From: Williamsia serinedens
GTDB lineage: Bacteria > Actinomycetota > Actinomycetes > Mycobacteriales > Mycobacteriaceae
Assembly (NCBI RefSeq): GCF_024171725.1
Contig: NZ_JAMTCG010000003.1
Location: 372,001 to 436,000, forward strand
Length of the DNA stretch: 64,000 nucleotides
Direction: 5' to 3'
The notes beneath the pieces were generated by a model. The model ran no database searches and was not told the DNA's origin. It saw only the letters and a program-made list of their open reading frames with translations. Numbering within the stretch: position 1 is the stretch's first letter; every line of letters begins with the position of its first letter. This document shows, one piece after another, positions 1 to 64,000 of this stretch. Both the position numbers and the translations under genes were made by a program.

Positions 1-619
1 GTGTCGCCGAGGGCGACCTCCCGCGCGACGATGCCCTGCAGGCGCATCACGATGCTCGCGGCCAACACCACCGGGTCCACCGCGGCCTGCGGCATGGAAC
101 CGTGGGCGCCACGGCCGTGCAGGGTGATCGTCATGCTGTCGGCCGCCGACAGCACGGGTCCGGTCCGGGTCCCGACCGTCCCCGCGGGGAACGGCAGCAC
201 GTGTTGGGCCGGCGCGACGTCGACGTGGCCCACGAGGTCGACCAGACCGTCGTCGATCATCACGCGGGCGCCGTCTGCGGTCTCCTCCGCACGTCGTGCC
301 CGCAGGCGTGCATCACTGGGGCGCCGTCGTCCGTCGTCGCGGTGCTCGCGTACTCCAGTCCGGTGTCCTCACGCACGGGCAACGCGTCCGTGTCCGCGCG
401 TAGCAGGACCGACGGCCCGTCTCCGTTGCGCAGGATCCCGACGACACCCGTCGCACCGATCCCTGTCGTCACCTCGCATCCGGACCCCTCGAGCCGGCGT
501 GCGACGAGCTCCGCGGTGCGCTGCTCGGCGTGGGACAGCTCGGGGTGCGCGTGGATGTCGCGGTAGAGGTCCTCCTGCCACTCGCGCACGTCGGCCACGG
601 CTTCGCTCAGGTCGGTCAT
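1..619 (-). pseudogene. M20 family amidohydrolase, broken by an internal frameshifting deletion (3' end outside window)
   Basis: The 5' part starts at ATG 619. It reads as the N-terminal half of an M20/IAA-amino-acid-hydrolase-type metallo-amidohydrolase, with DIHAHPELSH near residue 21 and the metal-binding HACGHD box at 104-109. Just after HACGHDV the frame enters unrelated codons and stops at about 260. The family continues in another frame from about position 290 down to 1 (AEETADGAR, then GRGAHGSMP, the dimerisation-domain signature). At the junction near 289-292, GHDV is joined almost directly to AEETADGA. The family normally has about 25-35 residues there, so a deletion of 3n+1 type is inferred. 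The gene is probably non-functional unless the junction is an assembly error. An intact member would deacylate N-acyl amino acids or similar amides. Confidence 0.8.
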
Positions 620-647
620 CGCTCCATCAGGCGCCGACCCCGAGACA

Positions 648-683
648 CGACAACGCTCCGCACGGGGGTGCGGAGCGTTGTCG
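648..683 (-). terminator. Strong hairpin terminator at the end of the rpmF operon
   Basis: A perfect 16-bp inverted repeat (648-663 with 668-683) encloses a GGGG loop. It lies 36 nt beyond the rpmF stop and before the M20 remnant. There is no U-tract, as is usual in high-GC actinomycetes. Confidence 0.8.
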
Positions 684-718
684 GAAGATCTCTGCGCGCA
701 GAAGATACGCGCGGACCG

Positions 719-892
719 TCAGCGACGGTCGAGGTCGATGATGCCCATCTGGACGGCCTTCACCAGGCGGCGCGGGACACGCTGGCTGACGCCACCGGCC
801 TTGACCTCCTGCAGAGCCGGGTTCTCGGCCTTCCACTGCGCGCGACGACTCCGCGAGTTCGCCCGAGACATCCGCCGCTTCGGTACCGCCAT
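719..892 (-). CDS. rpmF: 50S ribosomal protein L32, cysteine-free form
   Basis: A 57-residue protein starting [17 protein letters not shown], the L32 N-terminus, and ending in IIDLDRR. It binds 23S rRNA in the large subunit. It contains no cysteine, so it lacks the CxxC zinc ribbon found in many L32 proteins. It starts 30 nt after the L31 stop and is the last gene of the cobW-like-rpmE-rpmF transcript, followed by a strong hairpin. Its position in the zinc-responsive locus suggests it is the zinc-independent copy, although some actinomycetes have only a cysteine-free L32. Confidence 0.93.
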
Positions 893-922
893 GATCCAGC
901 CCTTCCGTTCACTTCACGATTC

Positions 923-1213
923 TCATCCGTCGATGTCGTCCTGCGACCTCGCGCCGGACGACGGCCGTGCCCGGCGCCCGTACCGGCGCTCGAACTTCTG
1001 CACTCGTCCTGCGGTGTCCATCACGCGGTGCGCACCAGTCCAGAACGGATGCGAGTCGGACGTGACATCGACAACCACAAGAGGGTACCGGTTCCCGTCC
1101 TCCCATTCCAAAGTGACGTCGGAGGTCACCGTGGAGCGGGTGAGGAACTCCTTGCCGGTCGACGAGTCGCGGAACACGACGGGGTGGTAGTCGGGGTGGA
1201 TGCCGGGTTTCAT
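923..1213 (-). CDS. rpmE: 50S ribosomal protein L31 type B (zinc-independent)
   Basis: A 96-residue protein beginning [16 protein letters not shown], the type B L31 signature. The zinc-coordinating cysteines of type A L31 are absent and the protein has no Cys at all. It replaces the zinc-containing L31 in ribosomes under zinc limitation. The ATG (1211-1213) overlaps the stop codon of the CobW-like gene (1210-1212), so the two are translationally coupled. The C-terminus is basic and extended ([18 protein letters not shown]). Zur control from the upstream divergent promoter is inferred. Confidence 0.95.
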
Positions 1214-2493
1214 CGGTTCTCCTCTGTGTCGGTGTCGACGAGCGATCCGCTCGTCTCCTCGGATGTCTCGCACGGGTCGGCGTGAAACGTGCCGAACGGG
1301 TCGTCCCACGTCGACCACACGTCCTGACCTGCGGCCATCTCTGCGTCGGTGAGGCAGGCGGCACGCAGGGCGGTACGGATGACGTCGGGGTCGGCACGCC
1401 AGACCAGGACGACGAGGCTGGTGTGCCGGTCGCCAAAGTCGGGGTCCCACCGGGCCGCGGCGAGCGCCACCCGTTCGGGGTCCGCGGCGGCGACCTCGTC
1501 GTCCGACATCGCGGCGAGCCACGGCCCGCCGGTGGCGACCCGTAATCCCCCACCGGCACTCTCGATCCACAGCGCCTCGTCGGGCTGCGTCGCGAGCCAC
1601 AGCCGGCCGCGCGAGCAGACGACGCCGTCGAGCAGGTGGTCGAGCGCGTCGTGCAGCCGCCCGGGGTGGAACGGCCGCGCGACGGTGAACTCGACGAGTT
1701 GCACGCCGCAGTCCGGCTCGAGCGGCGGTGTACCCGCCAACAGCGGGTCGAACGGGCCCACCGAGCGATCGCGTCGGACGCCGAGCGGCATGGCGGCCAC
1801 GAGAAGCGCGACCAGGCGTCCGTCGAGTGGTCGACCGGGCGCCTCCATCACGATCGGGACGCCCGGGGCGAGCCGTCGGACGACGGCGCCGAACACCGCG
1901 GCGTCCCAGTTCGCGACCGGTGCACCGTGCACGACCAGCGCGTCGGCGACCGCGACGTGTCCGACGGCCACCTGGGCGAGCGTCCGCTCGTCGGCGGGGT
2001 CGCCCGAGTCGAACCCGGCCTCGGCCATCGTCAGGTCACCGGTCGCCTCGTCGAGCCACGTGCCCGCGGCGACGCACCCGATGACCGCCTCGACGCGGAC
2101 GTCCCGCGCCGCCGGGCCGTCGACCTGACCGGGCACACCGATCACGTCGACGTTGTCGATCGCCCAACACAGCGGCTCGGGTTCGACGAGCGGGTCGAGC
2201 GCGACGACGATCCGATCGACCGCCGATCGACGGTGCAGTGCCCGCAGTGTCGGCAACAGGTCATGGCGGAGTGCGCACGACACGCAGCCGTGGTCGAGAT
2301 CGATGCGCGTCACCCACGTGCGCGTGAGCCCGTCGGCGTCGGTCTGCCGCACGGTGCGCGTGATGATCCCCAGCGACACCTCGACGAGGTCGTGGTGCAC
2401 CACCGCCGTGCCCGGTACCGCGAGACCCGTCGCGACCGTGTCGACGACGACCGGGTCGAGCCCGGCCACCACGAACACCGGTGTCCTCTGCAC
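1210..2493 (-). CDS. CobW-family-like protein of the zinc-starvation ribosome locus (Rv0106/Mrf-like)
   Basis: A 427-residue protein from GTG 2493, chosen because a GGAGG-type ribosome site lies just upstream. It resembles COG0523/CobW metal chaperones, with a central HGCVSC motif (Cys70 and Cys73) and a C-terminal CobW_C-like region ([43 protein letters not shown]). The N-terminus reads [16 protein letters not shown] where CobW GTPases carry GxxGxGKT, so the P-loop is missing. The mycobacterial relative that I recall as Rv0106 has the same feature, and its M. smegmatis relative has been described as a factor linking zinc depletion to ribosome hibernation. The gene heads an operon with rpmE and rpmF, consistent with a role in zinc-starved ribosome remodelling. 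GTPase activity should not be assumed. Confidence 0.85.
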
Positions 2494-2512
2494 GAGACCT
2501 CCTCTTGTTGGC

Positions 2513-2557
2513 AATCGTTGTCGACAAGCGCTACCGTAGTCCGTATCGACAACGATT
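2513..2557. promoter_or_regulatory. Paired Zur-like operators in a divergent promoter region
   Basis: The 86-nt space between the CobW-like gene and rpmB holds AATCGTTGTCGA (2513-2524) and its exact reverse complement TCGACAACGATT (2546-2557), one copy facing each transcription unit. Both have the AAT-C-(A/G)TT core expected of actinobacterial Zur boxes, and the surroundings are AT-richer than the window average. Every gene on either side is a cysteine-free ribosomal paralogue or a CobW relative. Zur is inferred and its gene is not in the window. Confidence 0.7.
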
Positions 2558-2579
2558 TCCATTTGCATGAGGAGGGCAC

Positions 2580-2816
2580 GTGTCCGCACGCTGCCAGGTG
2601 ACCGGGCGGGAGCCCGGCTTCGGCAAGCAGGTGTCGCACTCCCACGTCCGCACGTCGCGACGGTGGGATCCGAACCTGCAGCGCAAGCGCTATTTCCTGC
2701 CCAGTGAGGGCCGCACGGTGACGCTGCGCGTCTCGGCGAAGGGCATCAAGACGATCGATCGCGACGGCATCGAGGCGGTCGTCGCACGGATCCGTGCCCG
2801 AGGGGAGAAGGTCTGA
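2580..2816 (+). CDS. rpmB: 50S ribosomal protein L28, zinc-starvation paralogue
   Basis: A 78-residue L28 from GTG 2580 with an AGGAGGG ribosome site at 2570-2576. It has the typical [14 protein letters not shown] start and [12 protein letters not shown] core. Only one cysteine remains, so no CxxC zinc site can form. It is the first gene of a tight operon rpmB-rpmG-rpsN-rpsR, and its stop overlaps the rpmG ATG by one base. It incorporates into the large subunit. Expression is inferred to rise under zinc limitation through the paired operators just upstream. Confidence 0.95.
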
Positions 2817-2986
2817 TGGCCGGCAAGAGCACCGACATCCGCCCGGTCGTGAAGCTCAAGTCCACCGCGGGGACGGGATACACGTACGTGACGCGCAAGA
2901 ACCGTCGCAACGACCCGGACCGCCTGGTGATCCGCAAGTACGACCCGGTCGTCCGGCGTCACGTCGACTTCCGCGAGGAGCGCTGA
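2816..2986 (+). CDS. rpmG: 50S ribosomal protein L33, cysteine-free form
   Basis: A 56-residue L33 ([17 protein letters not shown]...[14 protein letters not shown]). The two CxxC pairs of zinc-binding L33 are both missing. The ATG at 2816 shares its A with the rpmB stop, which indicates translational coupling. It replaces the zinc-containing L33 in the large subunit when zinc is short. The length is normal for the family. Confidence 0.95.
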
Positions 2987-2987
2987 G

Positions 2988-3293
2988 ATGGCGAAGAAGT
3001 CGAAGATCAACCGCGACCTGCAGCGCCGCGAGGTCGTCGCCCGGTACGCCGAGCGTCGCGCGGCGCTGAAGGCGATCATCCGCGACCCGGACGCCGACGA
3101 CGACGCCCGCGCCGACGCGCAGCTCGCCCTGCAGCGTCTCCCCCGCGACGCGAGCCCGACGCGCCTGCGCAACCGCGACGTCGTCGACGGACGCCCGCGC
3201 GGCTACATCGGCAAGGCGGGGGTCTCCCGCGTCCGGTTCCGCGCAATGGCACACAACGGCGAGCTGCCCGGCATCACGAAATCGAGTTGGTGA
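2988..3293 (+). CDS. rpsN: 30S ribosomal protein S14, long zinc-independent form
   Basis: A 101-residue S14 starting [24 protein letters not shown] and ending [11 protein letters not shown]. The long form lacks the CxxC-x12-CxxC ribbon of short zinc-type S14, and no cysteine is present. It starts one base after the rpmG stop. It belongs to the small-subunit head and is presumably swapped in under zinc limitation with its operon partners. Confidence 0.96.
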
Positions 3294-3298
3294 CACCC

Positions 3299-3553
3299 AT
3301 GTCGAGAAAGCCCCCGCGTCGGCGGTCGGAGTCGACGAAACCCGCTGCGGCCAAACGGAACCTCCTGAACGACCGCGGTGTCACCGAGGTCGACTACAAG
3401 GACGTCGCCACCCTGCGACTGTTCCTGTCCGACCGCGGCAAGATCCGCAGCCGCCGGGTCACCGGTCTGACGCCGCAGCAGCAGCGTCAGGTCGCGACGG
3501 CGATCCGGAACGCCCGCGAGATGGCGCTGCTGCCGTTCGTGTCGAGCCGCTAG
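3299..3553 (+). CDS. rpsR: 30S ribosomal protein S18, cysteine-free form
   Basis: An 84-residue S18 from ATG 3299, with the core [35 protein letters not shown] and the end [13 protein letters not shown] at 3290 is in frame and would add three residues; the ATG fits family N-termini better. There are no cysteines. It is the last gene of the rpmB operon. The stop (3551-3553) overlaps by three bases the stop of the convergent acyl-CoA dehydrogenase (3550-3552), so there is no room for a terminator between them. Confidence 0.94.
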
Positions 3554-4527
3554 GCCCCCGCGAGCGCTTCCCGCGCGACGTCGTCGTAGGCGGTGGTCTC
3601 GTCGCCGAGGAGGAACCGGTCGACCTTGGCGCGCCGCCAGTACAGATGCGCGTCGTGGTCCCAGGTGAACCCGATGCCCCCGTGCACCTGGATGAGCGTC
3701 TCGGTGGCCTGTTGGGCGGCGGTGGCAGCGAACGCCTTGGCCGCGGCCGAGGCGAGCGGCAGCTCGTCGGGCGACGCGTCGGCGGCCCAGGCCGCCCACC
3801 ACACCAGCGACCGCAACTGCTCGACGGCGACGTAGACGTCGACGAGTGCGTGCTTGACGGCCTGGTAGGACCCGATGGCCCGGCCGAACGCCACGCGGTC
3901 CTTGGCGTACTCGACCCCGATCTCCAGTGCCCGCGAGGCGGTTCCGAGCCCCTCCGCCGCGAGGATGACGCGACCGATCGCGGTCGCGCGCTCCCATCGG
4001 TCCCGGGCACCCGATGCGACGACCTCGGTGTCGCCGAGCGTGACGCGGCCCAGACCGCGGGTCGGGTCGATCGGATCCGGCGTCTGGACCGTGCCGGTGC
4101 CGACGACGATGTCGTCGCCGTCGAGCGCCAGGAACGACGAGGCCCCGACCGCGTCGAGGGTCGGCTCCCCCGCGTCGAGCACCGCGAACGCCGTCGAGCC
4201 GTCCGCGAGGGCGGACAGGCGCGCGTCGTCGCCGTCGAGGAGGACGGCGGCGCGGGCGTAGGTCACCAGCGACGGTGACGAGAGGACGCGGCCCGCCTGT
4301 TCGGCGACGACGGCGAGGTCGAGCACGGACCCACCCCCGCCGCCGGCCGCGTCGGGAACCGTGATCGCGGCGAAACCGCTCTGCACCAACTGCTCCCGGC
4401 CTGGTCCGAGCGCACTATGGTCGCCGTCGAGCGCGGCACGGATGGTGTCGGTGGAGGTCACAGACCGCAGGAAGTCGCCCGCGGCCGCCGCGAGATCGCG
4501 CTGCTGGTCGTCGAGATCGAAGTTCAT
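3550..4527 (-). CDS. Acyl-CoA dehydrogenase, short subunit (FadE-like)
   Basis: A 325-residue acyl-CoA dehydrogenase, shorter than the usual 380-400. It has the N-terminal helical domain, a brief beta domain and a C-terminal FAD/substrate domain with [34 protein letters not shown] and [21 protein letters not shown]. It overlaps the preceding 418-residue dehydrogenase by ATGA (4524-4527). Such short/long adjacent pairs in Mycobacteriales usually form alpha2beta2 enzymes acting on CoA esters of sterol side chains or other bulky substrates. It would oxidise acyl-CoA to enoyl-CoA with FAD. The substrate cannot be told from sequence. Confidence 0.88.
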
Positions 4528-5780
4528 GCGCGCTGCGTCTCCTTCTGGGCGGGGGCCTCGGAGCCGCCGGCGGCGACGGCGATGCTCTCGCGGAACGTGA
4601 CGTTCTTGTCGGCGCGCGGTTCCGGCGGGAGTCCCAGCACCCGCTCGCCGATCACGTTGCGCAGCACCTCGTTCGTGCCGCCCGCGATGGCCAGTCCGGG
4701 CAGGCTCGCCTGGATCGCCTGCCACTGGCCGTCGCCGTCGCCCTCGGACGCGAACGCGCCGTCGCCGCCGAGGAGTTCGACGGCGATGTCGGCGAGTTCG
4801 CGAGCCGTCGCCGTCCCCGAGAGCTTTCCCGCGGACGCCTCGGGCCCCGGCATGTCGCCACGGCTGATCGCCGACAGCTGGCGGTAGCCGGTGTAGCGGG
4901 TCGCGAGCGCCTCGGCGAACGCGCGGCCGAACCGCTGCCGGACCACACCCTGGCGCGCCTCGGGCAGCGTCGGCAGGTGCGTCGCGACGTGCGCGGCGAC
5001 CGCGTCGGGGGAGATCCCGAGCTCGCCCCCGCCACCGCCGAGCGAGAACCGTTCGGCCATCAGGGTCGTGATGGCCACCGACCATCCTGCGCCGACGTCA
5101 CCGAGGCGTTCGGAGTCCGGGATGACGACGTCGTCGAAGAACACCTCGTTGAACTCCGCGCCACCGCTCATCTGCCGGAGCGGGCGGGCGGTCACGCCGT
5201 CCGCCTTCATGTCGACGACGAACATCGTCAGACCCTTGTGCTTGGCGACGTCCGGATCGGTACGGGTGAGCAGGATCCCGTAGTCGGCGAGGTGTGCGAG
5301 CGTCGTCCACACCTTCTGGCCGGTGATCACCCAGTTGCCGTCGTCGGTGCGGACCGCGCGGGTGCGCAGCGCGGCGAGGTCGCTGCCGGAGGCGGGCTCG
5401 CTGAAGAGCTGGCACCAGATGTCGTCGGCACGGAGCAGGCGCTTGAGGTAGCGGTCCTTCTGGTCCTGGGTGCCGTGCGCGATGACGGTCGGTCCGCACA
5501 TGCCGATGCCGATGAAGTTGACGAGCCCCGGCGCGCCCGCCCGCGCGAGTTCCTGGTCGACGATGGCCTGCTGCATCGGGGTGCCGCCCTGCCCGCCGGC
5601 CTCCGTCGGCCATGTCACGCCGACGAGACCGCCGTCGTAGAGCACCGCCTCGCGCTGCCGGGACCGCACGTCGTCGTGACCGCGGTCGCTGCGGTCGCCG
5701 AGTTCGTCGCGGTGCTCGGTGATGAAGGCGCGGACCTTCGCGCGCCAGGCCGCCTCGTCGGGGGTGTCCTCGAAATCCAT
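4524..5780 (-). CDS. Acyl-CoA dehydrogenase, long subunit (FadE-like)
   Basis: A 418-residue dehydrogenase from ATG 5780 (MDFEDTPDEAAWRAKVRAF). It carries the FAD-binding LFSEPASGSDLAALRT and VITGQKVWTTLAHLADY motifs and the C-terminal GGTNEVLRNVIGERVLGLPPEPR. It is the first gene of a two-gene unit with the 325-residue dehydrogenase and probably its heteromeric partner. An in-frame upstream GTG would add 13 basic residues (MALRPCRRPRKGV) that do not look native. The role is the first oxidation of beta-oxidation on an unidentified CoA ester. Confidence 0.9.
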   Translation of the reverse strand: MDFEDTPDEAAWRAKVRAFITEHRDELGDRSDRGHDDVRSRQREAVLYDGGLVGVTWPTEAGGQGGTPMQQAIVDQELARAGAPGLVNFIGIGMCGPTVIAHGTQDQKDRYLKRLLRADDIWCQLFSEPASGSDLAALRTRAVRTDDGNWVITGQKVWTTLAHLADYGILLTRTDPDVAKHKGLTMFVVDMKADGVTARPLRQMSGGAEFNEVFFDDVVIPDSERLGDVGAGWSVAITTLMAERFSLGGGGGELGISPDAVAAHVATHLPTLPEARQGVVRQRFGRAFAEALATRYTGYRQLSAISRGDMPGPEASAGKLSGTATARELADIAVELLGGDGAFASEGDGDGQWQAIQASLPGLAIAGGTNEVLRNVIGERVLGLPPEPRADKNVTFRESIAVAAGGSEAPAQKETQRA

Positions 5781-6253
5781 CACGCCCTTCCGCGGCCGCC
5801 GGCACGGCCTCAGCGCCACTGTACGAGTCGCCCAGTGAACCGGGTCACAGCATGCGTCAGGAGGGTTGGCCCGCGACCGAGAGGCGATGGTCCGCCAACG
5901 CGAGCGGATCGTTGACCGGATACAGCCGGTCAGTCATGTCCTCGATCTCAGCCGCGTGTCTGCGCTTGACGACGATCGTCAGCGAGCTCCGTCTCCCACT
6001 TCTCGTCGACGGGCGTTCGGTGCAATGCCCCGACGACGGATTCCGGTCTGACGCCTCTGGCGGCCTCGTCGTGTAGGTGTGGCATTTCTCGAAAGTAGCC
6101 GAACCCGATGTCCGAAATGCGCGTCCCCAGCGGACCTCGTGGTCAATATGTCCACGGCCGCCGCCCACGACGCGGATTTCAACAACGTGACCCCGGCCGA
6201 CGTCCGGAGTCGCGGCTCCGGGGGCGGTGCGACGCGCACGTAGGATCCCCCCG
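5781..6253. other. 473-nt region without a confident gene; possible gene remnant
   Basis: No well-supported gene lies here and base composition is less GC-biased than nearby. On the minus strand a 45-codon frame from ATG 6085 (MPHLHDEAARGVRPESVV, stop 5948-5950) is followed in another frame by AEIEDMTDRLYPVNDPLALADHRLS, ending near 5857. Read together these could be the C-terminal part of a decayed gene, but I do not recognise a family. The right end holds the ribosome site (AGGA, 6242-6245) of the AEC carrier. Confidence 0.35.
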
Positions 6254-7189
6254 GTGTCCGGAGTGGTCCAGGGGTTCACCGTCATCTTCATCCTGATCGG
6301 GGTGGGATACGTGCTCGGTCGGACCCAGACCCTGGGGCCGGACGCCCACCAGACGTTGTCGCGGCTGGTGTTCTTCGTCTTCACCCCGGCCCTGCTGCTG
6401 CACTCGCTGTCGACGACGGACGTCGCACAGATCTTCTCCACCACGCTGCTGATCGCCGGCGGCAGCGCGTTCGCCGTCGGAGCGGTGTACTTCGTCCTCG
6501 CCCGGACCGTGCTCCGGCGCGAGGTCCCCGAGGCCGTGATCGGAGCGCTGTCGTCGAGCTACGTGAACAGCGCGAACCTGGGCATCCCGATCGCGATCTT
6601 CGTGCTCAAGGACGCCACCTTCGTCGCGCCGCTGCTGCTGTTCCAGATCGTCATCTACTCCCCCATCGCGCTCACGATGCTCGACCTCACGGCACTGCGC
6701 AGTGGCGCCGGGCGGATCACCCTGCGTGACACGGTGATCGCACCGGTGACGAACCCGATCGTGATCGGCGGCATCGTCGGACTGGTCATCTCACTGACCG
6801 GGGTGACGCTGCCGCACGCGGTGGAGGAGCCCATCGGGATGCTCGGTGACGCCTCTGTTCCCGGCGCACTGCTGGCATTCGGGTTGTCGCTCACGGGGGT
6901 CAGCGTGCTCCGCAAGGGCGAGAGTCCGCGCCGCGACGTCGCACTCGCGTCGGTGATGAAGATGGTGGTACAGCCGATCCTGGTGTTCGCGCTCGCGTAC
7001 TTCCTGTTCGACGAACGTGGACACGCACTGTTCGCCCAGGTGGTGATCGCCGCGCTACCGACCGCGCAGAACGTCCTCGTCTACGCCACCCGGTACCAGC
7101 GCGGGGTGGTGCTCGCCCGGGACAGCGCCCTGGTCACCACGCTCGTCTCGATCCCGGTCATCGGCGTCATCGCCGCGCTCCTCGCTTGA
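6254..7189 (+). CDS. Auxin efflux carrier (AEC) family transporter
   Basis: A 311-residue polytopic membrane protein from GTG 6254 (AGGA eight bases upstream). About ten hydrophobic helices fit the AEC fold, with a family-typical SSSYVNSANLGIPIAIFVL segment near residue 100 and NPIVIGGIVGLVIS near 165. AEC members export or exchange organic acids and related anions across the cytoplasmic membrane; the substrate is unknown. Its last 135 nt overlap the 3' end of the convergent DMT exporter gene. Confidence 0.85.
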   Translation: MSGVVQGFTVIFILIGVGYVLGRTQTLGPDAHQTLSRLVFFVFTPALLLHSLSTTDVAQIFSTTLLIAGGSAFAVGAVYFVLARTVLRREVPEAVIGALSSSYVNSANLGIPIAIFVLKDATFVAPLLLFQIVIYSPIALTMLDLTALRSGAGRITLRDTVIAPVTNPIVIGGIVGLVISLTGVTLPHAVEEPIGMLGDASVPGALLAFGLSLTGVSVLRKGESPRRDVALASVMKMVVQPILVFALAYFLFDERGHALFAQVVIAALPTAQNVLVYATRYQRGVVLARDSALVTTLVSIPVIGVIAALLA

Positions 7190-8098
7190 CCGCTCACCGA
7201 GTTTCACCGCCACCACGCCGAGTAGGATCAGCGCGCCTCCCCCGAACTGGACCGGACGGGGCAGTTCGGCCAGCAGAGCCCAGCTCCACACGACACCGGC
7301 GAGTGCCTCGGACAGGCCGACGAAGGACGCCACGCGCGGACCGAGTCGCCGGGCCCCGAGCACGCCGGTCACATACGCCGTCGCCGCGGTGACGACACCG
7401 AGGACGGGGACAGCGACCCACGGCGACATCGTGACGCCGGCGTAGGCGACGTCACCCGTCCCGATGCGCATCGGCATCGCGCCGACGACGCCGAGCAGCC
7501 CGAGCACCATCGCCCCGACGACCAGTCCCGCGGTCGCGAGCGCGAGCGGCGGCAGCCCGGAATCGTCGTCGGCGCTGATGAGGAAGTACGCGGCTGCGCC
7601 GATCATCGCGCCGAACGCCCAGGCCACACCCGTCCCCGACACGGTCGTCGACGACGACATCAGATCGAGGACCAGGACGAGTCCGACCGCGCAGATCGCC
7701 ACGCCGACACCCGTGAGCCCCGACGGCCGCTGTGACCGACGCACCCACAGCCACAGCACCACGGCAGCCGGCGAGGTGAACTCGATGAGCAAGGCCGGGG
7801 CCACCTGCATCGACCGCACCGCGGAGAAATAGCAGAACTGCGCGGCGGCCACCGCGAGCAGGCCATAGACGACGACCGTCGGCGCGTTCCGGGCCAGCAG
7901 CGACCACCGTCCTCGGAGCGAGGCCACACCCCAGGGCAGCACGACCACCACTCCGATCGCGATGCGCAGGGTGACGACGGCACCCGGCGACCACCCGGTC
8001 TCCAGCATCGGCCGCGCGATCGCCCCCGACAGGCCGAAGGAGAGGGCGGAGACGAGCGCGAACGCCAGCCCCACCCCGAGACGCCTGTCATCACCCAT
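7055..8098 (-). CDS. EamA/DMT-family permease
   Basis: A 347-residue drug/metabolite transporter with ten predicted helices in two EamA repeats (about residues 7-140 and 150-290), starting MGDDRRLGVGLAFALVSALSFGLSGAIARP. The transporter core ends near residue 300. A charged tail of about 45 residues (GERSSEERGDDADDRDRDERGDQG...) follows because the frame has no stop until 7055, inside the AEC gene. ATG 8107 is an alternative start. It lies divergent from the CGNR regulator and shares its short promoter region. Such proteins usually export amino acids or metabolites. Confidence 0.85.
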   Translation of the reverse strand: MGDDRRLGVGLAFALVSALSFGLSGAIARPMLETGWSPGAVVTLRIAIGVVVVLPWGVASLRGRWSLLARNAPTVVVYGLLAVAAAQFCYFSAVRSMQVAPALLIEFTSPAAVVLWLWVRRSQRPSGLTGVGVAICAVGLVLVLDLMSSSTTVSGTGVAWAFGAMIGAAAYFLISADDDSGLPPLALATAGLVVGAMVLGLLGVVGAMPMRIGTGDVAYAGVTMSPWVAVPVLGVVTAATAYVTGVLGARRLGPRVASFVGLSEALAGVVWSWALLAELPRPVQFGGGALILLGVVAVKLGERSSEERGDDADDRDRDERGDQGAVPGEHHPALVPGGVDEDVLRGR

Positions 8099-8134
8099 CG
8101 ACCTCATGGGTCATGACGCTAAGCGGCCTCGCGG

Positions 8135-8140
8135 TAATGT
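8135..8140 (+). promoter_or_regulatory. -10 element (TAATGT) of a leaderless promoter
   Basis: TAATGT lies exactly six bases before the GTG start at 8147, so transcription should begin at or next to the start codon. No Shine-Dalgarno sequence is present. Confidence 0.6.
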
Positions 8141-8146
8141 GTCAAC

Positions 8147-8701
8147 GTGGTTTTCACCGATGACACTGAGCTGTCGCTGCAGGCGGCTGTCGCGCTGGCG
8201 AACACCGCGGTGGACCCGGACACCCTCACGACCGTCGACGACCTCGCGGAGTTCGTGACCGAGCAGGGGTTCACCGGGCGCATCGACGGCGATCTCGCCG
8301 AGCTCGACGAGGTCCGCGCCGTCCGGCCCCGGCTGCGGGCGCTGTTCACCGCGTCGACCGGCGACGCCGTCGGGCTCGTCAACGACATCCTCGCCGAGTA
8401 CCGGGCGACGCCGCGACTGGTCCGCCATGACGACCAGGACTGGCACATCCATGCCGTCGACGACGACGCGCCGCTGGTGACCCGGATGCTCGTCGAGGCG
8501 GCCATGGCCATGGTCGACGTCATCCGCGCCGACGAGATGTCGCGGTTCTCGGTCTGCGCCGACAACTCCTGCGAGGCTCTGGTGATCGACCTGTCTCGCA
8601 ACCGATCTCGCCGATACTGCTCGACGACGTGCGGCAACCGGAACGCGGTCGCGGCCTATCGATCGCGTCAGCGCGGCGACGGGACCGCGTCGGATCGCTA
8701 G
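8147..8701 (+). CDS. CGNR zinc-finger (ABATE-type) putative transcriptional regulator
   Basis: A 184-residue protein with a C-terminal CGNR zinc finger: Cys137, Cys142, Cys158 and Cys162, with RRYCSTTCGNRNAVAAYRSRQR at about 155-176. The N-terminal 130 residues match the alpha-helical ABATE domain, thought to sense stress or ligands. The GTG start at 8147 is leaderless. It is divergent from the DMT permease gene, so it may control that exporter; this is inferred from position only. The stop overlaps the -10 element of the next gene. Confidence 0.87.
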   Translation: MVFTDDTELSLQAAVALANTAVDPDTLTTVDDLAEFVTEQGFTGRIDGDLAELDEVRAVRPRLRALFTASTGDAVGLVNDILAEYRATPRLVRHDDQDWHIHAVDDDAPLVTRMLVEAAMAMVDVIRADEMSRFSVCADNSCEALVIDLSRNRSRRYCSTTCGNRNAVAAYRSRQRGDGTASDR

Positions 8702-8704
8702 GGT
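8699..8704 (+). promoter_or_regulatory. -10 element (TAGGGT) of a leaderless promoter
   Basis: TAGGGT is followed by six bases and then ATG 8711. Its first three bases are the TAG stop of the CGNR gene, so stop codon and promoter share bases. Confidence 0.55.
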
Positions 8705-8710
8705 CGGCGC

Positions 8711-9331
8711 ATGACCGATCTGCCCGCCGATCGCCCCGACGACCGGCCCGCGGTCCGTGTGTCCGACGCCGACCGCGGTCGCGTGCACGACATCCTGGCC
8801 GCCGCGATGGCGCAGGGTTACCTGAGTCCGGCTGAGTACGAGACGCGCGCCGGCAAGGCCGTCGAGGCACGCACGACGGACGACCTGTCCCCGCTGACCG
8901 CCGACCTGCCGGTCGATGCGATCGCGGGGTCGGTGTCGTCGACGGCGCCGCCCGGGAAGGCGCCGGTGCAGCGGCTCATCGCCGTGATGAGCGGATCGGA
9001 GCTCGCCGGTGACGTCGCGGTCGGCGGGTCGCTGACCGCCCTGGCGTTCTGGGGCGGTGTCAGCATCGATCTGCGACGGGCGCGGTTCACCACCGGCACG
9101 CTCGAGATCAGCGCGACCGCGGTGATGGGCGGCATCGAGATCGTCGTCCCGCCCGATGTCGAGGTCGACATCCGCGGCGTCGGGATCATGGGCGGTTTCG
9201 ACCGCCGCGCATCGGGTCCGGGAAGGCGCCCGAACGGGCCGCGGGTGACGATCACCGGTGTCGCCCTGATGGGCGGGGTGTCGGTGGAGCGCAAGGGGTC
9301 CGCGGGCGACGAGCGCGAACGCCTCAGCTGA
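8711..9331 (+). CDS. DUF1707 and LiaF-like C-terminal domain protein
   Basis: A 206-residue protein with an N-terminal DUF1707/SHOCT-like segment (about residues 16-68, VRVSDADRGRVHDILAAAMAQGYLSPAEYETR). It ends in a glycine-punctuated beta-solenoid-like region (GDVAVGG, AVMGGIEIVVPPDVEVDIRGVGIMGGF, GVALMGGVSV) as in LiaF/YvqF C-termini. No membrane helix separates the two parts, unlike many relatives. Such proteins are linked to cell-envelope stress sensing, but the molecular role is not established. Its 3' end overlaps the convergent DUF72 gene by eight bases. Confidence 0.82.
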   Translation: MTDLPADRPDDRPAVRVSDADRGRVHDILAAAMAQGYLSPAEYETRAGKAVEARTTDDLSPLTADLPVDAIAGSVSSTAPPGKAPVQRLIAVMSGSELAGDVAVGGSLTALAFWGGVSIDLRRARFTTGTLEISATAVMGGIEIVVPPDVEVDIRGVGIMGGFDRRASGPGRRPNGPRVTITGVALMGGVSVERKGSAGDERERLS

Positions 9332-10130
9332 GGCGGTCGAGGAGTCCCCGCGCGTCGAACGGCGCGTGCACCTTCACGTCGTTGTCGAAGTAGACGTGGA
9401 TGTCGCCGGTGTGCCGTCGGAGTGTGGTCGCCCAGTTGTCGAGCGACTTGTCGGAATAGCCGCTCACATACAGTTTCTCGTCGCCGTGCAGGCGGCAGTA
9501 CGTGAAGTCGGCAGTCTGCTCGTCCATCACCGGATAGCGACGCGCCGCGTCGGCGAGGACCAGGGCGACGTTCTGGTCACGGAGCAACCCGACCAGTTCG
9601 GGCGTCTCGAACGACGGGTGACGCACCTCGACGGCGTGCCGCAGCGGGCGGTCCTCGTCGATCTCCAGCCAGTCGCGACCGTCGAGACGCTGGTCGTGCC
9701 GCCGCGCGAGATCGGCTGCGGCAGCGGTGGTCCGCGGCAGGGAGTCGAGGAACGGGCCGAGCCGGTCGGGGTCGAACCGCATCGCCGGCGGCAGCTGCCA
9801 CAGGATCGGGCCCAGCTTCGGGCCGAGCGCCAGCACCCCGGACGCGAGGAAGTTCGCGACCGGGGTGTCGACGTCGCGCAGCTTCTTCATGTGCGTGACG
9901 AATCGCGGACCCTTCACCGCGAACACGAAGTCGTCGGGCGTCTCCGACGCCCAGCGTCGGAAGCTGTCCGGCTTCTGCAACGAGTAGAACGTGCCGTTGA
10001 TCTCCACCGAGTTCAGCGTCGACGACAGGTACTCCAACTCCCGCCGGTGGACGAGGCCCTTCGGGTAGAAGGTGCCCCGCCACGGCGGATAGAACCATCC
10101 CGACGTGCCCACACGAACCGTTCTCGTCAC
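9324..10130 (-). CDS. DUF72 domain protein (TIM-barrel-like)
   Basis: A 268-residue DUF72/YecE-family protein from GTG 10130, starting VTRTVRVGTSGWFYPPWRGTFYP, the family's opening motif. Other typical blocks are LSSTLNSVEINGTFYSL, FVFAVKGPRFVTHMKKL, LWQLPP and YCRLHGDEKLYVSGYSD. The start is ten bases after the VWA gene stop, so it is probably co-transcribed. An upstream in-frame start would overlap the VWA gene by about 90 bases and adds low-complexity sequence. The biochemical role of DUF72 is unknown. Confidence 0.88.
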   Translation of the reverse strand: MTRTVRVGTSGWFYPPWRGTFYPKGLVHRRELEYLSSTLNSVEINGTFYSLQKPDSFRRWASETPDDFVFAVKGPRFVTHMKKLRDVDTPVANFLASGVLALGPKLGPILWQLPPAMRFDPDRLGPFLDSLPRTTAAAADLARRHDQRLDGRDWLEIDEDRPLRHAVEVRHPSFETPELVGLLRDQNVALVLADAARRYPVMDEQTADFTYCRLHGDEKLYVSGYSDKSLDNWATTLRRHTGDIHVYFDNDVKVHAPFDARGLLDRLS

Positions 10131-10140
10131 GGTCGCAGGA

Positions 10141-12141
10141 CTACCCCCGACGACCCCGTCGTGAACCCAGGTAGTCCCCGACCACCGCGGCGCCGAGCCC
10201 GTCGATGTCGGGTGCGACGACGCGGCCACCGATACGACGGGCGATCTGGTCGACGAAACGCTCCAGGCTGGGATCGTCGCCCAGTCGGAAGATCGTCACC
10301 TGTGCGCCGAGCCGGGCGACCGCGTCGAGTTCACGGACGGTCATGGCCAGGGTCGCCGGATGCGGCGGGTAGTAGAAGAACGGTTCGCCGTCGGGTTCGA
10401 GGTGGGCGGTCGGCTCACCGTCGGTGACGATGAGGACGACGGGCTGCGCGTTCGGGTGCCGTCGCAGGTGCCGTCCGGCCAGCATGAGCGCGTGGTGCAG
10501 GTTGGTGCCCTGCTCCATGCGGGGCTGCAAGCCGGTGAGCTCGGCGATGTCGATGGTGCGGGCGTGGCGCCCGAAGGCGATCAGCGACAACTCGTCGTTG
10601 CGGAACCTGGTCGAGATCAGGTGGTTCAGCGCGACGGCGGTCCGCTTCATGGGCAGCCACCGTCCCTCCATCTCCATGGAGAAGGAGGTGTCGACGAGGA
10701 GCACGACAGCCGCCTTCGAGCGCGCCTCGGTCTCGGCGACCTCGACGTCACGGACGTCGATGCGGACACCCTCGCGAGCGAGGTCACCGGCGGCCTCCAG
10801 CCCACCCGGCGCCTCGGTGACGGTGCGCCGCACCGCGTTCCCGACGGTCGCGGTGACGTCCCACGGCTCGGTGTCGCCGAACTCCCACTCGCGGGTGGCC
10901 CCGGTCGGCTCACCCGACGCACCGGTGCGGCGGGTGGCGCGGTCACCCTTGCGGCCCGAGAGTTGTTCGGCGACATCGCGGAAGATCGACTGCCCGAGCT
11001 GCCGCATGGCCTTCGGCGACAACTGCAGGTTGCCGTCGGCGTCACGGTGGAAGATGTTCTGTTCCTTGAGCGCCTTCTCCAGCTCGGCGAGGGTGCGTGC
11101 GTCGGCGGACGCCTCGGGACCGAGCTGTCGCGCGAGTGCGTCGAGGTCGATGTCGTCCATCTGCGCGCCGGCGTACTGCTGCGACAGCTGTTCCGAGAGG
11201 GCCTCCAGCTCGGCGAGGTCGGACAGTGCGCCCGCGCCCTGCCCCATGCCCATCCCCTGCTCGCCGGTGAAATCTGCCGAGTCACCCCACCCCATGTCGG
11301 GGCGGGCCTGGCGCAGTTGCGAATCCATCTGCGCCAGTTGGTTCATCAGTTCCGGAGAGCCGAACGCCTGCTGCGCGAGCTGGTCGAGCTCGGCGCGCTG
11401 CTCGGGTGACAGGGAGTTGTAGAACGCCTGCGCCGCAGCAGCCCGCTTCGCCAGCGCCTCGACGAGTTCGTCCGTCGACTGCGGGTTGTCCGGGAAGTAC
11501 TGCCCGTGCTTGCCCATGAACTCGTCGAACTGCTCGGTCGTGTCCTCACCACGGTTGTGCGCGGCGAGCAGCTCGTTGAGGTCGGTGAGCATCTCCGAGA
11601 TCGCCTGACGGTCCGCGTCGGTCGCATTCTCCAGCGCGTCCTTCATGCCCTGGAAACGCTGGTCGAGCATCTCGCGGCCGAGCAGATCGGAGATCTTGTC
11701 GTAGTCGGCCTTGGCCTCCGGCGACCGCCACTCGTAGTCGGAGAGCTCCTGCACCGCCTGCGCCGTCGACGGCGGCAGGTTCCCGATCTGCATCTCGGCG
11801 AACCGCGCCTCGTCGTCGAGATCCCGTGCGAGCTGCTTGCGCTCGTTGAGGACCGCGCGATCGAGCAGCTCGCGGATCTCGGTGAACGTGCCGTCGAGGT
11901 TGTTCTTCTCCAGCAGTTCCTTACGGCGCTTGTTGATCTGCTCACGCAGCTTGTCCAGGCCGCGCATGTCCTGCGTCCCACGACGCAGGTACTCGCGCAT
12001 CGCGCGCTGCGGCGAGGCGCCGGCCATGATGTCCTCGCCGATCTCGTCGAGCGCGGACCGCAGATCGACCGGCGGGGCGAGCGGATCGGGTCCGCCACGG
12101 TATCGCTGATAGGAGGAGCGGTGGAATCTGTTGCGTGCCAT
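10141..12141 (-). CDS. VWA domain protein partnered with a MoxR-like ATPase (Rv0959-like)
   Basis: A 666-residue protein. The first about 440 residues are helical and Glu/Gln/Ala-rich (probably coiled-coil, including RAKRREL-like stretches). A von Willebrand A domain follows, with the MIDAS motif DTSFS near residue 480 and TDGEPTAH near 585. It lies 45 nt downstream of the AAA+ ATPase gene, the classic MoxR-VWA pairing in which the ATPase remodels a target and the VWA protein acts as a metal-dependent adaptor. Gene order matches Rv0958-Rv0959 of M. tuberculosis as I recall it. The target is unknown. Confidence 0.88.
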   Translation of the reverse strand: MARNRFHRSSYQRYRGGPDPLAPPVDLRSALDEIGEDIMAGASPQRAMREYLRRGTQDMRGLDKLREQINKRRKELLEKNNLDGTFTEIRELLDRAVLNERKQLARDLDDEARFAEMQIGNLPPSTAQAVQELSDYEWRSPEAKADYDKISDLLGREMLDQRFQGMKDALENATDADRQAISEMLTDLNELLAAHNRGEDTTEQFDEFMGKHGQYFPDNPQSTDELVEALAKRAAAAQAFYNSLSPEQRAELDQLAQQAFGSPELMNQLAQMDSQLRQARPDMGWGDSADFTGEQGMGMGQGAGALSDLAELEALSEQLSQQYAGAQMDDIDLDALARQLGPEASADARTLAELEKALKEQNIFHRDADGNLQLSPKAMRQLGQSIFRDVAEQLSGRKGDRATRRTGASGEPTGATREWEFGDTEPWDVTATVGNAVRRTVTEAPGGLEAAGDLAREGVRIDVRDVEVAETEARSKAAVVLLVDTSFSMEMEGRWLPMKRTAVALNHLISTRFRNDELSLIAFGRHARTIDIAELTGLQPRMEQGTNLHHALMLAGRHLRRHPNAQPVVLIVTDGEPTAHLEPDGEPFFYYPPHPATLAMTVRELDAVARLGAQVTIFRLGDDPSLERFVDQIARRIGGRVVAPDIDGLGAAVVGDYLGSRRGRRG

Positions 12142-12186
12142 CAGGTGATGCTCTCCGTGGTGCTGTGGCGGCCGGGACGCCGAGGG

Positions 12187-13593
12187 TCAGCCGTACATGG
12201 TGACGCCGTGGTCGTCCGCCTCCTTGCTGATGCGCCGGGCGAGGAACAGCCCTTCCAGCGCCAGTTCCAGTGCGCTGGCGCGCTCGCCACCGTCGGCGGC
12301 GTCGAGGCGTTCGGCGACGGCGTCGACGACGGGTGTCGTGGTGTCCGGCGACGGGATGCTCTTCAGCAGCTCCGAGGCGGTGACGCGGTCGCCGGTGACG
12401 ACGGGTTCACCCGACTCGAGCGCGGTGACCAGCGGCGCCATGTCGATGCCGCCGAGGTGGGCGCGGACGGTGTCGGCGGTGGCCTTGCGCAGGAGGTGTT
12501 CGAGGATCTCGGTCTCGCGCCCCTCCTCGCCCGACTCGAATTCCACCTTGCCGCGCAGCACCTCGACGACCGACTCGAGGTCGACGACACGCGCGACGGC
12601 CGACTCCTCGCCGGTCACGGTCGCGCGGTGCAGAGCGGCGGCACCCACGGTCTCGGCACCGGCGATGGCGAAGCGCGCCGAGACGCCGGAGCGCTGGTCG
12701 ATCGACGGGTGGTCACGGACGTAGCGGGTGAACCGCGCCAGGATCTCGACGATGAACGTCGGCACGGTGGCGACCAGGTCTGCCTCCTGCTCGATGACCG
12801 CGATCTCGTCGTCGAGCTCCAGGGGGTAGTGCGTGCGGATCTCGGCGCCGAAGCGGTCCTTGAGCGGGGTGATGATCCGACCACGGTTGGTGTAGTCCTC
12901 GGGGTTCGCGCTGGCGACGAGGAGCACGTCGAGCGGGAGCCGCAGCGAGTAGCCACGGATCTGGATGTCGCGCTCCTCCATCACGTTGAGCATCGACACC
13001 TGGATGCGCTCGGCGAGGTCAGGGAGCTCGTTGATCGCGACGATGCCGCGGTGCGCGCGGGGGATCAGGCCGAAGTGGATGGTCTCGGGGTCGCCGAGGT
13101 TGCGGCCGGCGGCGACCTTCATCGGGTCGACGTCGCCCACGAGGTCACCGACGGACGTGTCCGGTGTCGCGAGCTTCTCCGAGTAGCGCTCGGAGCGGTG
13201 CCGCCAGACGATCGGCAGGTCGTCGAGGAGGTTCGCGGCCTTGCGGATGGCGGCCGGGGTGATCGGTTCGTAGGGGTGCTCGTCGAGCTCGGAGCCCTCG
13301 ATGACGGGCGTCCACTCGTCGAGCAGGCCGGCGAGGGTGCGGAGCAGGCGGGTCTTGCCCTGGCCGCGCTCGCCGAGCATGACCACGTCGTGGCCGGCCA
13401 GGAGGGCGCGTTCGAGCTGCGGGACGACCGTCGACTCGAAGCCGACGATGCCGGGCCAGGGGTCGTCACCGGCCCGGAGCTTGGTGAGGAGGTTGTTGCG
13501 GATCTCGTCCTTGACCGACCGCTGGACATGGCCGGAGGCGCGGAGTTCGCCGAGAGTACGAGCAGAGGGATGACCGGTTGAGGCTGACGTCAC
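12187..13593 (-). CDS. MoxR/magnesium-chelatase-like AAA+ ATPase (Rv0958-like)
   Basis: A 468-residue AAA+ protein from a leaderless GTG at 13593. It has Walker A GERGQGKT (74-81), a Walker-B-like GIVAINELPDL and the sensor-like VLLVASANPEDYTNRGRIITPLKDRFG. It belongs to the ChlI/MoxR group but has no other chelatase subunit nearby, so magnesium chelatase activity is unlikely. With the downstream VWA protein it probably forms a chaperone-like pair. Its promoter TAGCGT is exactly six bases upstream. Confidence 0.9.
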   Translation of the reverse strand: MTSASTGHPSARTLGELRASGHVQRSVKDEIRNNLLTKLRAGDDPWPGIVGFESTVVPQLERALLAGHDVVMLGERGQGKTRLLRTLAGLLDEWTPVIEGSELDEHPYEPITPAAIRKAANLLDDLPIVWRHRSERYSEKLATPDTSVGDLVGDVDPMKVAAGRNLGDPETIHFGLIPRAHRGIVAINELPDLAERIQVSMLNVMEERDIQIRGYSLRLPLDVLLVASANPEDYTNRGRIITPLKDRFGAEIRTHYPLELDDEIAVIEQEADLVATVPTFIVEILARFTRYVRDHPSIDQRSGVSARFAIAGAETVGAAALHRATVTGEESAVARVVDLESVVEVLRGKVEFESGEEGRETEILEHLLRKATADTVRAHLGGIDMAPLVTALESGEPVVTGDRVTASELLKSIPSPDTTTPVVDAVAERLDAADGGERASALELALEGLFLARRISKEADDHGVTMYG

Positions 13594-13599
13594 GTATCC

Positions 13600-13605
13600 A
13601 CGCTA
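13600..13605 (-). promoter_or_regulatory. -10 element (TAGCGT) of the leaderless AAA+ gene
   Basis: On the minus strand TAGCGT is followed by six bases (GGATAC) and GTG 13593. The same hexamer-N6-start spacing recurs at several genes in the window. Confidence 0.6.
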
Positions 13606-13702
13606 CGAGTGTTTCGTCGGTCCTGCACTGACCCCGCCTGCCTCCACCCGCGTTCTCGCTCTCAGCGAACGGCGGGTCGGGTTCCCGCGACCGTTGCCGC
13701 CA

Positions 13703-13728
13703 CCCGCGACCGTCGCGGCGGTCGCGGG
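13703..13728. terminator. Inverted repeat after the TSUP permease gene
   Basis: Ten-base arms (CCCGCGACCG at 13703-13712, complement at 13719-13728) flank a six-base loop, 26 nt beyond the TSUP stop. A second copy of CCCGCGACCGT lies at 13684-13694, giving an alternative pairing. A terminator role is likely but there is no U-tract. Confidence 0.5.
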
Positions 13729-13753
13729 AGGCGGATGTGGTCGCGCGAGCCGC

Positions 13754-14503
13754 TCAGCGGACGGCGAGCCAGACCGCGAGACCGAGGCCGGCGAGACCGA
13801 TGACGACGCGCAGGGGTCCGGCCGGGAGGCGGGCGACGATCGGCGGGCCGGCCCACCCGCCGGCGAGGCAACCGACGCCCATAGCGACGGCCGCGACCCA
13901 GTGCACCGGACCGGTGATCGCGAAGAGGACGGCGGCGGACAGGTTCGACAGGCCGAGCAGGGCTGACTTGAGCAGGGCCGCACGCCAGAGCGGTTGCGCC
14001 GAGGTGACCAGGGCCAGGGCCAGGAAGATCACGCCCGCGCCGGCACCGAAGTAACCCCCGTAGACGGCCACGGCGAACGACGAGACCGCGAAGACCGTCG
14101 GCATCTCGCGGTGCCCGGCGGCGTGTCGCAGGACCGGCTGTATCAACACGGCCACCGCGGCGATCGCGACGAGGAAGGGGACGATCGCCTCGAACGAGCC
14201 CGCCGGAGAGACCAGCAGGACACCTGCCCCGATCAGTCCTCCGACGACGGCGATCGCCCCGAGCATCGTGAGCCGTCGACGATCGTCGAGCAACGACGAC
14301 CCCGCCTGGGCGGTGCTGCCGACCCCGACCGACACCAACGCGACGGTGTTGGTGACGTTGGCCGCGAGCGGTGACAGACCGGCGAGCAGCAACGCGGGAT
14401 AGCTCACCAGCGACGCCAGACCCGTGATGTAGCCGACCAGTCCGGCGCCGAAACCGGCCACGACCAACAGGACCAGGGTGGAGAGTGTCATCGCGATCAT
14501 CAT
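13754..14503 (-). CDS. TSUP family (TauE/SafE, DUF81) membrane permease
   Basis: A 249-residue protein with about eight hydrophobic helices. It has the family-typical start GFGAGLVGYITGLASLVSYPALLLAGLSPLAANVTNTVALV and a second half-repeat AVYGGYFGAGAGVIFLALAL. TSUP proteins export sulfite, sulfoacetate, taurine-derived anions or other organic anions; the substrate is unknown. The start is either of two adjacent ATGs. It lies 21 nt downstream of the HNH gene on the same strand, but a functional link is not evident. Confidence 0.85.
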   Translation of the reverse strand: MMIAMTLSTLVLLVVAGFGAGLVGYITGLASLVSYPALLLAGLSPLAANVTNTVALVSVGVGSTAQAGSSLLDDRRRLTMLGAIAVVGGLIGAGVLLVSPAGSFEAIVPFLVAIAAVAVLIQPVLRHAAGHREMPTVFAVSSFAVAVYGGYFGAGAGVIFLALALVTSAQPLWRAALLKSALLGLSNLSAAVLFAITGPVHWVAAVAMGVGCLAGGWAGPPIVARLPAGPLRVVIGLAGLGLAVWLAVR

Positions 14504-14524
14504 CGCCTGCCCCGCGGTCGGACG

Positions 14525-15796
14525 TCATGCGGCCTGGTCTGCGTCCCGCGCGGGTGCGCGGGATCGGTGTTGCTGGCCGGTGGGCGTTCGGATCAGCGCC
14601 TCATGGGTGCCGTCGTCGTCGATGGCGGTGGTTACCGCCCAGCCGGGGTTCTGCTTCTGTCGGTTGTGGGTGCGGCACAGGCCGTTGCCGTTGACACTGT
14701 CCGTCGCCCCGCCGTCGACATGGGGCTGGGCGTGGTCGATCTCGGCGATCGGCGCGTCGCAGTACGGCATCCGGCACGACACGTCGCGGCGGACGATGAA
14801 CCGCCGCAGGCCGGACGGGAAAATCCGCGCCTTCGATTCCATCGCGACCAGCGCACCGGAGCCCGGTGCGGCGAACAGCCGCCGCAGCGTGACGAGCGCG
14901 TCAGCGTCGAGCGCGTCGGATATCAGGCTCCGCGCCGTGTCGGCCGGGATCACTCCGTAGCCGGGAACATCCGCCGCGGCGTCGGAAAGCCCGACGAGCG
15001 CGCCGGCAGAGACAACGACGTCGACCGACACCGCGACGTCCTCCGGTGCCGCCGTGCCGGTGAGCCGTTCGAGGAGGGTGTCGGCCATGACCTGCGCGTG
15101 GGTGCGATCGCCATCCCCGACGAGCCCGTCCGCATGCTGTTTGAGCGCGGCGTACGCCGCGATTCCGGCCGTCATCGGTAGCAGCGCCGAGAGCTGCACC
15201 ATCGCATCGGGTTTCGGCCGCATCGTCACGCGGCGGTCCTTCGGCGCACTGGCGTTCCGGTCGACGAGCGCCTGCGGGTCCCGCTCGTAGGCGATGCGCT
15301 TGGCCACCGCTTCGAGCGCCCGGTCGCCGACACCGTCGAGGGTCGCCGGGTCCGCGCACAACGCGTGGTCGATCACGCGTCGATCTTCGACCTGCAGGTA
15401 GCCGGTCTCACGGACAAGGATGGTCGCCCGCCACTCCGACAACGACCCCTCCCGCAATCGGGCGAAGGTGTTCGGCATCTCGCCCATCGCCCGAGCGAAC
15501 CCCAGATGGCGGCCACCTGCGTTGCCCGACACCCGCCGAGCCAACGCCACCTCCGCAGACAAACCCCGACACCGCCGCTCGACCGGCACACCGGCCTCGG
15601 CTTCCGCGGCGAACCGCAGGTCCTGAAGACGAAGCGTGTCGGCGGCCTGCCCGGCCGCGCAGGCGGACTTGATCGACTCCATCAGCGAGATCCGGTCGAT
15701 CGCCTCTGCCTCGTCGCCCGCAGCGGGAAGCGCTGCCAGCACAGCCATCACATCGCTCAGCGCCTTTCGCGCGTCGATGGTGCCCGTGCTCTCCAT
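14525..15796 (-). CDS. DUF222 / HNH endonuclease domain protein (13E12-repeat type)
   Basis: A 423-residue protein from ATG 15796. The first about 300 residues are DUF222 (VERRCRGLSAEVALARRVS, GEMPNTFARLREGSLSEWRATILVRET). The C-terminus is an HNH nuclease-like domain with FIVRRDVSCRMPYCDAPIAEIDHAQPHVDGG and NGLCRTHNRQKQ. These multicopy actinobacterial proteins are often SOS-induced and may be homing-type or selfish elements, but activity is rarely shown. Its promoter overlaps a LexA-like palindrome. An upstream in-frame extension would start within the palindrome and is unlikely. Confidence 0.88.
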   Translation of the reverse strand: MESTGTIDARKALSDVMAVLAALPAAGDEAEAIDRISLMESIKSACAAGQAADTLRLQDLRFAAEAEAGVPVERRCRGLSAEVALARRVSGNAGGRHLGFARAMGEMPNTFARLREGSLSEWRATILVRETGYLQVEDRRVIDHALCADPATLDGVGDRALEAVAKRIAYERDPQALVDRNASAPKDRRVTMRPKPDAMVQLSALLPMTAGIAAYAALKQHADGLVGDGDRTHAQVMADTLLERLTGTAAPEDVAVSVDVVVSAGALVGLSDAAADVPGYGVIPADTARSLISDALDADALVTLRRLFAAPGSGALVAMESKARIFPSGLRRFIVRRDVSCRMPYCDAPIAEIDHAQPHVDGGATDSVNGNGLCRTHNRQKQNPGWAVTTAIDDDGTHEALIRTPTGQQHRSRAPARDADQAA

Positions 15797-15812
15797 ACGT
15801 ACATGTGTACAC
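15797..15812 (-). promoter_or_regulatory. Possible LexA (SOS) box overlapping the HNH gene promoter
   Basis: The sequence ACGTACATGTGTACAC resembles the mycobacterial SOS box TCGAAC-N4-GTTCGA at 11 of 16 positions by eye. It lies directly before the ATG and overlaps a TACACA -10-like hexamer. Related 13E12 genes in M. tuberculosis are SOS-induced, which supports the idea, but the match is degenerate. Confidence 0.35.
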
Positions 15813-15878
15813 GATCGGTCCGACATGATTTTCCGATCAAAGAGCCCTGTGCACAGCATGATTCAGCGTTCCAACCTC

Positions 15879-15932
15879 CCCAACGAACGGTTCCAGCCGC
15901 CCAACGAACGGTTCCTGGTGCCCAACGAGCGG
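15879..15932 (+). repeat. 21-bp tandem repeat, family R1, locus A (three units)
   Basis: CCCAACGAACGGTTCC occurs at 15879-15894 and 15900-15915, followed by a truncated CCCAACGAGCGG at 15921-15932. The period is 21 bp. All units face one way. The locus is in the divergent region between the HNH gene and metN. Related units occur near 36.84 and 55.92 kb. Confidence 0.85.
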
Positions 15933-16008
15933 GGTGGGGGTGGTTACTACGCCGGGGTAACGGTTTTCGCAGGTCACAGCACATGCGCATCCCGATCACC
16001 GCACCCGA

Positions 16009-16019
16009 ATCACCGTGAT
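16009..16019. promoter_or_regulatory. Palindrome upstream of metN
   Basis: ATCACCGTGAT is a perfect palindrome around a central C, 43 bases before the metN start. CGATCAC at 15993-15999 pairs with GTGATCG at 16015-16021. It could be an operator for methionine control; no known motif was recognised. Confidence 0.35.
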
Positions 16020-16050
16020 CGCAACGCTGGGTGCCGACGCAACCCACCGT

Positions 16051-16056
16051 GATGAT
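16051..16056 (+). promoter_or_regulatory. Putative -10 (GATGAT) of leaderless metN
   Basis: GATGAT, then six bases, then GTG 16063. The same hexamer and spacing precede aacS on the other strand at 44373-44378. Confidence 0.4.
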
Positions 16057-16062
16057 CCTCGC

Positions 16063-17067
16063 GTGATCGAGATCCAAGGACTGACCAAGACGTTCGGGCA
16101 CGGCCCGAACGCCGTCACCGTCCTCGACGACATCGACTTCGCGGTCGCGGCAGGGGAGATCTTCGCCGTGGTCGGGCCGTCGGGGGCCGGTAAATCGACG
16201 CTCGCGCAGTGCATCAACCTGCTGGAACGACCCACCTCCGGGTCGGTCGTCGTCAACGGCGAACGCCTCACCGACCTCGACGAGGCCGGTCTGCGCGCGG
16301 CTCGCCGTCGCATCGGCACCGTGTTCCAGTCGGCGAACCTGTTGAGCCGTCGCACAGCCGCCCAGAACGTCGCCCTCCCCCTGCAGTACCTGGGTGTCAC
16401 CAAGACGCAGACACAGGAGCGCGTCGCCGAACTCCTCGACCGCGTGGGACTCACCGCGCAGGCCGACCGGTACCCCCACCAGCTGTCGGGCGGGCAGCGA
16501 CAGCGCGTCGGCATCGCCCGCGCACTCGCCCTGCGTCCGTCGGTGCTGCTGTCCGACGAGGCCACCTCCGGACTCGACCCCGCGACGACGGACTCGTTCC
16601 TCGAGCTGCTCACCGAGGTGCGCGACGACCTGCAGATCGCTGTCGTGTTCATCACCCACGAGATGGACACGATCGTGAAGGTCGCCGACCGCGTCGGGCG
16701 CCTCGACCAGGGCCGCATCGTCGAGCAGGGCGCGGTTGTCGACCTCCTCCTCGACCCCGAGTCAGCGCTCGGGTCCGCGCTCCGGCCCCGTGCCGCGACG
16801 ACGGCTCCCGCGCCCGGTGTACGCGCCGTCCGCATCACACACACGTCGCCCGCGGTGCCCGGCGACTGGATCACCCGCATCTCCGCGACGACGGGCGTCA
16901 CCCTGACCGTCCTCGGTGGTCACGTGCAGGACGTCGGCGGGGTCCCCGTGGGCGAGTGGACGATCGGGGTGCCCGAGGCCGACGTCGACGCGGTGGTCAC
17001 CGCTGCGGGACCGCTCGGTCTCGCCGCCCGTCCCCTCGACCCGTCGTCGACGGCGGTGGCGGCATGA
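16063..17067 (+). CDS. metN: Methionine ABC transporter ATP-binding protein
   Basis: A 334-residue ATPase from GTG 16063. It has Walker A GPSGAGKST (38-46), signature LSGGQRQRVGIARAL, Walker B VLLSDEATSGLD and a C-terminal NIL-type sensory domain (about 255-334), which in MetN binds methionine for trans-inhibition. It energises uptake of methionine and derivatives through MetI. The stop overlaps the metI ATG (17064-17067). Operon order metN-metI-metQ is standard. Confidence 0.94.
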   Translation: MIEIQGLTKTFGHGPNAVTVLDDIDFAVAAGEIFAVVGPSGAGKSTLAQCINLLERPTSGSVVVNGERLTDLDEAGLRAARRRIGTVFQSANLLSRRTAAQNVALPLQYLGVTKTQTQERVAELLDRVGLTAQADRYPHQLSGGQRQRVGIARALALRPSVLLSDEATSGLDPATTDSFLELLTEVRDDLQIAVVFITHEMDTIVKVADRVGRLDQGRIVEQGAVVDLLLDPESALGSALRPRAATTAPAPGVRAVRITHTSPAVPGDWITRISATTGVTLTVLGGHVQDVGGVPVGEWTIGVPEADVDAVVTAAGPLGLAARPLDPSSTAVAA

Positions 17068-17792
17068 GCGCATCGACGAGTGTCCTCGCGGCCATCACCG
17101 TCCCGACGAACGAGATCCCCGGACTGCTGATCCCGGCGTTTCAGGACACCGTGATCATGGTCGGCATCGTGATGGTGATCGTCGCGGTCGTCGGCGTCCC
17201 GCTCGGTGCCATCGTCCACAACCTTGCTCCCGGTGGACTGTTCGAGAACCGCGCCCTGCACACACCGCTCTCCTGGGTCATCAGCATCGGCCGGTCGCTG
17301 CCGTTCCTGGTGCTGATGACCGCGATCATCCCGTTCACCCGACTGATCACCGACACCAACATCGGCATCCCCGCCGCGGTGGTGCCCATGTCGATCGCGG
17401 GCATCGCGTTCTTCACCCGCATCGTCGAGAACTCGCTGCGCGGCGTGCCCTCGTCGGTGGTCGCCGCCGCCACGGCCGCGGGCGGGTCGAAGGTCCAGAT
17501 CATCCGTACCGCACAGATCTCCGAGGCGTTGCCGTCGATCGTCGGCGGGCTGACGATCAACACCATCGCGATGATCGAGTATTCGGCCATCGCGGGCACC
17601 ATCGGCGCCGGCGGTCTCGGCTACATCGCGGTCACCTACGGCTATCAGCGATTCGACCACCAGGTGATGATCGCGACGATCATCACCCTCGTCATCACCG
17701 TCGCGGTGATCCAGGTCGTCGGCGATGCCCTCGTCCGGTTCCTCTCCCCCGAGCAGTCGGTCCGGTCGGCCCGGCTGCCCTCGAAGGTCTGA
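17064..17792 (+). CDS. metI: Methionine ABC transporter permease
   Basis: A 242-residue permease with about five or six helices and the BPD_transp_1 loop ENSLRGVPSSVVAAATAAGGSKVQIIRTAQISEALPSIVGG, which contacts MetN. It ends with GTIGAGGLGYIAVTYGYQRF, typical of MetI. It is translationally coupled to metN through an ATGA overlap. It forms the membrane channel of the D/L-methionine importer. Confidence 0.94.
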   Translation: MSASTSVLAAITVPTNEIPGLLIPAFQDTVIMVGIVMVIVAVVGVPLGAIVHNLAPGGLFENRALHTPLSWVISIGRSLPFLVLMTAIIPFTRLITDTNIGIPAAVVPMSIAGIAFFTRIVENSLRGVPSSVVAAATAAGGSKVQIIRTAQISEALPSIVGGLTINTIAMIEYSAIAGTIGAGGLGYIAVTYGYQRFDHQVMIATIITLVITVAVIQVVGDALVRFLSPEQSVRSARLPSKV

Positions 17793-17887
17793 TCACACAG
17801 CAGGTCTGACACCCACACCGCATCTCACCATCGCACGGACACGCACAGGGCGTGGCCGTGACCCTCTGCGCACCGAAGGAGACACCC

Positions 17888-18802
17888 ATGACGCAGACCA
17901 GCCCCCCGCCCACCACCGACGACACCGCCGGTTTCGACGTGAAGAAGCGTCGACGCGGACCGATCATCGCGGGCGTCGTCATCGTCGTCGTCGCGGTGAT
18001 CGCCGGTCTAGTCGCCTGGCGCTTCCTCGGGTCCGACTCGACGTCCCCGAACGAGAAGGCCGGGGCCACACTGACCGTCGTCACCGCGGAGGGCAACGCG
18101 AACGAGCAGGCTCTCGTCGACTACATCGCGAAGAACGTCGCCCCGAAGTACGGCATCAAGGTCGCCTTCAAGGGCCTCGCCGACAGCACCACGCTGAACC
18201 GCGCGGTCAGCGACGGTGAGGTCGCGGGCACCATCTACCAGCACAAGCGGTGGCTGTCGCAGGTGCTCGACGCGAACCCCGACTTCAAGGAGGTCGCGGC
18301 GACGCCGGTGTTCCGCTGGGGATTCGGCATATGGTCGGACAAGTACACCGACGTGTCGCAGCTCCCGAACGGCGCGAAGGTCTCGCTCTACTCCGACCCC
18401 GCCAACGAGGCGCAGGGACTGTGGCTCCTCGAGCGCGCCGGCCTGATCACCCTCAAGCCGGGGATCGACAAGTCGCGGGCGACCCAGAACGACATCGCGA
18501 CCAATCCGAAGAACATCCAGTTCACCCTGCTCGACTTCGCCGCCCAGTCGCGGGCGCTCCCCGACCTCGACGCGACCGTCGGGTACACCGAGTACTACCT
18601 CGCCGCGGGCGTCCCGCTGAGCAAGCAGATCTTCGCTCCGGCGGCGCCGGACGAGTTCGCGGGTCAGCTGACCATCGGCACGCGGTGGCAGAACACCGAC
18701 AACATCAAGAAGCTCGTCGCCGTGTTCAAGGACCCGGCTGTGCAGGAGTACCTCCGCACCGACCCCCAGGTGAAGAACATCCTGCTGCCGCTGCAGTCCT
18801 GA
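17888..18802 (+). CDS. metQ: Methionine ABC transporter substrate-binding protein with an N-terminal membrane anchor
   Basis: A 304-residue NlpA/MetQ-family binding protein from ATG 17888 (AGGAG at 17877-17881). Family motifs include LTVVTAEGNANEQALVDYIAKNVAPKYGIKV, YQHKRWLSQV and SLYSDPANEAQGLWLLERAGLITLK. MetQ is usually a lipoprotein. Here there is no lipobox: residues 1-24 are polar, with the basic cluster KKRRRG, and residues 25-47 are one hydrophobic helix, so it looks anchored with the binding domain outside. It completes metNIQ, 95 nt after metI. Confidence 0.92.
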   Translation: MTQTSPPPTTDDTAGFDVKKRRRGPIIAGVVIVVVAVIAGLVAWRFLGSDSTSPNEKAGATLTVVTAEGNANEQALVDYIAKNVAPKYGIKVAFKGLADSTTLNRAVSDGEVAGTIYQHKRWLSQVLDANPDFKEVAATPVFRWGFGIWSDKYTDVSQLPNGAKVSLYSDPANEAQGLWLLERAGLITLKPGIDKSRATQNDIATNPKNIQFTLLDFAAQSRALPDLDATVGYTEYYLAAGVPLSKQIFAPAAPDEFAGQLTIGTRWQNTDNIKKLVAVFKDPAVQEYLRTDPQVKNILLPLQS

Positions 18803-18824
18803 TCGACTCCGCGACAGCGTGATC

Positions 18825-18860
18825 CGCGAGCCGCTGACCCACCCGGGTCAGCGGCTCGCG
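18825..18860. terminator. Bidirectional hairpin terminator between metQ and the mce operon
   Basis: A perfect 16-bp stem (18825-18840 with 18845-18860) and an ACCC loop sit in the 69-nt gap between convergent metQ and the Mce-associated gene. It can serve both strands. Confidence 0.8.
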
Positions 18861-18871
18861 ACGTTCGCAGG

Positions 18872-19549
18872 TCAGTTCGGGGCTGTCGCCTGCGCGAGCG
18901 GGGCGACCCCGCCGCTGATGTCGGTGATGGTCCACTTCTTGTTCCTGTCGACCGTGATCGGGTACAGCGCAGTGGTCTTCACCCCACCCGGCGACTGCAC
19001 GTTGGTCACCTGGACGTCGACGAAGACCTGCACCACATAGACACCGTTGTTCTGGCTCTTGATGTCGCTGCCGACGAGGTCGCCTTTGGACACCCACTGC
19101 AACTGTCCGAGCAGCTGCCGCAGCACCGACTCGCTGCTCGTGAACTGCTGCCGCATCTTGTCGTCGACGTTGGTCCGCAGCGCCGCGAACCACGGGTCGA
19201 AGTCGCGATAGTCGATCAGCGCCGCCTTCACGGCGTAGTCGCTCGCCACGTCCTCGGCCCGCTGGGCGTCGGAGTTCGCGTCGCGCAGCGTCGTGTAGTC
19301 CGACCGGTAGGACGACGCGTAGTAGACCGCGACGCCGGCGACCACCGCCAGGATCACGACGAGGCCGGCCAGCACACCGACGAGCAGTCGAGGCCGACGC
19401 GAGGACGCCGGGTCGGTCGTCGTGGCGGGCTTCTCCCCGGCCGTCCCCGTGGTCGCGGTGTCGGACGTCTCCGTCGTCGCGGTGTCGGACGTCTCCGTCG
19501 GCGTGGAGGCGGTGTCGTCCCCGCCGTCCTTCTGGTCGTCCGTCGCCAT
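18872..19549 (-). CDS. Mce-associated membrane protein
   Basis: A 225-residue protein from ATG 19549 (GGAGG nine bases upstream). It has a Thr/Ser/Glu-rich cytoplasmic tail (residues 1-52), one membrane helix (about 54-76) and an extracytoplasmic domain like the Mas proteins at the 3' end of mce operons (YASSYRSDYTTLRDANSDAQRAEDVASDYAVKA). It is thought to stabilise the Mce complex. Its gene follows mceF by 67 nt and carries a perfect 24-bp direct repeat (19452-19475, 19476-19499) encoding a doubled TSDTATTE-type segment. Confidence 0.87.
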   Translation of the reverse strand: MATDDQKDGGDDTASTPTETSDTATTETSDTATTGTAGEKPATTTDPASSRRPRLLVGVLAGLVVILAVVAGVAVYYASSYRSDYTTLRDANSDAQRAEDVASDYAVKAALIDYRDFDPWFAALRTNVDDKMRQQFTSSESVLRQLLGQLQWVSKGDLVGSDIKSQNNGVYVVQVFVDVQVTNVQSPGGVKTTALYPITVDRNKKWTITDISGGVAPLAQATAPN

Positions 19550-19616
19550 CGATCGCATCCTCCGTCGTCGTCGTGCGCCCCGCGTCGTCGCGCGGGACCC
19601 TCTCACCCTCGTGCCG

Positions 19617-20564
19617 CTACCGCGTGCTCACGCGGAAGCGCACCACACCGTTCTCGTCGACGATGCGCAGACCCCTGCGGACGACCGATCCGACATCGAT
19701 CGACGTCGCCGGCGCGACCGTGGACAGCAGCGGCAACAGCACGCCGATGGGCGGGGTGATCTTCGGCAGCAACCGCGTCAGGTAGCCGTCGAGGGTCTGC
19801 AGGAACGGCGCGATCACCTGCGTCCAGGCCACGGCGCCGTTCGTGGCGCGGGCGAGACCCGGGAAGAGTCCCCACAGTTCGGTGAACGTGGGTTGGTTCA
19901 GCAACAGCTGTCGGGAACCCTCCGAGAGCGTCGGACCGATCCCGTCGATCTTTCGGACGAACGCCTGCGCCGTGTCGAACAGGTCGGAGAACTCGGTGCG
20001 TCGGGTGGTGATGGTGCGCGACAGGTAGCGGGAGAACTCGCCGATCCGGGTGATGTCGTCGTCGCGGCCGATCCAGCCGGCGTTGATGGTGTTGGCGATG
20101 CTGTCGATGCGGCCGGGGTCGATCTGCCCGACGAGCCGCTGCAGGTTGGTGAGCGTCTCCCCCACCGTCGACCGTGCGTCGATGTTCTTCTCCAGCACCG
20201 CACCGTTCGCGATGAACGGACCGTCGGCGGTCGTCGACGAGAAGTTCAGGTACTGCTCGCCCACGAGCGACAGGTTCTCCACCGTGACCGACGCCGACGC
20301 GGGGATGTGGTAGTCCGCGTCGAGGGACAGTGTCGCGCGGAGACCGTCCGGGCGGATGTCGATGGACCGGACGGTGCCGACCTCGATCCCGTTCCAGAGC
20401 ACCCGCGACCGCGGCAGCAGTCCGCCCGACGACGCCATGTCGACCGTGACCGTCGAGGTGGACTCGAAGGGCCGCACCTTGAGGATCCCCACGGCGAGGT
20501 ACGCCGCGAGGCCGAGCGACACGACCACCAGCAGCGCGAGCGACGTCTTGACGCCGATCTTCAT
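19617..20564 (-). CDS. mceF: Mce family protein, MceF position
   Basis: A 315-residue protein with one N-terminal helix (about 6-28) and an MCE/MlaD domain (about 35-115: FESTSTVTVDMASSGGLLPRSRVLWNGIEVGTV, VENLSLVGEQYLNF). A helical region follows that would form part of the Mce tube across the periplasm. It is the last of six mce genes and starts 13 nt after mceE. The MCE hexamer is believed to shuttle lipids or sterols from the outer envelope to the YrbE permeases. Confidence 0.9.
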   Translation of the reverse strand: MKIGVKTSLALLVVVSLGLAAYLAVGILKVRPFESTSTVTVDMASSGGLLPRSRVLWNGIEVGTVRSIDIRPDGLRATLSLDADYHIPASASVTVENLSLVGEQYLNFSSTTADGPFIANGAVLEKNIDARSTVGETLTNLQRLVGQIDPGRIDSIANTINAGWIGRDDDITRIGEFSRYLSRTITTRRTEFSDLFDTAQAFVRKIDGIGPTLSEGSRQLLLNQPTFTELWGLFPGLARATNGAVAWTQVIAPFLQTLDGYLTRLLPKITPPIGVLLPLLSTVAPATSIDVGSVVRRGLRIVDENGVVRFRVSTR

Positions 20565-20577
20565 GACATGCCCCCGC

Positions 20578-21636
20578 TCACCTCATCGCCCCGATCATCC
20601 GCAGCGTCGCCGCGATCGTCCGCAGCTGGTCGCCGGACGCCGTCGGCGTCGACAGCCCGCGCGGAGAGGACATGTCGACGATGTTCACGCGCGGCGCGGC
20701 GAGGAACGGGAGTATGCGGTCGTTCACGAGATCGCCGAGCCTCTGCAGGTCGCCCGGGAGCGTCGAGTCCAGTTCGACGGCGAGGTCGACCAGCGGGTCG
20801 ACCGTCCGGATGAGCGTGGACAGCGGTTGCGCGCGTGTCGTGAACAGTTGGTCGACGGGGACGAGCTCGAACCCCAACGTGCCCAACACCTTGGTGAAGC
20901 TGGCGAACGAGACGAGCGCCCCGCCTATGCGTTCGGGGCCCACGTCGAGGGTGAACGCGAGGTCGGGCCCGCGGACCGCGGCCGACCGCGCGAGCACCGC
21001 GAGCGCGTCGAGCAGCTCGCCGACCGGTCCCTGGTTCTGCGCCAACCGGGCGACGAGCTCCCGGGACACCTCGATCGCCTTGTCCCGCTGCGCCGTGTCC
21101 TCCGGGAACGCGGTGTTCGCACGGTCGATGGTGCGCTGCAGCTTCTCTAGGGTGCCGCCGTTCGCGAGCGAGGCGATCCCGCCGAGCAGTTCCTCGACGG
21201 CCGGTGTCACGGTGGTCCGCGACATCGGGATGGTCGCGCCGTCGCTTAATGGGGGGCCGTCGGCGTCCTGTGACGGCGGCGTCAGCGAGATGTAGATGTC
21301 CCCGAGGAGGGTCGACTGCTCGAGCGATGCACGGGTGTCATGGGGGATGCGTACCGCCGCCTCGACGTCGACGGTGGCGACGGCCACCGGGGCGCCCGGG
21401 GTACCACCGATACCGACCTCGCGGAGGACACCGATCTTCGTACCGTTCATGAGGACCTTGCTGCGCGCCGGCAGGTTCAGGACGTTCGAGAACTCGATGC
21501 GCAGTTCACGACTCGCGCCCGAGACCCGCGTGCCCGGCAGCGGGAGATCGGCGACCTGGACGCCGCACCCGGCGAGCAGGGTCGTGACGACCACGAACAG
21601 GGCCGTCGCCGCGGCACGGGCCCGGGTCCGGGTCAT
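20578..21636 (-). CDS. mceE: Mce family lipoprotein, MceE position
   Basis: A 352-residue protein with a lipoprotein signal ending LLAGC (Cys24), as expected for MceE/LprK proteins. The MCE domain (about 35-115) reads VSGASRELRIEFSNVLNLPARSKVLMNGTKIGVL and STLLGDIYISL. The ATG overlaps the mceD stop (21633-21636). It is probably acylated and anchored on the outer face of the cytoplasmic membrane within the Mce complex. Confidence 0.92.
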   Translation of the reverse strand: MTRTRARAAATALFVVVTTLLAGCGVQVADLPLPGTRVSGASRELRIEFSNVLNLPARSKVLMNGTKIGVLREVGIGGTPGAPVAVATVDVEAAVRIPHDTRASLEQSTLLGDIYISLTPPSQDADGPPLSDGATIPMSRTTVTPAVEELLGGIASLANGGTLEKLQRTIDRANTAFPEDTAQRDKAIEVSRELVARLAQNQGPVGELLDALAVLARSAAVRGPDLAFTLDVGPERIGGALVSFASFTKVLGTLGFELVPVDQLFTTRAQPLSTLIRTVDPLVDLAVELDSTLPGDLQRLGDLVNDRILPFLAAPRVNIVDMSSPRGLSTPTASGDQLRTIAATLRMIGAMR

Positions 21637-22775
21637 CGCCGCCCCGCCGATCCCAGCACGAGCTCCAGCAGTCTCGTGTCGACGCGGTCCGGCGCACCGG
21701 CGACGGGTCGGCAGGACCCGGCGAGCAGGCGGTTGACCACGGCACACGACGCGGCCGACGCCGACATCGGCGCGCGCACACGGACAGTCGGCGCCGCCAC
21801 CGACACCGCGAGACCCGGCTGGGTGTCCTGTGCCTGCGCCCGGATCGCCGACATCACGGGCGGCAGCAGCCTGAGCAGCGCCACGATCTGGTCGGTGGGC
21901 AGGAGCTCGACGAGTGGGGTGATCAGTTCCAGCACCTTCAGCAGGATCGGCCCGTACCGCTGGACGGTGGTCGCGAGCTGCGGCACCACCCTCGTCACCC
22001 GTTCGAGGGCGGGGTTGAGCTCCCGGGTCAGCTCGCCGAGCGCGATGGAGAACTTCCCGACGTTGTCGATGGCGGACTGCACGTCCGGCCAGCGGTCGAC
22101 GAAGAACTGGGCGAGCTGCTGCCCGTCGACGATCAGTGATCGCAGCTGCGAATCCCGCAGGGCCGGGTCGCCCAGCGCCCGCGACAACCCCTGGACGGCC
22201 CGGTTGAAGTCCTCGGCCGATCCCCTGAGTGCGTCGTCGACGTCGGCGAGAGCGTTCCCGACCGCCTGCTGCTGCCCGGGGGTGCGGCCGGCGACGTCGG
22301 TCAACTGCGAGGAGAGCCTGTTGAAGGCGTCGAACGCCTGGCTGAGGCTCTTCGGGGTGCGTGTCCGGTCGAGTGGGATGCACCGGCTCGTGTCCCAGGT
22401 GGGCCCACCGGTGTACGGCGTCGGGATCTCGAGACGGCGGTCGGTCACGATGGAGTCCGACGTCGTGACCGCGGAGACGGTCGCCGGGAGACGGACCCCG
22501 CCGTCGACGTCGAAATCGACACGGACGGCGCCGTTGTCGGGACCGACCCTCGTGACGTGTCCGATCGTGACCCCGAGCAGCGTGAGGTTGCTGCCCGGGT
22601 AGAGGCCGATCGAGTCGCTCATGATCGCGCACCCCGACCCGCTCGGCGACGAGTCCGTGGTGCGGACCGCGGCGACGACCATCGCGATGACGGCCACGAT
22701 CGCCGCGACGATCACCGTCCGCGCTGCGACGGTCCGCCACCGGGACGAGGTCGGTGGCGCTGTGGTGTCGGTCAT
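21633..22775 (-). CDS. mceD: Mce family protein, MceD position
   Basis: A 380-residue protein with an N-terminal helix (about 17-38) and an MCE domain beginning GCAIMSDSIGLYPGSNLTLLGVTIGHV. The extended C-terminus has CAVVNRLLAGSCRP. It starts one base after the mceC stop and overlaps mceE. It is part of the heterohexameric lipid conduit. Confidence 0.9.
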   Translation of the reverse strand: MTDTTAPPTSSRWRTVAARTVIVAAIVAVIAMVVAAVRTTDSSPSGSGCAIMSDSIGLYPGSNLTLLGVTIGHVTRVGPDNGAVRVDFDVDGGVRLPATVSAVTTSDSIVTDRRLEIPTPYTGGPTWDTSRCIPLDRTRTPKSLSQAFDAFNRLSSQLTDVAGRTPGQQQAVGNALADVDDALRGSAEDFNRAVQGLSRALGDPALRDSQLRSLIVDGQQLAQFFVDRWPDVQSAIDNVGKFSIALGELTRELNPALERVTRVVPQLATTVQRYGPILLKVLELITPLVELLPTDQIVALLRLLPPVMSAIRAQAQDTQPGLAVSVAAPTVRVRAPMSASAASCAVVNRLLAGSCRPVAGAPDRVDTRLLELVLGSAGRR

Positions 22776-22776
22776 C

Positions 22777-23751
22777 TCAGCACCCCCGATCGGGGGTCGG
22801 GATGCAGAGGGTCGGGGCGTCGACCCGGGACCTCGACAGGTCGACCTCGACGGTCGACCCGTCGGTGCTGAGGATGCCGCCGATCTCGTTCGCCAGCTGC
22901 GTGAGCTTGTCGATGATCGGGTTCGCGCGACCGAGTTTGTCGCGCAGCGCCAGGACGATCTCCTTGACCTTGTCGACCTCGGGGTCGATCGTCCCCCGCA
23001 CCGCGCTGATCGGCGGCTCGAGGAACGCGAACAACGCGTCGACGCCGCGGATGGTCTCCAGCGCGTCGGCGCGGAACTGGTAGAAGCGGTAGCCGATCAG
23101 TCCGACGAGGCGGAGCAGGTTGACCAGTTGCGCGCGGCCGTCGTTCAGCGCGCCCACGTACTCCTGCGTGATGGCGATCGCGCGGTCGAGGTCGTCGTCG
23201 CGGTCGCCCAGTGTGGTGGTGACCGCGGAGATCTGGGAGATGATGTCGCGCGCGGCGTCGGGACGTCCGGCGAGCGCCTGGGTCACCTGCGCGAAGGTCT
23301 GGCGGGTGGTGACGGCGTCGACCTTGTCGACGACCTGCCCGGAGTCCCGGATGACGTCGGTGAGCTCGTACGGCGTGGAGGTCTGCTCCCGCGGGATGTG
23401 GCCCCGCAGCGGTTCCGAGCCCTGCGGGGTGACGGCGAGGTAGTGCCCACCGATGGCCGTGGTGAGCCGGATGTCGGCGCCGGTGCGGTCGCCGAGGTGG
23501 ACGGAGTCGTCGAGACCGAAACGGATCTCGACGTGGTCACCGACGACCGCGACGTCGCGCACCTCCCCGACCCGGATGCCCGCTACACGCACCTCGTCGC
23601 CCGACCGCAGTTGACCGCTGGAGGTGAAGTCCGCGGTGTACTCGTCCTCACCCATCGGCATGACATAGAGCAACCCACACACCAGCGCGATGACCGCGAT
23701 GACCGCGACCCCGCCCAGGCCGTACAGCACCTCTCTGCGACGACGGGTCAT
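22777..23751 (-). CDS. mceC: Mce family protein, MceC position
   Basis: A 324-residue protein from ATG 23751, overlapping the mceB stop by ATGA. It has an N-terminal helix (about 8-30), an MCE domain (EYTADFTSSGQLRSGDEVRVAGIRVGEV) and a long helical segment with LINLLRLVGLIGYRFYQFR-like sequence, then LCIPTPDRGC at the end. It is a subunit of the Mce complex. Confidence 0.9.
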   Translation of the reverse strand: MTRRRREVLYGLGGVAVIAVIALVCGLLYVMPMGEDEYTADFTSSGQLRSGDEVRVAGIRVGEVRDVAVVGDHVEIRFGLDDSVHLGDRTGADIRLTTAIGGHYLAVTPQGSEPLRGHIPREQTSTPYELTDVIRDSGQVVDKVDAVTTRQTFAQVTQALAGRPDAARDIISQISAVTTTLGDRDDDLDRAIAITQEYVGALNDGRAQLVNLLRLVGLIGYRFYQFRADALETIRGVDALFAFLEPPISAVRGTIDPEVDKVKEIVLALRDKLGRANPIIDKLTQLANEIGGILSTDGSTVEVDLSRSRVDAPTLCIPTPDRGC

Positions 23752-24752
23752 CGGCAGATCACCACCGGCGCGCCTGCGAGCAGGACGGTGGTCAGCGGAC
23801 CCGGGATCGACTGTCCCGCACGACAGGTGAGTGACGCCGACCGTGCGGCCTGGGTCGATGCGACGAGGGAGTCGAGGACGCCGGGGATGCCCGCGAGGAT
23901 CTGTGAGGCGGTGTTCGTGAGCGGGATGTACTTGCGCAGCAGACGGTCGACGTCGGCGTAGTTGCCGTAGTAGACCTCGTTCAGGCTCTGCAGCACCAGC
24001 CGCAGCGGCTTCAGCGCCCGTGCCGACAGCTTCAGGGACCTCTCGGTCGCGTCGATGTTGTCGGCGAGCGCACCGATGGCGTCCCCGGTGCGGGCGATGA
24101 GCTCGTTGAGACGCGGTGACTTGTACTGGATCTGCCGTGCCACCGATCCGAGACCGGTGACGAACGCCGCGATGGTCTCCGACCGGTCGGCCGCGAACCG
24201 GGTGATCTGGTTGAGCTGGTCGAGGATCGAACCCAGGTCGGGCCCGCGCCCCTGCACGACGGCGAGCACGTTGCCGACGAACTCGTTGATCTGGGCGGGG
24301 TCGAGCACACGGAACACCGGACGCAGCCCGTTGAAGAGGACGGTGATGTCGAACGACGGCACGGTGCGGGATCGGGGGATCATCTGCGGTCCCGTCACGC
24401 GGGCCCCGGCCGGACCGTCGGTGTAGACGTCGAGATACCGCTCGCCCACGAGGTTCAGGTAACGGACGGCGACGGTGGTGTTGTCGAACAGCGGGACTTT
24501 CCGGTCCAGGGAGAAGGTCACCCGCGCGACGCCGTCGTGCAGCGCCACCGTCTCGACCTTGCCGACCCGCACACCGATCTCCCGCACGTCGTTGCCCGCC
24601 GACAACCCCGAGACGTCGGAGAACTCGGCGGTCACGCTGCGTTGCGGCCCCTCCACGGGCGGGGCGAGGGCTCCGACGATCACCCACCCGGCGGCGATCA
24701 TGGCGACGACGAACAGCGCGAGCCCGATCATCGACCCGGTCCGGGGTCTCAT
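23748..24752 (-). CDS. mceB: Mce family protein, MceB position
   Basis: A 334-residue protein, MRPRTGSMIGLALFVVAMIAAGWVIVGAL at the membrane anchor, with an MCE domain (VTAEFSDVSGLSAGNDVREIGVRVGKVETV, LNLVGERYLDVY). Conserved MceB-type features are YYGNYADVDRLLRKYIPLTN and a C-terminal cysteine. The ATG overlaps the mceA stop. It is a subunit of the Mce complex. Confidence 0.91.
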   Translation of the reverse strand: MRPRTGSMIGLALFVVAMIAAGWVIVGALAPPVEGPQRSVTAEFSDVSGLSAGNDVREIGVRVGKVETVALHDGVARVTFSLDRKVPLFDNTTVAVRYLNLVGERYLDVYTDGPAGARVTGPQMIPRSRTVPSFDITVLFNGLRPVFRVLDPAQINEFVGNVLAVVQGRGPDLGSILDQLNQITRFAADRSETIAAFVTGLGSVARQIQYKSPRLNELIARTGDAIGALADNIDATERSLKLSARALKPLRLVLQSLNEVYYGNYADVDRLLRKYIPLTNTASQILAGIPGVLDSLVASTQAARSASLTCRAGQSIPGPLTTVLLAGAPVVICR

Positions 24753-25801
24753 CGCCCACCGCCGCGTCCGGCCGGTGCCGCGAGCAGGACCGAGGTCAGT
24801 TGCGGCAGGTTCGCGAGCGTCGCTCCGACCTGGAGCGTGACCTTCCCGTCCTGCGTCGGCAGTGCCTTCGTCAACCGGCGCACCAGCTCCCGCGTGTCGT
24901 CGTAGGCGGGCGGGATCGAGCGCAACGTCTGCCCCAGCGGGGATCCGACGGTGAGGACGAAATCGAGGAGCGTGCTGAGAGAGCCGAGGTTGTCCCCGAC
25001 GAGCCCGCCGATGGTGCCGACGGTCTGCACGAGCCCCGACAACGTGTCGCGGACGCCGCTCACGACCTTCGGGTCGGTGTACGCGGCCGTCGTCTTCGTG
25101 AGGTTGATCAGGACGGTGTCGAAGGGCCCTTCGAGGTCGGCCAGTCCCCGCGACGCCGGTCCGAGGATCTGCAGGAACTGCGCGAGCGGCATCTGCTGGC
25201 GCGCGGCGGCCAGGTTGAGCAGGTCGGCCCCGGACCGCAGCAGCGGCTGCACGGCGTCGACGACGCGCGAGAGCACGTCGATGCTCTGTGACACGGTCCT
25301 GCCGGTGACCGTCGTCGAGATCTCTCCGACCTGACGCAGCAAATCGGCGACGGACACGTTCGTCGAGTCCGACCCGATCCGCAGGGTCTCCCCGTCCCGC
25401 AGGCGGCCGGCCCCCGGCCCCACCGTGGTGTTCGACCGCAGCTCGATGCCGGTGACGCCCAAGATGTTCGACGGCGCGTACGCGGCACTCACCCGGTCGG
25501 GGATGTTCGCGGCCTGGTCCCGGTCGATCGAGAGGGTGATCTGCTGTTCGGTGCCGTCGGTGACGCGCACGGAGTCGACCCGTCCGACGATGAGGCCGCG
25601 GAACTTCACGTCCCCGCCGGCGGCCAGGCCGTCGCCGACCGCGTCGGTGACGGCGACCACCCGCACGCGGTCGTCGAAACCCCCACGGGCGTAGATCGTG
25701 AGCGGGACGGCGGCCACGACGAGCGCGACGAGGGTGGCCGCGCCGAGGGTCAGCAGCGTCCGTCGCGACGGTCCTCTCCCGGACGAGTCCTCGTACATCA
25801 T
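24749..25801 (-). CDS. mceA: Mce family protein, MceA position
   Basis: A 350-residue protein from ATG 25801, overlapping the yrbEB stop by ATGA. The N-terminal helix is at about 15-38. The MCE domain follows (VTDAVGDGLAAGGDVKFRGLIVGRVDSV, SAAYAPSNILGVTGIELRS), and a long amphipathic helical region runs to the end. It is the first Mce protein of the operon and, by family analogy, a ligand-contacting subunit. Confidence 0.91.
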   Translation of the reverse strand: MMYEDSSGRGPSRRTLLTLGAATLVALVVAAVPLTIYARGGFDDRVRVVAVTDAVGDGLAAGGDVKFRGLIVGRVDSVRVTDGTEQQITLSIDRDQAANIPDRVSAAYAPSNILGVTGIELRSNTTVGPGAGRLRDGETLRIGSDSTNVSVADLLRQVGEISTTVTGRTVSQSIDVLSRVVDAVQPLLRSGADLLNLAAARQQMPLAQFLQILGPASRGLADLEGPFDTVLINLTKTTAAYTDPKVVSGVRDTLSGLVQTVGTIGGLVGDNLGSLSTLLDFVLTVGSPLGQTLRSIPPAYDDTRELVRRLTKALPTQDGKVTLQVGATLANLPQLTSVLLAAPAGRGGGR

Positions 25802-26664
25802 CCGGAGAACCGGAACCCGACGTCGGATCCCCAGAACACCAGGGTCAGGATCATGTCGAGCACGACGATCATGACGAAACTGCTCTTGATCGCCCGCCCG
25901 GAGGCGATGCCGACGCCCTCTGGCCCACCGGCGGCGTAGAACCCCTGATAGCAGTGGATCAGGATCACGGCGACGACGAAGACGACCGCCTTGAGCACCG
26001 CGAACAGCATGTCGACCGGGGACAGGAACGCGGTGAAGTAGTGGTAGTAGGTGCCCGACGACTGCCCGTTGACCGTGTTCACGACGAACGCGCACGAGAG
26101 GTAGCTCAGGATCAGCGTGATGAGGAACAGCGGGATGATCGTGACCACGCCCGCGATGACCCGGGTGGACACCACGAACGGCACCGGCCGGATGGCCTGC
26201 GCCTCGAGGGCGTCGATCTCCTCGGCGATGCGCATCGACCCGATCTCCGCGGTCATCCGACAGCCCGCCTGCGCGGCGAAGCCGATGGCCACGACGATCG
26301 GCCCCAGTTCGCGCGTGTTGACGTAGGCCGAGAGGAACCCGGTCAGCGGCCCGATCCCGAACAGCCTCAGGGTCGCGAACGACTCGATGCCGATGGACCC
26401 GCCGACGGACAGTCCCAGGACGACGAGCACCGCGACCGACCCGCCGCCGACGACGATGCCGGTCGACCCCCACATGAGGTCGGACAGCACCGCACCGGTC
26501 TGTGAGCGGTACACCCGCAGCGCGTGCGGGGTCGACCGAAGGACGTCGTAGGCGAAGTGCACCTGGTGCCCGAGGCGTTCGACCGCGTTCACCGGCACCG
26601 CCGCCGCCCGGCTCGTGACGGTCGTCCACCGGTGGGTGCGGGAGTAGGTCGAGAAACCCGTCAT
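25798..26664 (-). CDS. yrbEB: YrbE/MlaE permease, second subunit of the mce operon
   Basis: A 288-residue permease of the MlaE/YrbE family with about five or six helices and the signature RMTAEIGSMRIAEEIDALEAQAIRP (about 128-152). With YrbEA it forms the membrane pore for lipid import, driven by a shared MceG-type ATPase that is not in this window. It starts four bases after the yrbEA stop and overlaps mceA. Confidence 0.95.
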   Translation of the reverse strand: MTGFSTYSRTHRWTTVTSRAAAVPVNAVERLGHQVHFAYDVLRSTPHALRVYRSQTGAVLSDLMWGSTGIVVGGGSVAVLVVLGLSVGGSIGIESFATLRLFGIGPLTGFLSAYVNTRELGPIVVAIGFAAQAGCRMTAEIGSMRIAEEIDALEAQAIRPVPFVVSTRVIAGVVTIIPLFLITLILSYLSCAFVVNTVNGQSSGTYYHYFTAFLSPVDMLFAVLKAVVFVVAVILIHCYQGFYAAGGPEGVGIASGRAIKSSFVMIVVLDMILTLVFWGSDVGFRFSG

Positions 26665-26668
26665 GACG

Positions 26669-27502
26669 TCATCCGACCTTCTGCTTGACGAACATCGACA
26701 GGATCTGCGTGACCGCGAGGTTCACCAGGAACGAGGAGACGACACCCAGGACGACGGCGGCGTTCACGGCGTCGGCCACGCCGCGCGGCCCGCCGCGTGC
26801 CTCGAGCCCCCGCTGGCAGGCGATGGCCACGACGACGACGCCGAAGAGGACGGACTTGCCCAGCGCGACGACGAGATCGCTGACGCCGGCGAACTGGCCG
26901 AAGCCGCCGAGGTAGCTGCCCGGGGCGCCTCCCTGGAACGAGACGTTGATGACGTATCCGGCGGCGACGCCGACCGCGATGATCTCCATGCAGATGAGCG
27001 GGGCGACGACGATCACCGCCAGGATCCGCGGCGCGACGACCCGTCGGGCCGGGTCGATGCCCATCGTGCGCATGGCGTCGATCTCGTCGCGGACCGTGCG
27101 CGCACCGAGGTCGGCGGCGATCGCCGAGCCGACCGCACCGCCGATGAGCAGCGCGGCGCCGATGGGCGCACCCTGCTGCAGGATCGCCAGCGCTCCGGCC
27201 GCGCCGGACAGCGACGACGCCCCCAGCTGCTGGGTGAGTCCGCCGACCTGCACCGACAGGATCACCCCGAACGGGATGGCGACGAGGACCGCGGGGACAC
27301 CCGCGACCCCGGCGAAGAAGCTGGTCTGGGTGAGGACCTCGCGCCCGGGCAGGCGGCCCCGGACGATGTCCCGCCCCAGGTGGCCGAACGCGGTGAGCGT
27401 CAGCTCGACGAGGCGACCGAGGGTGGCGATCGCGGACACGACGGCATCGCCGATCCGTGTCACCGCCAGGACGCCGCTGCGGCGTGCACCGACGTTCGCC
27501 AT
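26669..27502 (-). CDS. yrbEA: YrbE/MlaE permease, first subunit of the mce operon
   Basis: A 277-residue permease from ATG 27502. It contains the MlaE signature IAADLGARTVRDEIDAMRTMGIDPARRVVAPRILA and hydrophobic helices typical of the family. It heads the operon yrbEA-yrbEB-mceA-F-mas, all on the minus strand with overlaps or gaps under 70 nt. A TAGAGT -10 and a GTGA-N6-TCAC palindrome lie about 60-75 bases upstream. Confidence 0.95.
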   Translation of the reverse strand: MANVGARRSGVLAVTRIGDAVVSAIATLGRLVELTLTAFGHLGRDIVRGRLPGREVLTQTSFFAGVAGVPAVLVAIPFGVILSVQVGGLTQQLGASSLSGAAGALAILQQGAPIGAALLIGGAVGSAIAADLGARTVRDEIDAMRTMGIDPARRVVAPRILAVIVVAPLICMEIIAVGVAAGYVINVSFQGGAPGSYLGGFGQFAGVSDLVVALGKSVLFGVVVVAIACQRGLEARGGPRGVADAVNAAVVLGVVSSFLVNLAVTQILSMFVKQKVG

Positions 27503-27561
27503 CCTCACCCCCGGTCGTCGTCTCGTCGACGGCGCACGGGGCGACGACGACACCCGGGCTC

Positions 27562-27580
27562 CGTGACCGGGGTCACTCTA
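27562..27580 (-). promoter_or_regulatory. mce operon promoter with overlapping Crp/GlxR-like palindrome
   Basis: On the minus strand a TAGAGT -10 (27580-27575) precedes yrbEA. The likely start point falls in the palindrome CGTGACCGGGGTCACT (27562-27577), which fits GTGA-N6-TCAC. A bound regulator at this place would block initiation. Confidence 0.5.
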
Positions 27581-27623
27581 GCCAGGCGAACGAGTCATGT
27601 GTCCCGGTTGCGCGACGAGGTTG

Positions 27624-27643
27624 GGACGGTGGACAAACCGTCC
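27624..27643. promoter_or_regulatory. Inverted repeat between the mce operon and the CaiB gene (possible TetR operator)
   Basis: GGACGGT (27624-27630) and ACCGTCC (27637-27643) flank a six-base spacer. It is about 100 nt before the CaiB gene, which is coupled to a TetR gene. Twelve of its bases (CGGTGGACAAAC, 27627-27638) recur exactly at 29629-29640 after that tetR. Confidence 0.4.
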
Positions 27644-27742
27644 GGGAACACGTTGGGCGGGGGTGCACGCGGCGATCGGGGGTGATGGCGCGATCGGCGG
27701 GTCGGTTGGCGTCCTGGACCGGCGATTCGTCACCCTGGACCC

Positions 27743-28954
27743 ATGCAGAAGCACTCCGGCGTGGCCGGCGCCCTCGACGGGATCCGAGTCGTCGAGCTGG
27801 GTTCGCTGATCGCCGGGCCGTTCGGTGCGCGGCTGCTCGGCGACATGGGCGCCGACGTGATCAAGGTGGAGGCACCGTCGTCCCCGGACCCGCTGCGCGG
27901 GTGGGGCCAGGCAGAGGTCGACGGGCACCGGTTCCTGTGGACCGTCTACGCCCGCAACAAGCGCGCGGTGACCATCGACCTGCGGTCCGACGACGGGCGG
28001 GACCTGTTCCTGGACCTCGCCGCGACGGCAGACGTGATCGTCGAGAACTTTCGTCCCGGCACGCTCGAGCGTCTCGGGATCGGCTGGGACATCCTGCACG
28101 AGCGCAACCCGGGCCTGATCCTGGTGCGGGTGTCCGGGTACGGCCAGACCGGCCCGGCCGCGTCGCGCCCCGGGTACGCCTCGGTCGCCGAGGCCGTGAG
28201 CGGGCTGCGGCACCTCAACGGCTACCCCGACCAGCCCCCGCCGCGGCTCGCGCTGTCCCTCGGCGACACCCTCGCCGGGATGTTCGCCGCGCAGGGAGCC
28301 CTCGCCGCCCTCCACCGCCGGTCGGTCACCGGCGAGGGACAGGTCGTGGACGTCGCGCTCACCGAGGCGTGCCTGGCAATCCAGGAGTCGGTGATCCCCG
28401 ACTACGCCATGGGCGGCGTCGTCCGCGGCCCGTCGGGGACGCGGCTCGACGGGATCGCGCCGTCGAACGTCTACCCCACCGCCGACGGCTCGATGGTGGT
28501 CATCGGGGCCAACCAGGACACCGTGTTCCGACGACTGTGCGGTGCCATGGACCGCCCGGAGCTCGCCGACGACCCGCGCTTCGCCACCCACGGCGCCCGC
28601 GGGGACAACCAGGACGAGATCGACGCGATCATCGCCGAGTGGACCGCGACCGTCGACCGGGACGACCTCCTCACGCGCCTCGACGACGCCGGTGTCGTCG
28701 CCGGCCCGATCAACACGGTGGCCGACATCGTGGAGGACGAGCAGCTCCGCGCCCGCGGGATGCTCGTCGACCACCCCGACGACCGGGTGGGACGTCCCGT
28801 GCTGGGGCCGGGCGTCGTCCCGATGCTGCACGGCACACCGGGGTCGGTGCGCACCTCGGCACCGCCGACCCCGGGCCACCACAACGACGAGGTGCTGGGG
28901 GAACTGCGCGATCCCGCGGCGCTGGCCCGTCTGCGTGAGGCGGGTGTGGTGTGA
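27743..28954 (+). CDS. CaiB/BaiF-type class III CoA-transferase
   Basis: A 403-residue class III CoA-transferase. Typical blocks are LDGIRVVELGSLIAGPFGARLLGDMGADVIKVE, NKRAVTIDL, VIVENFRPGTLERLGIG and SLGDTLAGMFAAQGALAAL, whose Asp175 is the expected catalytic residue carrying the acyl-anhydride. It moves CoA between carboxylic acids without free acid release. The TGA overlaps the tetR GTG. Its divergence from the mce operon suggests activation of an imported lipid-derived acid, but this is positional inference only. Confidence 0.92.
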   Translation: MQKHSGVAGALDGIRVVELGSLIAGPFGARLLGDMGADVIKVEAPSSPDPLRGWGQAEVDGHRFLWTVYARNKRAVTIDLRSDDGRDLFLDLAATADVIVENFRPGTLERLGIGWDILHERNPGLILVRVSGYGQTGPAASRPGYASVAEAVSGLRHLNGYPDQPPPRLALSLGDTLAGMFAAQGALAALHRRSVTGEGQVVDVALTEACLAIQESVIPDYAMGGVVRGPSGTRLDGIAPSNVYPTADGSMVVIGANQDTVFRRLCGAMDRPELADDPRFATHGARGDNQDEIDAIIAEWTATVDRDDLLTRLDDAGVVAGPINTVADIVEDEQLRARGMLVDHPDDRVGRPVLGPGVVPMLHGTPGSVRTSAPPTPGHHNDEVLGELRDPAALARLREAGVV

Positions 28955-29586
28955 ACGACACGCCCATCGCGACCGAGAAGGGTCGTCGCACCGAGCAGGC
29001 GTTCGTCCAGGCGGCACGGAAGGTGTTCGCGGAGAAGGGGTATCTGGCGGCGAAGATCTCTGACATCGCCGCGGCGGCGGGCCGATCCCCCGGGTCGTTC
29101 TACAACTACCACGAGAGCAAACGTCAACTGCTGGAACACCTCCTGGACGAGTTCCAGGACCGGATCCTCACCGACACGCGCGACCAACTCACCGCCGACC
29201 CCGCCCGCAACATCGACACCGCCGTGCGCGTCTACTGGGGTCTCTACCGCGACTACCTGCCGGAGATGATCGGCGCGTTCCAACTGTCGATGACCGACCC
29301 GGCGTTCGGCCGGTGGTGGCGCACGCGCCGCGCGCAGGGCATCGACGCGGTGCTCGGTGTGTTCCGCTCGGTGGAGCACCGCGGCACCGACATCGGGCTC
29401 GACAAGCACCTCTTCGCGTCGGCGATCGTGTCGATGCTCGACTCGTTCTGTTGGAACTGGTTCGTCACCGGGCGCGACGAGACGCTGCGTGAGCGGTCCG
29501 AGGAGGAGGCCATCGCCACCCTCGTCGAGATCTGGCGACGCGGCCTCGTCGTCCCCGCCGACCGACCCTCGCCGCACGACTCGTGA
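28951..29586 (+). CDS. TetR family transcriptional regulator
   Basis: A 211-residue TetR-type repressor from GTG 28951. The DNA-binding helix-turn-helix is at about residues 16-62 (AARKVFAEKGYLAAKISDIAAAAGRSPGSFYNYHESKRQLLEHL), followed by a ligand-binding helical domain. It is coupled to the CoA-transferase by a GTGA overlap. Likely targets are this operon and perhaps the divergent mce operon, through the inverted repeat at 27624-27643. Confidence 0.92.
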   Translation: MNDTPIATEKGRRTEQAFVQAARKVFAEKGYLAAKISDIAAAAGRSPGSFYNYHESKRQLLEHLLDEFQDRILTDTRDQLTADPARNIDTAVRVYWGLYRDYLPEMIGAFQLSMTDPAFGRWWRTRRAQGIDAVLGVFRSVEHRGTDIGLDKHLFASAIVSMLDSFCWNWFVTGRDETLRERSEEEAIATLVEIWRRGLVVPADRPSPHDS

Positions 29587-29600
29587 GCTGATCTCACGAG
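29580..29600. terminator. Eight-base inverted repeat spanning the tetR stop
   Basis: CTCGTGAG (29580-29587) and CTCACGAG (29593-29600) are separated by five bases; the stop codon lies in the left arm. It could be a weak terminator or an operator. Confidence 0.4.
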
Positions 29601-29675
29601 GTCAGGACGGGTGCCGTGACACCGCACGCGGTGGACAAACGGCGACGGGGTCACGCACAATCGCGGGCGGGGAAG

Positions 29676-29701
29676 GCGACGCGCGTGGGGACGCGCGTCG
29701 C
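29676..29701. terminator. Perfect 11-bp hairpin between tetR and the STAND NTPase gene
   Basis: Arms 29676-29686 and 29691-29701 pair fully around a GGGG loop. The loop sequence matches that of the rpmF terminator. Termination of the caiB-tetR transcript is the simplest reading. Confidence 0.6.
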
Positions 29702-29718
29702 ACAACGAGAGGGAGACA

Positions 29719-29740
29719 CCCGCCGGCCACGGCCGGCGGG
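29719..29740 (+). promoter_or_regulatory. Hairpin just before the ribosome site of the STAND NTPase gene
   Basis: CCCGCCGGCC (29719-29728) pairs with GGCCGGCGGG (29731-29740), seven bases before the AGGGGGG ribosome site. It may affect translation. Confidence 0.4.
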
Positions 29741-29757
29741 TCGGCCAGGGGGGCCTC

Positions 29758-32700
29758 GTGTACGCAGATCTGCGTGCCCGTCCGCGCGTCGACGCGGTCG
29801 GGCACACCACGCATCCGTCGTCGACCGGCGCCGACGCTCCGGCGTCGACCCCGGACGCGCAGTCCGTCGAGGCGAGCCCCTATCGCCCGCTGACCGCCTA
29901 CACCGAGTCCGACGCGTCGGTGTTCGCCGGACGCACGGACCTGCGGCGGCGGTTGCACCTGCGCGTCACCGCCGGCGAGGGTGCGGTGGTGCTCCTCGGG
30001 CCGTCCGGGTCGGGGAAGACCTCGCTCCTGCGCGCCGGCCTGATCCCGGAGGTCCGTGCGTCGGGGCTGCGCACCCGCACCGGCCGTGTGGACGCCGCGA
30101 CGGTCCTCGTGACACCCGGCTCCGACGCCGTCGGATCACTCGCCGCGGCGATCGGCCTGGATCGCGCGGCGTTCGACGACGTCTCCGCCGCAGCAGATCT
30201 GGCGGCCGCGTCGGATGTCGTGTCGGTCTCCGCGTCGGGTCGCCACCGCGCCTGCCTCCTGGTCGTCGACCAGGCCGAGGACGTCTTCCACCGGTGCGGT
30301 ACCGCCGACCGCGCACACTTCCTGCGCGTCCTCGACGCGGTGGCCGGTGACGACCGTTTCGCCGTCGTCCTCGGACTCGGCGCCGAGTCCGCGGCGCAGG
30401 CGCTCACCGAGCCGGTTCTGGCCACCGCGCTCGACACGCGCTCCGTCGTGCTCACGCCGATGACGACCGCGGAGGTCGTCGAGGCCGTGGAGCTGCCCGC
30501 ACGCGTCGCGGGTGTCCGCGTCGAGTCCGGGCTCGGCGAGGCGATCGCTGCCGGCCTCGACCGCGTCGGGCCGGCCACACCGCCCCTCATCGCCCTCGGC
30601 GTGATGCTCGACCACCTGTGGCACACCAGGATCGCCGACGCCGAGACCCCGATGACGCTGGAGGCGTACCGGGCGTCCGACCCGATCGCGGACATCACGG
30701 CGGTCGCCGCCGACCGGGCGTGGTCGCGGTTCACCCCCGTCGACCGGGACACCGCACGCACCCTGCTGCTCGCCGCGGCCGACGGGTCACCGTTGGATCG
30801 GGACGCGACCCACCTGCTGCGCCGTCTCGCCCGCCCGCACCTCGACCGCGTCCTGGGCCGGCTCACCGAGGCGCACCTGCTCCGCGTCGTCGATGGCCGC
30901 GTGGAGCTCACCCACCCGGCGCTGATCACCGCGTGGCCACGACTCGCGGCGTGGATGGCCGACCGACGCGTGCAGGCACCGCTGCGAGAGCGGGTCGTCG
31001 CCGACGCCGCGCGCTGGGCACACGGGGGACGGCCCGGCGACGAGCTCTACGACGTCGACCGGCTCCGGCGTGCGGAGTCCGCCCTGGAACCGTTCGACGA
31101 CCCCGGCACGGACGCCGCGGCGTTCCTCGAGCGGTCACGGGATCGCCTGCGGCTGCGTCGAACCCGTCGTCGGGTCATGGTGGTTCTCGCCGTGCTGGTG
31201 GCGGTCGTGTCGCTGGTCCTCGCGGTCGTCTTCGGCGTGGGGATGCGCCGTGTCGACGCCGACCGGGACGCCGCACGACTGGACGCTCTCGTGGGGCGGT
31301 CGGCTGCTCTGGCACAGACGAACCCGACAGCGTCGGCCGCCGCCGCACGCGCGGCCTTCGCGACCGATCCCGGCGACGGCGACGCGGAGTCCGCCGTCCT
31401 CGCCACCCAGACACGCCCGCTCGCGAGGCTGCTCGGGGTCGGTCCCACCCGGGCGGTCGCCACGCCCGTGTCCGGCGCGACGCCGTCGGTCGTCGTGGGA
31501 CGCGACGGCGCGCTGACGGTGGTCGGTGGGAGCGGCCCCGCCGCGACGGCGACGGACGCCGACCTCGCCGACGGCGAGCAGACGGTGGCCGTGTCCGGCT
31601 CGACCGCGGTCGGTGTCCGCACCGACGGCACGGTCCGGTTGTGGCGCATCGCCTTCGGCCTCGCGCCGGCCCCGGTCGGGGTGCTGCCGCTGCCCCGCCC
31701 CGCGGTCGCGGTGATCGCTCTCCCCGCCCCGGACCGCGTCGCCGTGGTCGACGCGGCGGGAACCCTGCGTGTGGTCGCCGTCGACGATCCCGCCCGACCG
31801 GCGATCGTGGCCACCGCAGCATCGGGTGTGACACCCACCGCCCTCGCCGCCGGACCGGCCGGGGTCCTCGTCGGCGGTGCAGACGGCACCGTGACGCTGG
31901 TGGACCCGGCCGACGGCACCGTCGTCGGATCGCTTCCCTCGGTCGACGGCGCGGTCACCGCTCTCGCCACCACCGCAGGCCTGACCGCCGTCGCGGACAC
32001 CACCGGCCGCGTCCGCGTCGTGCGTGTCGACGCCGACGGGCTCGCGACCGCGCCGGCGACCGACCTCGCCGCCGTCCGCGGACGTGTCGGGACCCTCGCG
32101 TTCTCGCCGTCGGGCGCGGGTCGCCCGGCCCCCGTCCTCGCCGTGACGGCCGACGGGGTCACCGACATCGTCGATCCCGCACGGCCGCAAGCCATCACAC
32201 CGCTCGTCGATCCGGTCCGTGCGCCGGGCGGCATCGCCGCGGCACGGTTCGCCCCGGACGGGACCCTGGTGACCGCCGGTGCCGGGGACGCGCGCCGCTG
32301 GTCGCTGCCGACGGGGACGATCCCGGGCACTGCCGGGACGGCGGGGACGCCGTCGTGCAGTTCTGTTCGTGCGATCTGCGCGGTGCCGCACCTCGACGGT
32401 CCGGTGCAGGTCGTCGATGTCCGCGACCCGCGGTCACCGGTGGTCGGCGGCGTCGTCGACGCCCCCGGCGGCTTCGACGGCGCGGCCGTCGCCCCGAGCG
32501 GACTGTGGATGATGACCGTCGACGCCGCGCACCGCGCGCAGCTGTGGGACACGCGGTCGTTCGCGACGCCGCTCGCGGTGGGTCCGCCGGTGCAGCTGGG
32601 GCCGGGGTCGATCGGCACGGTCGCCTTCTCGCCCACGTCGTCGGCGATCGCCATGACCCGCGACGGTGGTGCGTCGCTGGGCATCTGGGCCGTCACCCCC

Positions 32701-33291
32701 CGAGGGCTCGACGCGGTCGCCGACCTCGAGACCGGCAGCCCGGTCACCGCTGCCGCGTGGTCGGCCGACGGCGGCCAGATCGCCGTCGGCGGTCGCTCCG
32801 GGGTCCTGCGGTGGACGGTGTCGCCGACCGGTGTCGGGGCGATCTCCGGCCGGATCGCGTCGACGCCGGTGACGGCCCTCGCGTACGGGCTCGCCCTCGG
32901 CCAGGGCGATCCCGGATCCGGCGCGCGCACCGCGGTGCGGCCGGTGGTCCTCGTCGGCGATCCCGCGGGCGGCGTGAGCCGTTTCGACGTGGCGACCGGC
33001 GGCCCGCTGGGCCCACGGGTCTCGCTGGGACCGGCGGCGGTCACCTCGATCACCGCGGTCGGCGCGACCGCGGCGACCGGCTCGGCGGACGGAGCGATCC
33101 ACCGGATCGCGGCCGACGGCACGGCTGTTCGTGTCGCCGACCTCTACCCCGCGCAGGGGTCCGGCGACGTCCGTGTCGGCGCGGTCGGCGGCGACGACGT
33201 CGTCGCGGTCGGCGACGAGACGGCCAGTCGGGTGCTCACACTGCGCACCGAGACCGCCGACGAGCGGATCTGCACCGCCACCGGCTGCTGA
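29758..33291 (+). CDS. Novel STAND NTPase (nSTAND1-like) with a C-terminal WD40-like propeller region
   Basis: A 1177-residue protein from GTG 29758 (AGGGGGG just upstream). An N-terminal NTPase carries Walker A GPSGSGKT (81-88) and a Walker-B-like LLVVDQAEDVF (Asp171). Residues about 215-420 are a helical winged-helix-like region ending in LTHPALITAWPRLAAWM. One membrane helix follows a basic stretch (about 474-495). The remaining about 680 residues are Ala/Val/Asp/Gly-rich repeats of beta-propeller type (VRLWRI, AFSPSG, RWSLPTG, GSADGAIHRI). STAND proteins are signalling switches, often in conflict or regulatory systems. No effector domain or partner gene is evident. It converges on the orphan mce gene with a four-base gap. 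Confidence 0.85.
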   Translation: MYADLRARPRVDAVGHTTHPSSTGADAPASTPDAQSVEASPYRPLTAYTESDASVFAGRTDLRRRLHLRVTAGEGAVVLLGPSGSGKTSLLRAGLIPEVRASGLRTRTGRVDAATVLVTPGSDAVGSLAAAIGLDRAAFDDVSAAADLAAASDVVSVSASGRHRACLLVVDQAEDVFHRCGTADRAHFLRVLDAVAGDDRFAVVLGLGAESAAQALTEPVLATALDTRSVVLTPMTTAEVVEAVELPARVAGVRVESGLGEAIAAGLDRVGPATPPLIALGVMLDHLWHTRIADAETPMTLEAYRASDPIADITAVAADRAWSRFTPVDRDTARTLLLAAADGSPLDRDATHLLRRLARPHLDRVLGRLTEAHLLRVVDGRVELTHPALITAWPRLAAWMADRRVQAPLRERVVADAARWAHGGRPGDELYDVDRLRRAESALEPFDDPGTDAAAFLERSRDRLRLRRTRRRVMVVLAVLVAVVSLVLAVVFGVGMRRVDADRDAARLDALVGRSAALAQTNPTASAAAARAAFATDPGDGDAESAVLATQTRPLARLLGVGPTRAVATPVSGATPSVVVGRDGALTVVGGSGPAATATDADLADGEQTVAVSGSTAVGVRTDGTVRLWRIAFGLAPAPVGVLPLPRPAVAVIALPAPDRVAVVDAAGTLRVVAVDDPARPAIVATAASGVTPTALAAGPAGVLVGGADGTVTLVDPADGTVVGSLPSVDGAVTALATTAGLTAVADTTGRVRVVRVDADGLATAPATDLAAVRGRVGTLAFSPSGAGRPAPVLAVTADGVTDIVDPARPQAITPLVDPVRAPGGIAAARFAPDGTLVTAGAGDARRWSLPTGTIPGTAGTAGTPSCSSVRAICAVPHLDGPVQVVDVRDPRSPVVGGVVDAPGGFDGAAVAPSGLWMMTVDAAHRAQLWDTRSFATPLAVGPPVQLGPGSIGTVAFSPTSSAIAMTRDGGASLGIWAVTPRGLDAVADLETGSPVTAAAWSADGGQIAVGGRSGVLRWTVSPTGVGAISGRIASTPVTALAYGLALGQGDPGSGARTAVRPVVLVGDPAGGVSRFDVATGGPLGPRVSLGPAAVTSITAVGATAATGSADGAIHRIAADGTAVRVADLYPAQGSGDVRVGAVGGDDVVAVGDETASRVLTLRTETADERICTATGC

Positions 33292-33295
33292 CGGG

Positions 33296-34564
33296 TCAGC
33301 GGGGCGCGACGCCGAGCAGGTACGACAGCTGGGTCGCGATGGGGTTCAGGTCCAGCTTGTCGGGGTCCTTCTTGGGCTTCCCGTCCCACGGTTCCGGGAT
33401 GTCGGGATCGGCGTACACCGCGCTCTGTGCGCCGCGTACGCCCGTCGGGCTCCCCTGGGGCAGCGCGCAGTGTGCGTCGGTGTTGAACGGGAAGTCGTCG
33501 TAGTTGATGTCGAAGTCCGGGTTCTTCCGCTTCTCCTCGGCGATGATCTGCTGCGTCTTCTCGTATCCGAAGGTGCACGCAGGCGGGTTGTTCGTCTCGA
33601 GGGTCGCGCCGAAGTGGACGGTGCCGTCACCCGGTGACGGGGTGTAGCTGCCGCTGGAGACGGCGGCGATGAGCGCGAGACTCGGGGAGACGGCCTGGAA
33701 CGTCCGCTGGACGTTGCGGACGTCGAGCGCGAGGTCGCGCAGCGCCCGCGTCACGTCTCCCCCGCTGCGCTCGAGCAGGGCCGACAGCTGCGTCGCCGAG
33801 GTCTGACCGGTCGTGAGGAGACGACGCAGGTCGGGGTCGCTCGAGGCGAGCTGCGCGGTGATCACCCCGAGGCTGCGGGACCAGGTGAGGATCTCGTCGG
33901 ACTGTGCCGCCTGCGTGGTCAGCACCGTGTCGGAGTTGCGGATCAGCGAGATGGTCTGCGGCAGGTCGTCGTTGCCCGATTTCGACAGATTCGCCAGCGA
34001 GTCGACCAGCGTGCGGAGGTTCTCCCCGTTGCCGTCGAACGCCTTCCCCAGCTCGGTCACCACCGTCCGCAGGTCGTCCAGCGGTACCGACGCCGTGAAG
34101 TCGGTCGCCGAGGACACGACGTCCTGGATGGGCACCGGGATGGCGGTGTCGGTGATGATCGACCCGTTCCGCAGGTGGGGACCGCCGACACTCGCCGGGC
34201 GGAGGTCGACGTACTGCTCCCCGATCGCCGACCGGCTGGCCACGACGGCCTGCGCGGACGCGGGGATGTCGGGCCCACCGGAGTCGAGGTCGAGGTCGAC
34301 GCGGACGCCCCCCGGCCGCAGCGAGAGGGCGCCGACGCGACCCACCGGCGACCCGAGATAGGTCACCTCGGCGTTGGTGAAGATGCCACCGGAGTCGGGG
34401 AAGTCGGCGTGCACGGTGTAGGTCCCGATGCCGAAAAGTTTGTCGAGACGGGCGTAGGTGGCACCGACGTACGCCGTCGCGATCACCGCGACCACGGCCA
34501 GAACCGTCAGCTGCCAGCGCACGCGCCTGTCCCGCACCACCTGCCGGGTCCACCCTTCCCGCAT
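33296..34564 (-). CDS. Orphan Mce/MlaD family protein
   Basis: A 422-residue protein from ATG 34564. It has a basic N-terminus, one membrane helix (about 17-38) and an MCE domain (YTVHADFPDSGGIFTNAEVTYLGSPVGRVGAL, SAIGEQYVDLRP). A helical segment and a cysteine-containing C-terminal region (PPACTFGYEKTQQI, DAHCALPQGSPTG) follow, the latter as in MceF-type proteins. It is alone: no yrbE or other mce genes adjoin it. It may substitute into a Mce complex such as the one encoded at 19-27 kb. Confidence 0.88.
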   Translation of the reverse strand: MREGWTRQVVRDRRVRWQLTVLAVVAVIATAYVGATYARLDKLFGIGTYTVHADFPDSGGIFTNAEVTYLGSPVGRVGALSLRPGGVRVDLDLDSGGPDIPASAQAVVASRSAIGEQYVDLRPASVGGPHLRNGSIITDTAIPVPIQDVVSSATDFTASVPLDDLRTVVTELGKAFDGNGENLRTLVDSLANLSKSGNDDLPQTISLIRNSDTVLTTQAAQSDEILTWSRSLGVITAQLASSDPDLRRLLTTGQTSATQLSALLERSGGDVTRALRDLALDVRNVQRTFQAVSPSLALIAAVSSGSYTPSPGDGTVHFGATLETNNPPACTFGYEKTQQIIAEEKRKNPDFDINYDDFPFNTDAHCALPQGSPTGVRGAQSAVYADPDIPEPWDGKPKKDPDKLDLNPIATQLSYLLGVAPR

Positions 34565-34759
34565 CGTTCGTCTGTCCGCGACGCGTCGAGAAGCACGGTA
34601 GAACGACCGCCGGTTCGCCACAGTGAATTGGACATCTTCGACACCTCGACGCCGACGATCGCGCGCATTGTCCGGATCGTCCGCAAGGTCGGGCGTCCTC
34701 CCAGGGAGCTCACAGCAACCCGTCACCCGACCGCCAGCGACGGCCACGACAGTCGCAGC

Positions 34760-36826
34760 GTGACCATCGACGCCCCTGCGCACCCGTCCTCCGCTGCGGC
34801 CGACGCCCCGGCGCCTGCCGACGGCGGCCTGCCGCCCGCCCGTCCCGTCGATCGCATCGCCCTCGCGGTCCTCCTCCTCGGCACCGCGGTCCTCTACCTG
34901 TGGGACATCACGATCAACGGGTCGGCCAACACGTTCTACGCCGGCGCCGCCTGGGCGGGGTCGAAGAGCTGGGAGGCCCTGTTCTTCGGCTCGATCGACC
35001 CGTCGAACTTCATCACCGTCGACAAGCCGCCGGTGTCGCAGTGGGTGATGGGTCTGTCCGGTCGCATCTTCGGCTACTCGAGCGCATCGCTGCTGATCCC
35101 CGAGGCCCTGATGGGCGTCGCGACCGTGGCGCTCGTCTACGCCGCGGTCACCCGGCTCGCCGGCCGTGGGGCGGGCCTGGTCGCCGGCACGGCGATGGCG
35201 CTGACGCCCGTCGCCGTGATGATGTTCCGCTTCGACAACCCCGACGCGGCGATGGTGCTGCTCATGACCGCCGCCGCCTACTGCACGGTCCGCGCGACGG
35301 CCGCGGCCTCGGCACGATGGCTCGCCCTGGCCGGCGTCGCAGTCGGGTTCGCGTTCCTCGCCAAGATGCTCGAGGGCCTCATGGTCCTGCCGGCCCTCGG
35401 GCTCGTGTACCTGATCGCGGCCCCGACGACCGTGCGCCGCAGGATCGTCCACCTCCTGGTCGCGACCGTCGCGATGATCGCCGCGGCCGGCTGGTACGTC
35501 CTCGTCACCATCCTCTGGCCGGCGTCGTCGCGGCCGTACATCGCCGGGTCGACGGACAACTCGTTCATGAACCTCGTGCTCGGCTACAACGGCCTGCAGC
35601 GCATCGAGGGCAAGGAGCACGCCGGCAACGCCGCACAGCGGTCGGTGATGAACTCCCCGCTCACCCACGAGCTCATGCAGCGGTTCGCCCGCACCGGCGG
35701 CAACCGCGGCGGCGGCATGTTCTCCGAGAACCCCGGCATCACCCGACTGTTCCAGGGTGAGTTCGGTGTCGAGATCTCCTGGCTGCTGCCCGCGGCACTC
35801 GTCGCGCTGATGGTCGGGCTGGTGCTGCGCGGTCGTGCGCCGCGCACCGACCTGGCCCGTGCCGGGTTCGTGCTCTCCGGTGCCTGGCTCCTCGTCGACG
35901 GGATCGTGCTGTCGTACATGAAGTCCAACCCCCACCCCTACTACTCGCTGGCGATCGCTCCGCCGATGGCGGCACTGGTGGGTCTCGGTGTGGCCCAGTG
36001 CGTCCGCGACCGCCACCGCATCACCGCCGTCCTCGGCGGCGCGGCCATCGTGGTCGCCGCCGGCGGGTGGTCGTTCGTGCTCATGCGTCGCGACCCGTCG
36101 TGGCAGTCGTGGCTGTCGTGGACGGTCGCCGTGCTGACGGTCGCCGCCGTCCTGACGATCGTCGTGATCGGGCTGGCGGGCGTCGGCGAGTCGTCGCGCG
36201 CGGGTCGCCGGACCGGGTTCGTCGTCGCCGCGGTCGCCGCCGTGATCGGCCTGGCCGGAATCGCGGCACCCGCGGCCTATTCCGCGGAGGTCGTGGCGAC
36301 GCCGCACACCGGGGGCAGCCCGTCGGCGGACCCGAGCACCGAGGACCGCGCGCACTCCCAGCACGACACCGGCGGGTTCGCCGCGTTCTTCGGCGGGACC
36401 ACCAGCGCACCGACCGAGCTGACCCGGACCCTGCAGGCGACCCACACACGGTGGGCCGCGGCGGTGAGCCGGTCGTCGACGGCAGCGGGTCTGGAGTTGT
36501 CCACGCGCACACCGATCATGGCGATCGGCGGCTTCACGGGCAGCGATCCCGCGCCGACACTCGCGCAGTTCCAGCGGTACGTCGCCGACGGCGACATCGG
36601 CTACTACATCAGCACCGGCACCACCGGTGAGCGCTCACGGGGTGGGTCGAGCGCCGCGGGCGCGCTGGGCCTCGACCCGAGCCAGGCCGACCAGGCGTCG
36701 CAGCTGTTGCGGCGCTTCGAGTCCGGTGGCGTGACCGGTCAGATCCAGGAGTGGGTGCAGAGCCACTACACCGGACACACCATCGGCAGCTACACGATCT
36801 ACGACCTGCGCACCCCGTCCCACTGA
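34760..36826 (+). CDS. Family 39-type glycosyltransferase (PMT/ArnT-like, GT-C)
   Basis: A 688-residue multi-spanning protein from GTG 34760. The first luminal loop contains NTFYAGAAWAGSKSWEALFFGSIDPSNFITVDKPPVSQWVMGL, the acidic and DKPP motif of bacterial PMT/ArnT-like enzymes. About 11-13 helices are followed by a soluble extracytoplasmic domain (about 500-688). Such enzymes move sugars from polyprenyl-phosphate carriers to proteins or envelope glycans; donor and acceptor are unknown. An upstream start is possible within 190 nt. The gene converges on purH across an R1 repeat. Confidence 0.87.
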   Translation: MTIDAPAHPSSAAADAPAPADGGLPPARPVDRIALAVLLLGTAVLYLWDITINGSANTFYAGAAWAGSKSWEALFFGSIDPSNFITVDKPPVSQWVMGLSGRIFGYSSASLLIPEALMGVATVALVYAAVTRLAGRGAGLVAGTAMALTPVAVMMFRFDNPDAAMVLLMTAAAYCTVRATAAASARWLALAGVAVGFAFLAKMLEGLMVLPALGLVYLIAAPTTVRRRIVHLLVATVAMIAAAGWYVLVTILWPASSRPYIAGSTDNSFMNLVLGYNGLQRIEGKEHAGNAAQRSVMNSPLTHELMQRFARTGGNRGGGMFSENPGITRLFQGEFGVEISWLLPAALVALMVGLVLRGRAPRTDLARAGFVLSGAWLLVDGIVLSYMKSNPHPYYSLAIAPPMAALVGLGVAQCVRDRHRITAVLGGAAIVVAAGGWSFVLMRRDPSWQSWLSWTVAVLTVAAVLTIVVIGLAGVGESSRAGRRTGFVVAAVAAVIGLAGIAAPAAYSAEVVATPHTGGSPSADPSTEDRAHSQHDTGGFAAFFGGTTSAPTELTRTLQATHTRWAAAVSRSSTAAGLELSTRTPIMAIGGFTGSDPAPTLAQFQRYVADGDIGYYISTGTTGERSRGGSSAAGALGLDPSQADQASQLLRRFESGGVTGQIQEWVQSHYTGHTIGSYTIYDLRTPSH

Positions 36827-36836
36827 CCGGTCCCGG

Positions 36837-36920
36837 CTGCCCAACAGACGGTTCCTACCGCCCAACAGGCGGCGTCTGCCGTCTGTTGGGCAGGCGGAAC
36901 CGTTCGTTGGGCAGGCGGAA
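36837..36920. repeat. 21-bp repeat family R1, locus B, with orientation switch and hairpin
   Basis: Two forward units (36840-36855, 36861-36872) are followed by two reverse units of exactly 21 bp (36879-36899, 36900-36920). CTGCCCAACAGACGG (36837-36851) pairs perfectly with 36879-36893, a 15-bp stem. It fills the gap between the convergent glycosyltransferase and purH genes and could be a bidirectional terminator. Confidence 0.85.
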
Positions 36921-36924
36921 CGGG

Positions 36925-38477
<1,553 letters not shown>

Positions 38478-38481
<4 letters not shown>

Positions 38482-39101
38482 GAGAAACGGGCCTTTCGTC
38501 CGTGGGAGGTGACGCCTCGGGTCACGAACGCCGCGACCGCCTGGACCAGCAGGACGTGTTCGACGCTCTTGATGCGGGAGTGCAGGGAGGCCTCGTCGTC
38601 GTCGGTGTCGATCATCACCGGCGCCTGCATGAGGATCGGCCCGGTGTCGACGCCGTCGTCGACGAGGTGGATGGTCGCCCCGGTCACCACCACACCGTGC
38701 TCCAGTGCGTCGGCGACGGCGTGCGCCCCCGGGAACGACGGCAGCAGCGCGGGGTGCGAGTTGAGGATCGTGCCGCCGAAGCGGGACAGGAACGTCGGGC
38801 CGAGGATCTTCATGAACCCGGCGGTCACGACGAGCGCCGGGCCGAACCGCGCGACGGCGTCGGTGATCGCGACGTCCCACGCCGCGCGGTCGGGATGGTC
38901 CGCGAGCGCGCACCGCACGACGGGGATGTCAAAGCGGGCGGCGACATCCTCGGCGCGGCACGGGCGATCGACGACGACCGCCACGACGCGGGCCGGATAG
39001 GACTCGTCCGCGGCGGCGGTGAGCAGTGCCGTCAGCAACGTCCCGGTGCCCGAGGCCAGCACCACGACGGGTGCCCGCTCGGCGGGGGGCGTGGCGTTCA
39101 G
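38478..39101 (-). CDS. purN: Phosphoribosylglycinamide formyltransferase (start uncertain)
   Basis: An about 207-residue GART using N10-formyl-THF. Motifs are [16 protein letters not shown], the catalytic [15 protein letters not shown] and [13 protein letters not shown]. No ATG, GTG or TTG exists near the expected start. The best ribosome site, GAGGAG at 39108-39113, is six bases before CTG 39101, which is chosen here. GTG 39065 would give 195 residues but cut into the first strand. A TAGGCT -10 hexamer lies upstream near 39145. The stop overlaps purH. Confidence 0.9.
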
Positions 39102-39195
39102 GACGATCTCCTCGCGGCGGGCGGCTGTCGGACACGACGAGCCTAAACCGGGCGAGGAGACGCTCGGCGGGCCGGGTGAGGTGTCCGAGCGGCGG

Positions 39196-40659
39196 TCAGC
39201 GCCGGTGGTCGTCCCACCGGTCGTCGCGGCGCGCGTCGTCCCAGGGGTCGTCGTCGCGATCGTGGTCGGCGAAGACCAGCGCCGCCGGCGCGCGCCGGGG
39301 CGCGTCGTCCGGGTCGATGTCGACGGTGGGGCTGTCGTCGGCGGGGATCTGCGGGCTGTCCTGCGGGAGGTCTGCGGGGAGGTCGTCCGGCTGGCCGTCC
39401 CACGCGTCGGTCTCGTCGTCCCGGTCGTCGACGGCGTCCTCGTCCCACGCGTGCCGTCGGAGCTCGCGACGCGTCGACGGGAGCGCGACCCGCACGAGGG
39501 CCACGACGACACCGATCAGGAACCACCAGCCGAAGGTGAACAGCCCGGCCGCCGGGATGGTGGCGCCCGCGGTCCCCATCTCGCCGAGCGTGCCGCCGGC
39601 GAGCCAGGTCAGCACGACCATCGCGATCGCCATGAGGCCGCCGATCGCGGCGGCGAGGCGGAGCGCCGGGAGCAGCCCCCGGAACGGTGTGCGGACCGCG
39701 GTGACCACCGCTGCGACGGCGGTGAGGACGAGGACGACCGGCGCCAGCGTCGCGGCGCCGGTCGGGACGACGGCCAGGATCGGCAGCGGCGGCAGGGAGC
39801 CCGGGGTCGCCGCGAACAGGTCGCCGCCGGCGGGACCGACATGGGCGGCAGCGCCGACGAGCACCGCGGCGGCCCCGACGATGGCGTTGGGGAGGTACAG
39901 GATCGACAGCACCGTCAGTCCGATGCCGCCGACGACCCCGTGACCGGTGGCGACCAGGTCACCGAGGGCATCCCACCGCCAGAGCAGGCGGCCCACGACG
40001 AGCAGACCGCCGGCCGACAGCAGCGCGAGAAGTCCGATCGCGGCCCCGCGCAGCGCGGTCGGCGCCCACGGAGCCGCGCCCAGCACCTCGCGAAGACGGG
40101 GTGCGGAGGGGTCCGATCGGCGTGCCCACAGCACTCCGACACCGGCGCCGATGCCGTGGACGGCGATCGTCGCGCCGAGGGCGACGGCGACGTTCGGCAC
40201 GCCGACGGTGACGACCGTGGAACCGTCCATCACGAGGGCGAGAGCGATGACGGTGATGACCAGCGGACCGGCGACGGCCGCGAGCACGACGGCCGTGACG
40301 TCGGAGCGGGACCGTCGGGACGCGGCGCGCGCGGTCACCCGCGCGACGGCGGCGACGATGCCGATGGTCGGCAGCAGCGGGAGGACGCCGACGGTGACCT
40401 CGCTGACCGTCACCGGGACCTGATGTGCGGCGAGCCAGACCGCGCCGACGGCAGCGGTCAGACCGGTCATCCCGCCGTCGGAGGTCAGCAGGGTGAGCGC
40501 GACGAGGACCGCGATGCCGATGAGCACCGTGGCCCCCACGGCGAACGCGACGACGACGAGCTCGCGGGTGGACCCCGCGGACCGCGCAGCGGAGAGTCGT
40601 TGCGCGCGTCGGAGTTCCCGCAGTCGGGTGGACAGGCCGGCGCCGGTGGAGGTGACCAT
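39196..40659 (-). CDS. perM: DUF6350 / PerM-like integral membrane protein of cell division
   Basis: A 487-residue protein with about 9-11 hydrophobic helices between residues 35 and 400 and an acidic Asp-rich cytoplasmic tail (RRHAWDEDAVDDRDDETDAW, repeated DDD). It sits between the DUF5336 gene and purN, the place of M. tuberculosis Rv0955 (perM), which is linked to divisome stability and persistence. The start is either GTG 40662 or ATG 40659; the ATG is used. No enzymatic motif is seen. Confidence 0.82.
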   Translation of the reverse strand: MVTSTGAGLSTRLRELRRAQRLSAARSAGSTRELVVVAFAVGATVLIGIAVLVALTLLTSDGGMTGLTAAVGAVWLAAHQVPVTVSEVTVGVLPLLPTIGIVAAVARVTARAASRRSRSDVTAVVLAAVAGPLVITVIALALVMDGSTVVTVGVPNVAVALGATIAVHGIGAGVGVLWARRSDPSAPRLREVLGAAPWAPTALRGAAIGLLALLSAGGLLVVGRLLWRWDALGDLVATGHGVVGGIGLTVLSILYLPNAIVGAAAVLVGAAAHVGPAGGDLFAATPGSLPPLPILAVVPTGAATLAPVVLVLTAVAAVVTAVRTPFRGLLPALRLAAAIGGLMAIAMVVLTWLAGGTLGEMGTAGATIPAAGLFTFGWWFLIGVVVALVRVALPSTRRELRRHAWDEDAVDDRDDETDAWDGQPDDLPADLPQDSPQIPADDSPTVDIDPDDAPRRAPAALVFADHDRDDDPWDDARRDDRWDDHRR

Positions 40660-40740
40660 CACCCCTCAGGGTCGCACCACCCCACCGGCGCCGGTGTCAG
40701 GCGCGCCGAGCAGCGCCCGGACGCGTCGGGCCGTGGCTTG

Positions 40741-44366
<3,626 letters not shown>

Positions 44367-44372
44367 CGCGAC

Positions 44373-44406
44373 ATCATCCCCCGGCCCGCCGAGTGACAGC
44401 GGTCAC
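44373..44406. promoter_or_regulatory. aacS promoter (GATGAT) and Crp/GlxR-like palindrome
   Basis: GATGAT lies at 44378-44373 on the minus strand, six bases before the aacS GTG. GTGACAGCGGTCAC (44393-44406, GTGA-N6-TCAC) covers the -35 region. For the opposite gene a TACGGT -10 is at 44416-44421. Confidence 0.5.
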
Positions 44407-44505
44407 GTCGCGACATACGGTGTGGACACCGACACACAACACTCCGGCCCCACGCTCACCACCCCGAGCACAGGCCGGACACATATGAGCAGGCCAGGAG
44501 ACCCC

Positions 44506-47500
44506 ATGACCCTCACGACCGAACCCACACCGCAGGGCGGCGACGCCCCGCAGCCGCGTGCGCGGTACTCCCTCGACGACCGCTACACGCGCTCGTCGGG
44601 CACCGTCTACCTGACGGGCATCCAGGCGCTGGTCCGCATGATCGGTGACCGCGCCCGCATCGACCGCCGCGCCGGTCTGCACACCGCCTCCTTCGTCTCC
44701 GGCTACGAGGGCTCCCCCCTCGCCGGCTTCGATCTCGAACTCGCCCGCCGTCGTGCCCTGCTCGCCCCGCTCGACGTCACGCACCGGCCCGCCCTCAACG
44801 AGGAGCTCGGCGCCACCTCCGTCATGGGCTCCCAGGTGGCCGCGCGCGTCGCCTCACTCGCCCCGACGGCCGACGGCACGCCCCGGGACGGCGTCGTCGG
44901 CTACTGGTACGGCAAGGCACCCGGCCTCGACCGCGCCTCCGACGCGCTGCGGCACGCGAACCTCATCGGCACCCACCATCGCGGCGGCGCGGTCGCGCTC
45001 GTCGGCGACGACCCCGGCGCGAAGAGCTCGACGGTCCCGTGCGCGTCGGAGATGGCCCTGGCCGACCTCTACATGCCGGTCCTCTATCCCGCCGACTCGC
45101 AGGACATCCTCGACTTCGGTGTCCATGCGGCAATCATGTCGCGGGTCTCGGGACTGTGGACGTCGCTGAAGATCTCGGCCCACGTCGCCGACGGAGCGTC
45201 CACCGCCGAGGTCTCGCCCGACCGCATCGTCCCCGACCTCGGGGCACTCGGCGACAGCCCCCACATCCCCAGCGGTCGCCTGCTCGGCGCGGAGCTGATG
45301 GAGCTCGAGCAGAACCAGCTGACCATCCGCAAGCCGCGCGCGGAGGAGTACGCGCGGCTGAACAGGCTGAACCGCATCGTGCAGCGGACCGCCGACGACC
45401 GCATAGGCATCGTCGCCGCCGGCAAGACCTATCTCGACGTGCGGGAGGCCTTGCGGCTCATCGGGATCGGCGACGACGAGCTCGGCCACCTCGGCATCCG
45501 CATCCTCAAGCTCGGGATGGTCTACCCGTTCGAGCGCTCGATCCTCGACGAGTTCGTGTCCGGTCTCGACGAGATCATCGTCGTCGAGGAGAAGCGCGAC
45601 TTCATCGAGACGATGATGCGCGACATCCTCTTCGACCGCGCCCGCGCCGGTGGGCTCGCGTCGATCGTCGGCAAGACCGACGAGCAGGGCGCCACCCTGT
45701 TCTCCCGCTTCGGCGAACTCGACGTCGACGCGGTCACCCGAGGTCTCGCGAACCGACTCGCCCGCGTGCACCACGTGCCCGCCGCCGAGGCCTGGCTGGA
45801 GCGACAGAGCCGTCGGCGCACCCGCATCGAACTCCCGCTCGCGGTGCGGACGCCCTACTTCTGCTCGGGCTGCCCGCACAACACTTCCACCAAGGTCACC
45901 CCCGACACCCTCGTCGGCGCCGGGATCGGCTGTCACGCCATGGTCCTGCTGATGGATCCCGCGCAGGTCGGGGACATCACCGGCGTCACCCAGATGGGCG
46001 GCGAAGGCGCCCAGTGGCTGGGCATCGCGCCGTTCGTCGGCGAGCAGCACTTCGTGCAGAACGTCGGCGACGGCACCTTCATGCACTCCGGGTCGCTCGC
46101 GCTGCGCGCGGCGGTGGCCTCCGGCGAGCGCATCACCTACAAGCTGCTCCACAACGGCACCGTGGCGATGACCGGCGGTCAGGACGCGGTCGGTGCGCGC
46201 GGGCTCGGCGAGCTCACCCGACTCCTCGTGGCGGAGGGCGTGTCCCGCGTCGTCGTCACCTCCGACGACCCCGACCGCACCCGGACACTCGACCTCGCGC
46301 CGGGCGTCTCGGTCCGCCACCGCGACGACATGCTGGCAGTGCAGACCGAACTCGCCGCCGTCGACGGCGTGACGGTTCTGGTGCACGACCAGCACTGCGC
46401 CGCCGAGAAGCGCCGTGGCCGCAAGCGGGGTACGACCCCCACCCCGACGACCCGCGTGATGATCAACGAGCGCATCTGCGAGGGCTGCGGCGACTGCGGG
46501 CAGAAGAGCAACTGCCTGTCGGTGCACCCGGTCCAGACCGAGTTCGGCCGCAAGACCCGCATCGACCAGAGCTCCTGCAACCTCGACATGTCCTGCCTGG
46601 ACGGCGACTGCCCGTCGTTCGTCACCGTCACCCCCGGATCGGGCGTCTCCCGTCGCCGCGTCGCGGACATCGGTGTCGACGTGCTCCCGGTGGCGCCGGC
46701 GGCATCGTCGAGGTTGTCGGAGCACGGGTTCCGGATGCGGACCACGGGCATCGGCGGCACCGGCGTGGTCACCGTCAGCCAGGTGCTCGCGACCGCGGCC
46801 TCGCTCGACGGCCTGCACGCCCGCACCGTCGACATGACCGGCCTGGCACAGAAGGGCGGGGCCGTCGTCGGCGACCTGAAGCTCGCGACGCGTCCGCACG
46901 TCGACCAGGCCGCGAAGGTCGCAACGGGTGACTGCGACCTCTACCTCGCCTGCGACCCGCTCGTCGGCGTCGACCCGGTGAACCTCAGGGTCGCCGATCC
47001 CGAGCTGACCGTCGCCGTCGTGTCGACCAGCGAGATCCCCACCGGCGCCATGGTGATCGACACCGCGGTCGGGTTCCCGGCGCGGTCGAGCATCGTCGAC
47101 CGGGTGACCGAACACGTCGCGCGGGCGATCTTCGTCGATGCGGCCGCGACCGCCACCGCCCTGTTCGGGGACGAGCAGTTCGCGAACATGCTGATGGTCG
47201 GCGTCGCATATCAGACCGGCGCCCTGCCGATCTCGGCCGCGGCGATCGAACGAGCCATCGGGGTGAACGGCGTCGCCGTCGACGCCAACGTCCAGGCGTT
47301 CCGCCGCGGGCGCCAGCTCGCCGCCGACCCCGAGGCGGTCACGGCCGCCGTCGACGCACTGCGGCCCCCTGCGCCGCTGAGCGAGCCGTCGGTGTTCGCG
47401 CGTGAGCAGATCGCTCGCTTCGGTGACCTCGACGAGGATCTGCGCTCGGCTCTGCTGACCCGGGTCGACGATCTGGTCGGCTACCAGAGCGAGCGCTACG

Positions 47501-48066
47501 CACGGCGATACGTCGACGACGTCCACGGGCTGTTTGTCGCCGAGCAGCGACTGGGGTCCGTGGCGGTGACCGGTGCGGCGGTACGCGGTCTGCACAAGCT
47601 GATGGCCTACAAGGACGAGTATGAGGTGGCCCGCCTGTCCGCCGACGACGAGTTCGCGCGCGAGGTCGCCGCCACGTTCGGTGACGACGCTCGCGTCGCC
47701 GTCCGGCTGCACCCGCCTGCGCTGCGCGCCATGGGCATGCGTCGCAAGATCGCGCTCGGACCGACCACGCAGAAGGCGCTGCACGGCCTGGCACGGTTCA
47801 AGCGGCTCCGCGGCACCGTACTCGACCCGTTCGGCCGCACCGAGATCCGACGCACCGAGCGCGACCTCGTCGACGAGTACCGGGCACTGGTCGCATGCGT
47901 CACGTCGGCGATCGCCGACGGCGGCGTCGGGGACGAGGACCTCACGGCCGCGGCCGCGCTCCTCGCCCTGCCCGACATGGTCCGTGGGTACGAGGACATC
48001 AAGATGGCCAACGTCGCCCGGTACCGCGAGGAGGTCGCCGCGCAGCGGCAGCGCCTCGGAATCTGA
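44506..48066 (+). CDS. Indolepyruvate:ferredoxin oxidoreductase family protein (fused alpha-beta-gamma form)
   Basis: A 1186-residue fused 2-ketoacid:ferredoxin oxidoreductase from ATG 44506 (AGGAG at 44495-44499; ATG 44485 is an alternative). The N-terminal pyrimidine domain (SGYEGSPLAGFDLEL) is followed by a TPP domain (PYFCSGCPHNTST, GDGTFMHSGSLALRAAV), an iron-sulfur segment (NERICEGCGDCGQKSNCLSVHP, SCLDGDCPSF), the gamma domain (TTGIGGTGVVTVSQVLATAASLDG) and a DUF6537-type tail. It decarboxylates aryl or branched 2-keto acids to acyl-CoA, reducing ferredoxin. Divergence from aacS suggests a shared role in amino-acid catabolism. Confidence 0.93.
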   Translation: MTLTTEPTPQGGDAPQPRARYSLDDRYTRSSGTVYLTGIQALVRMIGDRARIDRRAGLHTASFVSGYEGSPLAGFDLELARRRALLAPLDVTHRPALNEELGATSVMGSQVAARVASLAPTADGTPRDGVVGYWYGKAPGLDRASDALRHANLIGTHHRGGAVALVGDDPGAKSSTVPCASEMALADLYMPVLYPADSQDILDFGVHAAIMSRVSGLWTSLKISAHVADGASTAEVSPDRIVPDLGALGDSPHIPSGRLLGAELMELEQNQLTIRKPRAEEYARLNRLNRIVQRTADDRIGIVAAGKTYLDVREALRLIGIGDDELGHLGIRILKLGMVYPFERSILDEFVSGLDEIIVVEEKRDFIETMMRDILFDRARAGGLASIVGKTDEQGATLFSRFGELDVDAVTRGLANRLARVHHVPAAEAWLERQSRRRTRIELPLAVRTPYFCSGCPHNTSTKVTPDTLVGAGIGCHAMVLLMDPAQVGDITGVTQMGGEGAQWLGIAPFVGEQHFVQNVGDGTFMHSGSLALRAAVASGERITYKLLHNGTVAMTGGQDAVGARGLGELTRLLVAEGVSRVVVTSDDPDRTRTLDLAPGVSVRHRDDMLAVQTELAAVDGVTVLVHDQHCAAEKRRGRKRGTTPTPTTRVMINERICEGCGDCGQKSNCLSVHPVQTEFGRKTRIDQSSCNLDMSCLDGDCPSFVTVTPGSGVSRRRVADIGVDVLPVAPAASSRLSEHGFRMRTTGIGGTGVVTVSQVLATAASLDGLHARTVDMTGLAQKGGAVVGDLKLATRPHVDQAAKVATGDCDLYLACDPLVGVDPVNLRVADPELTVAVVSTSEIPTGAMVIDTAVGFPARSSIVDRVTEHVARAIFVDAAATATALFGDEQFANMLMVGVAYQTGALPISAAAIERAIGVNGVAVDANVQAFRRGRQLAADPEAVTAAVDALRPPAPLSEPSVFAREQIARFGDLDEDLRSALLTRVDDLVGYQSERYARRYVDDVHGLFVAEQRLGSVAVTGAAVRGLHKLMAYKDEYEVARLSADDEFAREVAATFGDDARVAVRLHPPALRAMGMRRKIALGPTTQKALHGLARFKRLRGTVLDPFGRTEIRRTERDLVDEYRALVACVTSAIADGGVGDEDLTAAAALLALPDMVRGYEDIKMANVARYREEVAAQRQRLGI

Positions 48067-48083
48067 TCCGTCCGTGACCGCGG

Positions 48084-48099
48084 CGAGACCCAGGTCTCG
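48084..48099. promoter_or_regulatory. Palindrome between the ferredoxin oxidoreductase and heliorhodopsin genes
   Basis: CGAGACC (48084-48090) and GGTCTCG (48093-48099) flank CA. A further GGAGACC lies near 48119-48125. It may be a terminator for the upstream gene or an operator for heliorhodopsin, about 60 nt before its -10. Confidence 0.4.
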
Positions 48100-48148
48100 A
48101 TCGCCCGGCGGTGTCGTCGGAGACCTGTACCGCCGACCGGGGCGGGCA

Positions 48149-48154
48149 TAGCGT
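48149..48154 (+). promoter_or_regulatory. -10 element (TAGCGT) of the heliorhodopsin gene
   Basis: TAGCGT, then seven bases, then ATG 48162, with no ribosome site. The hexamer equals that of the AAA+ gene promoter. Confidence 0.5.
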
Positions 48155-48161
48155 CCACCGC

Positions 48162-48932
48162 ATGACTGCGATCGCGAGCGGCGTGACCGACGAACGACTG
48201 GCAGGCCTGTGGCGGTGGAACATCGGGCTGACGGTCCTGCACGCCGCGCAGGCGGTCGCGGTGCTCGTGCTGGCGAACGGGTTCTCCATCACCGTCACCT
48301 CCACGTTCCCCGTCGGGCCGCCGGGTACCGCCCCGCCCGCCCCGGAGAAGTTGTTCGACGTCTCGATCGGCGTCGCGATCGCGGTGTTCCTCGCCCTGGC
48401 CGCGATCGACCACCTCGTCACCGCGACGGTCGGGCGCAGGCTCTACGAGAACGACCTCCGTCGCGGGATCAATCGGTTCCGATGGATCGAGTACTCGGTC
48501 AGCGCGTCGATCATGATCGTGCTGATCGCCTTCTACTTCGGCGTCACCAACATCGACGCGGTGATCGCGGTGTTCGGCGCGAACGTGGCGATGATCCTGT
48601 TCGGCTGGCTGCAGGAGCGCGCCAACCCACCCGGCCGCGAGCACACCACGATGCTGCCGTTCTGGTTCGGCTGCGTCGCCGGCGTCGTGCCGTGGATCGT
48701 CATCGTCGTCAACTTCGTCGGCGCGGGCAGTCGCGTCCCCGGGTTCGTCGTCGGGGTGTTCGTGTCCCTGCTGATCTTCTTCTCGACCTTCGCGGTCAAC
48801 CAGTGGTTGCAGTACCGCCAGATCGGTCCGTGGCGCAGCTACGCCTTCGGCGAGAAGTCCTACCTCGTGCTCAGCCTGATCGCGAAGTCACTCCTGGCCT
48901 GGCAGATCTTCGGCGGATCGTTGGCGTCGTGA
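48162..48932 (+). CDS. Heliorhodopsin
   Basis: A 256-residue seven-helix protein that I recognise as heliorhodopsin. The retinal Schiff-base lysine is Lys242 in helix 7 (LVLSLIAKSLLAWQIF, the hallmark SxxxK region). The counterion candidate is Glu110 in WIEYSVSASIMIVLIAFY. His27 (VLHAAQ) and His84 (AIDHLV) lie in helices 1 and 2. These match Glu107, Lys241, His23 and His80 of the reference heliorhodopsin 48C12 with offsets of one to four residues. Heliorhodopsins are inverted type (N-terminus inside), bind retinal, have slow photocycles and no accepted ion-pump role. No retinal-synthesis gene lies in the window. The promoter is nearly leaderless. Confidence 0.93.
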   Translation: MTAIASGVTDERLAGLWRWNIGLTVLHAAQAVAVLVLANGFSITVTSTFPVGPPGTAPPAPEKLFDVSIGVAIAVFLALAAIDHLVTATVGRRLYENDLRRGINRFRWIEYSVSASIMIVLIAFYFGVTNIDAVIAVFGANVAMILFGWLQERANPPGREHTTMLPFWFGCVAGVVPWIVIVVNFVGAGSRVPGFVVGVFVSLLIFFSTFAVNQWLQYRQIGPWRSYAFGEKSYLVLSLIAKSLLAWQIFGGSLAS

Positions 48933-49017
48933 CGACCCCCTCGGGAATTAGTTGGGGTTTACACGTAGTTGTAGCATGCACTCATACTTTTCCCGGATCG
49001 GATGAAGGGACTCTGCG
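48933..49017. promoter_or_regulatory. AT-rich promoter region of the ABC-2-like gene
   Basis: This 85-nt gap is the least GC-rich intergenic stretch nearby, with TTTACACG near 48957, TAGCAT near 48971 and CATACT near 48983 as candidate promoter elements. An AAGGGA ribosome site lies about ten bases before ATG 49018. No operator was recognised. Confidence 0.4.
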
Positions 49018-50475
49018 ATGCTCTCCTCGGTGACCACGCGGTGGCGCAAGCAGTACAGCAAGCTGCCCCCGGCGCTGCAGATGATCGGCCTCCAGATGTG
49101 GCTGCCGATCTTCTTCATGTTCATGTTCTGCTTCTGCTACCTGGGGGCGTTCCACTCGCCGAAGATCCACGACGCGCCGGTGGCGGTCGTGAACTCACCC
49201 GCGGCGTCGCAGTTCACGGACAAATTCACCCAGGCTTCGCCCGGCATGTTCGACTTCCGCTTCTATCAGGACACCGACCAGGCGACCGAGGCCGTCCGCG
49301 ACGGCAGCGCCGCGGCGGCGGTGCAGTTCCCGACCAGCCGGACGGGTGCCCCCGAGGTCACCATCGCCAGCGCCCACCAGTTCCAGGCCGCGCAGCTGAT
49401 GAAGTCGACGTTCACCACCGCGTTCAGCCAGGCCGGCACGACACCGCGGATCACCGACATCGCTCCCCTGCCGTCGGGTGACTCCTACGGCATGGGCGCG
49501 ATGTACCTGATGCTGTCCTGGTGCATCGGCGGCTACATGGTGGCCATGTTCATCGGCATGATGGGCAACCCGCTGAGCCACCTGACCCGCGTCGGGATCC
49601 TCGCCGGCGGGGCGTTGGTCGCGTCGGTGATCACCAACGTGCTGGCGTCGCTGGTGCTCGGCGTCTACAGCAGCGCACACATCTGGCAGATGATGGGGGT
49701 GTCGTTCCTGTGGATCCTCGCGATCGGACTCGCCGTGAACGGCCTCGCGTACTTCTTCGGTCGCTTCATCACCGCCATCGCGCTGACGATGTTCGTCTTC
49801 CTCTCCATCCCGTCGTCCGGCGCGGCCTACCCGGTGTGGATGGTCCCGCGGATCTTCGGTGATCTGAACCCGTTGGTCGTCGGACACGGCATCACCGAGA
49901 TGATCAAGCGTGTCCTGTACGGCGTCGGCGAGCCCTACTGGCAGCCGTTCCTCCTGATGGCGGGCTACGCGGTCCTCGGCATCGTGACGATGCTCGTCGG
50001 CAAGCGGTGGCGCGAGAGCAAGGAGTTCGACCGCATCCTCGCCGGCAAGACGACGATGATGGCGGCCGCCCAGGGCGCGATGATGCAGAAGGGCATGGCC
50101 GACCGCGAGCGGATCCTCGCCGCCCACGGCCTCGACTCCAACGCCGAGCCCATCGACGACGAGACCACTGACGACCGTGCGGCCGATGGGCGTACGACCG
50201 ACGACACGTCGGCCCCCAGCGACAGCCGCCGGAACGCGGAGCACGTCGATCACGACGACATGCGCGACGGAACTGACGGTGAGCGGCGTCGCCACTACTC
50301 CGTCGCCGACCTCGAGTCCGACTTCGGCGGTGACCCGATGCTGGGCGGGAACGGCCTCGGCCGCAGTGGGACCGGCGGTGCGCTCGCGACCGACGAGCTC
50401 GAACACCAGGTGCGCGAGATGATCAACCGACGCCGGGTGCCCGACGCATCGCTGAACGGACACTCCCGCCACTGA
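49018..50475 (+). CDS. ABC-2/YhgE-like (DUF3533-type) membrane protein
   Basis: A 485-residue protein with one helix near residues 28-48 and an extracytoplasmic domain (about 50-165: APVAVVNSPAASQFTDKF, DQATEAVRDGSAAAAVQFP). Five or so helices follow (160-345), and then a hydrophilic acidic tail to 485. This topology matches ABC-2 permeases of the YhgE/Pip and DUF3533 group. No ATPase gene is adjacent, so transport is unproven. It is downstream of heliorhodopsin but has its own promoter region. Confidence 0.75.
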   Translation: MLSSVTTRWRKQYSKLPPALQMIGLQMWLPIFFMFMFCFCYLGAFHSPKIHDAPVAVVNSPAASQFTDKFTQASPGMFDFRFYQDTDQATEAVRDGSAAAAVQFPTSRTGAPEVTIASAHQFQAAQLMKSTFTTAFSQAGTTPRITDIAPLPSGDSYGMGAMYLMLSWCIGGYMVAMFIGMMGNPLSHLTRVGILAGGALVASVITNVLASLVLGVYSSAHIWQMMGVSFLWILAIGLAVNGLAYFFGRFITAIALTMFVFLSIPSSGAAYPVWMVPRIFGDLNPLVVGHGITEMIKRVLYGVGEPYWQPFLLMAGYAVLGIVTMLVGKRWRESKEFDRILAGKTTMMAAAQGAMMQKGMADRERILAAHGLDSNAEPIDDETTDDRAADGRTTDDTSAPSDSRRNAEHVDHDDMRDGTDGERRRHYSVADLESDFGGDPMLGGNGLGRSGTGGALATDELEHQVREMINRRRVPDASLNGHSRH

Positions 50476-50500
50476 CACCACGGGATCGCCGGGGTTCGGT

Positions 50501-50506
50501 TGTACT
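50501..50506 (+). promoter_or_regulatory. Putative -10 (TGTACT) of the leaderless DinB-like gene
   Basis: TGTACT is six bases before ATG 50513, and no ribosome site is visible. Confidence 0.4.
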
Positions 50507-50512
50507 GGTCGC

Positions 50513-51001
50513 ATGGACGACTCGACAGCCGGCCCCGGCGATCCCGGGCACCCGACCCGGCGCAGCCTCGACGCGTACATCGACGAGCACCGCGATCTCC
50601 TCGCCCACTACCTCGACGACCTGACCGAGGAGGAGGCGCGCCGGTCGCTCGTCCCGTCGGCGACGACGCTGCTCGGCCTGCTCAAGCACGTGACCTTCGT
50701 CCACAGGGTCTGGTACGACCAGGACATCACCGGACGCTCGCGCGCCGACATGGGTCTTCCGGAATCCGCGGAGGAGTCGTGGATCCTCGACGATTCCGAC
50801 ACCATCGCGAGCGTGCTGTCGGGGTATCTCACCGCCTGCGCGGATGCTCGGTTGGCGATCGCGTCGACAAGCCTGGACACGATCGTCACCGGACGGCGCC
50901 CGCACCCGCTCTGGGACTCACACCTTCATGTGCTCCGTGAGCTCGCGCAGCACTGCGGGCACGCCGAGATCCTCCGCGAACAGATCGTCGCCGCACGCTG
51001 A
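50513..51001 (+). CDS. DinB-like four-helix protein (DUF664 type)
   Basis: A 162-residue protein with the helical DinB/DUF664 fold signature: LLGLLKHVTFVHRVWYD with a likely metal-binding His, and LRELAQHCGHAEILREQIVA near the end with two more His. This histidine triad binds a divalent metal in YfiT/DinB relatives and in mycothiol- or bacillithiol-dependent transferases. The substrate is unknown. It converges on the quinone-oxidoreductase-like gene across repeat R2. Confidence 0.85.
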   Translation: MDDSTAGPGDPGHPTRRSLDAYIDEHRDLLAHYLDDLTEEEARRSLVPSATTLLGLLKHVTFVHRVWYDQDITGRSRADMGLPESAEESWILDDSDTIASVLSGYLTACADARLAIASTSLDTIVTGRRPHPLWDSHLHVLRELAQHCGHAEILREQIVAAR

Positions 51002-51014
51002 TCCCCGGCTGGAA

Positions 51015-51196
51015 CTCGCCGACTGTGCCAAAACCCCTCGCCGAGTGGACCCAAACCCCTCCCCGAGCGTGCATTTGATGCCGTCGGCCGTGCAGCAGAT
51101 CCCAGCGACCGTGCAGTCGTGGCACACATCGCTGACCGTCTGCCCGCTCGGCGGGATCTGGTGCACTCTCGACGAGATCTGGTGCACGCTCGGCGA
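51015..51196. repeat. About 21-22-bp tandem repeat family R2 with orientation switch
   Basis: Forward units begin CTCGCCGA at 51015 and 51037 and CTCCCCGAG at 51059; CGTGCA recurs at 51068, 51089 and 51110. Two reverse units GATCTGGTGCAC follow at 51155 and 51176, reading on through CTCG(A/G)CGA. It fills the gap between convergent genes. Forward CGAGCGTGCA can pair with reverse TGCACGCTCG. Confidence 0.75.
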
Positions 51197-51200
51197 GTGA

Positions 51201-52217
51201 TCAGTCGGCGGTGATGACGACCTTGCCGACCGTGCCCGACGACTCGAGGATCCGGTGCGCCTCGCGCAGCGTGTCGACGCCGAGGGGCGAGAGCGTGCGG
51301 TTCATCGTCGACACGATCCGACCCTCGTCGACGAGGTCGGCGATGCGGTCGAGGAGCCGGGCCTGGGCGTCGTTCTCCGGCTGCTGGAGCGGCAGCGTGA
51401 ACATGAACTCCCACCGCCAGCTCTGGCTCTTCGACTTCAGCGGCATGGTGTCGAGTCCCTCGGGGTCGTCGATCGCGACGACCGCGCCGCGCACCCGCAG
51501 GAGCTCGGCGTAGGCCTCGACATTGCCGTCGGAGAACGCGGAGAAGACGTGATCGACGCCGCCGGGGGCGACCTCCCGCACCGACGACACGAGATCGTGG
51601 CGGTCGACGACGTGATGCGCGCCCATCCGGGTCGCCCACTCCCGCGACTCGTCACGCGACGCCGTCGCCACGACCGTCAGGTCGGTGAGCGCTCGTGCGA
51701 GCTGGGTGACCATCGACCCGGTCCCGCCTGCTCCCCCGCTGACGAGCACGGTGCCCGACGCGCCCTCGGGGATCTCCAACACCTCGAACAGCGCCTCCCA
51801 GGCGGTGATCGAGGTGAGCGGCAGTGCGGCCGCCTCGGCGAAGTCGATCGACGACGGCTTGCGGCCGACGACCCGCTCGTCGACGAGATGGTGGCTGGTG
51901 TTCGTGCCGGGCCGGGCGATCGACCCGGCGTAGAAGACCTCGTCCCCGACCGCCCGTGTGGTCACGTCGGGCCCGACGGCCACGACGACACCGGCCGCGT
52001 CGAACCCCAGCACCTTCGGTGCCGCGTCCGCGTCGAACCCACTGCGCACCTTGACGTCGACGGGGTTGACCGAAACGGCCTTCACGGCGACCAGCAGGTC
52101 GTGCCCGGTCGGCGTGGGGGTCTCCGACTCGACGACGACGAACGAGGTGTCGGCGTCGACGGGTCCGGGCGCGGTGGCGGCGATCGACGTGGTGGTCGAC
52201 GGGATCGAGGAGGTCAT
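51201..52217 (-). CDS. Zinc-independent medium-chain alcohol dehydrogenase / quinone-oxidoreductase-like protein
   Basis: A 338-residue MDR-family oxidoreductase. The GroES-like domain includes AVSVNPVDVKVRSGF and VLGFDAAGVVVAVG; the Rossmann domain has VLVSGGAGGTGSMVTQLARAL, a glycine-rich NADPH site near residue 155. The structural-zinc cysteine cluster is absent. It most resembles the ZADH/quinone oxidoreductase group that reduces quinones or enones. It is leaderless from ATG 52217 (TACCGT six bases upstream). Confidence 0.9.
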   Translation of the reverse strand: MTSSIPSTTTSIAATAPGPVDADTSFVVVESETPTPTGHDLLVAVKAVSVNPVDVKVRSGFDADAAPKVLGFDAAGVVVAVGPDVTTRAVGDEVFYAGSIARPGTNTSHHLVDERVVGRKPSSIDFAEAAALPLTSITAWEALFEVLEIPEGASGTVLVSGGAGGTGSMVTQLARALTDLTVVATASRDESREWATRMGAHHVVDRHDLVSSVREVAPGGVDHVFSAFSDGNVEAYAELLRVRGAVVAIDDPEGLDTMPLKSKSQSWRWEFMFTLPLQQPENDAQARLLDRIADLVDEGRIVSTMNRTLSPLGVDTLREAHRILESSGTVGKVVITAD

Positions 52218-52223
52218 GCCTCG

Positions 52224-52229
52224 ACGGTA
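52224..52229 (-). promoter_or_regulatory. -10 element (TACCGT) of a leaderless promoter
   Basis: On the minus strand TACCGT, six bases, then ATG 52217. Confidence 0.55.
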
Positions 52230-52248
52230 GGCGCGACACCCCCGGAGA

Positions 52249-52288
52249 CGACGACAGCCCCGCCCGGGACCGGGCGGGGCTGTCGTCG
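52249..52288. terminator. Strong hairpin terminator after sucD
   Basis: An 18-bp perfect stem (52249-52266 with 52271-52288) has a GGAC loop. It is ten bases beyond the sucD stop and upstream of the oxidoreductase promoter, so it insulates the two. Confidence 0.85.
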
Positions 52289-52298
52289 GAAACAGATG

Positions 52299-53201
52299 TC
52301 AGAGAGCGTTGTACAGCTCGCGCGCGAGCTCGGCGGTCTCGGTCGGCGTCTTGCCGACCTTGACGCCGGCGGCCTCCAGCGCGTCCTTCTTGGCCTGCGC
52401 GGTGCCGGAGCTGCCGGAGACGATGGCGCCGGCGTGGCCCATCGTCTTGCCCTCAGGCGCGGTGAACCCGGCGACGTAGCCGACGACGGGCTTGCTCACG
52501 TTGGCCTTGATGTAGTCGGCGGCACGCTCCTCGGCGTCGCCGCCGATCTCGCCGATCATCACGATGACCTTGGTCTCGGGGTCGGCCTCGAACGCCTCGA
52601 TGGCGTCGATGTGCGTCGTGCCGATGACCGGGTCACCGCCGATGCCGATGGCCGTCGAGAAGCCGATGTCCCGCAGCTCGTACATCATCTGGTAGGTCAG
52701 GGTGCCCGACTTCGAGACGAGGCCGATGCCACCCTTGCCCGCGATGTTCGCCGGCGTGATGCCGACGAGCGACTCCTCCGGGGTGATGATGCCGGGGCAG
52801 TTCGGGCCGATGATGCGGGTCTTCTCGCCCTTGGACTTGTTGTAGGCCCACGCGTACGCGGAGTCCTGCACGGGGATGCCCTCGGTGATGACGACGAGCA
52901 GCGGGATCTCCGCGTCGATCGCCTCGATGATGGCGTCCTTGGCGAACTTCGGCGGGACGAACGCGATGGAGACGTCGGCGCCCGTCTTCTCGATGGCCTC
53001 CGAGACCGACCCGAACACGGGGAGCTCGACGTCGGAGCCGTCCTTGGCCTGGTGGCTGACGGTGGTGCCGGCCTTGCGGGCGTTGACGCCACCCACGACC
53101 TGGGTGCCGGCCTTGAGCATCAGCTTGGTGTGCTTGGTGCCCTCGCCGCCGGTGATGCCCTGGACGATGACCTTGCTGTCCTTGGTGAGGAAAATCGACA
53201 T
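52299..53201 (-). CDS. sucD: Succinate-CoA ligase alpha subunit
   Basis: A 300-residue alpha subunit with an N-terminal CoA-binding Rossmann fold ([16 protein letters not shown]) and [22 protein letters not shown]. The phosphohistidine is His256 in [12 protein letters not shown]. With SucC it converts succinyl-CoA to succinate with NTP formation in the TCA cycle. It starts 13 nt after sucC and is followed by a strong terminator. Confidence 0.98.
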
Positions 53202-53214
53202 GTCTGCTCGTCCT

Positions 53215-54378
53215 TTACTTGCTCGCCAGTTCGGCGGCCTTGTCGGCGCCGGCGTCCATGGTGTCGGCCAGGGTGACGAGCGGGTGGTTCGCCTCGTCGA
53301 GGATCCGGCGGCCCTCCTCGACGTTGTTGCCGTCGAGCCGGACCACGAGGGGCTTGTTCGCGTCGTCGCCGAGGATCTTCAGCGCGGACACGATGCCGTT
53401 GGCGACCGCGTCGCACGCGGTGATGCCACCGAAGACGTTGACGAACACGCTCTTGACCTGCGAGTCGCCGAGGATGACGTCGAGTCCGGCCGCCATGACC
53501 TCGGCGGACGCACCGCCGCCGATGTCGAGGAAGTTGGCGGGCTTCACGCCGCCGTGCTTCTCACCGGCGTACGCGACGACGTCGAGGGTCGACATGACCA
53601 GGCCCGCGCCGTTGCCGATGATGCCGACCTGGCCGTCGAGCTTGACGTAGTTGAGGTCGTTCTCCTTGGCCTTCAGCTCGAGGGGGTCGGTCGCGTCCTT
53701 GTCCTCGAACTCCGCATGGTCGGGCTGGCGGAAGTCGGCGTTCGCGTCGAGCGTGATCTTGCCGTCGAGGGCCAGGATCTGGTCGTCGGGGGTGCGCACC
53801 AGCGGGTTGACCTCGACCAGCGTGGCGTCCTCACCGATGAACACCTCCCACAGCTTCTGGATGGTGTTGGCCGCGGCGTCGAGCACCTCGGCGGGGAGCT
53901 TGCCCTTCTCGGCGATCTCGCGGGCGAACGCGAGGTCCACACCCTTCACGGCGTCGACGGGGACGCGGGCGAGGGCGTCGGGGTTCTCCTCGGCCGTCAC
54001 CTCGATCTCCACGCCGCCCTCGACCGAGCACATCGCGAGGTAGGTGCGGTTCGTGCGGTCGAGCAGGAAGGAGATGTAGTACTCCTCCGCGATGTCGCTC
54101 GCCTCGGCCACGAGGAGCTTCTTGACGACGTGGCCCTTGATGTCCAGGCCGAGGATCGCCTCGGCGTTGGCCTGCGCCTCGTCGGCGTCGGCGGAGTACT
54201 TGACGCCGCCCGCCTTGCCACGGCCGCCGACCTTCACCTGGGCCTTGACCATGACCGGCTTGCCGATTTCCTCGGCGATCTGCCGAGCTCCCTCGACGGT
54301 GTCGGTCACGCGGCCGGCGGATGTCGGAACCTCGTGCTTGGCGAAGAGTTCCTTCGCCTGGTATTCGAAGAGATCCAT
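53215..54378 (-). CDS. sucC: Succinate-CoA ligase beta subunit
   Basis: A 387-residue beta subunit starting [18 protein letters not shown], with an ATP-grasp domain ([19 protein letters not shown]) and a C-terminal CoA-ligase fold ([17 protein letters not shown]-type segment, read here as [18 protein letters not shown]). It is the first gene of sucCD. A consensus Crp/GlxR site lies about 225 nt upstream in the divergent region shared with the M23 gene. Confidence 0.98.
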
Positions 54379-54818
54379 TCAGCTCACCATCTCCAGATTC
54401 GCCCGCGCTTCGTCTGTGGCCGCGAGCACCGTGAGAGAGGTTATCGCCGCGGTGTGCGGCCACCGGACGCGCATCCGATCCACGTGGCCCAGGTCACTCA
54501 ATCGGCGTTCGCGACCTCCGTCCGAGCGCTCGTTCGGGCCGTTTTGCGGCCATTTCGGGCACAGAGACGGAAAATTCCGACTGCTCGCACCGCGTGGTCA
54601 AATGTGAGGCAGCTCACATCGCTGAAGAACCGTTCGCCCGCGGTTGCACACGCTGCAATCATTTCGTTACCGTCGCCTGGGCGCAGCGACGAGACCGCGA
54701 TCATCGGGTCGGCGAGCACAGCGCACATTCGTGGGGGACAAGCCGGAAGGCACAGCACACGCGGACGCTCCGCGCATCAGGCGTGGGTGGGCGTGTGTCG
54801 AATTCGGAAGGTGCAGTC
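54379..54818. other. 440-nt divergent regulatory region between sucC and the M23 peptidase gene
   Basis: No gene is supported here. The region is relatively AT-rich. It contains a Crp/GlxR consensus site, TTGCA-N5-TGCAA (inverted, near 54644) and a GTTACC motif near 54667. Both genes may have long 5' leaders. I recognise no riboswitch. Confidence 0.6.
54603..54618. promoter_or_regulatory. Crp/GlxR-family binding site (full consensus)
   Basis: TGTGAGGCAGCTCACA matches the TGTGA-N6-TCACA consensus without a mismatch in the ten defined bases. It lies between divergent sucC and the M23 peptidase gene and could act on either. Confidence 0.75.
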
Positions 54819-55853
54819 TTGGCAGTACGAGGGAACACGGGCGTCGACGTCGACAGCACGACCCTGGAGGACGACCTCCGTCCCGAGGAGATCACCTCGA
54901 TCATCCCGATCGACTGGGACTCCACAGACACCCCCTCGTGGGACGCGCCCCGCCCGCGCACCCCGCAGCGGCCCCTCCCTGCCGACGTCACGCAGGACAT
55001 CCTCATCGCCGAGGTGGAGTTCGAGGCGACGGCCGACGCCCATCGCTTCACCCTCGACGAGACCGGCTACCGCGCACCCGAGGCACGGCCGACCCCGCAG
55101 GCGCGACCGGCACGCTCGGGCGGCCGCCATCGCCTGGCCGCGCCGCCGTCGGCCCTCAAGGGACGTGCTGCCCTGCTGGCCGTCGCCGCGGGCGCAGCAG
55201 TCGTGGCTGCGACCGGCCACATCGACACCGCGCAGCCGACCGACACCGACACCGCCGACGCGCCGAACGCCGGGGTCAACCCGGCCGCCGCCGTCGCACC
55301 CGTCGATCCGACACTGCAGGGCGACTCCGGCGTCACGCCGGGCACCGCGCCGTCGGACATGAAGAACTTCACCGACCAGCTCGCGCAGGGCGACAAGTAC
55401 GCCAAGGACGCCGCCGCCGCGGACGCCGCCGCACGTCGGCCCCTGTTCGCGTCGCCGGTCGCGTTCGGCGCCTACCAGTTCACGTCCGGCTTCGCGTACC
55501 GCTGGGGCGCGTTCCACGGTGGCGTCGACTTCGCCGCCCCGCTGGGCACCCCCATCCACGCGGCCACCGACGGCATCGTCCGCGAGGCGGGTCCGGCCGA
55601 GGGCTTCGGCAACTGGATTCAGATCGAGGCGCCCGACGGCACCATCACCATGTACGGCCACATGTACGACTCGGGTGTCGGCGTCCGCAAGGGCCAGCAC
55701 GTCGAGGCGGGCGACATCATCGGCGCCGTCGGCAGCAACGGGTTCTCCACCGGCCCGCACTGCCACTTCGAGGTGTGGCAGCACGGCATGAAGATCGACC
55801 CGACGCCGTGGCTCGCCGCGCACGGCATCCGCCAGCCCGCCTACACCGGCTGA
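54819..55853 (+). CDS. M23 family metallopeptidase (peptidoglycan endopeptidase, Rv0950c-like)
   Basis: A 344-residue protein from TTG 54819, chosen for its GGAAGG ribosome site seven bases upstream; GTG 54795 is an alternative. A 110-residue acidic cytoplasmic region precedes one membrane helix (about 115-132) and a linker. The LytM/M23 domain has HGGVD (about 233-237) and HCHFE (about 314-318), with the zinc ligands intact. It likely cleaves peptidoglycan cross-bridges, or regulates a hydrolase, from the membrane. It converges on uvrD1 across R1 repeat locus C. Confidence 0.92.
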   Translation: MAVRGNTGVDVDSTTLEDDLRPEEITSIIPIDWDSTDTPSWDAPRPRTPQRPLPADVTQDILIAEVEFEATADAHRFTLDETGYRAPEARPTPQARPARSGGRHRLAAPPSALKGRAALLAVAAGAAVVAATGHIDTAQPTDTDTADAPNAGVNPAAAVAPVDPTLQGDSGVTPGTAPSDMKNFTDQLAQGDKYAKDAAAADAAARRPLFASPVAFGAYQFTSGFAYRWGAFHGGVDFAAPLGTPIHAATDGIVREAGPAEGFGNWIQIEAPDGTITMYGHMYDSGVGVRKGQHVEAGDIIGAVGSNGFSTGPHCHFEVWQHGMKIDPTPWLAAHGIRQPAYTG

Positions 55854-55920
55854 GCAACCGCCCTCTCAAGGCGCACCCACACCACGCACTCGCGGCGACC
55901 CAGGCACCCGCGGTCCCACG

Positions 55921-56099
55921 CCGTTCGTCGGGCAGCCAAGTCCATTCGTTGGGCAGCCGGAGCCGTTCGTTGGGCGGCCGGAACCACCCGTTGGGCAGCC
56001 GGAGCCGTTCGTTGGGCAGCCGAAACCACCGGTCGGTCGTCCACGGGTCGGCCCACGTCTTCGCTGCCCACCAGACGGTTCCGACTGCCCAACGAACGG
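55921..56099. repeat. 21-bp tandem repeat family R1, locus C (six forward and two reverse units)
   Basis: Units start every 21 bp at 55921, 55942, 55963, 55984, 56005 and 56026 (last degenerate), with core CGTTCGTTGGGCAGCCGG. Two opposite units (CTGCCCACCAGACGG at 56064, CTGCCCAACGAACGG at 56085) follow. The element fills most of the 256-nt gap between convergent M23 and uvrD1 and can fold into hairpins. Confidence 0.88.
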
Positions 56100-56109
56100 G
56101 GCAGCGGGT

Positions 56110-58593
56110 CTAGAGCTTCTCGACCGGGAGTCCCCCGAGGGACATGAGGGTGATCCGGCCCCCGCTGCCGAAGTCGAAGGTGACGCGTTCGGTCGCGCCG
56201 GATCCCTCCTTGGCGACGACCTTGCCCATCCCGTACTTGGCGTGGTTCACGCGATCGCCGACGGCCACCGACACCTGTGCGTTCCGACCGCGCGTCGGGT
56301 CGGAGGAGTACGACGACCGGCCGCGCATGCCCGACGAGCCCGACTCCCCCGACCCCGACCGGTAGGAACCGGCACCGAAGAAGCCGCCGGAACTGCCGAA
56401 CGACCGCTCCCGACGCCTCGGCTCGGTGCGCTGCCAGTCGATGAGGTGTTGCGGGATCTCCTGTAGGAAGCGCGATTCCGGGTTCGACACCGGTTGACCC
56501 CACGCCGACCGCACCATCGCGCGTGTCACGTACAGCCGTTTGCGGGCCCGGGTGATGCCCACGTAGGCGAGACGCCGTTCCTCGCTGAGTTCGGCCGGGT
56601 CGCCGAGGGCGCGCATGTGGGGGAACTGTCCGTCCTCCCACCCGGTGACGAACACGACGGGGAACTCGAGTCCCTTCGCGGTGTGCAGGGTCATCAACGT
56701 GACGAGGCCGGACTCGCTGTCGGGGACCTGGTCGGCGTCGGCGACGAGCGACACCCGCTCGAGGAACGCCGCCAGCGACCCCGGTTCGGGCTCGCCGTCG
56801 GCGGGATCAGGACGATCCTCCGGCGCGAGCGCGGCCGCGTCGATGCTGAACTCCCGGGCGACCGAGACGAGTTCCTCGAGGTTGTCGCGGCGAGCGCCGT
56901 CCTGCGGGTCCGACGATCCCTCGAGCTCGTCGCGGTATCCCGACCGCGCCACGATCGCCTCGACGAGGTCACCGATGTCGGCGTTCTCACGGCCGGCGTC
57001 GACGGACACGGTGTCCGCGTCCTCGGCGTCGCCGGACGCGAAGATCGTCAGGAAGTCGTTGCGGAGACCTTCGATGAGGTCGACGAAACCCGAGATCTGC
57101 TTCACCGCGCGCGAGTTCAGCATCGGGACGTTTCCCGCCGCGGCGTCGATCAGCGCCTGGTAGTAACTGATGCCCGCGTTCTCCGAGTGCACCGCGACGC
57201 AGGCCTGCGCGCGGTCGCCGATGGCACGCTTGGGCACGTTGACGATCCGTCGGAGGCTGACGGTGTCCTCCGGGTTCGCGACGACGCGCAGGTAGGCGAC
57301 GATGTCGCGGACCTCGCGCCGCTCGTAGAAGCGCACACCGCCGACGACCTTGTAGGCGATGCCGAGCCGGATGAACACCTCCTCGAGCGCACGGGACCCA
57401 CTGTTGGTCCGGTAGAACACGGCGATGTCGGAGTAGGCGAACTCCCCTGTGTCGGTGAGACGGTCGATCTCACCGGCGATGAACGACGCCTCGTCGCGCT
57501 CGGTGTCGGCGACGTACCCGACGATGAGCTCGCCGTCCCCGGAGTCGGTCCACAGCTTCTTCTCGCGACGATTCGGGTTCCGCGCGATGACCGCGTTGGC
57601 CGCCGACAGGATCGTCTGCGTCGAGCGGTAGTTCTGCTCCAGCAAGATGGTCTCGGTGTCGGGGAAGTCGCGCTCGAACTCCTCGATGTTGCGGATCGTG
57701 GCGCCGCGGAACGCGTAGATCGACTGGTCGGCGTCACCGACGACGCACAGCTCCGACGGCGTCACCGCGCCGGCGCCGGTCCCGACGAGCTCGCGCACCA
57801 GGACGTACTGCGCGTGGTTGGTGTCCTGGTACTCGTCCACCAGGACATGACGGAAACGACGACGGTAGTACTCGGCGACCTCGGGATGAGTCTGCAGCAG
57901 CGTGACCGTCTCGCCGATGAGGTCGTCGAAGTCGAAGGCGTTCGCCGCGGCCAGACGTCGCTGGTACTGGGTGTAGATGTCGGCGAGCGTCACCAGCGTG
58001 TCGTCGTCGGCCTCGGCCGCCGCCTCGGTGGCCGCCGCCGGGTCGATCAGCTCGTTCTTGAGGTTCGAGATGTGGATGCCCGCGCCGCGCGGTGAGAACT
58101 TCTTCGGGTCGAGATCGAGGTCGCGGACGATCATCGCCAGCAGCCGCTTCGAGTCGTCGGCGTCGTAGATGGAGAAGTTCGAGTTCCGGCTCGCGATGAG
58201 CGCGGCCTGCGCCCGCAGGATCCGCACACAGGTCGAGTGGAACGTCGACACCCACATCCGGTTGGCCCGCGGGCCGACCAGTGACACCACCCGCTCACGC
58301 ATCTCGGCGGCGGCCTTGTTGGTGAACGTGATGGCGAGGATCTCGCCGGGTGAGACGTCCCGCTGGGCCAGGAGGTAGGCGATCCGACGTGTCAGCACGG
58401 CCGTCTTGCCGGACCCGGCGCCGGCCACGATCAGCAGCGGCGACCCGGCGTGGCGCACCGCGGCCTGCTGCTGCGGGTTGAGCCCGTCGAGCAGTTCACG
58501 CGCACGGTCGGTGAGGGCGTCGTCGGACACCCCCGAGACCGACGGATCACCCCTGGTGAGTCCGGGAAGCGACGGCTGTGGTGCGGATTTCAT
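56110..58593 (-). CDS. uvrD1: ATP-dependent DNA helicase UvrD1/PcrA
   Basis: An 827-residue superfamily 1A 3'-5' helicase. It has the Q-motif LNPQQQAAVRH, Walker A GAGSGKT (58-64), motif Ia FTNKAAAEMRERV, motif II VDEYQDTN, motif III GDADQSIYAFRGA and motif VI VGITRARKRLYVTRA. A Gly/Ser/Arg linker leads to a C-terminal Tudor-like domain (VGDRVNHAKYGMGKVVA) that binds RNA polymerase or Ku in relatives. It acts in nucleotide excision repair and transcription-coupled repair. A LexA-like box is upstream. Confidence 0.97.
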   Translation of the reverse strand: MKSAPQPSLPGLTRGDPSVSGVSDDALTDRARELLDGLNPQQQAAVRHAGSPLLIVAGAGSGKTAVLTRRIAYLLAQRDVSPGEILAITFTNKAAAEMRERVVSLVGPRANRMWVSTFHSTCVRILRAQAALIASRNSNFSIYDADDSKRLLAMIVRDLDLDPKKFSPRGAGIHISNLKNELIDPAAATEAAAEADDDTLVTLADIYTQYQRRLAAANAFDFDDLIGETVTLLQTHPEVAEYYRRRFRHVLVDEYQDTNHAQYVLVRELVGTGAGAVTPSELCVVGDADQSIYAFRGATIRNIEEFERDFPDTETILLEQNYRSTQTILSAANAVIARNPNRREKKLWTDSGDGELIVGYVADTERDEASFIAGEIDRLTDTGEFAYSDIAVFYRTNSGSRALEEVFIRLGIAYKVVGGVRFYERREVRDIVAYLRVVANPEDTVSLRRIVNVPKRAIGDRAQACVAVHSENAGISYYQALIDAAAGNVPMLNSRAVKQISGFVDLIEGLRNDFLTIFASGDAEDADTVSVDAGRENADIGDLVEAIVARSGYRDELEGSSDPQDGARRDNLEELVSVAREFSIDAAALAPEDRPDPADGEPEPGSLAAFLERVSLVADADQVPDSESGLVTLMTLHTAKGLEFPVVFVTGWEDGQFPHMRALGDPAELSEERRLAYVGITRARKRLYVTRAMVRSAWGQPVSNPESRFLQEIPQHLIDWQRTEPRRRERSFGSSGGFFGAGSYRSGSGESGSSGMRGRSSYSSDPTRGRNAQVSVAVGDRVNHAKYGMGKVVAKEGSGATERVTFDFGSGGRITLMSLGGLPVEKL

Positions 58594-58639
58594 CAGGGAT
58601 TGAGAGTACCCGCGTGGTCGGACAGGGTGCGCGCGCCAT

Positions 58640-58655
58640 GCGCACAGATGTTCTA
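58640..58655 (-). promoter_or_regulatory. Possible LexA (SOS) box upstream of uvrD1
   Basis: GCGCACAGATGTTCTA matches TCGAAC-N4-GTTCGA and its usual centre at 12 of 16 positions by eye. It is 47-62 nt before the uvrD1 ATG and overlaps the stop of the upstream gene. TACTCT near 58603-58608 is the likely -10. Confidence 0.45.
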
Positions 58656-60494
58656 ACGCAGCAGCGCCGGGTCGTACACCTCACCGACCTGACCGGCCGA
58701 GAAGTGCACACCGAGTCCCGGAGTGAGTGGTCGGACCGACACGGTGTCACCGGATCCACGCGCCTGCACGTACAGCGGGTGCAGCCCCGACCGCACCGGC
58801 ACGGTGACCGGCGCACTGTCCCCGATGCGCACCTCGATCCGGCCGTCGCCGGTCGCGCAGTATCCGACCGCGACGGTCCACCGCCACCGGATCAGCGGGC
58901 CGTCGAGCGGGATCGCCGTCGGACCGGTCACCTCGGGACGGGCACACGTCCCCGAACCCGCGGCGAACGCGCGGGCACGGGTCACCGCGCCGTCGGCCCG
59001 ACGGCCCCCGGGATCCAGGACGAGAAGTCGGTCGGTCCAGTCACCGAAACGCGGTCGGTGCTCGAGGCCGGCGAAGACCCGCGAGATCTGGTTGTCGGGG
59101 TACGCGACCGGCAGCAGCACCTCGAGCGGCAGGGCCTGGTCGAACATCGGGGTGTCCCGCACGTCGGCGAGCGACGACGCCGCGGTCCGCAGGTAGGCGC
59201 CCGTCGGGTTGTCCGACCAGCTGTCGGTGAACGCGACGGTCGAGACGACCGACGAGACCGCGATTGCGCCCGTCACCACGCCCCCGACGATCCCGGCCCG
59301 ACGACGCACGGGTCCCGACAGCGCGCACCGCGTCGGGGACGACAGGATCAGCACCGCCGCGATCGCGATCACCACCGCCGAGTCGGGCAGATACCGCAGC
59401 GTCTGCGCCAACTCCAGCGCCGTACCGGTACTGCTGCGGTTCCACGAGACCAGCGCCTGCGCGACGACGACGTATCCGACGGCCGCGAGCACGACGAGAC
59501 CCGCGCCGCGTCGCAGCAGGATCGCCGCGGTCACGACGGCCGCGACGACCACCGTCGACGCGATGACCACCCCGGTGGACACCACACCGAACGGCGGGCT
59601 GGGGTTCCAGCGCCCCCACGACCACGGCCCGCCCAGCAGCGCGGGCAGCACGCCGCGCGTCACACCGCGCCACGTCAGCGCCCAGGTCTGCGACAGCGAG
59701 TGGTCGCCCGCTGCGGGATGGGCGAGCAGGACGAAACACACGGCCCACACCGCGGTCACCCCGACGAGCGCGCCCCACAGCACCCGCGACCGCGACAGCG
59801 CCGCCCGCACCGTGGACGCCCCGCCCGCGAGTGCCTCGCGCCGGACGCACAGCACGGCGACGACGAGTGCGATGGGCCCGATCAGTGCGGCCTTCTCGAA
59901 GAACGCCATCCCGACGGCGGCGACGATCCCCGACCGCACCGCCAGGGTCCCGAGCGACACCGGCGGTACGGCACGACAGGCGAGCACGGCGTCCCCGGCG
60001 ACCCATGCGGCGGCCGCCACGAACGGCAGGCTGTTGAGGCCGGCGGCCCACCAGACCGACGAGGGCACGGTCATCGGGCTCGCCAGGTAGAGCACGAACA
60101 CCGCCACCGTCGCCGGGCGCACGCCCCCGACGAGCACGAGGAGCCGCCCGACGACCAGCGACACGACGGCCTGCCCGAGCACCAGCGACGCCGCGGCGAC
60201 AGGCCAGCTCAGCGGCGCGAGCGCCGTGAGCAGACCGACGACCGCGAACGCCCCGGGCATGACGTGTCCGTCGTGGTTGTCGAACAGGTAGCCGAGCCCG
60301 TCGGACGAGCCGGCCCGCGCGATCAGGATGACGTCGTCCCAGTAGAAGTCGCCGCGGGCGAGGGTCCAGCACCGCAGCGCGAGGTGGGCGACCAGCGCCA
60401 CCCCCGCGACCACGAGCAGCGTGCGGACACGCTGTCGTCCCGGGCGCGCGGGGGCGCGGGTCGCACGCTTCGCCACCGGGGTCGAGAGGGCCAC
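58653..60494 (-). CDS. Polytopic membrane protein, GT-C glycosyltransferase-like
   Basis: A 613-residue protein with about 11-12 helices and an acidic first loop (LARGDFYWDDVILIARAG, Asp-Asp as in GT-C enzymes), then NHDGHVMPG. A C-terminal soluble domain (about 470-613) is presumably outside. The pattern suggests a polyprenyl-phosphate-sugar-dependent glycosyltransferase, but no family is named with confidence. GTG 60494 has TACACA six bases upstream. It separates uvrD1 from chorismate mutase, which are adjacent in M. tuberculosis as I recall. Confidence 0.75.
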   Translation of the reverse strand: MALSTPVAKRATRAPARPGRQRVRTLLVVAGVALVAHLALRCWTLARGDFYWDDVILIARAGSSDGLGYLFDNHDGHVMPGAFAVVGLLTALAPLSWPVAAASLVLGQAVVSLVVGRLLVLVGGVRPATVAVFVLYLASPMTVPSSVWWAAGLNSLPFVAAAAWVAGDAVLACRAVPPVSLGTLAVRSGIVAAVGMAFFEKAALIGPIALVVAVLCVRREALAGGASTVRAALSRSRVLWGALVGVTAVWAVCFVLLAHPAAGDHSLSQTWALTWRGVTRGVLPALLGGPWSWGRWNPSPPFGVVSTGVVIASTVVVAAVVTAAILLRRGAGLVVLAAVGYVVVAQALVSWNRSSTGTALELAQTLRYLPDSAVVIAIAAVLILSSPTRCALSGPVRRRAGIVGGVVTGAIAVSSVVSTVAFTDSWSDNPTGAYLRTAASSLADVRDTPMFDQALPLEVLLPVAYPDNQISRVFAGLEHRPRFGDWTDRLLVLDPGGRRADGAVTRARAFAAGSGTCARPEVTGPTAIPLDGPLIRWRWTVAVGYCATGDGRIEVRIGDSAPVTVPVRSGLHPLYVQARGSGDTVSVRPLTPGLGVHFSAGQVGEVYDPALLR

Positions 60495-60529
60495 GGACCG
60501 TGTGTACCAGCCGTGGCAAGATCAGCGGG

Positions 60530-60853
60530 ATGGACACCCCCGACACGTCAGACGGTGGCACCGGGATCGACCTGTCCGCCTACGACCTCGGTCCCGACGT
60601 CGAGCACATCGGCGACGACATCGACAAGCTGCGCGAGGAGATCGACCGGCTCGACGCGATCATCCTGGCCGCGGTCACCCGCCGCAGCAACGTCTCCAAG
60701 CAGGTGGGACGCACCCGCATGGCGGCCGGCGGCCCACGGCTGGTCTACAGCCGCGAGGTGAAGGTCCTCGAGCGGTTCTCCTCGCTCGGCAGCGAGGGCC
60801 ACACGCTGGCGATGCTGTTGCTCCGCCTCGGGCGCGGACCACTGGGCCGGTGA
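60530..60853 (+). CDS. Chorismate mutase, AroQ-delta type (Rv0948c-like)
   Basis: A 107-residue protein from ATG 60530. The helical mutase core is IDKLREEIDRLDAIILAAVTRRSNVSKQVGRTRMAAGG, with the paired Arg and Glu/Asp residues of AroQ enzymes, and it ends in LLRLGRGPLGR. It converts chorismate to prephenate. Orthologues in mycobacteria are weakly active alone and are stimulated by DAHP synthase, needing the intact C-terminus. The stop overlaps the sulfatase start. Confidence 0.94.
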   Translation: MDTPDTSDGGTGIDLSAYDLGPDVEHIGDDIDKLREEIDRLDAIILAAVTRRSNVSKQVGRTRMAAGGPRLVYSREVKVLERFSSLGSEGHTLAMLLLRLGRGPLGR

Positions 60854-62235
60854 CGTCCGCACGCGAGAACGTCCTGTTCGTCCACTGGCACGACCTCGGT
60901 CGGCATCTCGCGTGTTACGGCGCCGCCGGCGTCGTCAGTCCCCACCTCGACGCACTCGCCGACGACGGGGTGCTCCTCACCGACGCCCACGCCGCGGCAC
61001 CCCTGTGCTCGCCCGCACGCGGCGCTCTGTTCACCGGCCGCTATCCCCACTCGACGGGGTTGATCGGGCTGGCCCACCACGGCTTCGAGTACCACGACGA
61101 CGTGCAGACGCTGCCGGCCATCCTGTCGCGGGCAGGGTGGACCACGCAGCTGTTCGGGATGCAGCACGAGAGCTCGGACCCGGCCCGGATCGGCTTCGAC
61201 GACTGGGACGTCTCGGACTCCCGGTGCGACCACGTCGTCGCGCGCAGCCAGGACTGGCTGCGCGCACACGGACACGACGGACCGTTCCTGCTGACCGCCG
61301 GGTTCTTCGAGACCCACCGCCCCTACCCCGCCGACGAGTACCCGCCCGAGGACCCCGCCGGTGTCACCGTGCCCCCGTTCCTCCCCGACGCGCGACCCGT
61401 GCGTGAGGACATCGCCGGCCTGCAGGCGTCGATCACGAAAGCCGATGCCGCCGTGGGCCGCCTGCTGGCGACGCTCACCGAGCTCGACCTCGACGACACC
61501 ACCTGGGTCGTCTTCATCACCGACCACGGGGTCGCCTTCCCGCGCGCGAAATCGACGCTGTACGAGGCGGGTACGGGTGTCGCCTGCATCATCCGGCCAC
61601 CGACGTCGCGGACCGTGCCGTCGCACCGCTACGACGACCTGTTCAGCGGTGTCGACCTGTCCCCCACGATCCTCGACGCGCTCGGGCTCGACGTCCCCGA
61701 CGACATGGAGGGCTTCTCCCACGCCGTCGAGATGTTCGGCGCCACAGGTGAATCCGCCGTGCGCACCGAGGTCTTCACGGAGAAGACCTTCCACGACAGC
61801 TTCGACCCGATCCGCGCCGTCCGCACAGCCACCCACCGCTACATCGAGAACTACGCACGTCGGCCCGCGCTGAGCCTCCCGCTCGACATCCTCGACAGCC
61901 CGTCGGCACTCGCCCTCGACGGCTCGCAGGACCTGCCGCGGCCCGAGCGGGAGCTCTACGACCTGCGTGTCGACCCGCAGGAGCGGGTCAACCTGGCCGA
62001 GGACCCCGCTCACGCCGCGATCCGCGACGACCTCGCCGCGCGTCTGCGTGCCTGGCGGACCACGACCGGCGACGAACTCCTGGACGAGGCGACCGGCACC
62101 GCGATCGCCGCGGAGTTCATGCGACGCCACCACGCCCAGCTCGACACCGATGCCGCACGGGAGAAGGCCCGCAGCCTGCCCTCGCGACGCCCCCTCGGCG
62201 ACCAGCGTCAGCTCCGGCGCACCGAACGGGACTGA
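60850..62235 (+). CDS. Sulfatase (formylglycine-dependent, N-sulfoglucosamine-sulfohydrolase-like)
   Basis: A 461-residue sulfatase from GTG 60850. The formylglycine motif is CSPAR (Cys53-Arg57) followed by GALFTGRYPHSTG. Metal-site residues are seen in HWHDLGRHLACYG and FITDHGVAF. The C-terminus has RELYDLRVDPQERVNLAED. No signal peptide is seen, so it is probably cytoplasmic. It is coupled to chorismate mutase by a GTGA overlap, with no clear metabolic link. A formylglycine-generating enzyme is needed but not in the window. Confidence 0.92.
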   Translation: MTSARENVLFVHWHDLGRHLACYGAAGVVSPHLDALADDGVLLTDAHAAAPLCSPARGALFTGRYPHSTGLIGLAHHGFEYHDDVQTLPAILSRAGWTTQLFGMQHESSDPARIGFDDWDVSDSRCDHVVARSQDWLRAHGHDGPFLLTAGFFETHRPYPADEYPPEDPAGVTVPPFLPDARPVREDIAGLQASITKADAAVGRLLATLTELDLDDTTWVVFITDHGVAFPRAKSTLYEAGTGVACIIRPPTSRTVPSHRYDDLFSGVDLSPTILDALGLDVPDDMEGFSHAVEMFGATGESAVRTEVFTEKTFHDSFDPIRAVRTATHRYIENYARRPALSLPLDILDSPSALALDGSQDLPRPERELYDLRVDPQERVNLAEDPAHAAIRDDLAARLRAWRTTTGDELLDEATGTAIAAEFMRRHHAQLDTDAAREKARSLPSRRPLGDQRQLRRTERD

Positions 62236-62347
62236 GCCGACCGCCCAGGCGGGTCGAGAGGTCGAGGACCGTCCCTGTCCGCGTTCGACGACACCCTCGT
62301 GGAGAGCGACCCGGAGCCCACGGGTCGACGTACCCGAGGAGCCCGCC

Positions 62348-63847
62348 ATGTCCGTCCCCGCACCCACGCCGGCCCAGATCGTCGCCCTCGCCGAGGAACT
62401 CGGATACCCCGCCGTCGCCGCCGCAGCCGACGACTACGCGGGGATGCTCGCCGGCATGCTCGGTGTGTACGACGCCGTCGAGGCGGTCCCCGAGCAGGTG
62501 GACCCGGTACCGCGGACGGACGTCGCGTACCGCGTGCCCACGCCCGAGGAGGACCCGCACCACGCGTGGATGGTCCGTACATCGATCCCCGGCGCCTCGG
62601 ATGGCCCGCTGTCCGGTCTCCGACTGGGGGTGAAGGACAGCATCATGGTGGCCGGGCTGCCGATGACGAACGGGTCGGACGTCCTCGCCGATTTCACACC
62701 GACCCGGGACGCGACGGTGGTCTCCCGAGCGCTCGCGGCCGGCGCGGAGATCGTCGGGACGACCACCGCCGAGTACTTCTGCATGTCCGGCGGCAGCCAC
62801 ACCTCCGCGACGGGCGTGGTGCACAACCCGAATCGCCGCGGGCACTCCGCGGCCGGGTCGTCGAGTGGCAGTGCCGTCGCCCTCGTGACCGGGGACGCCG
62901 ACATCACCCTCGGATCCGATCAGGCCGGGTCGATCCGCATGCCCGCGTCCTGGTGTGGCGTCGTCGGCCTCAAACCCACCTACGGGCTCGTCCCCTGCAC
63001 CGGCGCCTCGCCGCTGGACGCCGTGTTCGACCACGTCGGCCCGATGAGCCGCACCGTCGCCGACAACGCCCGTTTCCTCGGCGTCATCGCCGGCCCCGAC
63101 GGCGTCGATCCCCGTCAGCGTGAGGTGCACGTCGGTGACTACCTCGCCGACATCGACGCCGGGGTCTCCGGTCTGCGGATCGGCGTTCTGCGTGAGGGGT
63201 TCGGTGGGCCCGAGGCCGAACCGGCGGTCGACGCGAGGGTGCGTTCCGCGGCGGACGCACTGCGCTCTCTCGGCGCGACGGTCGAGGACGTGTCGGTGCC
63301 GCTGCACGCCCTCGCCCCGGCGGTGTGGACGGCGATCGCGATCGAGGGAATGGCCGAGACCGTTCTACGCGACCAGGGGTTCGCGTTCGGCCGTCTCGAC
63401 CACTACCCGACGGACCTCATGGCGCACCTGTTCGACCGCCGCGGCGACGTCGGCGGCCGACCGGCGAACGTCGTCCTGTTCACCCTGGTCGGACGGTGGG
63501 TGGACCAGAACCACGGCCGCCTGAACTACGCACGCGCAGTCAACCGCGCCCGCACGGTGCGGGCGGCCTACGACGCGGTACTGCGCGACCACGACGCCCT
63601 GCTGATGCCGACGACACCGCAGACCGCGCGTCCACTCCCCGATCCCGCCGCAGGCCCGATGGCCGCGATCCAGGTATCGATCGAGATGTCCTCCAACGCA
63701 TGTCCGTTCGACATCACCCACCACCCGGCACTGAGCGTGCCCTGCGGTGAGGTCGACGGCCTGCCCGTCGGTCTGCAGATCGTCGGGCGTCACTTCGAGG
63801 AGGCGACGCTCTTCCGCGTCGGCCGGGCGGTCGAGACGACACGCTGA
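62348..63847 (+). CDS. Amidase (amidase-signature family, nitrile-pathway type)
   Basis: A 499-residue amidase from ATG 62348 (AGGAG at 62337-62341). The Ser-cisSer-Lys triad is Lys96 (LGVKDS), the cis-Ser near 171-173 (AGSSSGSA) and Ser195 (QAGSIRMPAS). The block PTPEEDPHHAWMVRTSI, then GASDGPLSG and MVAGLPMTNGS, resembles enantioselective amidases that sit beside nitrile hydratase in Rhodococcus. It hydrolyses carboxamides to acids. Nitrile hydratase genes could follow beyond the window end. Confidence 0.93.
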   Translation: MSVPAPTPAQIVALAEELGYPAVAAAADDYAGMLAGMLGVYDAVEAVPEQVDPVPRTDVAYRVPTPEEDPHHAWMVRTSIPGASDGPLSGLRLGVKDSIMVAGLPMTNGSDVLADFTPTRDATVVSRALAAGAEIVGTTTAEYFCMSGGSHTSATGVVHNPNRRGHSAAGSSSGSAVALVTGDADITLGSDQAGSIRMPASWCGVVGLKPTYGLVPCTGASPLDAVFDHVGPMSRTVADNARFLGVIAGPDGVDPRQREVHVGDYLADIDAGVSGLRIGVLREGFGGPEAEPAVDARVRSAADALRSLGATVEDVSVPLHALAPAVWTAIAIEGMAETVLRDQGFAFGRLDHYPTDLMAHLFDRRGDVGGRPANVVLFTLVGRWVDQNHGRLNYARAVNRARTVRAAYDAVLRDHDALLMPTTPQTARPLPDPAAGPMAAIQVSIEMSSNACPFDITHHPALSVPCGEVDGLPVGLQIVGRHFEEATLFRVGRAVETTR

Positions 63848-64000
63848 CCCGGCACACACTCCCGCCGAAGTCGTTGTCTCGGTTCATGAACAAACATCTG
63901 TACGGAGAACACTCGCGCATGCGTTGTCTCGCAGATGGTTTCGGATCGTTGACGCCGGGAATCCAGGGTCGGCACCGACCGGTGCCCCTCGATGACGAGG
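63848..64000 (+). promoter_or_regulatory. Low-GC leader after the amidase, probably a promoter region
   Basis: No gene is seen in these 153 nt. GTTCATGAAC (63882-63891) is a perfect palindrome and GTTGTCTCG occurs twice (near 63873 and 63924). It may be the control region of a gene outside the window. Confidence 0.4.

Follow-up and report, generated by a model that had tools for sequence, protein, structure and literature searches.

The gene at positions 48162-48932 of the window, the 64,000-nucleotide stretch of Williamsia serinedens DNA analysed here, encodes a protein that, judging from its sequence and predicted structure, is a genuine heliorhodopsin (HeR) of the actinobacterial type, a further representative of an established family. 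The explanation that we favour, and that we regard as likely when taken as a whole, is that this HeR is a non-pumping light sensor which carries retinal on Lys242, is expressed from its own near-leaderless promoter and modulates a partner protein through a loop change. The source genome (labelled G000) consists of 4.64 Mb in 33 contigs and is 100% complete. The features of the window that bear on the gene are as follows.

44485..48066, + strand: fused oxidoreductase of the indolepyruvate ferredoxin oxidoreductase family (DUF6537; IOR), matching NF009589 (1518 bits), PF01558 and PF20169; start approximate
48085..48098, no strand assigned: inverted repeat GAGACC-CA-GGTCTC, a possible operator 5' of the HeR promoter, with an exact copy in the nearest relatives
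48149..48154, + strand: putative -10 element TAGCGT (then C-N6-ATG) of a near-leaderless HeR promoter, seen in 6/6 Williamsia HeR genes
48162..48932, + strand: HeR gene, 256 aa, assigned by PF18761, NF038020, alignment with 48C12, AlphaFold and Foldseek
49018..50475, + strand: ABC-2 type membrane protein, PF12698 (ABC2_membrane_3), 53 bits
50513..51001, + strand: DinB/mycothiol-S-transferase (MST) family protein, PF04978, 120 bits

The 771 bases of the gene form an open reading frame of 256 codons followed by a stop codon. The product matched the Pfam profile PF18761 along its entire length (profile positions 1-242 of 242) with 341.5 bits against a cut-off of 26.7, and the NCBIfam model NF038020 with 290 bits against a cut-off of 100. 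Both scores are far over the cut-offs, and the top families of the profile search were both heliorhodopsin rather than any other seven-helix family, which bears out the assignment made in an earlier, sequence-only reading of this DNA. A phmmer search against PDB chains yielded six distinct sequences at E-values of up to 1, every one of which is named heliorhodopsin. The top match (236.5 bits) was to 48C12 and its nanobody complex, and 48C12 and TaHeR were the nearest solved chains. Among named HeRs, the closest belong to Williamsia (95, 95, 86 and 80% identity), in agreement with the previous description of the host as a mycolic-acid actinomycete. The HeR of Williamsia herbipolensis ('208HeR'), which comes from the same genus and the same locus and shows 80% identity, is already in print, being named in PMC9529153 in the legend of a supplementary figure.

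The residues singled out in the sequence-only reading as characteristic of HeR were recovered in the alignment with 48C12, which derives from an actinobacterial fosmid (PDB 6su3, 6su4, 6uh3) and has the same fold (TM-score 0.90) at 46% identity. His27, His84, Glu110 and Lys242 pair with His23, His80, Glu107 and Lys241 of 48C12, so that the Schiff-base lysine, the glutamate counterion and both histidines are shared, as are the internal polar network residues. Among 69 aligned HeRs (72 loci minus nine, plus the window and five further HeRs), these four residues and Arg107, Tyr111, Ser114, Glu152, Glu231, Ser238 and Trp247 are invariant (69/69). The loci left out of this set were L044, which has nine stops in a simple reading, and L057, L063, L078, L087 and L094-L097, most of which are partial or split matches. 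The motifs defined for HeRs in PMC9601134 and PMC8612252, SxxxK in helix 7 and ESL in helix 3, can be read from the sequence as Ser238-Lys242 and Glu110-Ser114-Leu121. An AlphaFold2 model, built from an alignment of 41 HeRs drawn from the 69 (mean pLDDT 94.1, pTM 0.89), contains seven membrane helices and places Lys242 in the last long helix (227-255), Glu110 in helix 105-125, His27 in helix 10-37 and His84 in helix 69-88; the predicted structure thus agrees with the proposal that helix 7 holds Lys242 and helix 3 holds Glu110. In a Foldseek search with this model, ten HeR chains ranked first (6su3: E-value 1.3e-20, TM-score 0.90, 1.9 A), and type-1 rhodopsins came after them with E-values of 5e-5 and weaker. 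The predicted inverted topology, with the N-terminus inside, fits the distribution of basic residues, since 11 Lys/Arg residues lie on the N-terminal side and 2 on the other side (loops plus three residues on each side).

The sequence-only reading, which found no retinal-producing gene in the window, had concluded that retinal must either have a source outside this stretch or be taken up. The former can apply: a search of the whole genome detected a single Blh match, at G000:C2:158788-159555 on a contig other than that of the window (PF15461, 110 bits; TIGR03753, 119 bits against a cut-off of 95), so that in this strain there is no need to assume uptake. The blh gene lies back to back with a type-1 rhodopsin gene (PF01036, 144 bits) as follows.

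L014:8614-9426 and 9617-10627, - and + strands: divergent pair of a type-1 rhodopsin (actinorhodopsin-like, DTE) and blh, at about 157.6-159.6 kb of G000:C2

This type-1 rhodopsin is nearest to the Rhodoluna actinorhodopsin 9hfk and to Gloeobacter rhodopsin. It reads VDWLLTVPLLLME and ADILAK, i.e. the DTE and DxxxK motifs that PMC9601134 gives for proteorhodopsins, and is, by this proton-pump motif, a predicted protein of the pump type. A perfect palindrome, CCAGTACTGG, is located between the two genes (L014:9550-9559) and may be a shared operator; it was not seen in the stretch examined of a second Williamsia genome, G062. In G062 (L139), the rhodopsin-blh pair appears by eye to lie in the same surroundings, namely an alpha/beta hydrolase flanking it on one side and a flavin monooxygenase on the other, families that were profiled in G000 only. 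In another Williamsia genome, G044 (L141:10151-10936, - strand), blh is accompanied by a different kind of type-1 rhodopsin, which is nearest to cryorhodopsins (8r0p, 8r0k; 107 bits). Concerning other steps of retinal supply, PF05834, the CrtY-type lycopene cyclase profile, matched strongly and over nearly its full length once in every one of the eight Williamsia genomes, with additional short matches; this profile also matches in 10 of 14 control genomes, and the short matches were therefore left out of the count. The lycopene cyclase-like protein of the present strain scored 182 bits against the TIGR01790 cut-off of 209.5 when the matched stretch alone was scored. The CrtYc/Yd-type lycopene cyclase (PF18916) was found in none of the eight Williamsia genomes. 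The RPE65 family was discarded as a retinal source, as it occurs in 125 of the 201 sampled genomes of the bacterial family and is too general; the profile search gave no match to it in the W. serinedens genome.

HeR is present in 11 of these 201 genomes, distributed over 5 of 31 genera, and in six of the eight Williamsia genomes. Blh is found in five of the 201, all among the 11 with HeR, and a type-1 rhodopsin over the cut-off occurs in the same five, a sixth (G070) being below the cut-off. The co-occurrence of Blh with HeR has a hypergeometric probability of 1.8e-7 when counted by genome, a count in which four of the five Blh genomes belong to one genus, and of 0.02 when counted by genus (2/31 within 5/31); a link between some HeRs and blh is already in print (PMC9385722). 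Within Williamsia, Blh and a type-1 rhodopsin are found in the same four genomes (G000, G018, G044 and G062), all of which have HeR, and two genomes, G107 and G120, gave no match to HeR, Blh, type-1 rhodopsin or the RPE65 family. Among the six HeR genomes of the family without Blh, an RPE65-family match was detected in G072, G122 and G180 and none in G079, G094 and G200. G200, a Rhodococcus-like genome (L018, L025) with no Blh match, contains two HeR genes that fall on different branches in the HeR tree. G011 (L145, L147), from yet another genus, contains HeR, Blh and two type-1 rhodopsins.

The two remaining Williamsia genomes, G094 (inferred to be W. deligens) and G079 (inferred to be W. herbipolensis, the source of 208HeR), have HeR but, unlike the genome of the window, gave no match to Blh, the RPE65 family or type-1 rhodopsins in genome profile searches. 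Their HeRs keep the key residues, and these apparently intact proteins would use scavenged retinal, retinal from an unrecognised route, or no retinal. That they carry another chromophore or none, or obtain retinal via an enzyme that is not recognised as such, which would untie HeR function from the Blh route, seems to us rather doubtful. For the present strain, it is similarly unlikely that HeR relies on environmental retinal while Blh serves the type-1 rhodopsin only, or that HeR works without retinal. The state of G079 and G094 is compatible with such an arrangement, as is the reliance on exogenous retinal reported for other actinobacteria in PMC12422013; however, this strain has blh, nothing known would keep the Blh product from HeR, and the five Blh genomes of the family all have HeR as well. 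In the reading that we prefer, the genome's own Blh would make retinal that is shared between HeR and the type-1 rhodopsin.

In a maximum-likelihood tree of the 69 HeRs, the six Williamsia HeRs form one clade (support 100/99). The other HeRs of the bacterial family are scattered: a Rhodococcus qingshengii record, G180 and one copy of G200 group with Pseudonocardia, Rhodococcus AW25M09 groups with Nocardioides and Sanguibacter, G072 groups with Arachnia, and G011 has no resolved place. From this tree, we infer several acquisitions of HeR in the family, with a single one on the branch leading to these Williamsia.

The chromosomal site of the gene is conserved in the genus. All eight Williamsia loci keep the ketoacid oxidoreductase, the ABC-2 gene and SucDC (SucD and SucC, presumably succinyl-CoA ligase) in this order, and HeR lies between the oxidoreductase and the ABC-2 gene in six of them, the other two lacking HeR. 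Therefore, the notion of a block that interrupts housekeeping synteny does not apply within the genus, where HeR is instead a variable insert in a kept order. Genes for a TetR regulator and a carboxylesterase (families profiled on the G044 copies) are present at the locus in five of the eight genomes, following HeR in G062, preceding it in G044 and G079, and standing at the HeR-less loci of G107 and G120, and a MetN-type importer set (families taken from the G094 copy) is found further along the locus in three. By this comparison of gene orders, HeR is among the genes that vary at an otherwise conserved Williamsia site.

In the window, HeR is separated by 95 bases from the upstream oxidoreductase gene and by 85 bases from the ABC-2 gene, and the next genes beyond this pair encode an AMP-binding ligase and the MST/DinB protein. 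The adjacency of the oxidoreductase and the ABC-2 gene to HeR, to which the sequence-only reading drew attention, is thus real; a functional tie is not upheld, because both genes are also present in the two HeR-less genomes, G107 and G120, and they look like neighbours by address. Neither protein was found in the non-Williamsia HeR loci compared, many of which have short flanks. Synteny was also rejected as a guide to the partner: the flanking genes are genes of the genus, and when seven other genes of the window were queried against the HeR loci, the only recurrences at non-Williamsia loci were weak family matches, namely MST (33%, one genome, two loci), AACS (27%, two loci) and ADH (59%, one locus).

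The statement that HeR function is unknown across biology is outdated, as regulation of partner proteins, i.e. glutamine synthetase (PMC9529153), an ABC exporter (PMC11109279) and a photolyase (PMC9769723), and proton transport by viral HeRs have been published, as have two-component links (PMC8612252). No glutamine synthetase or photolyase gene adjoins HeR here, the adjacent genes being those for the oxidoreductase and the ABC-2 protein, and no OmrDE-type exporter with ATPase domains does either. Because the published partner types are not adjacent, the partner of this HeR is probably encoded elsewhere in the genome.

A light-dependent regulation of the adjacent ABC-2 protein, comparable to that of the multidrug exporter OmrDE by the HeR of Ornithinimicrobium cerasi, has to be weighed against this. 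In both cases HeR adjoins an ABC-transporter-type gene, and in Williamsia the two genes lie on the same strand in an order that is alike in all six HeR-bearing genomes (with the TetR and esterase genes between them in G062); a published HeR does modulate an ABC exporter (PMC11109279). However, PF12698 is the sole Pfam match of the ABC-2 protein, which shows no ATPase domain match, and the gene occurs in all eight Williamsia genomes, two of which lack HeR. In addition, a TAGTT element 5' of the ABC-2 gene is kept in all eight genomes with or without HeR, and the ABC-2 gene is therefore probably transcribed separately. We consider regulation of this neighbour improbable and continue to favour a partner encoded at another place. 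The element lies in an AT-rich stretch (48933-49017 of the window), and in G062, G107 and G120 the region reads ATAG-TTGTG-CTAT, an inverted repeat that is perhaps a regulator site.

The near-leaderless promoter proposed in the sequence-only reading is supported by conservation, since TAGCGTC is found exactly six bases 5' of the ATG in all six Williamsia HeR genes. TAGCGTC-N6-ATG has one match in the window; shuffled sequences gave a mean of 0.08 matches, and 8 of 100 contained at least one. TAGCGT agrees with TANNNT, which we take to be the actinobacterial -10 element, and presumably lies at a leaderless distance. The pattern is not supported as a HeR-wide trait: TANNNT at 5-8 bases from the start is present in the HeR frame in 11 of the 69 HeRs, 6 of which are from Williamsia (5 of 63 for the others), whereas the other two frames, counted without the stop filter applied to the HeR frame, gave 0 and 2 of 69. 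It is, in these alignments, a Williamsia trait and not a HeR trait. A scan of 47900-49100 for sigma-70 promoters and terminators found none of either, so that the argument for the HeR promoter is one of conservation. HeR is probably transcribed from this putative promoter as a single gene. The inverted repeat GAGACC-CA-GGTCTC precedes HeR in identical form here and in the two genomes most closely related to this one; it was absent from 137 of 147 locus stretches, and the other 10 are the same three places, repeated.

HeR is under purifying selection. Among G000, G094 and G044, the pairwise dN/dS values of HeR (0.072, 0.070 and 0.073; all values were computed on longest frames, not mapped starts) fall within the range of SucC/SucD (0.035-0.088) and are lower than those of the oxidoreductase (0.113-0.118) and the ABC-2 gene (0.166-0.224). 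In wider Williamsia pairs, HeR (0.175-0.240) exceeds SucC/SucD (0.051-0.142) and is similar to or lower than the oxidoreductase (0.165-0.307) and the ABC-2 gene (0.169-0.544); in the pair G079-G062, it is no lower than the oxidoreductase (0.165) or the ABC-2 gene (0.169). The pair G044-G094 includes a genome without Blh, but the time since Blh has been absent is not separable in this comparison, and the values therefore speak for constraint and not for a retinal-free function.

Retinal binding, the photocycle, the lack of pumping and the regulatory action of this HeR would be as in published HeRs. The proposed course begins with retinal from Blh, which would form a Schiff base on Lys242 and be isomerised there by green light. 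A proton would then move by way of Glu110 and His84 to the hydrogen-bond network inside the protein and return from it, so that there is no net transport, by analogy with the path from the Schiff base through Glu107 to His80 in 48C12 (PMC9726877). Of the network residues of that study that were checked, only Ser76 is not shared, its place being taken by Ala80 in the Williamsia protein; from the Ser76 calculation in PMC9726877, we infer that this substitution would shift the absorption to the red. Gln151, Gln214, Ala241 and the GPPG loop agree with the group of HeRs that absorbs above 550 nm (PMC7807009), and the predicted absorption is about 550-556 nm, in the green. Finally, a slow change of the cytoplasmic loops would modulate the partner protein. 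None of the neighbours examined accompanies HeR in other genera, so the proposed sensory role draws on published relatives.

Proton transport has been reported for several viral HeRs and for one more distant, non-viral HeR (PMC9448325), and the present protein might likewise be a light-driven proton transporter of the V2HeR3 type. This is very unlikely: the viral transporters need Glu191, with Trp195, whereas helix 6 of the Williamsia protein has no Asp or Glu, Phe200 occupies the place of Trp195, and the column of Glu191, which is ambiguous by one residue, holds Val at both candidate positions (196 and 197). Furthermore, the proton-pump motif is found in another protein of this genome, the type-1 rhodopsin, and, according to PMC9448325, earlier HeR studies found no ion transport, with which the structures of 48C12 and TaHeR agree. 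The lack of an acid in helix 6, Phe200 and the spectral-group residues together lead us to expect a green-absorbing, non-pumping sensor. Coupling of HeR to the ketoacid:ferredoxin oxidoreductase, i.e. light control of a redox enzyme, is most improbable despite their closeness, because the oxidoreductase is present in both HeR-less Williamsia genomes and has at least two genes between it and HeR in two of the six HeR-bearing ones (G044 and G079), and HeR has its own promoter pattern.

As a gene, this HeR is unexceptional within its established family. An actinorhodopsin and HeR in one genome, with common carotenoid genes and a patchy distribution of blh, have been described for Luna-1 actinobacteria (PMC12422013), and the Williamsia pattern is therefore not new in kind; Luna-1 are aquatic Microbacteriaceae, whereas Williamsia is a mycolic-acid genus in which Blh and the type-1 rhodopsin occur in the same four of eight genomes. 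No report of a type-1 rhodopsin-blh pair in Williamsia was found in the literature searched. The genus represents a natural series at one locus, with HeR, Blh and a type-1 rhodopsin in four of the eight genomes, HeR alone in two and none of them in two, and this series would allow tests of the HeR partner and of the retinal source by gene removal and by comparison of species.
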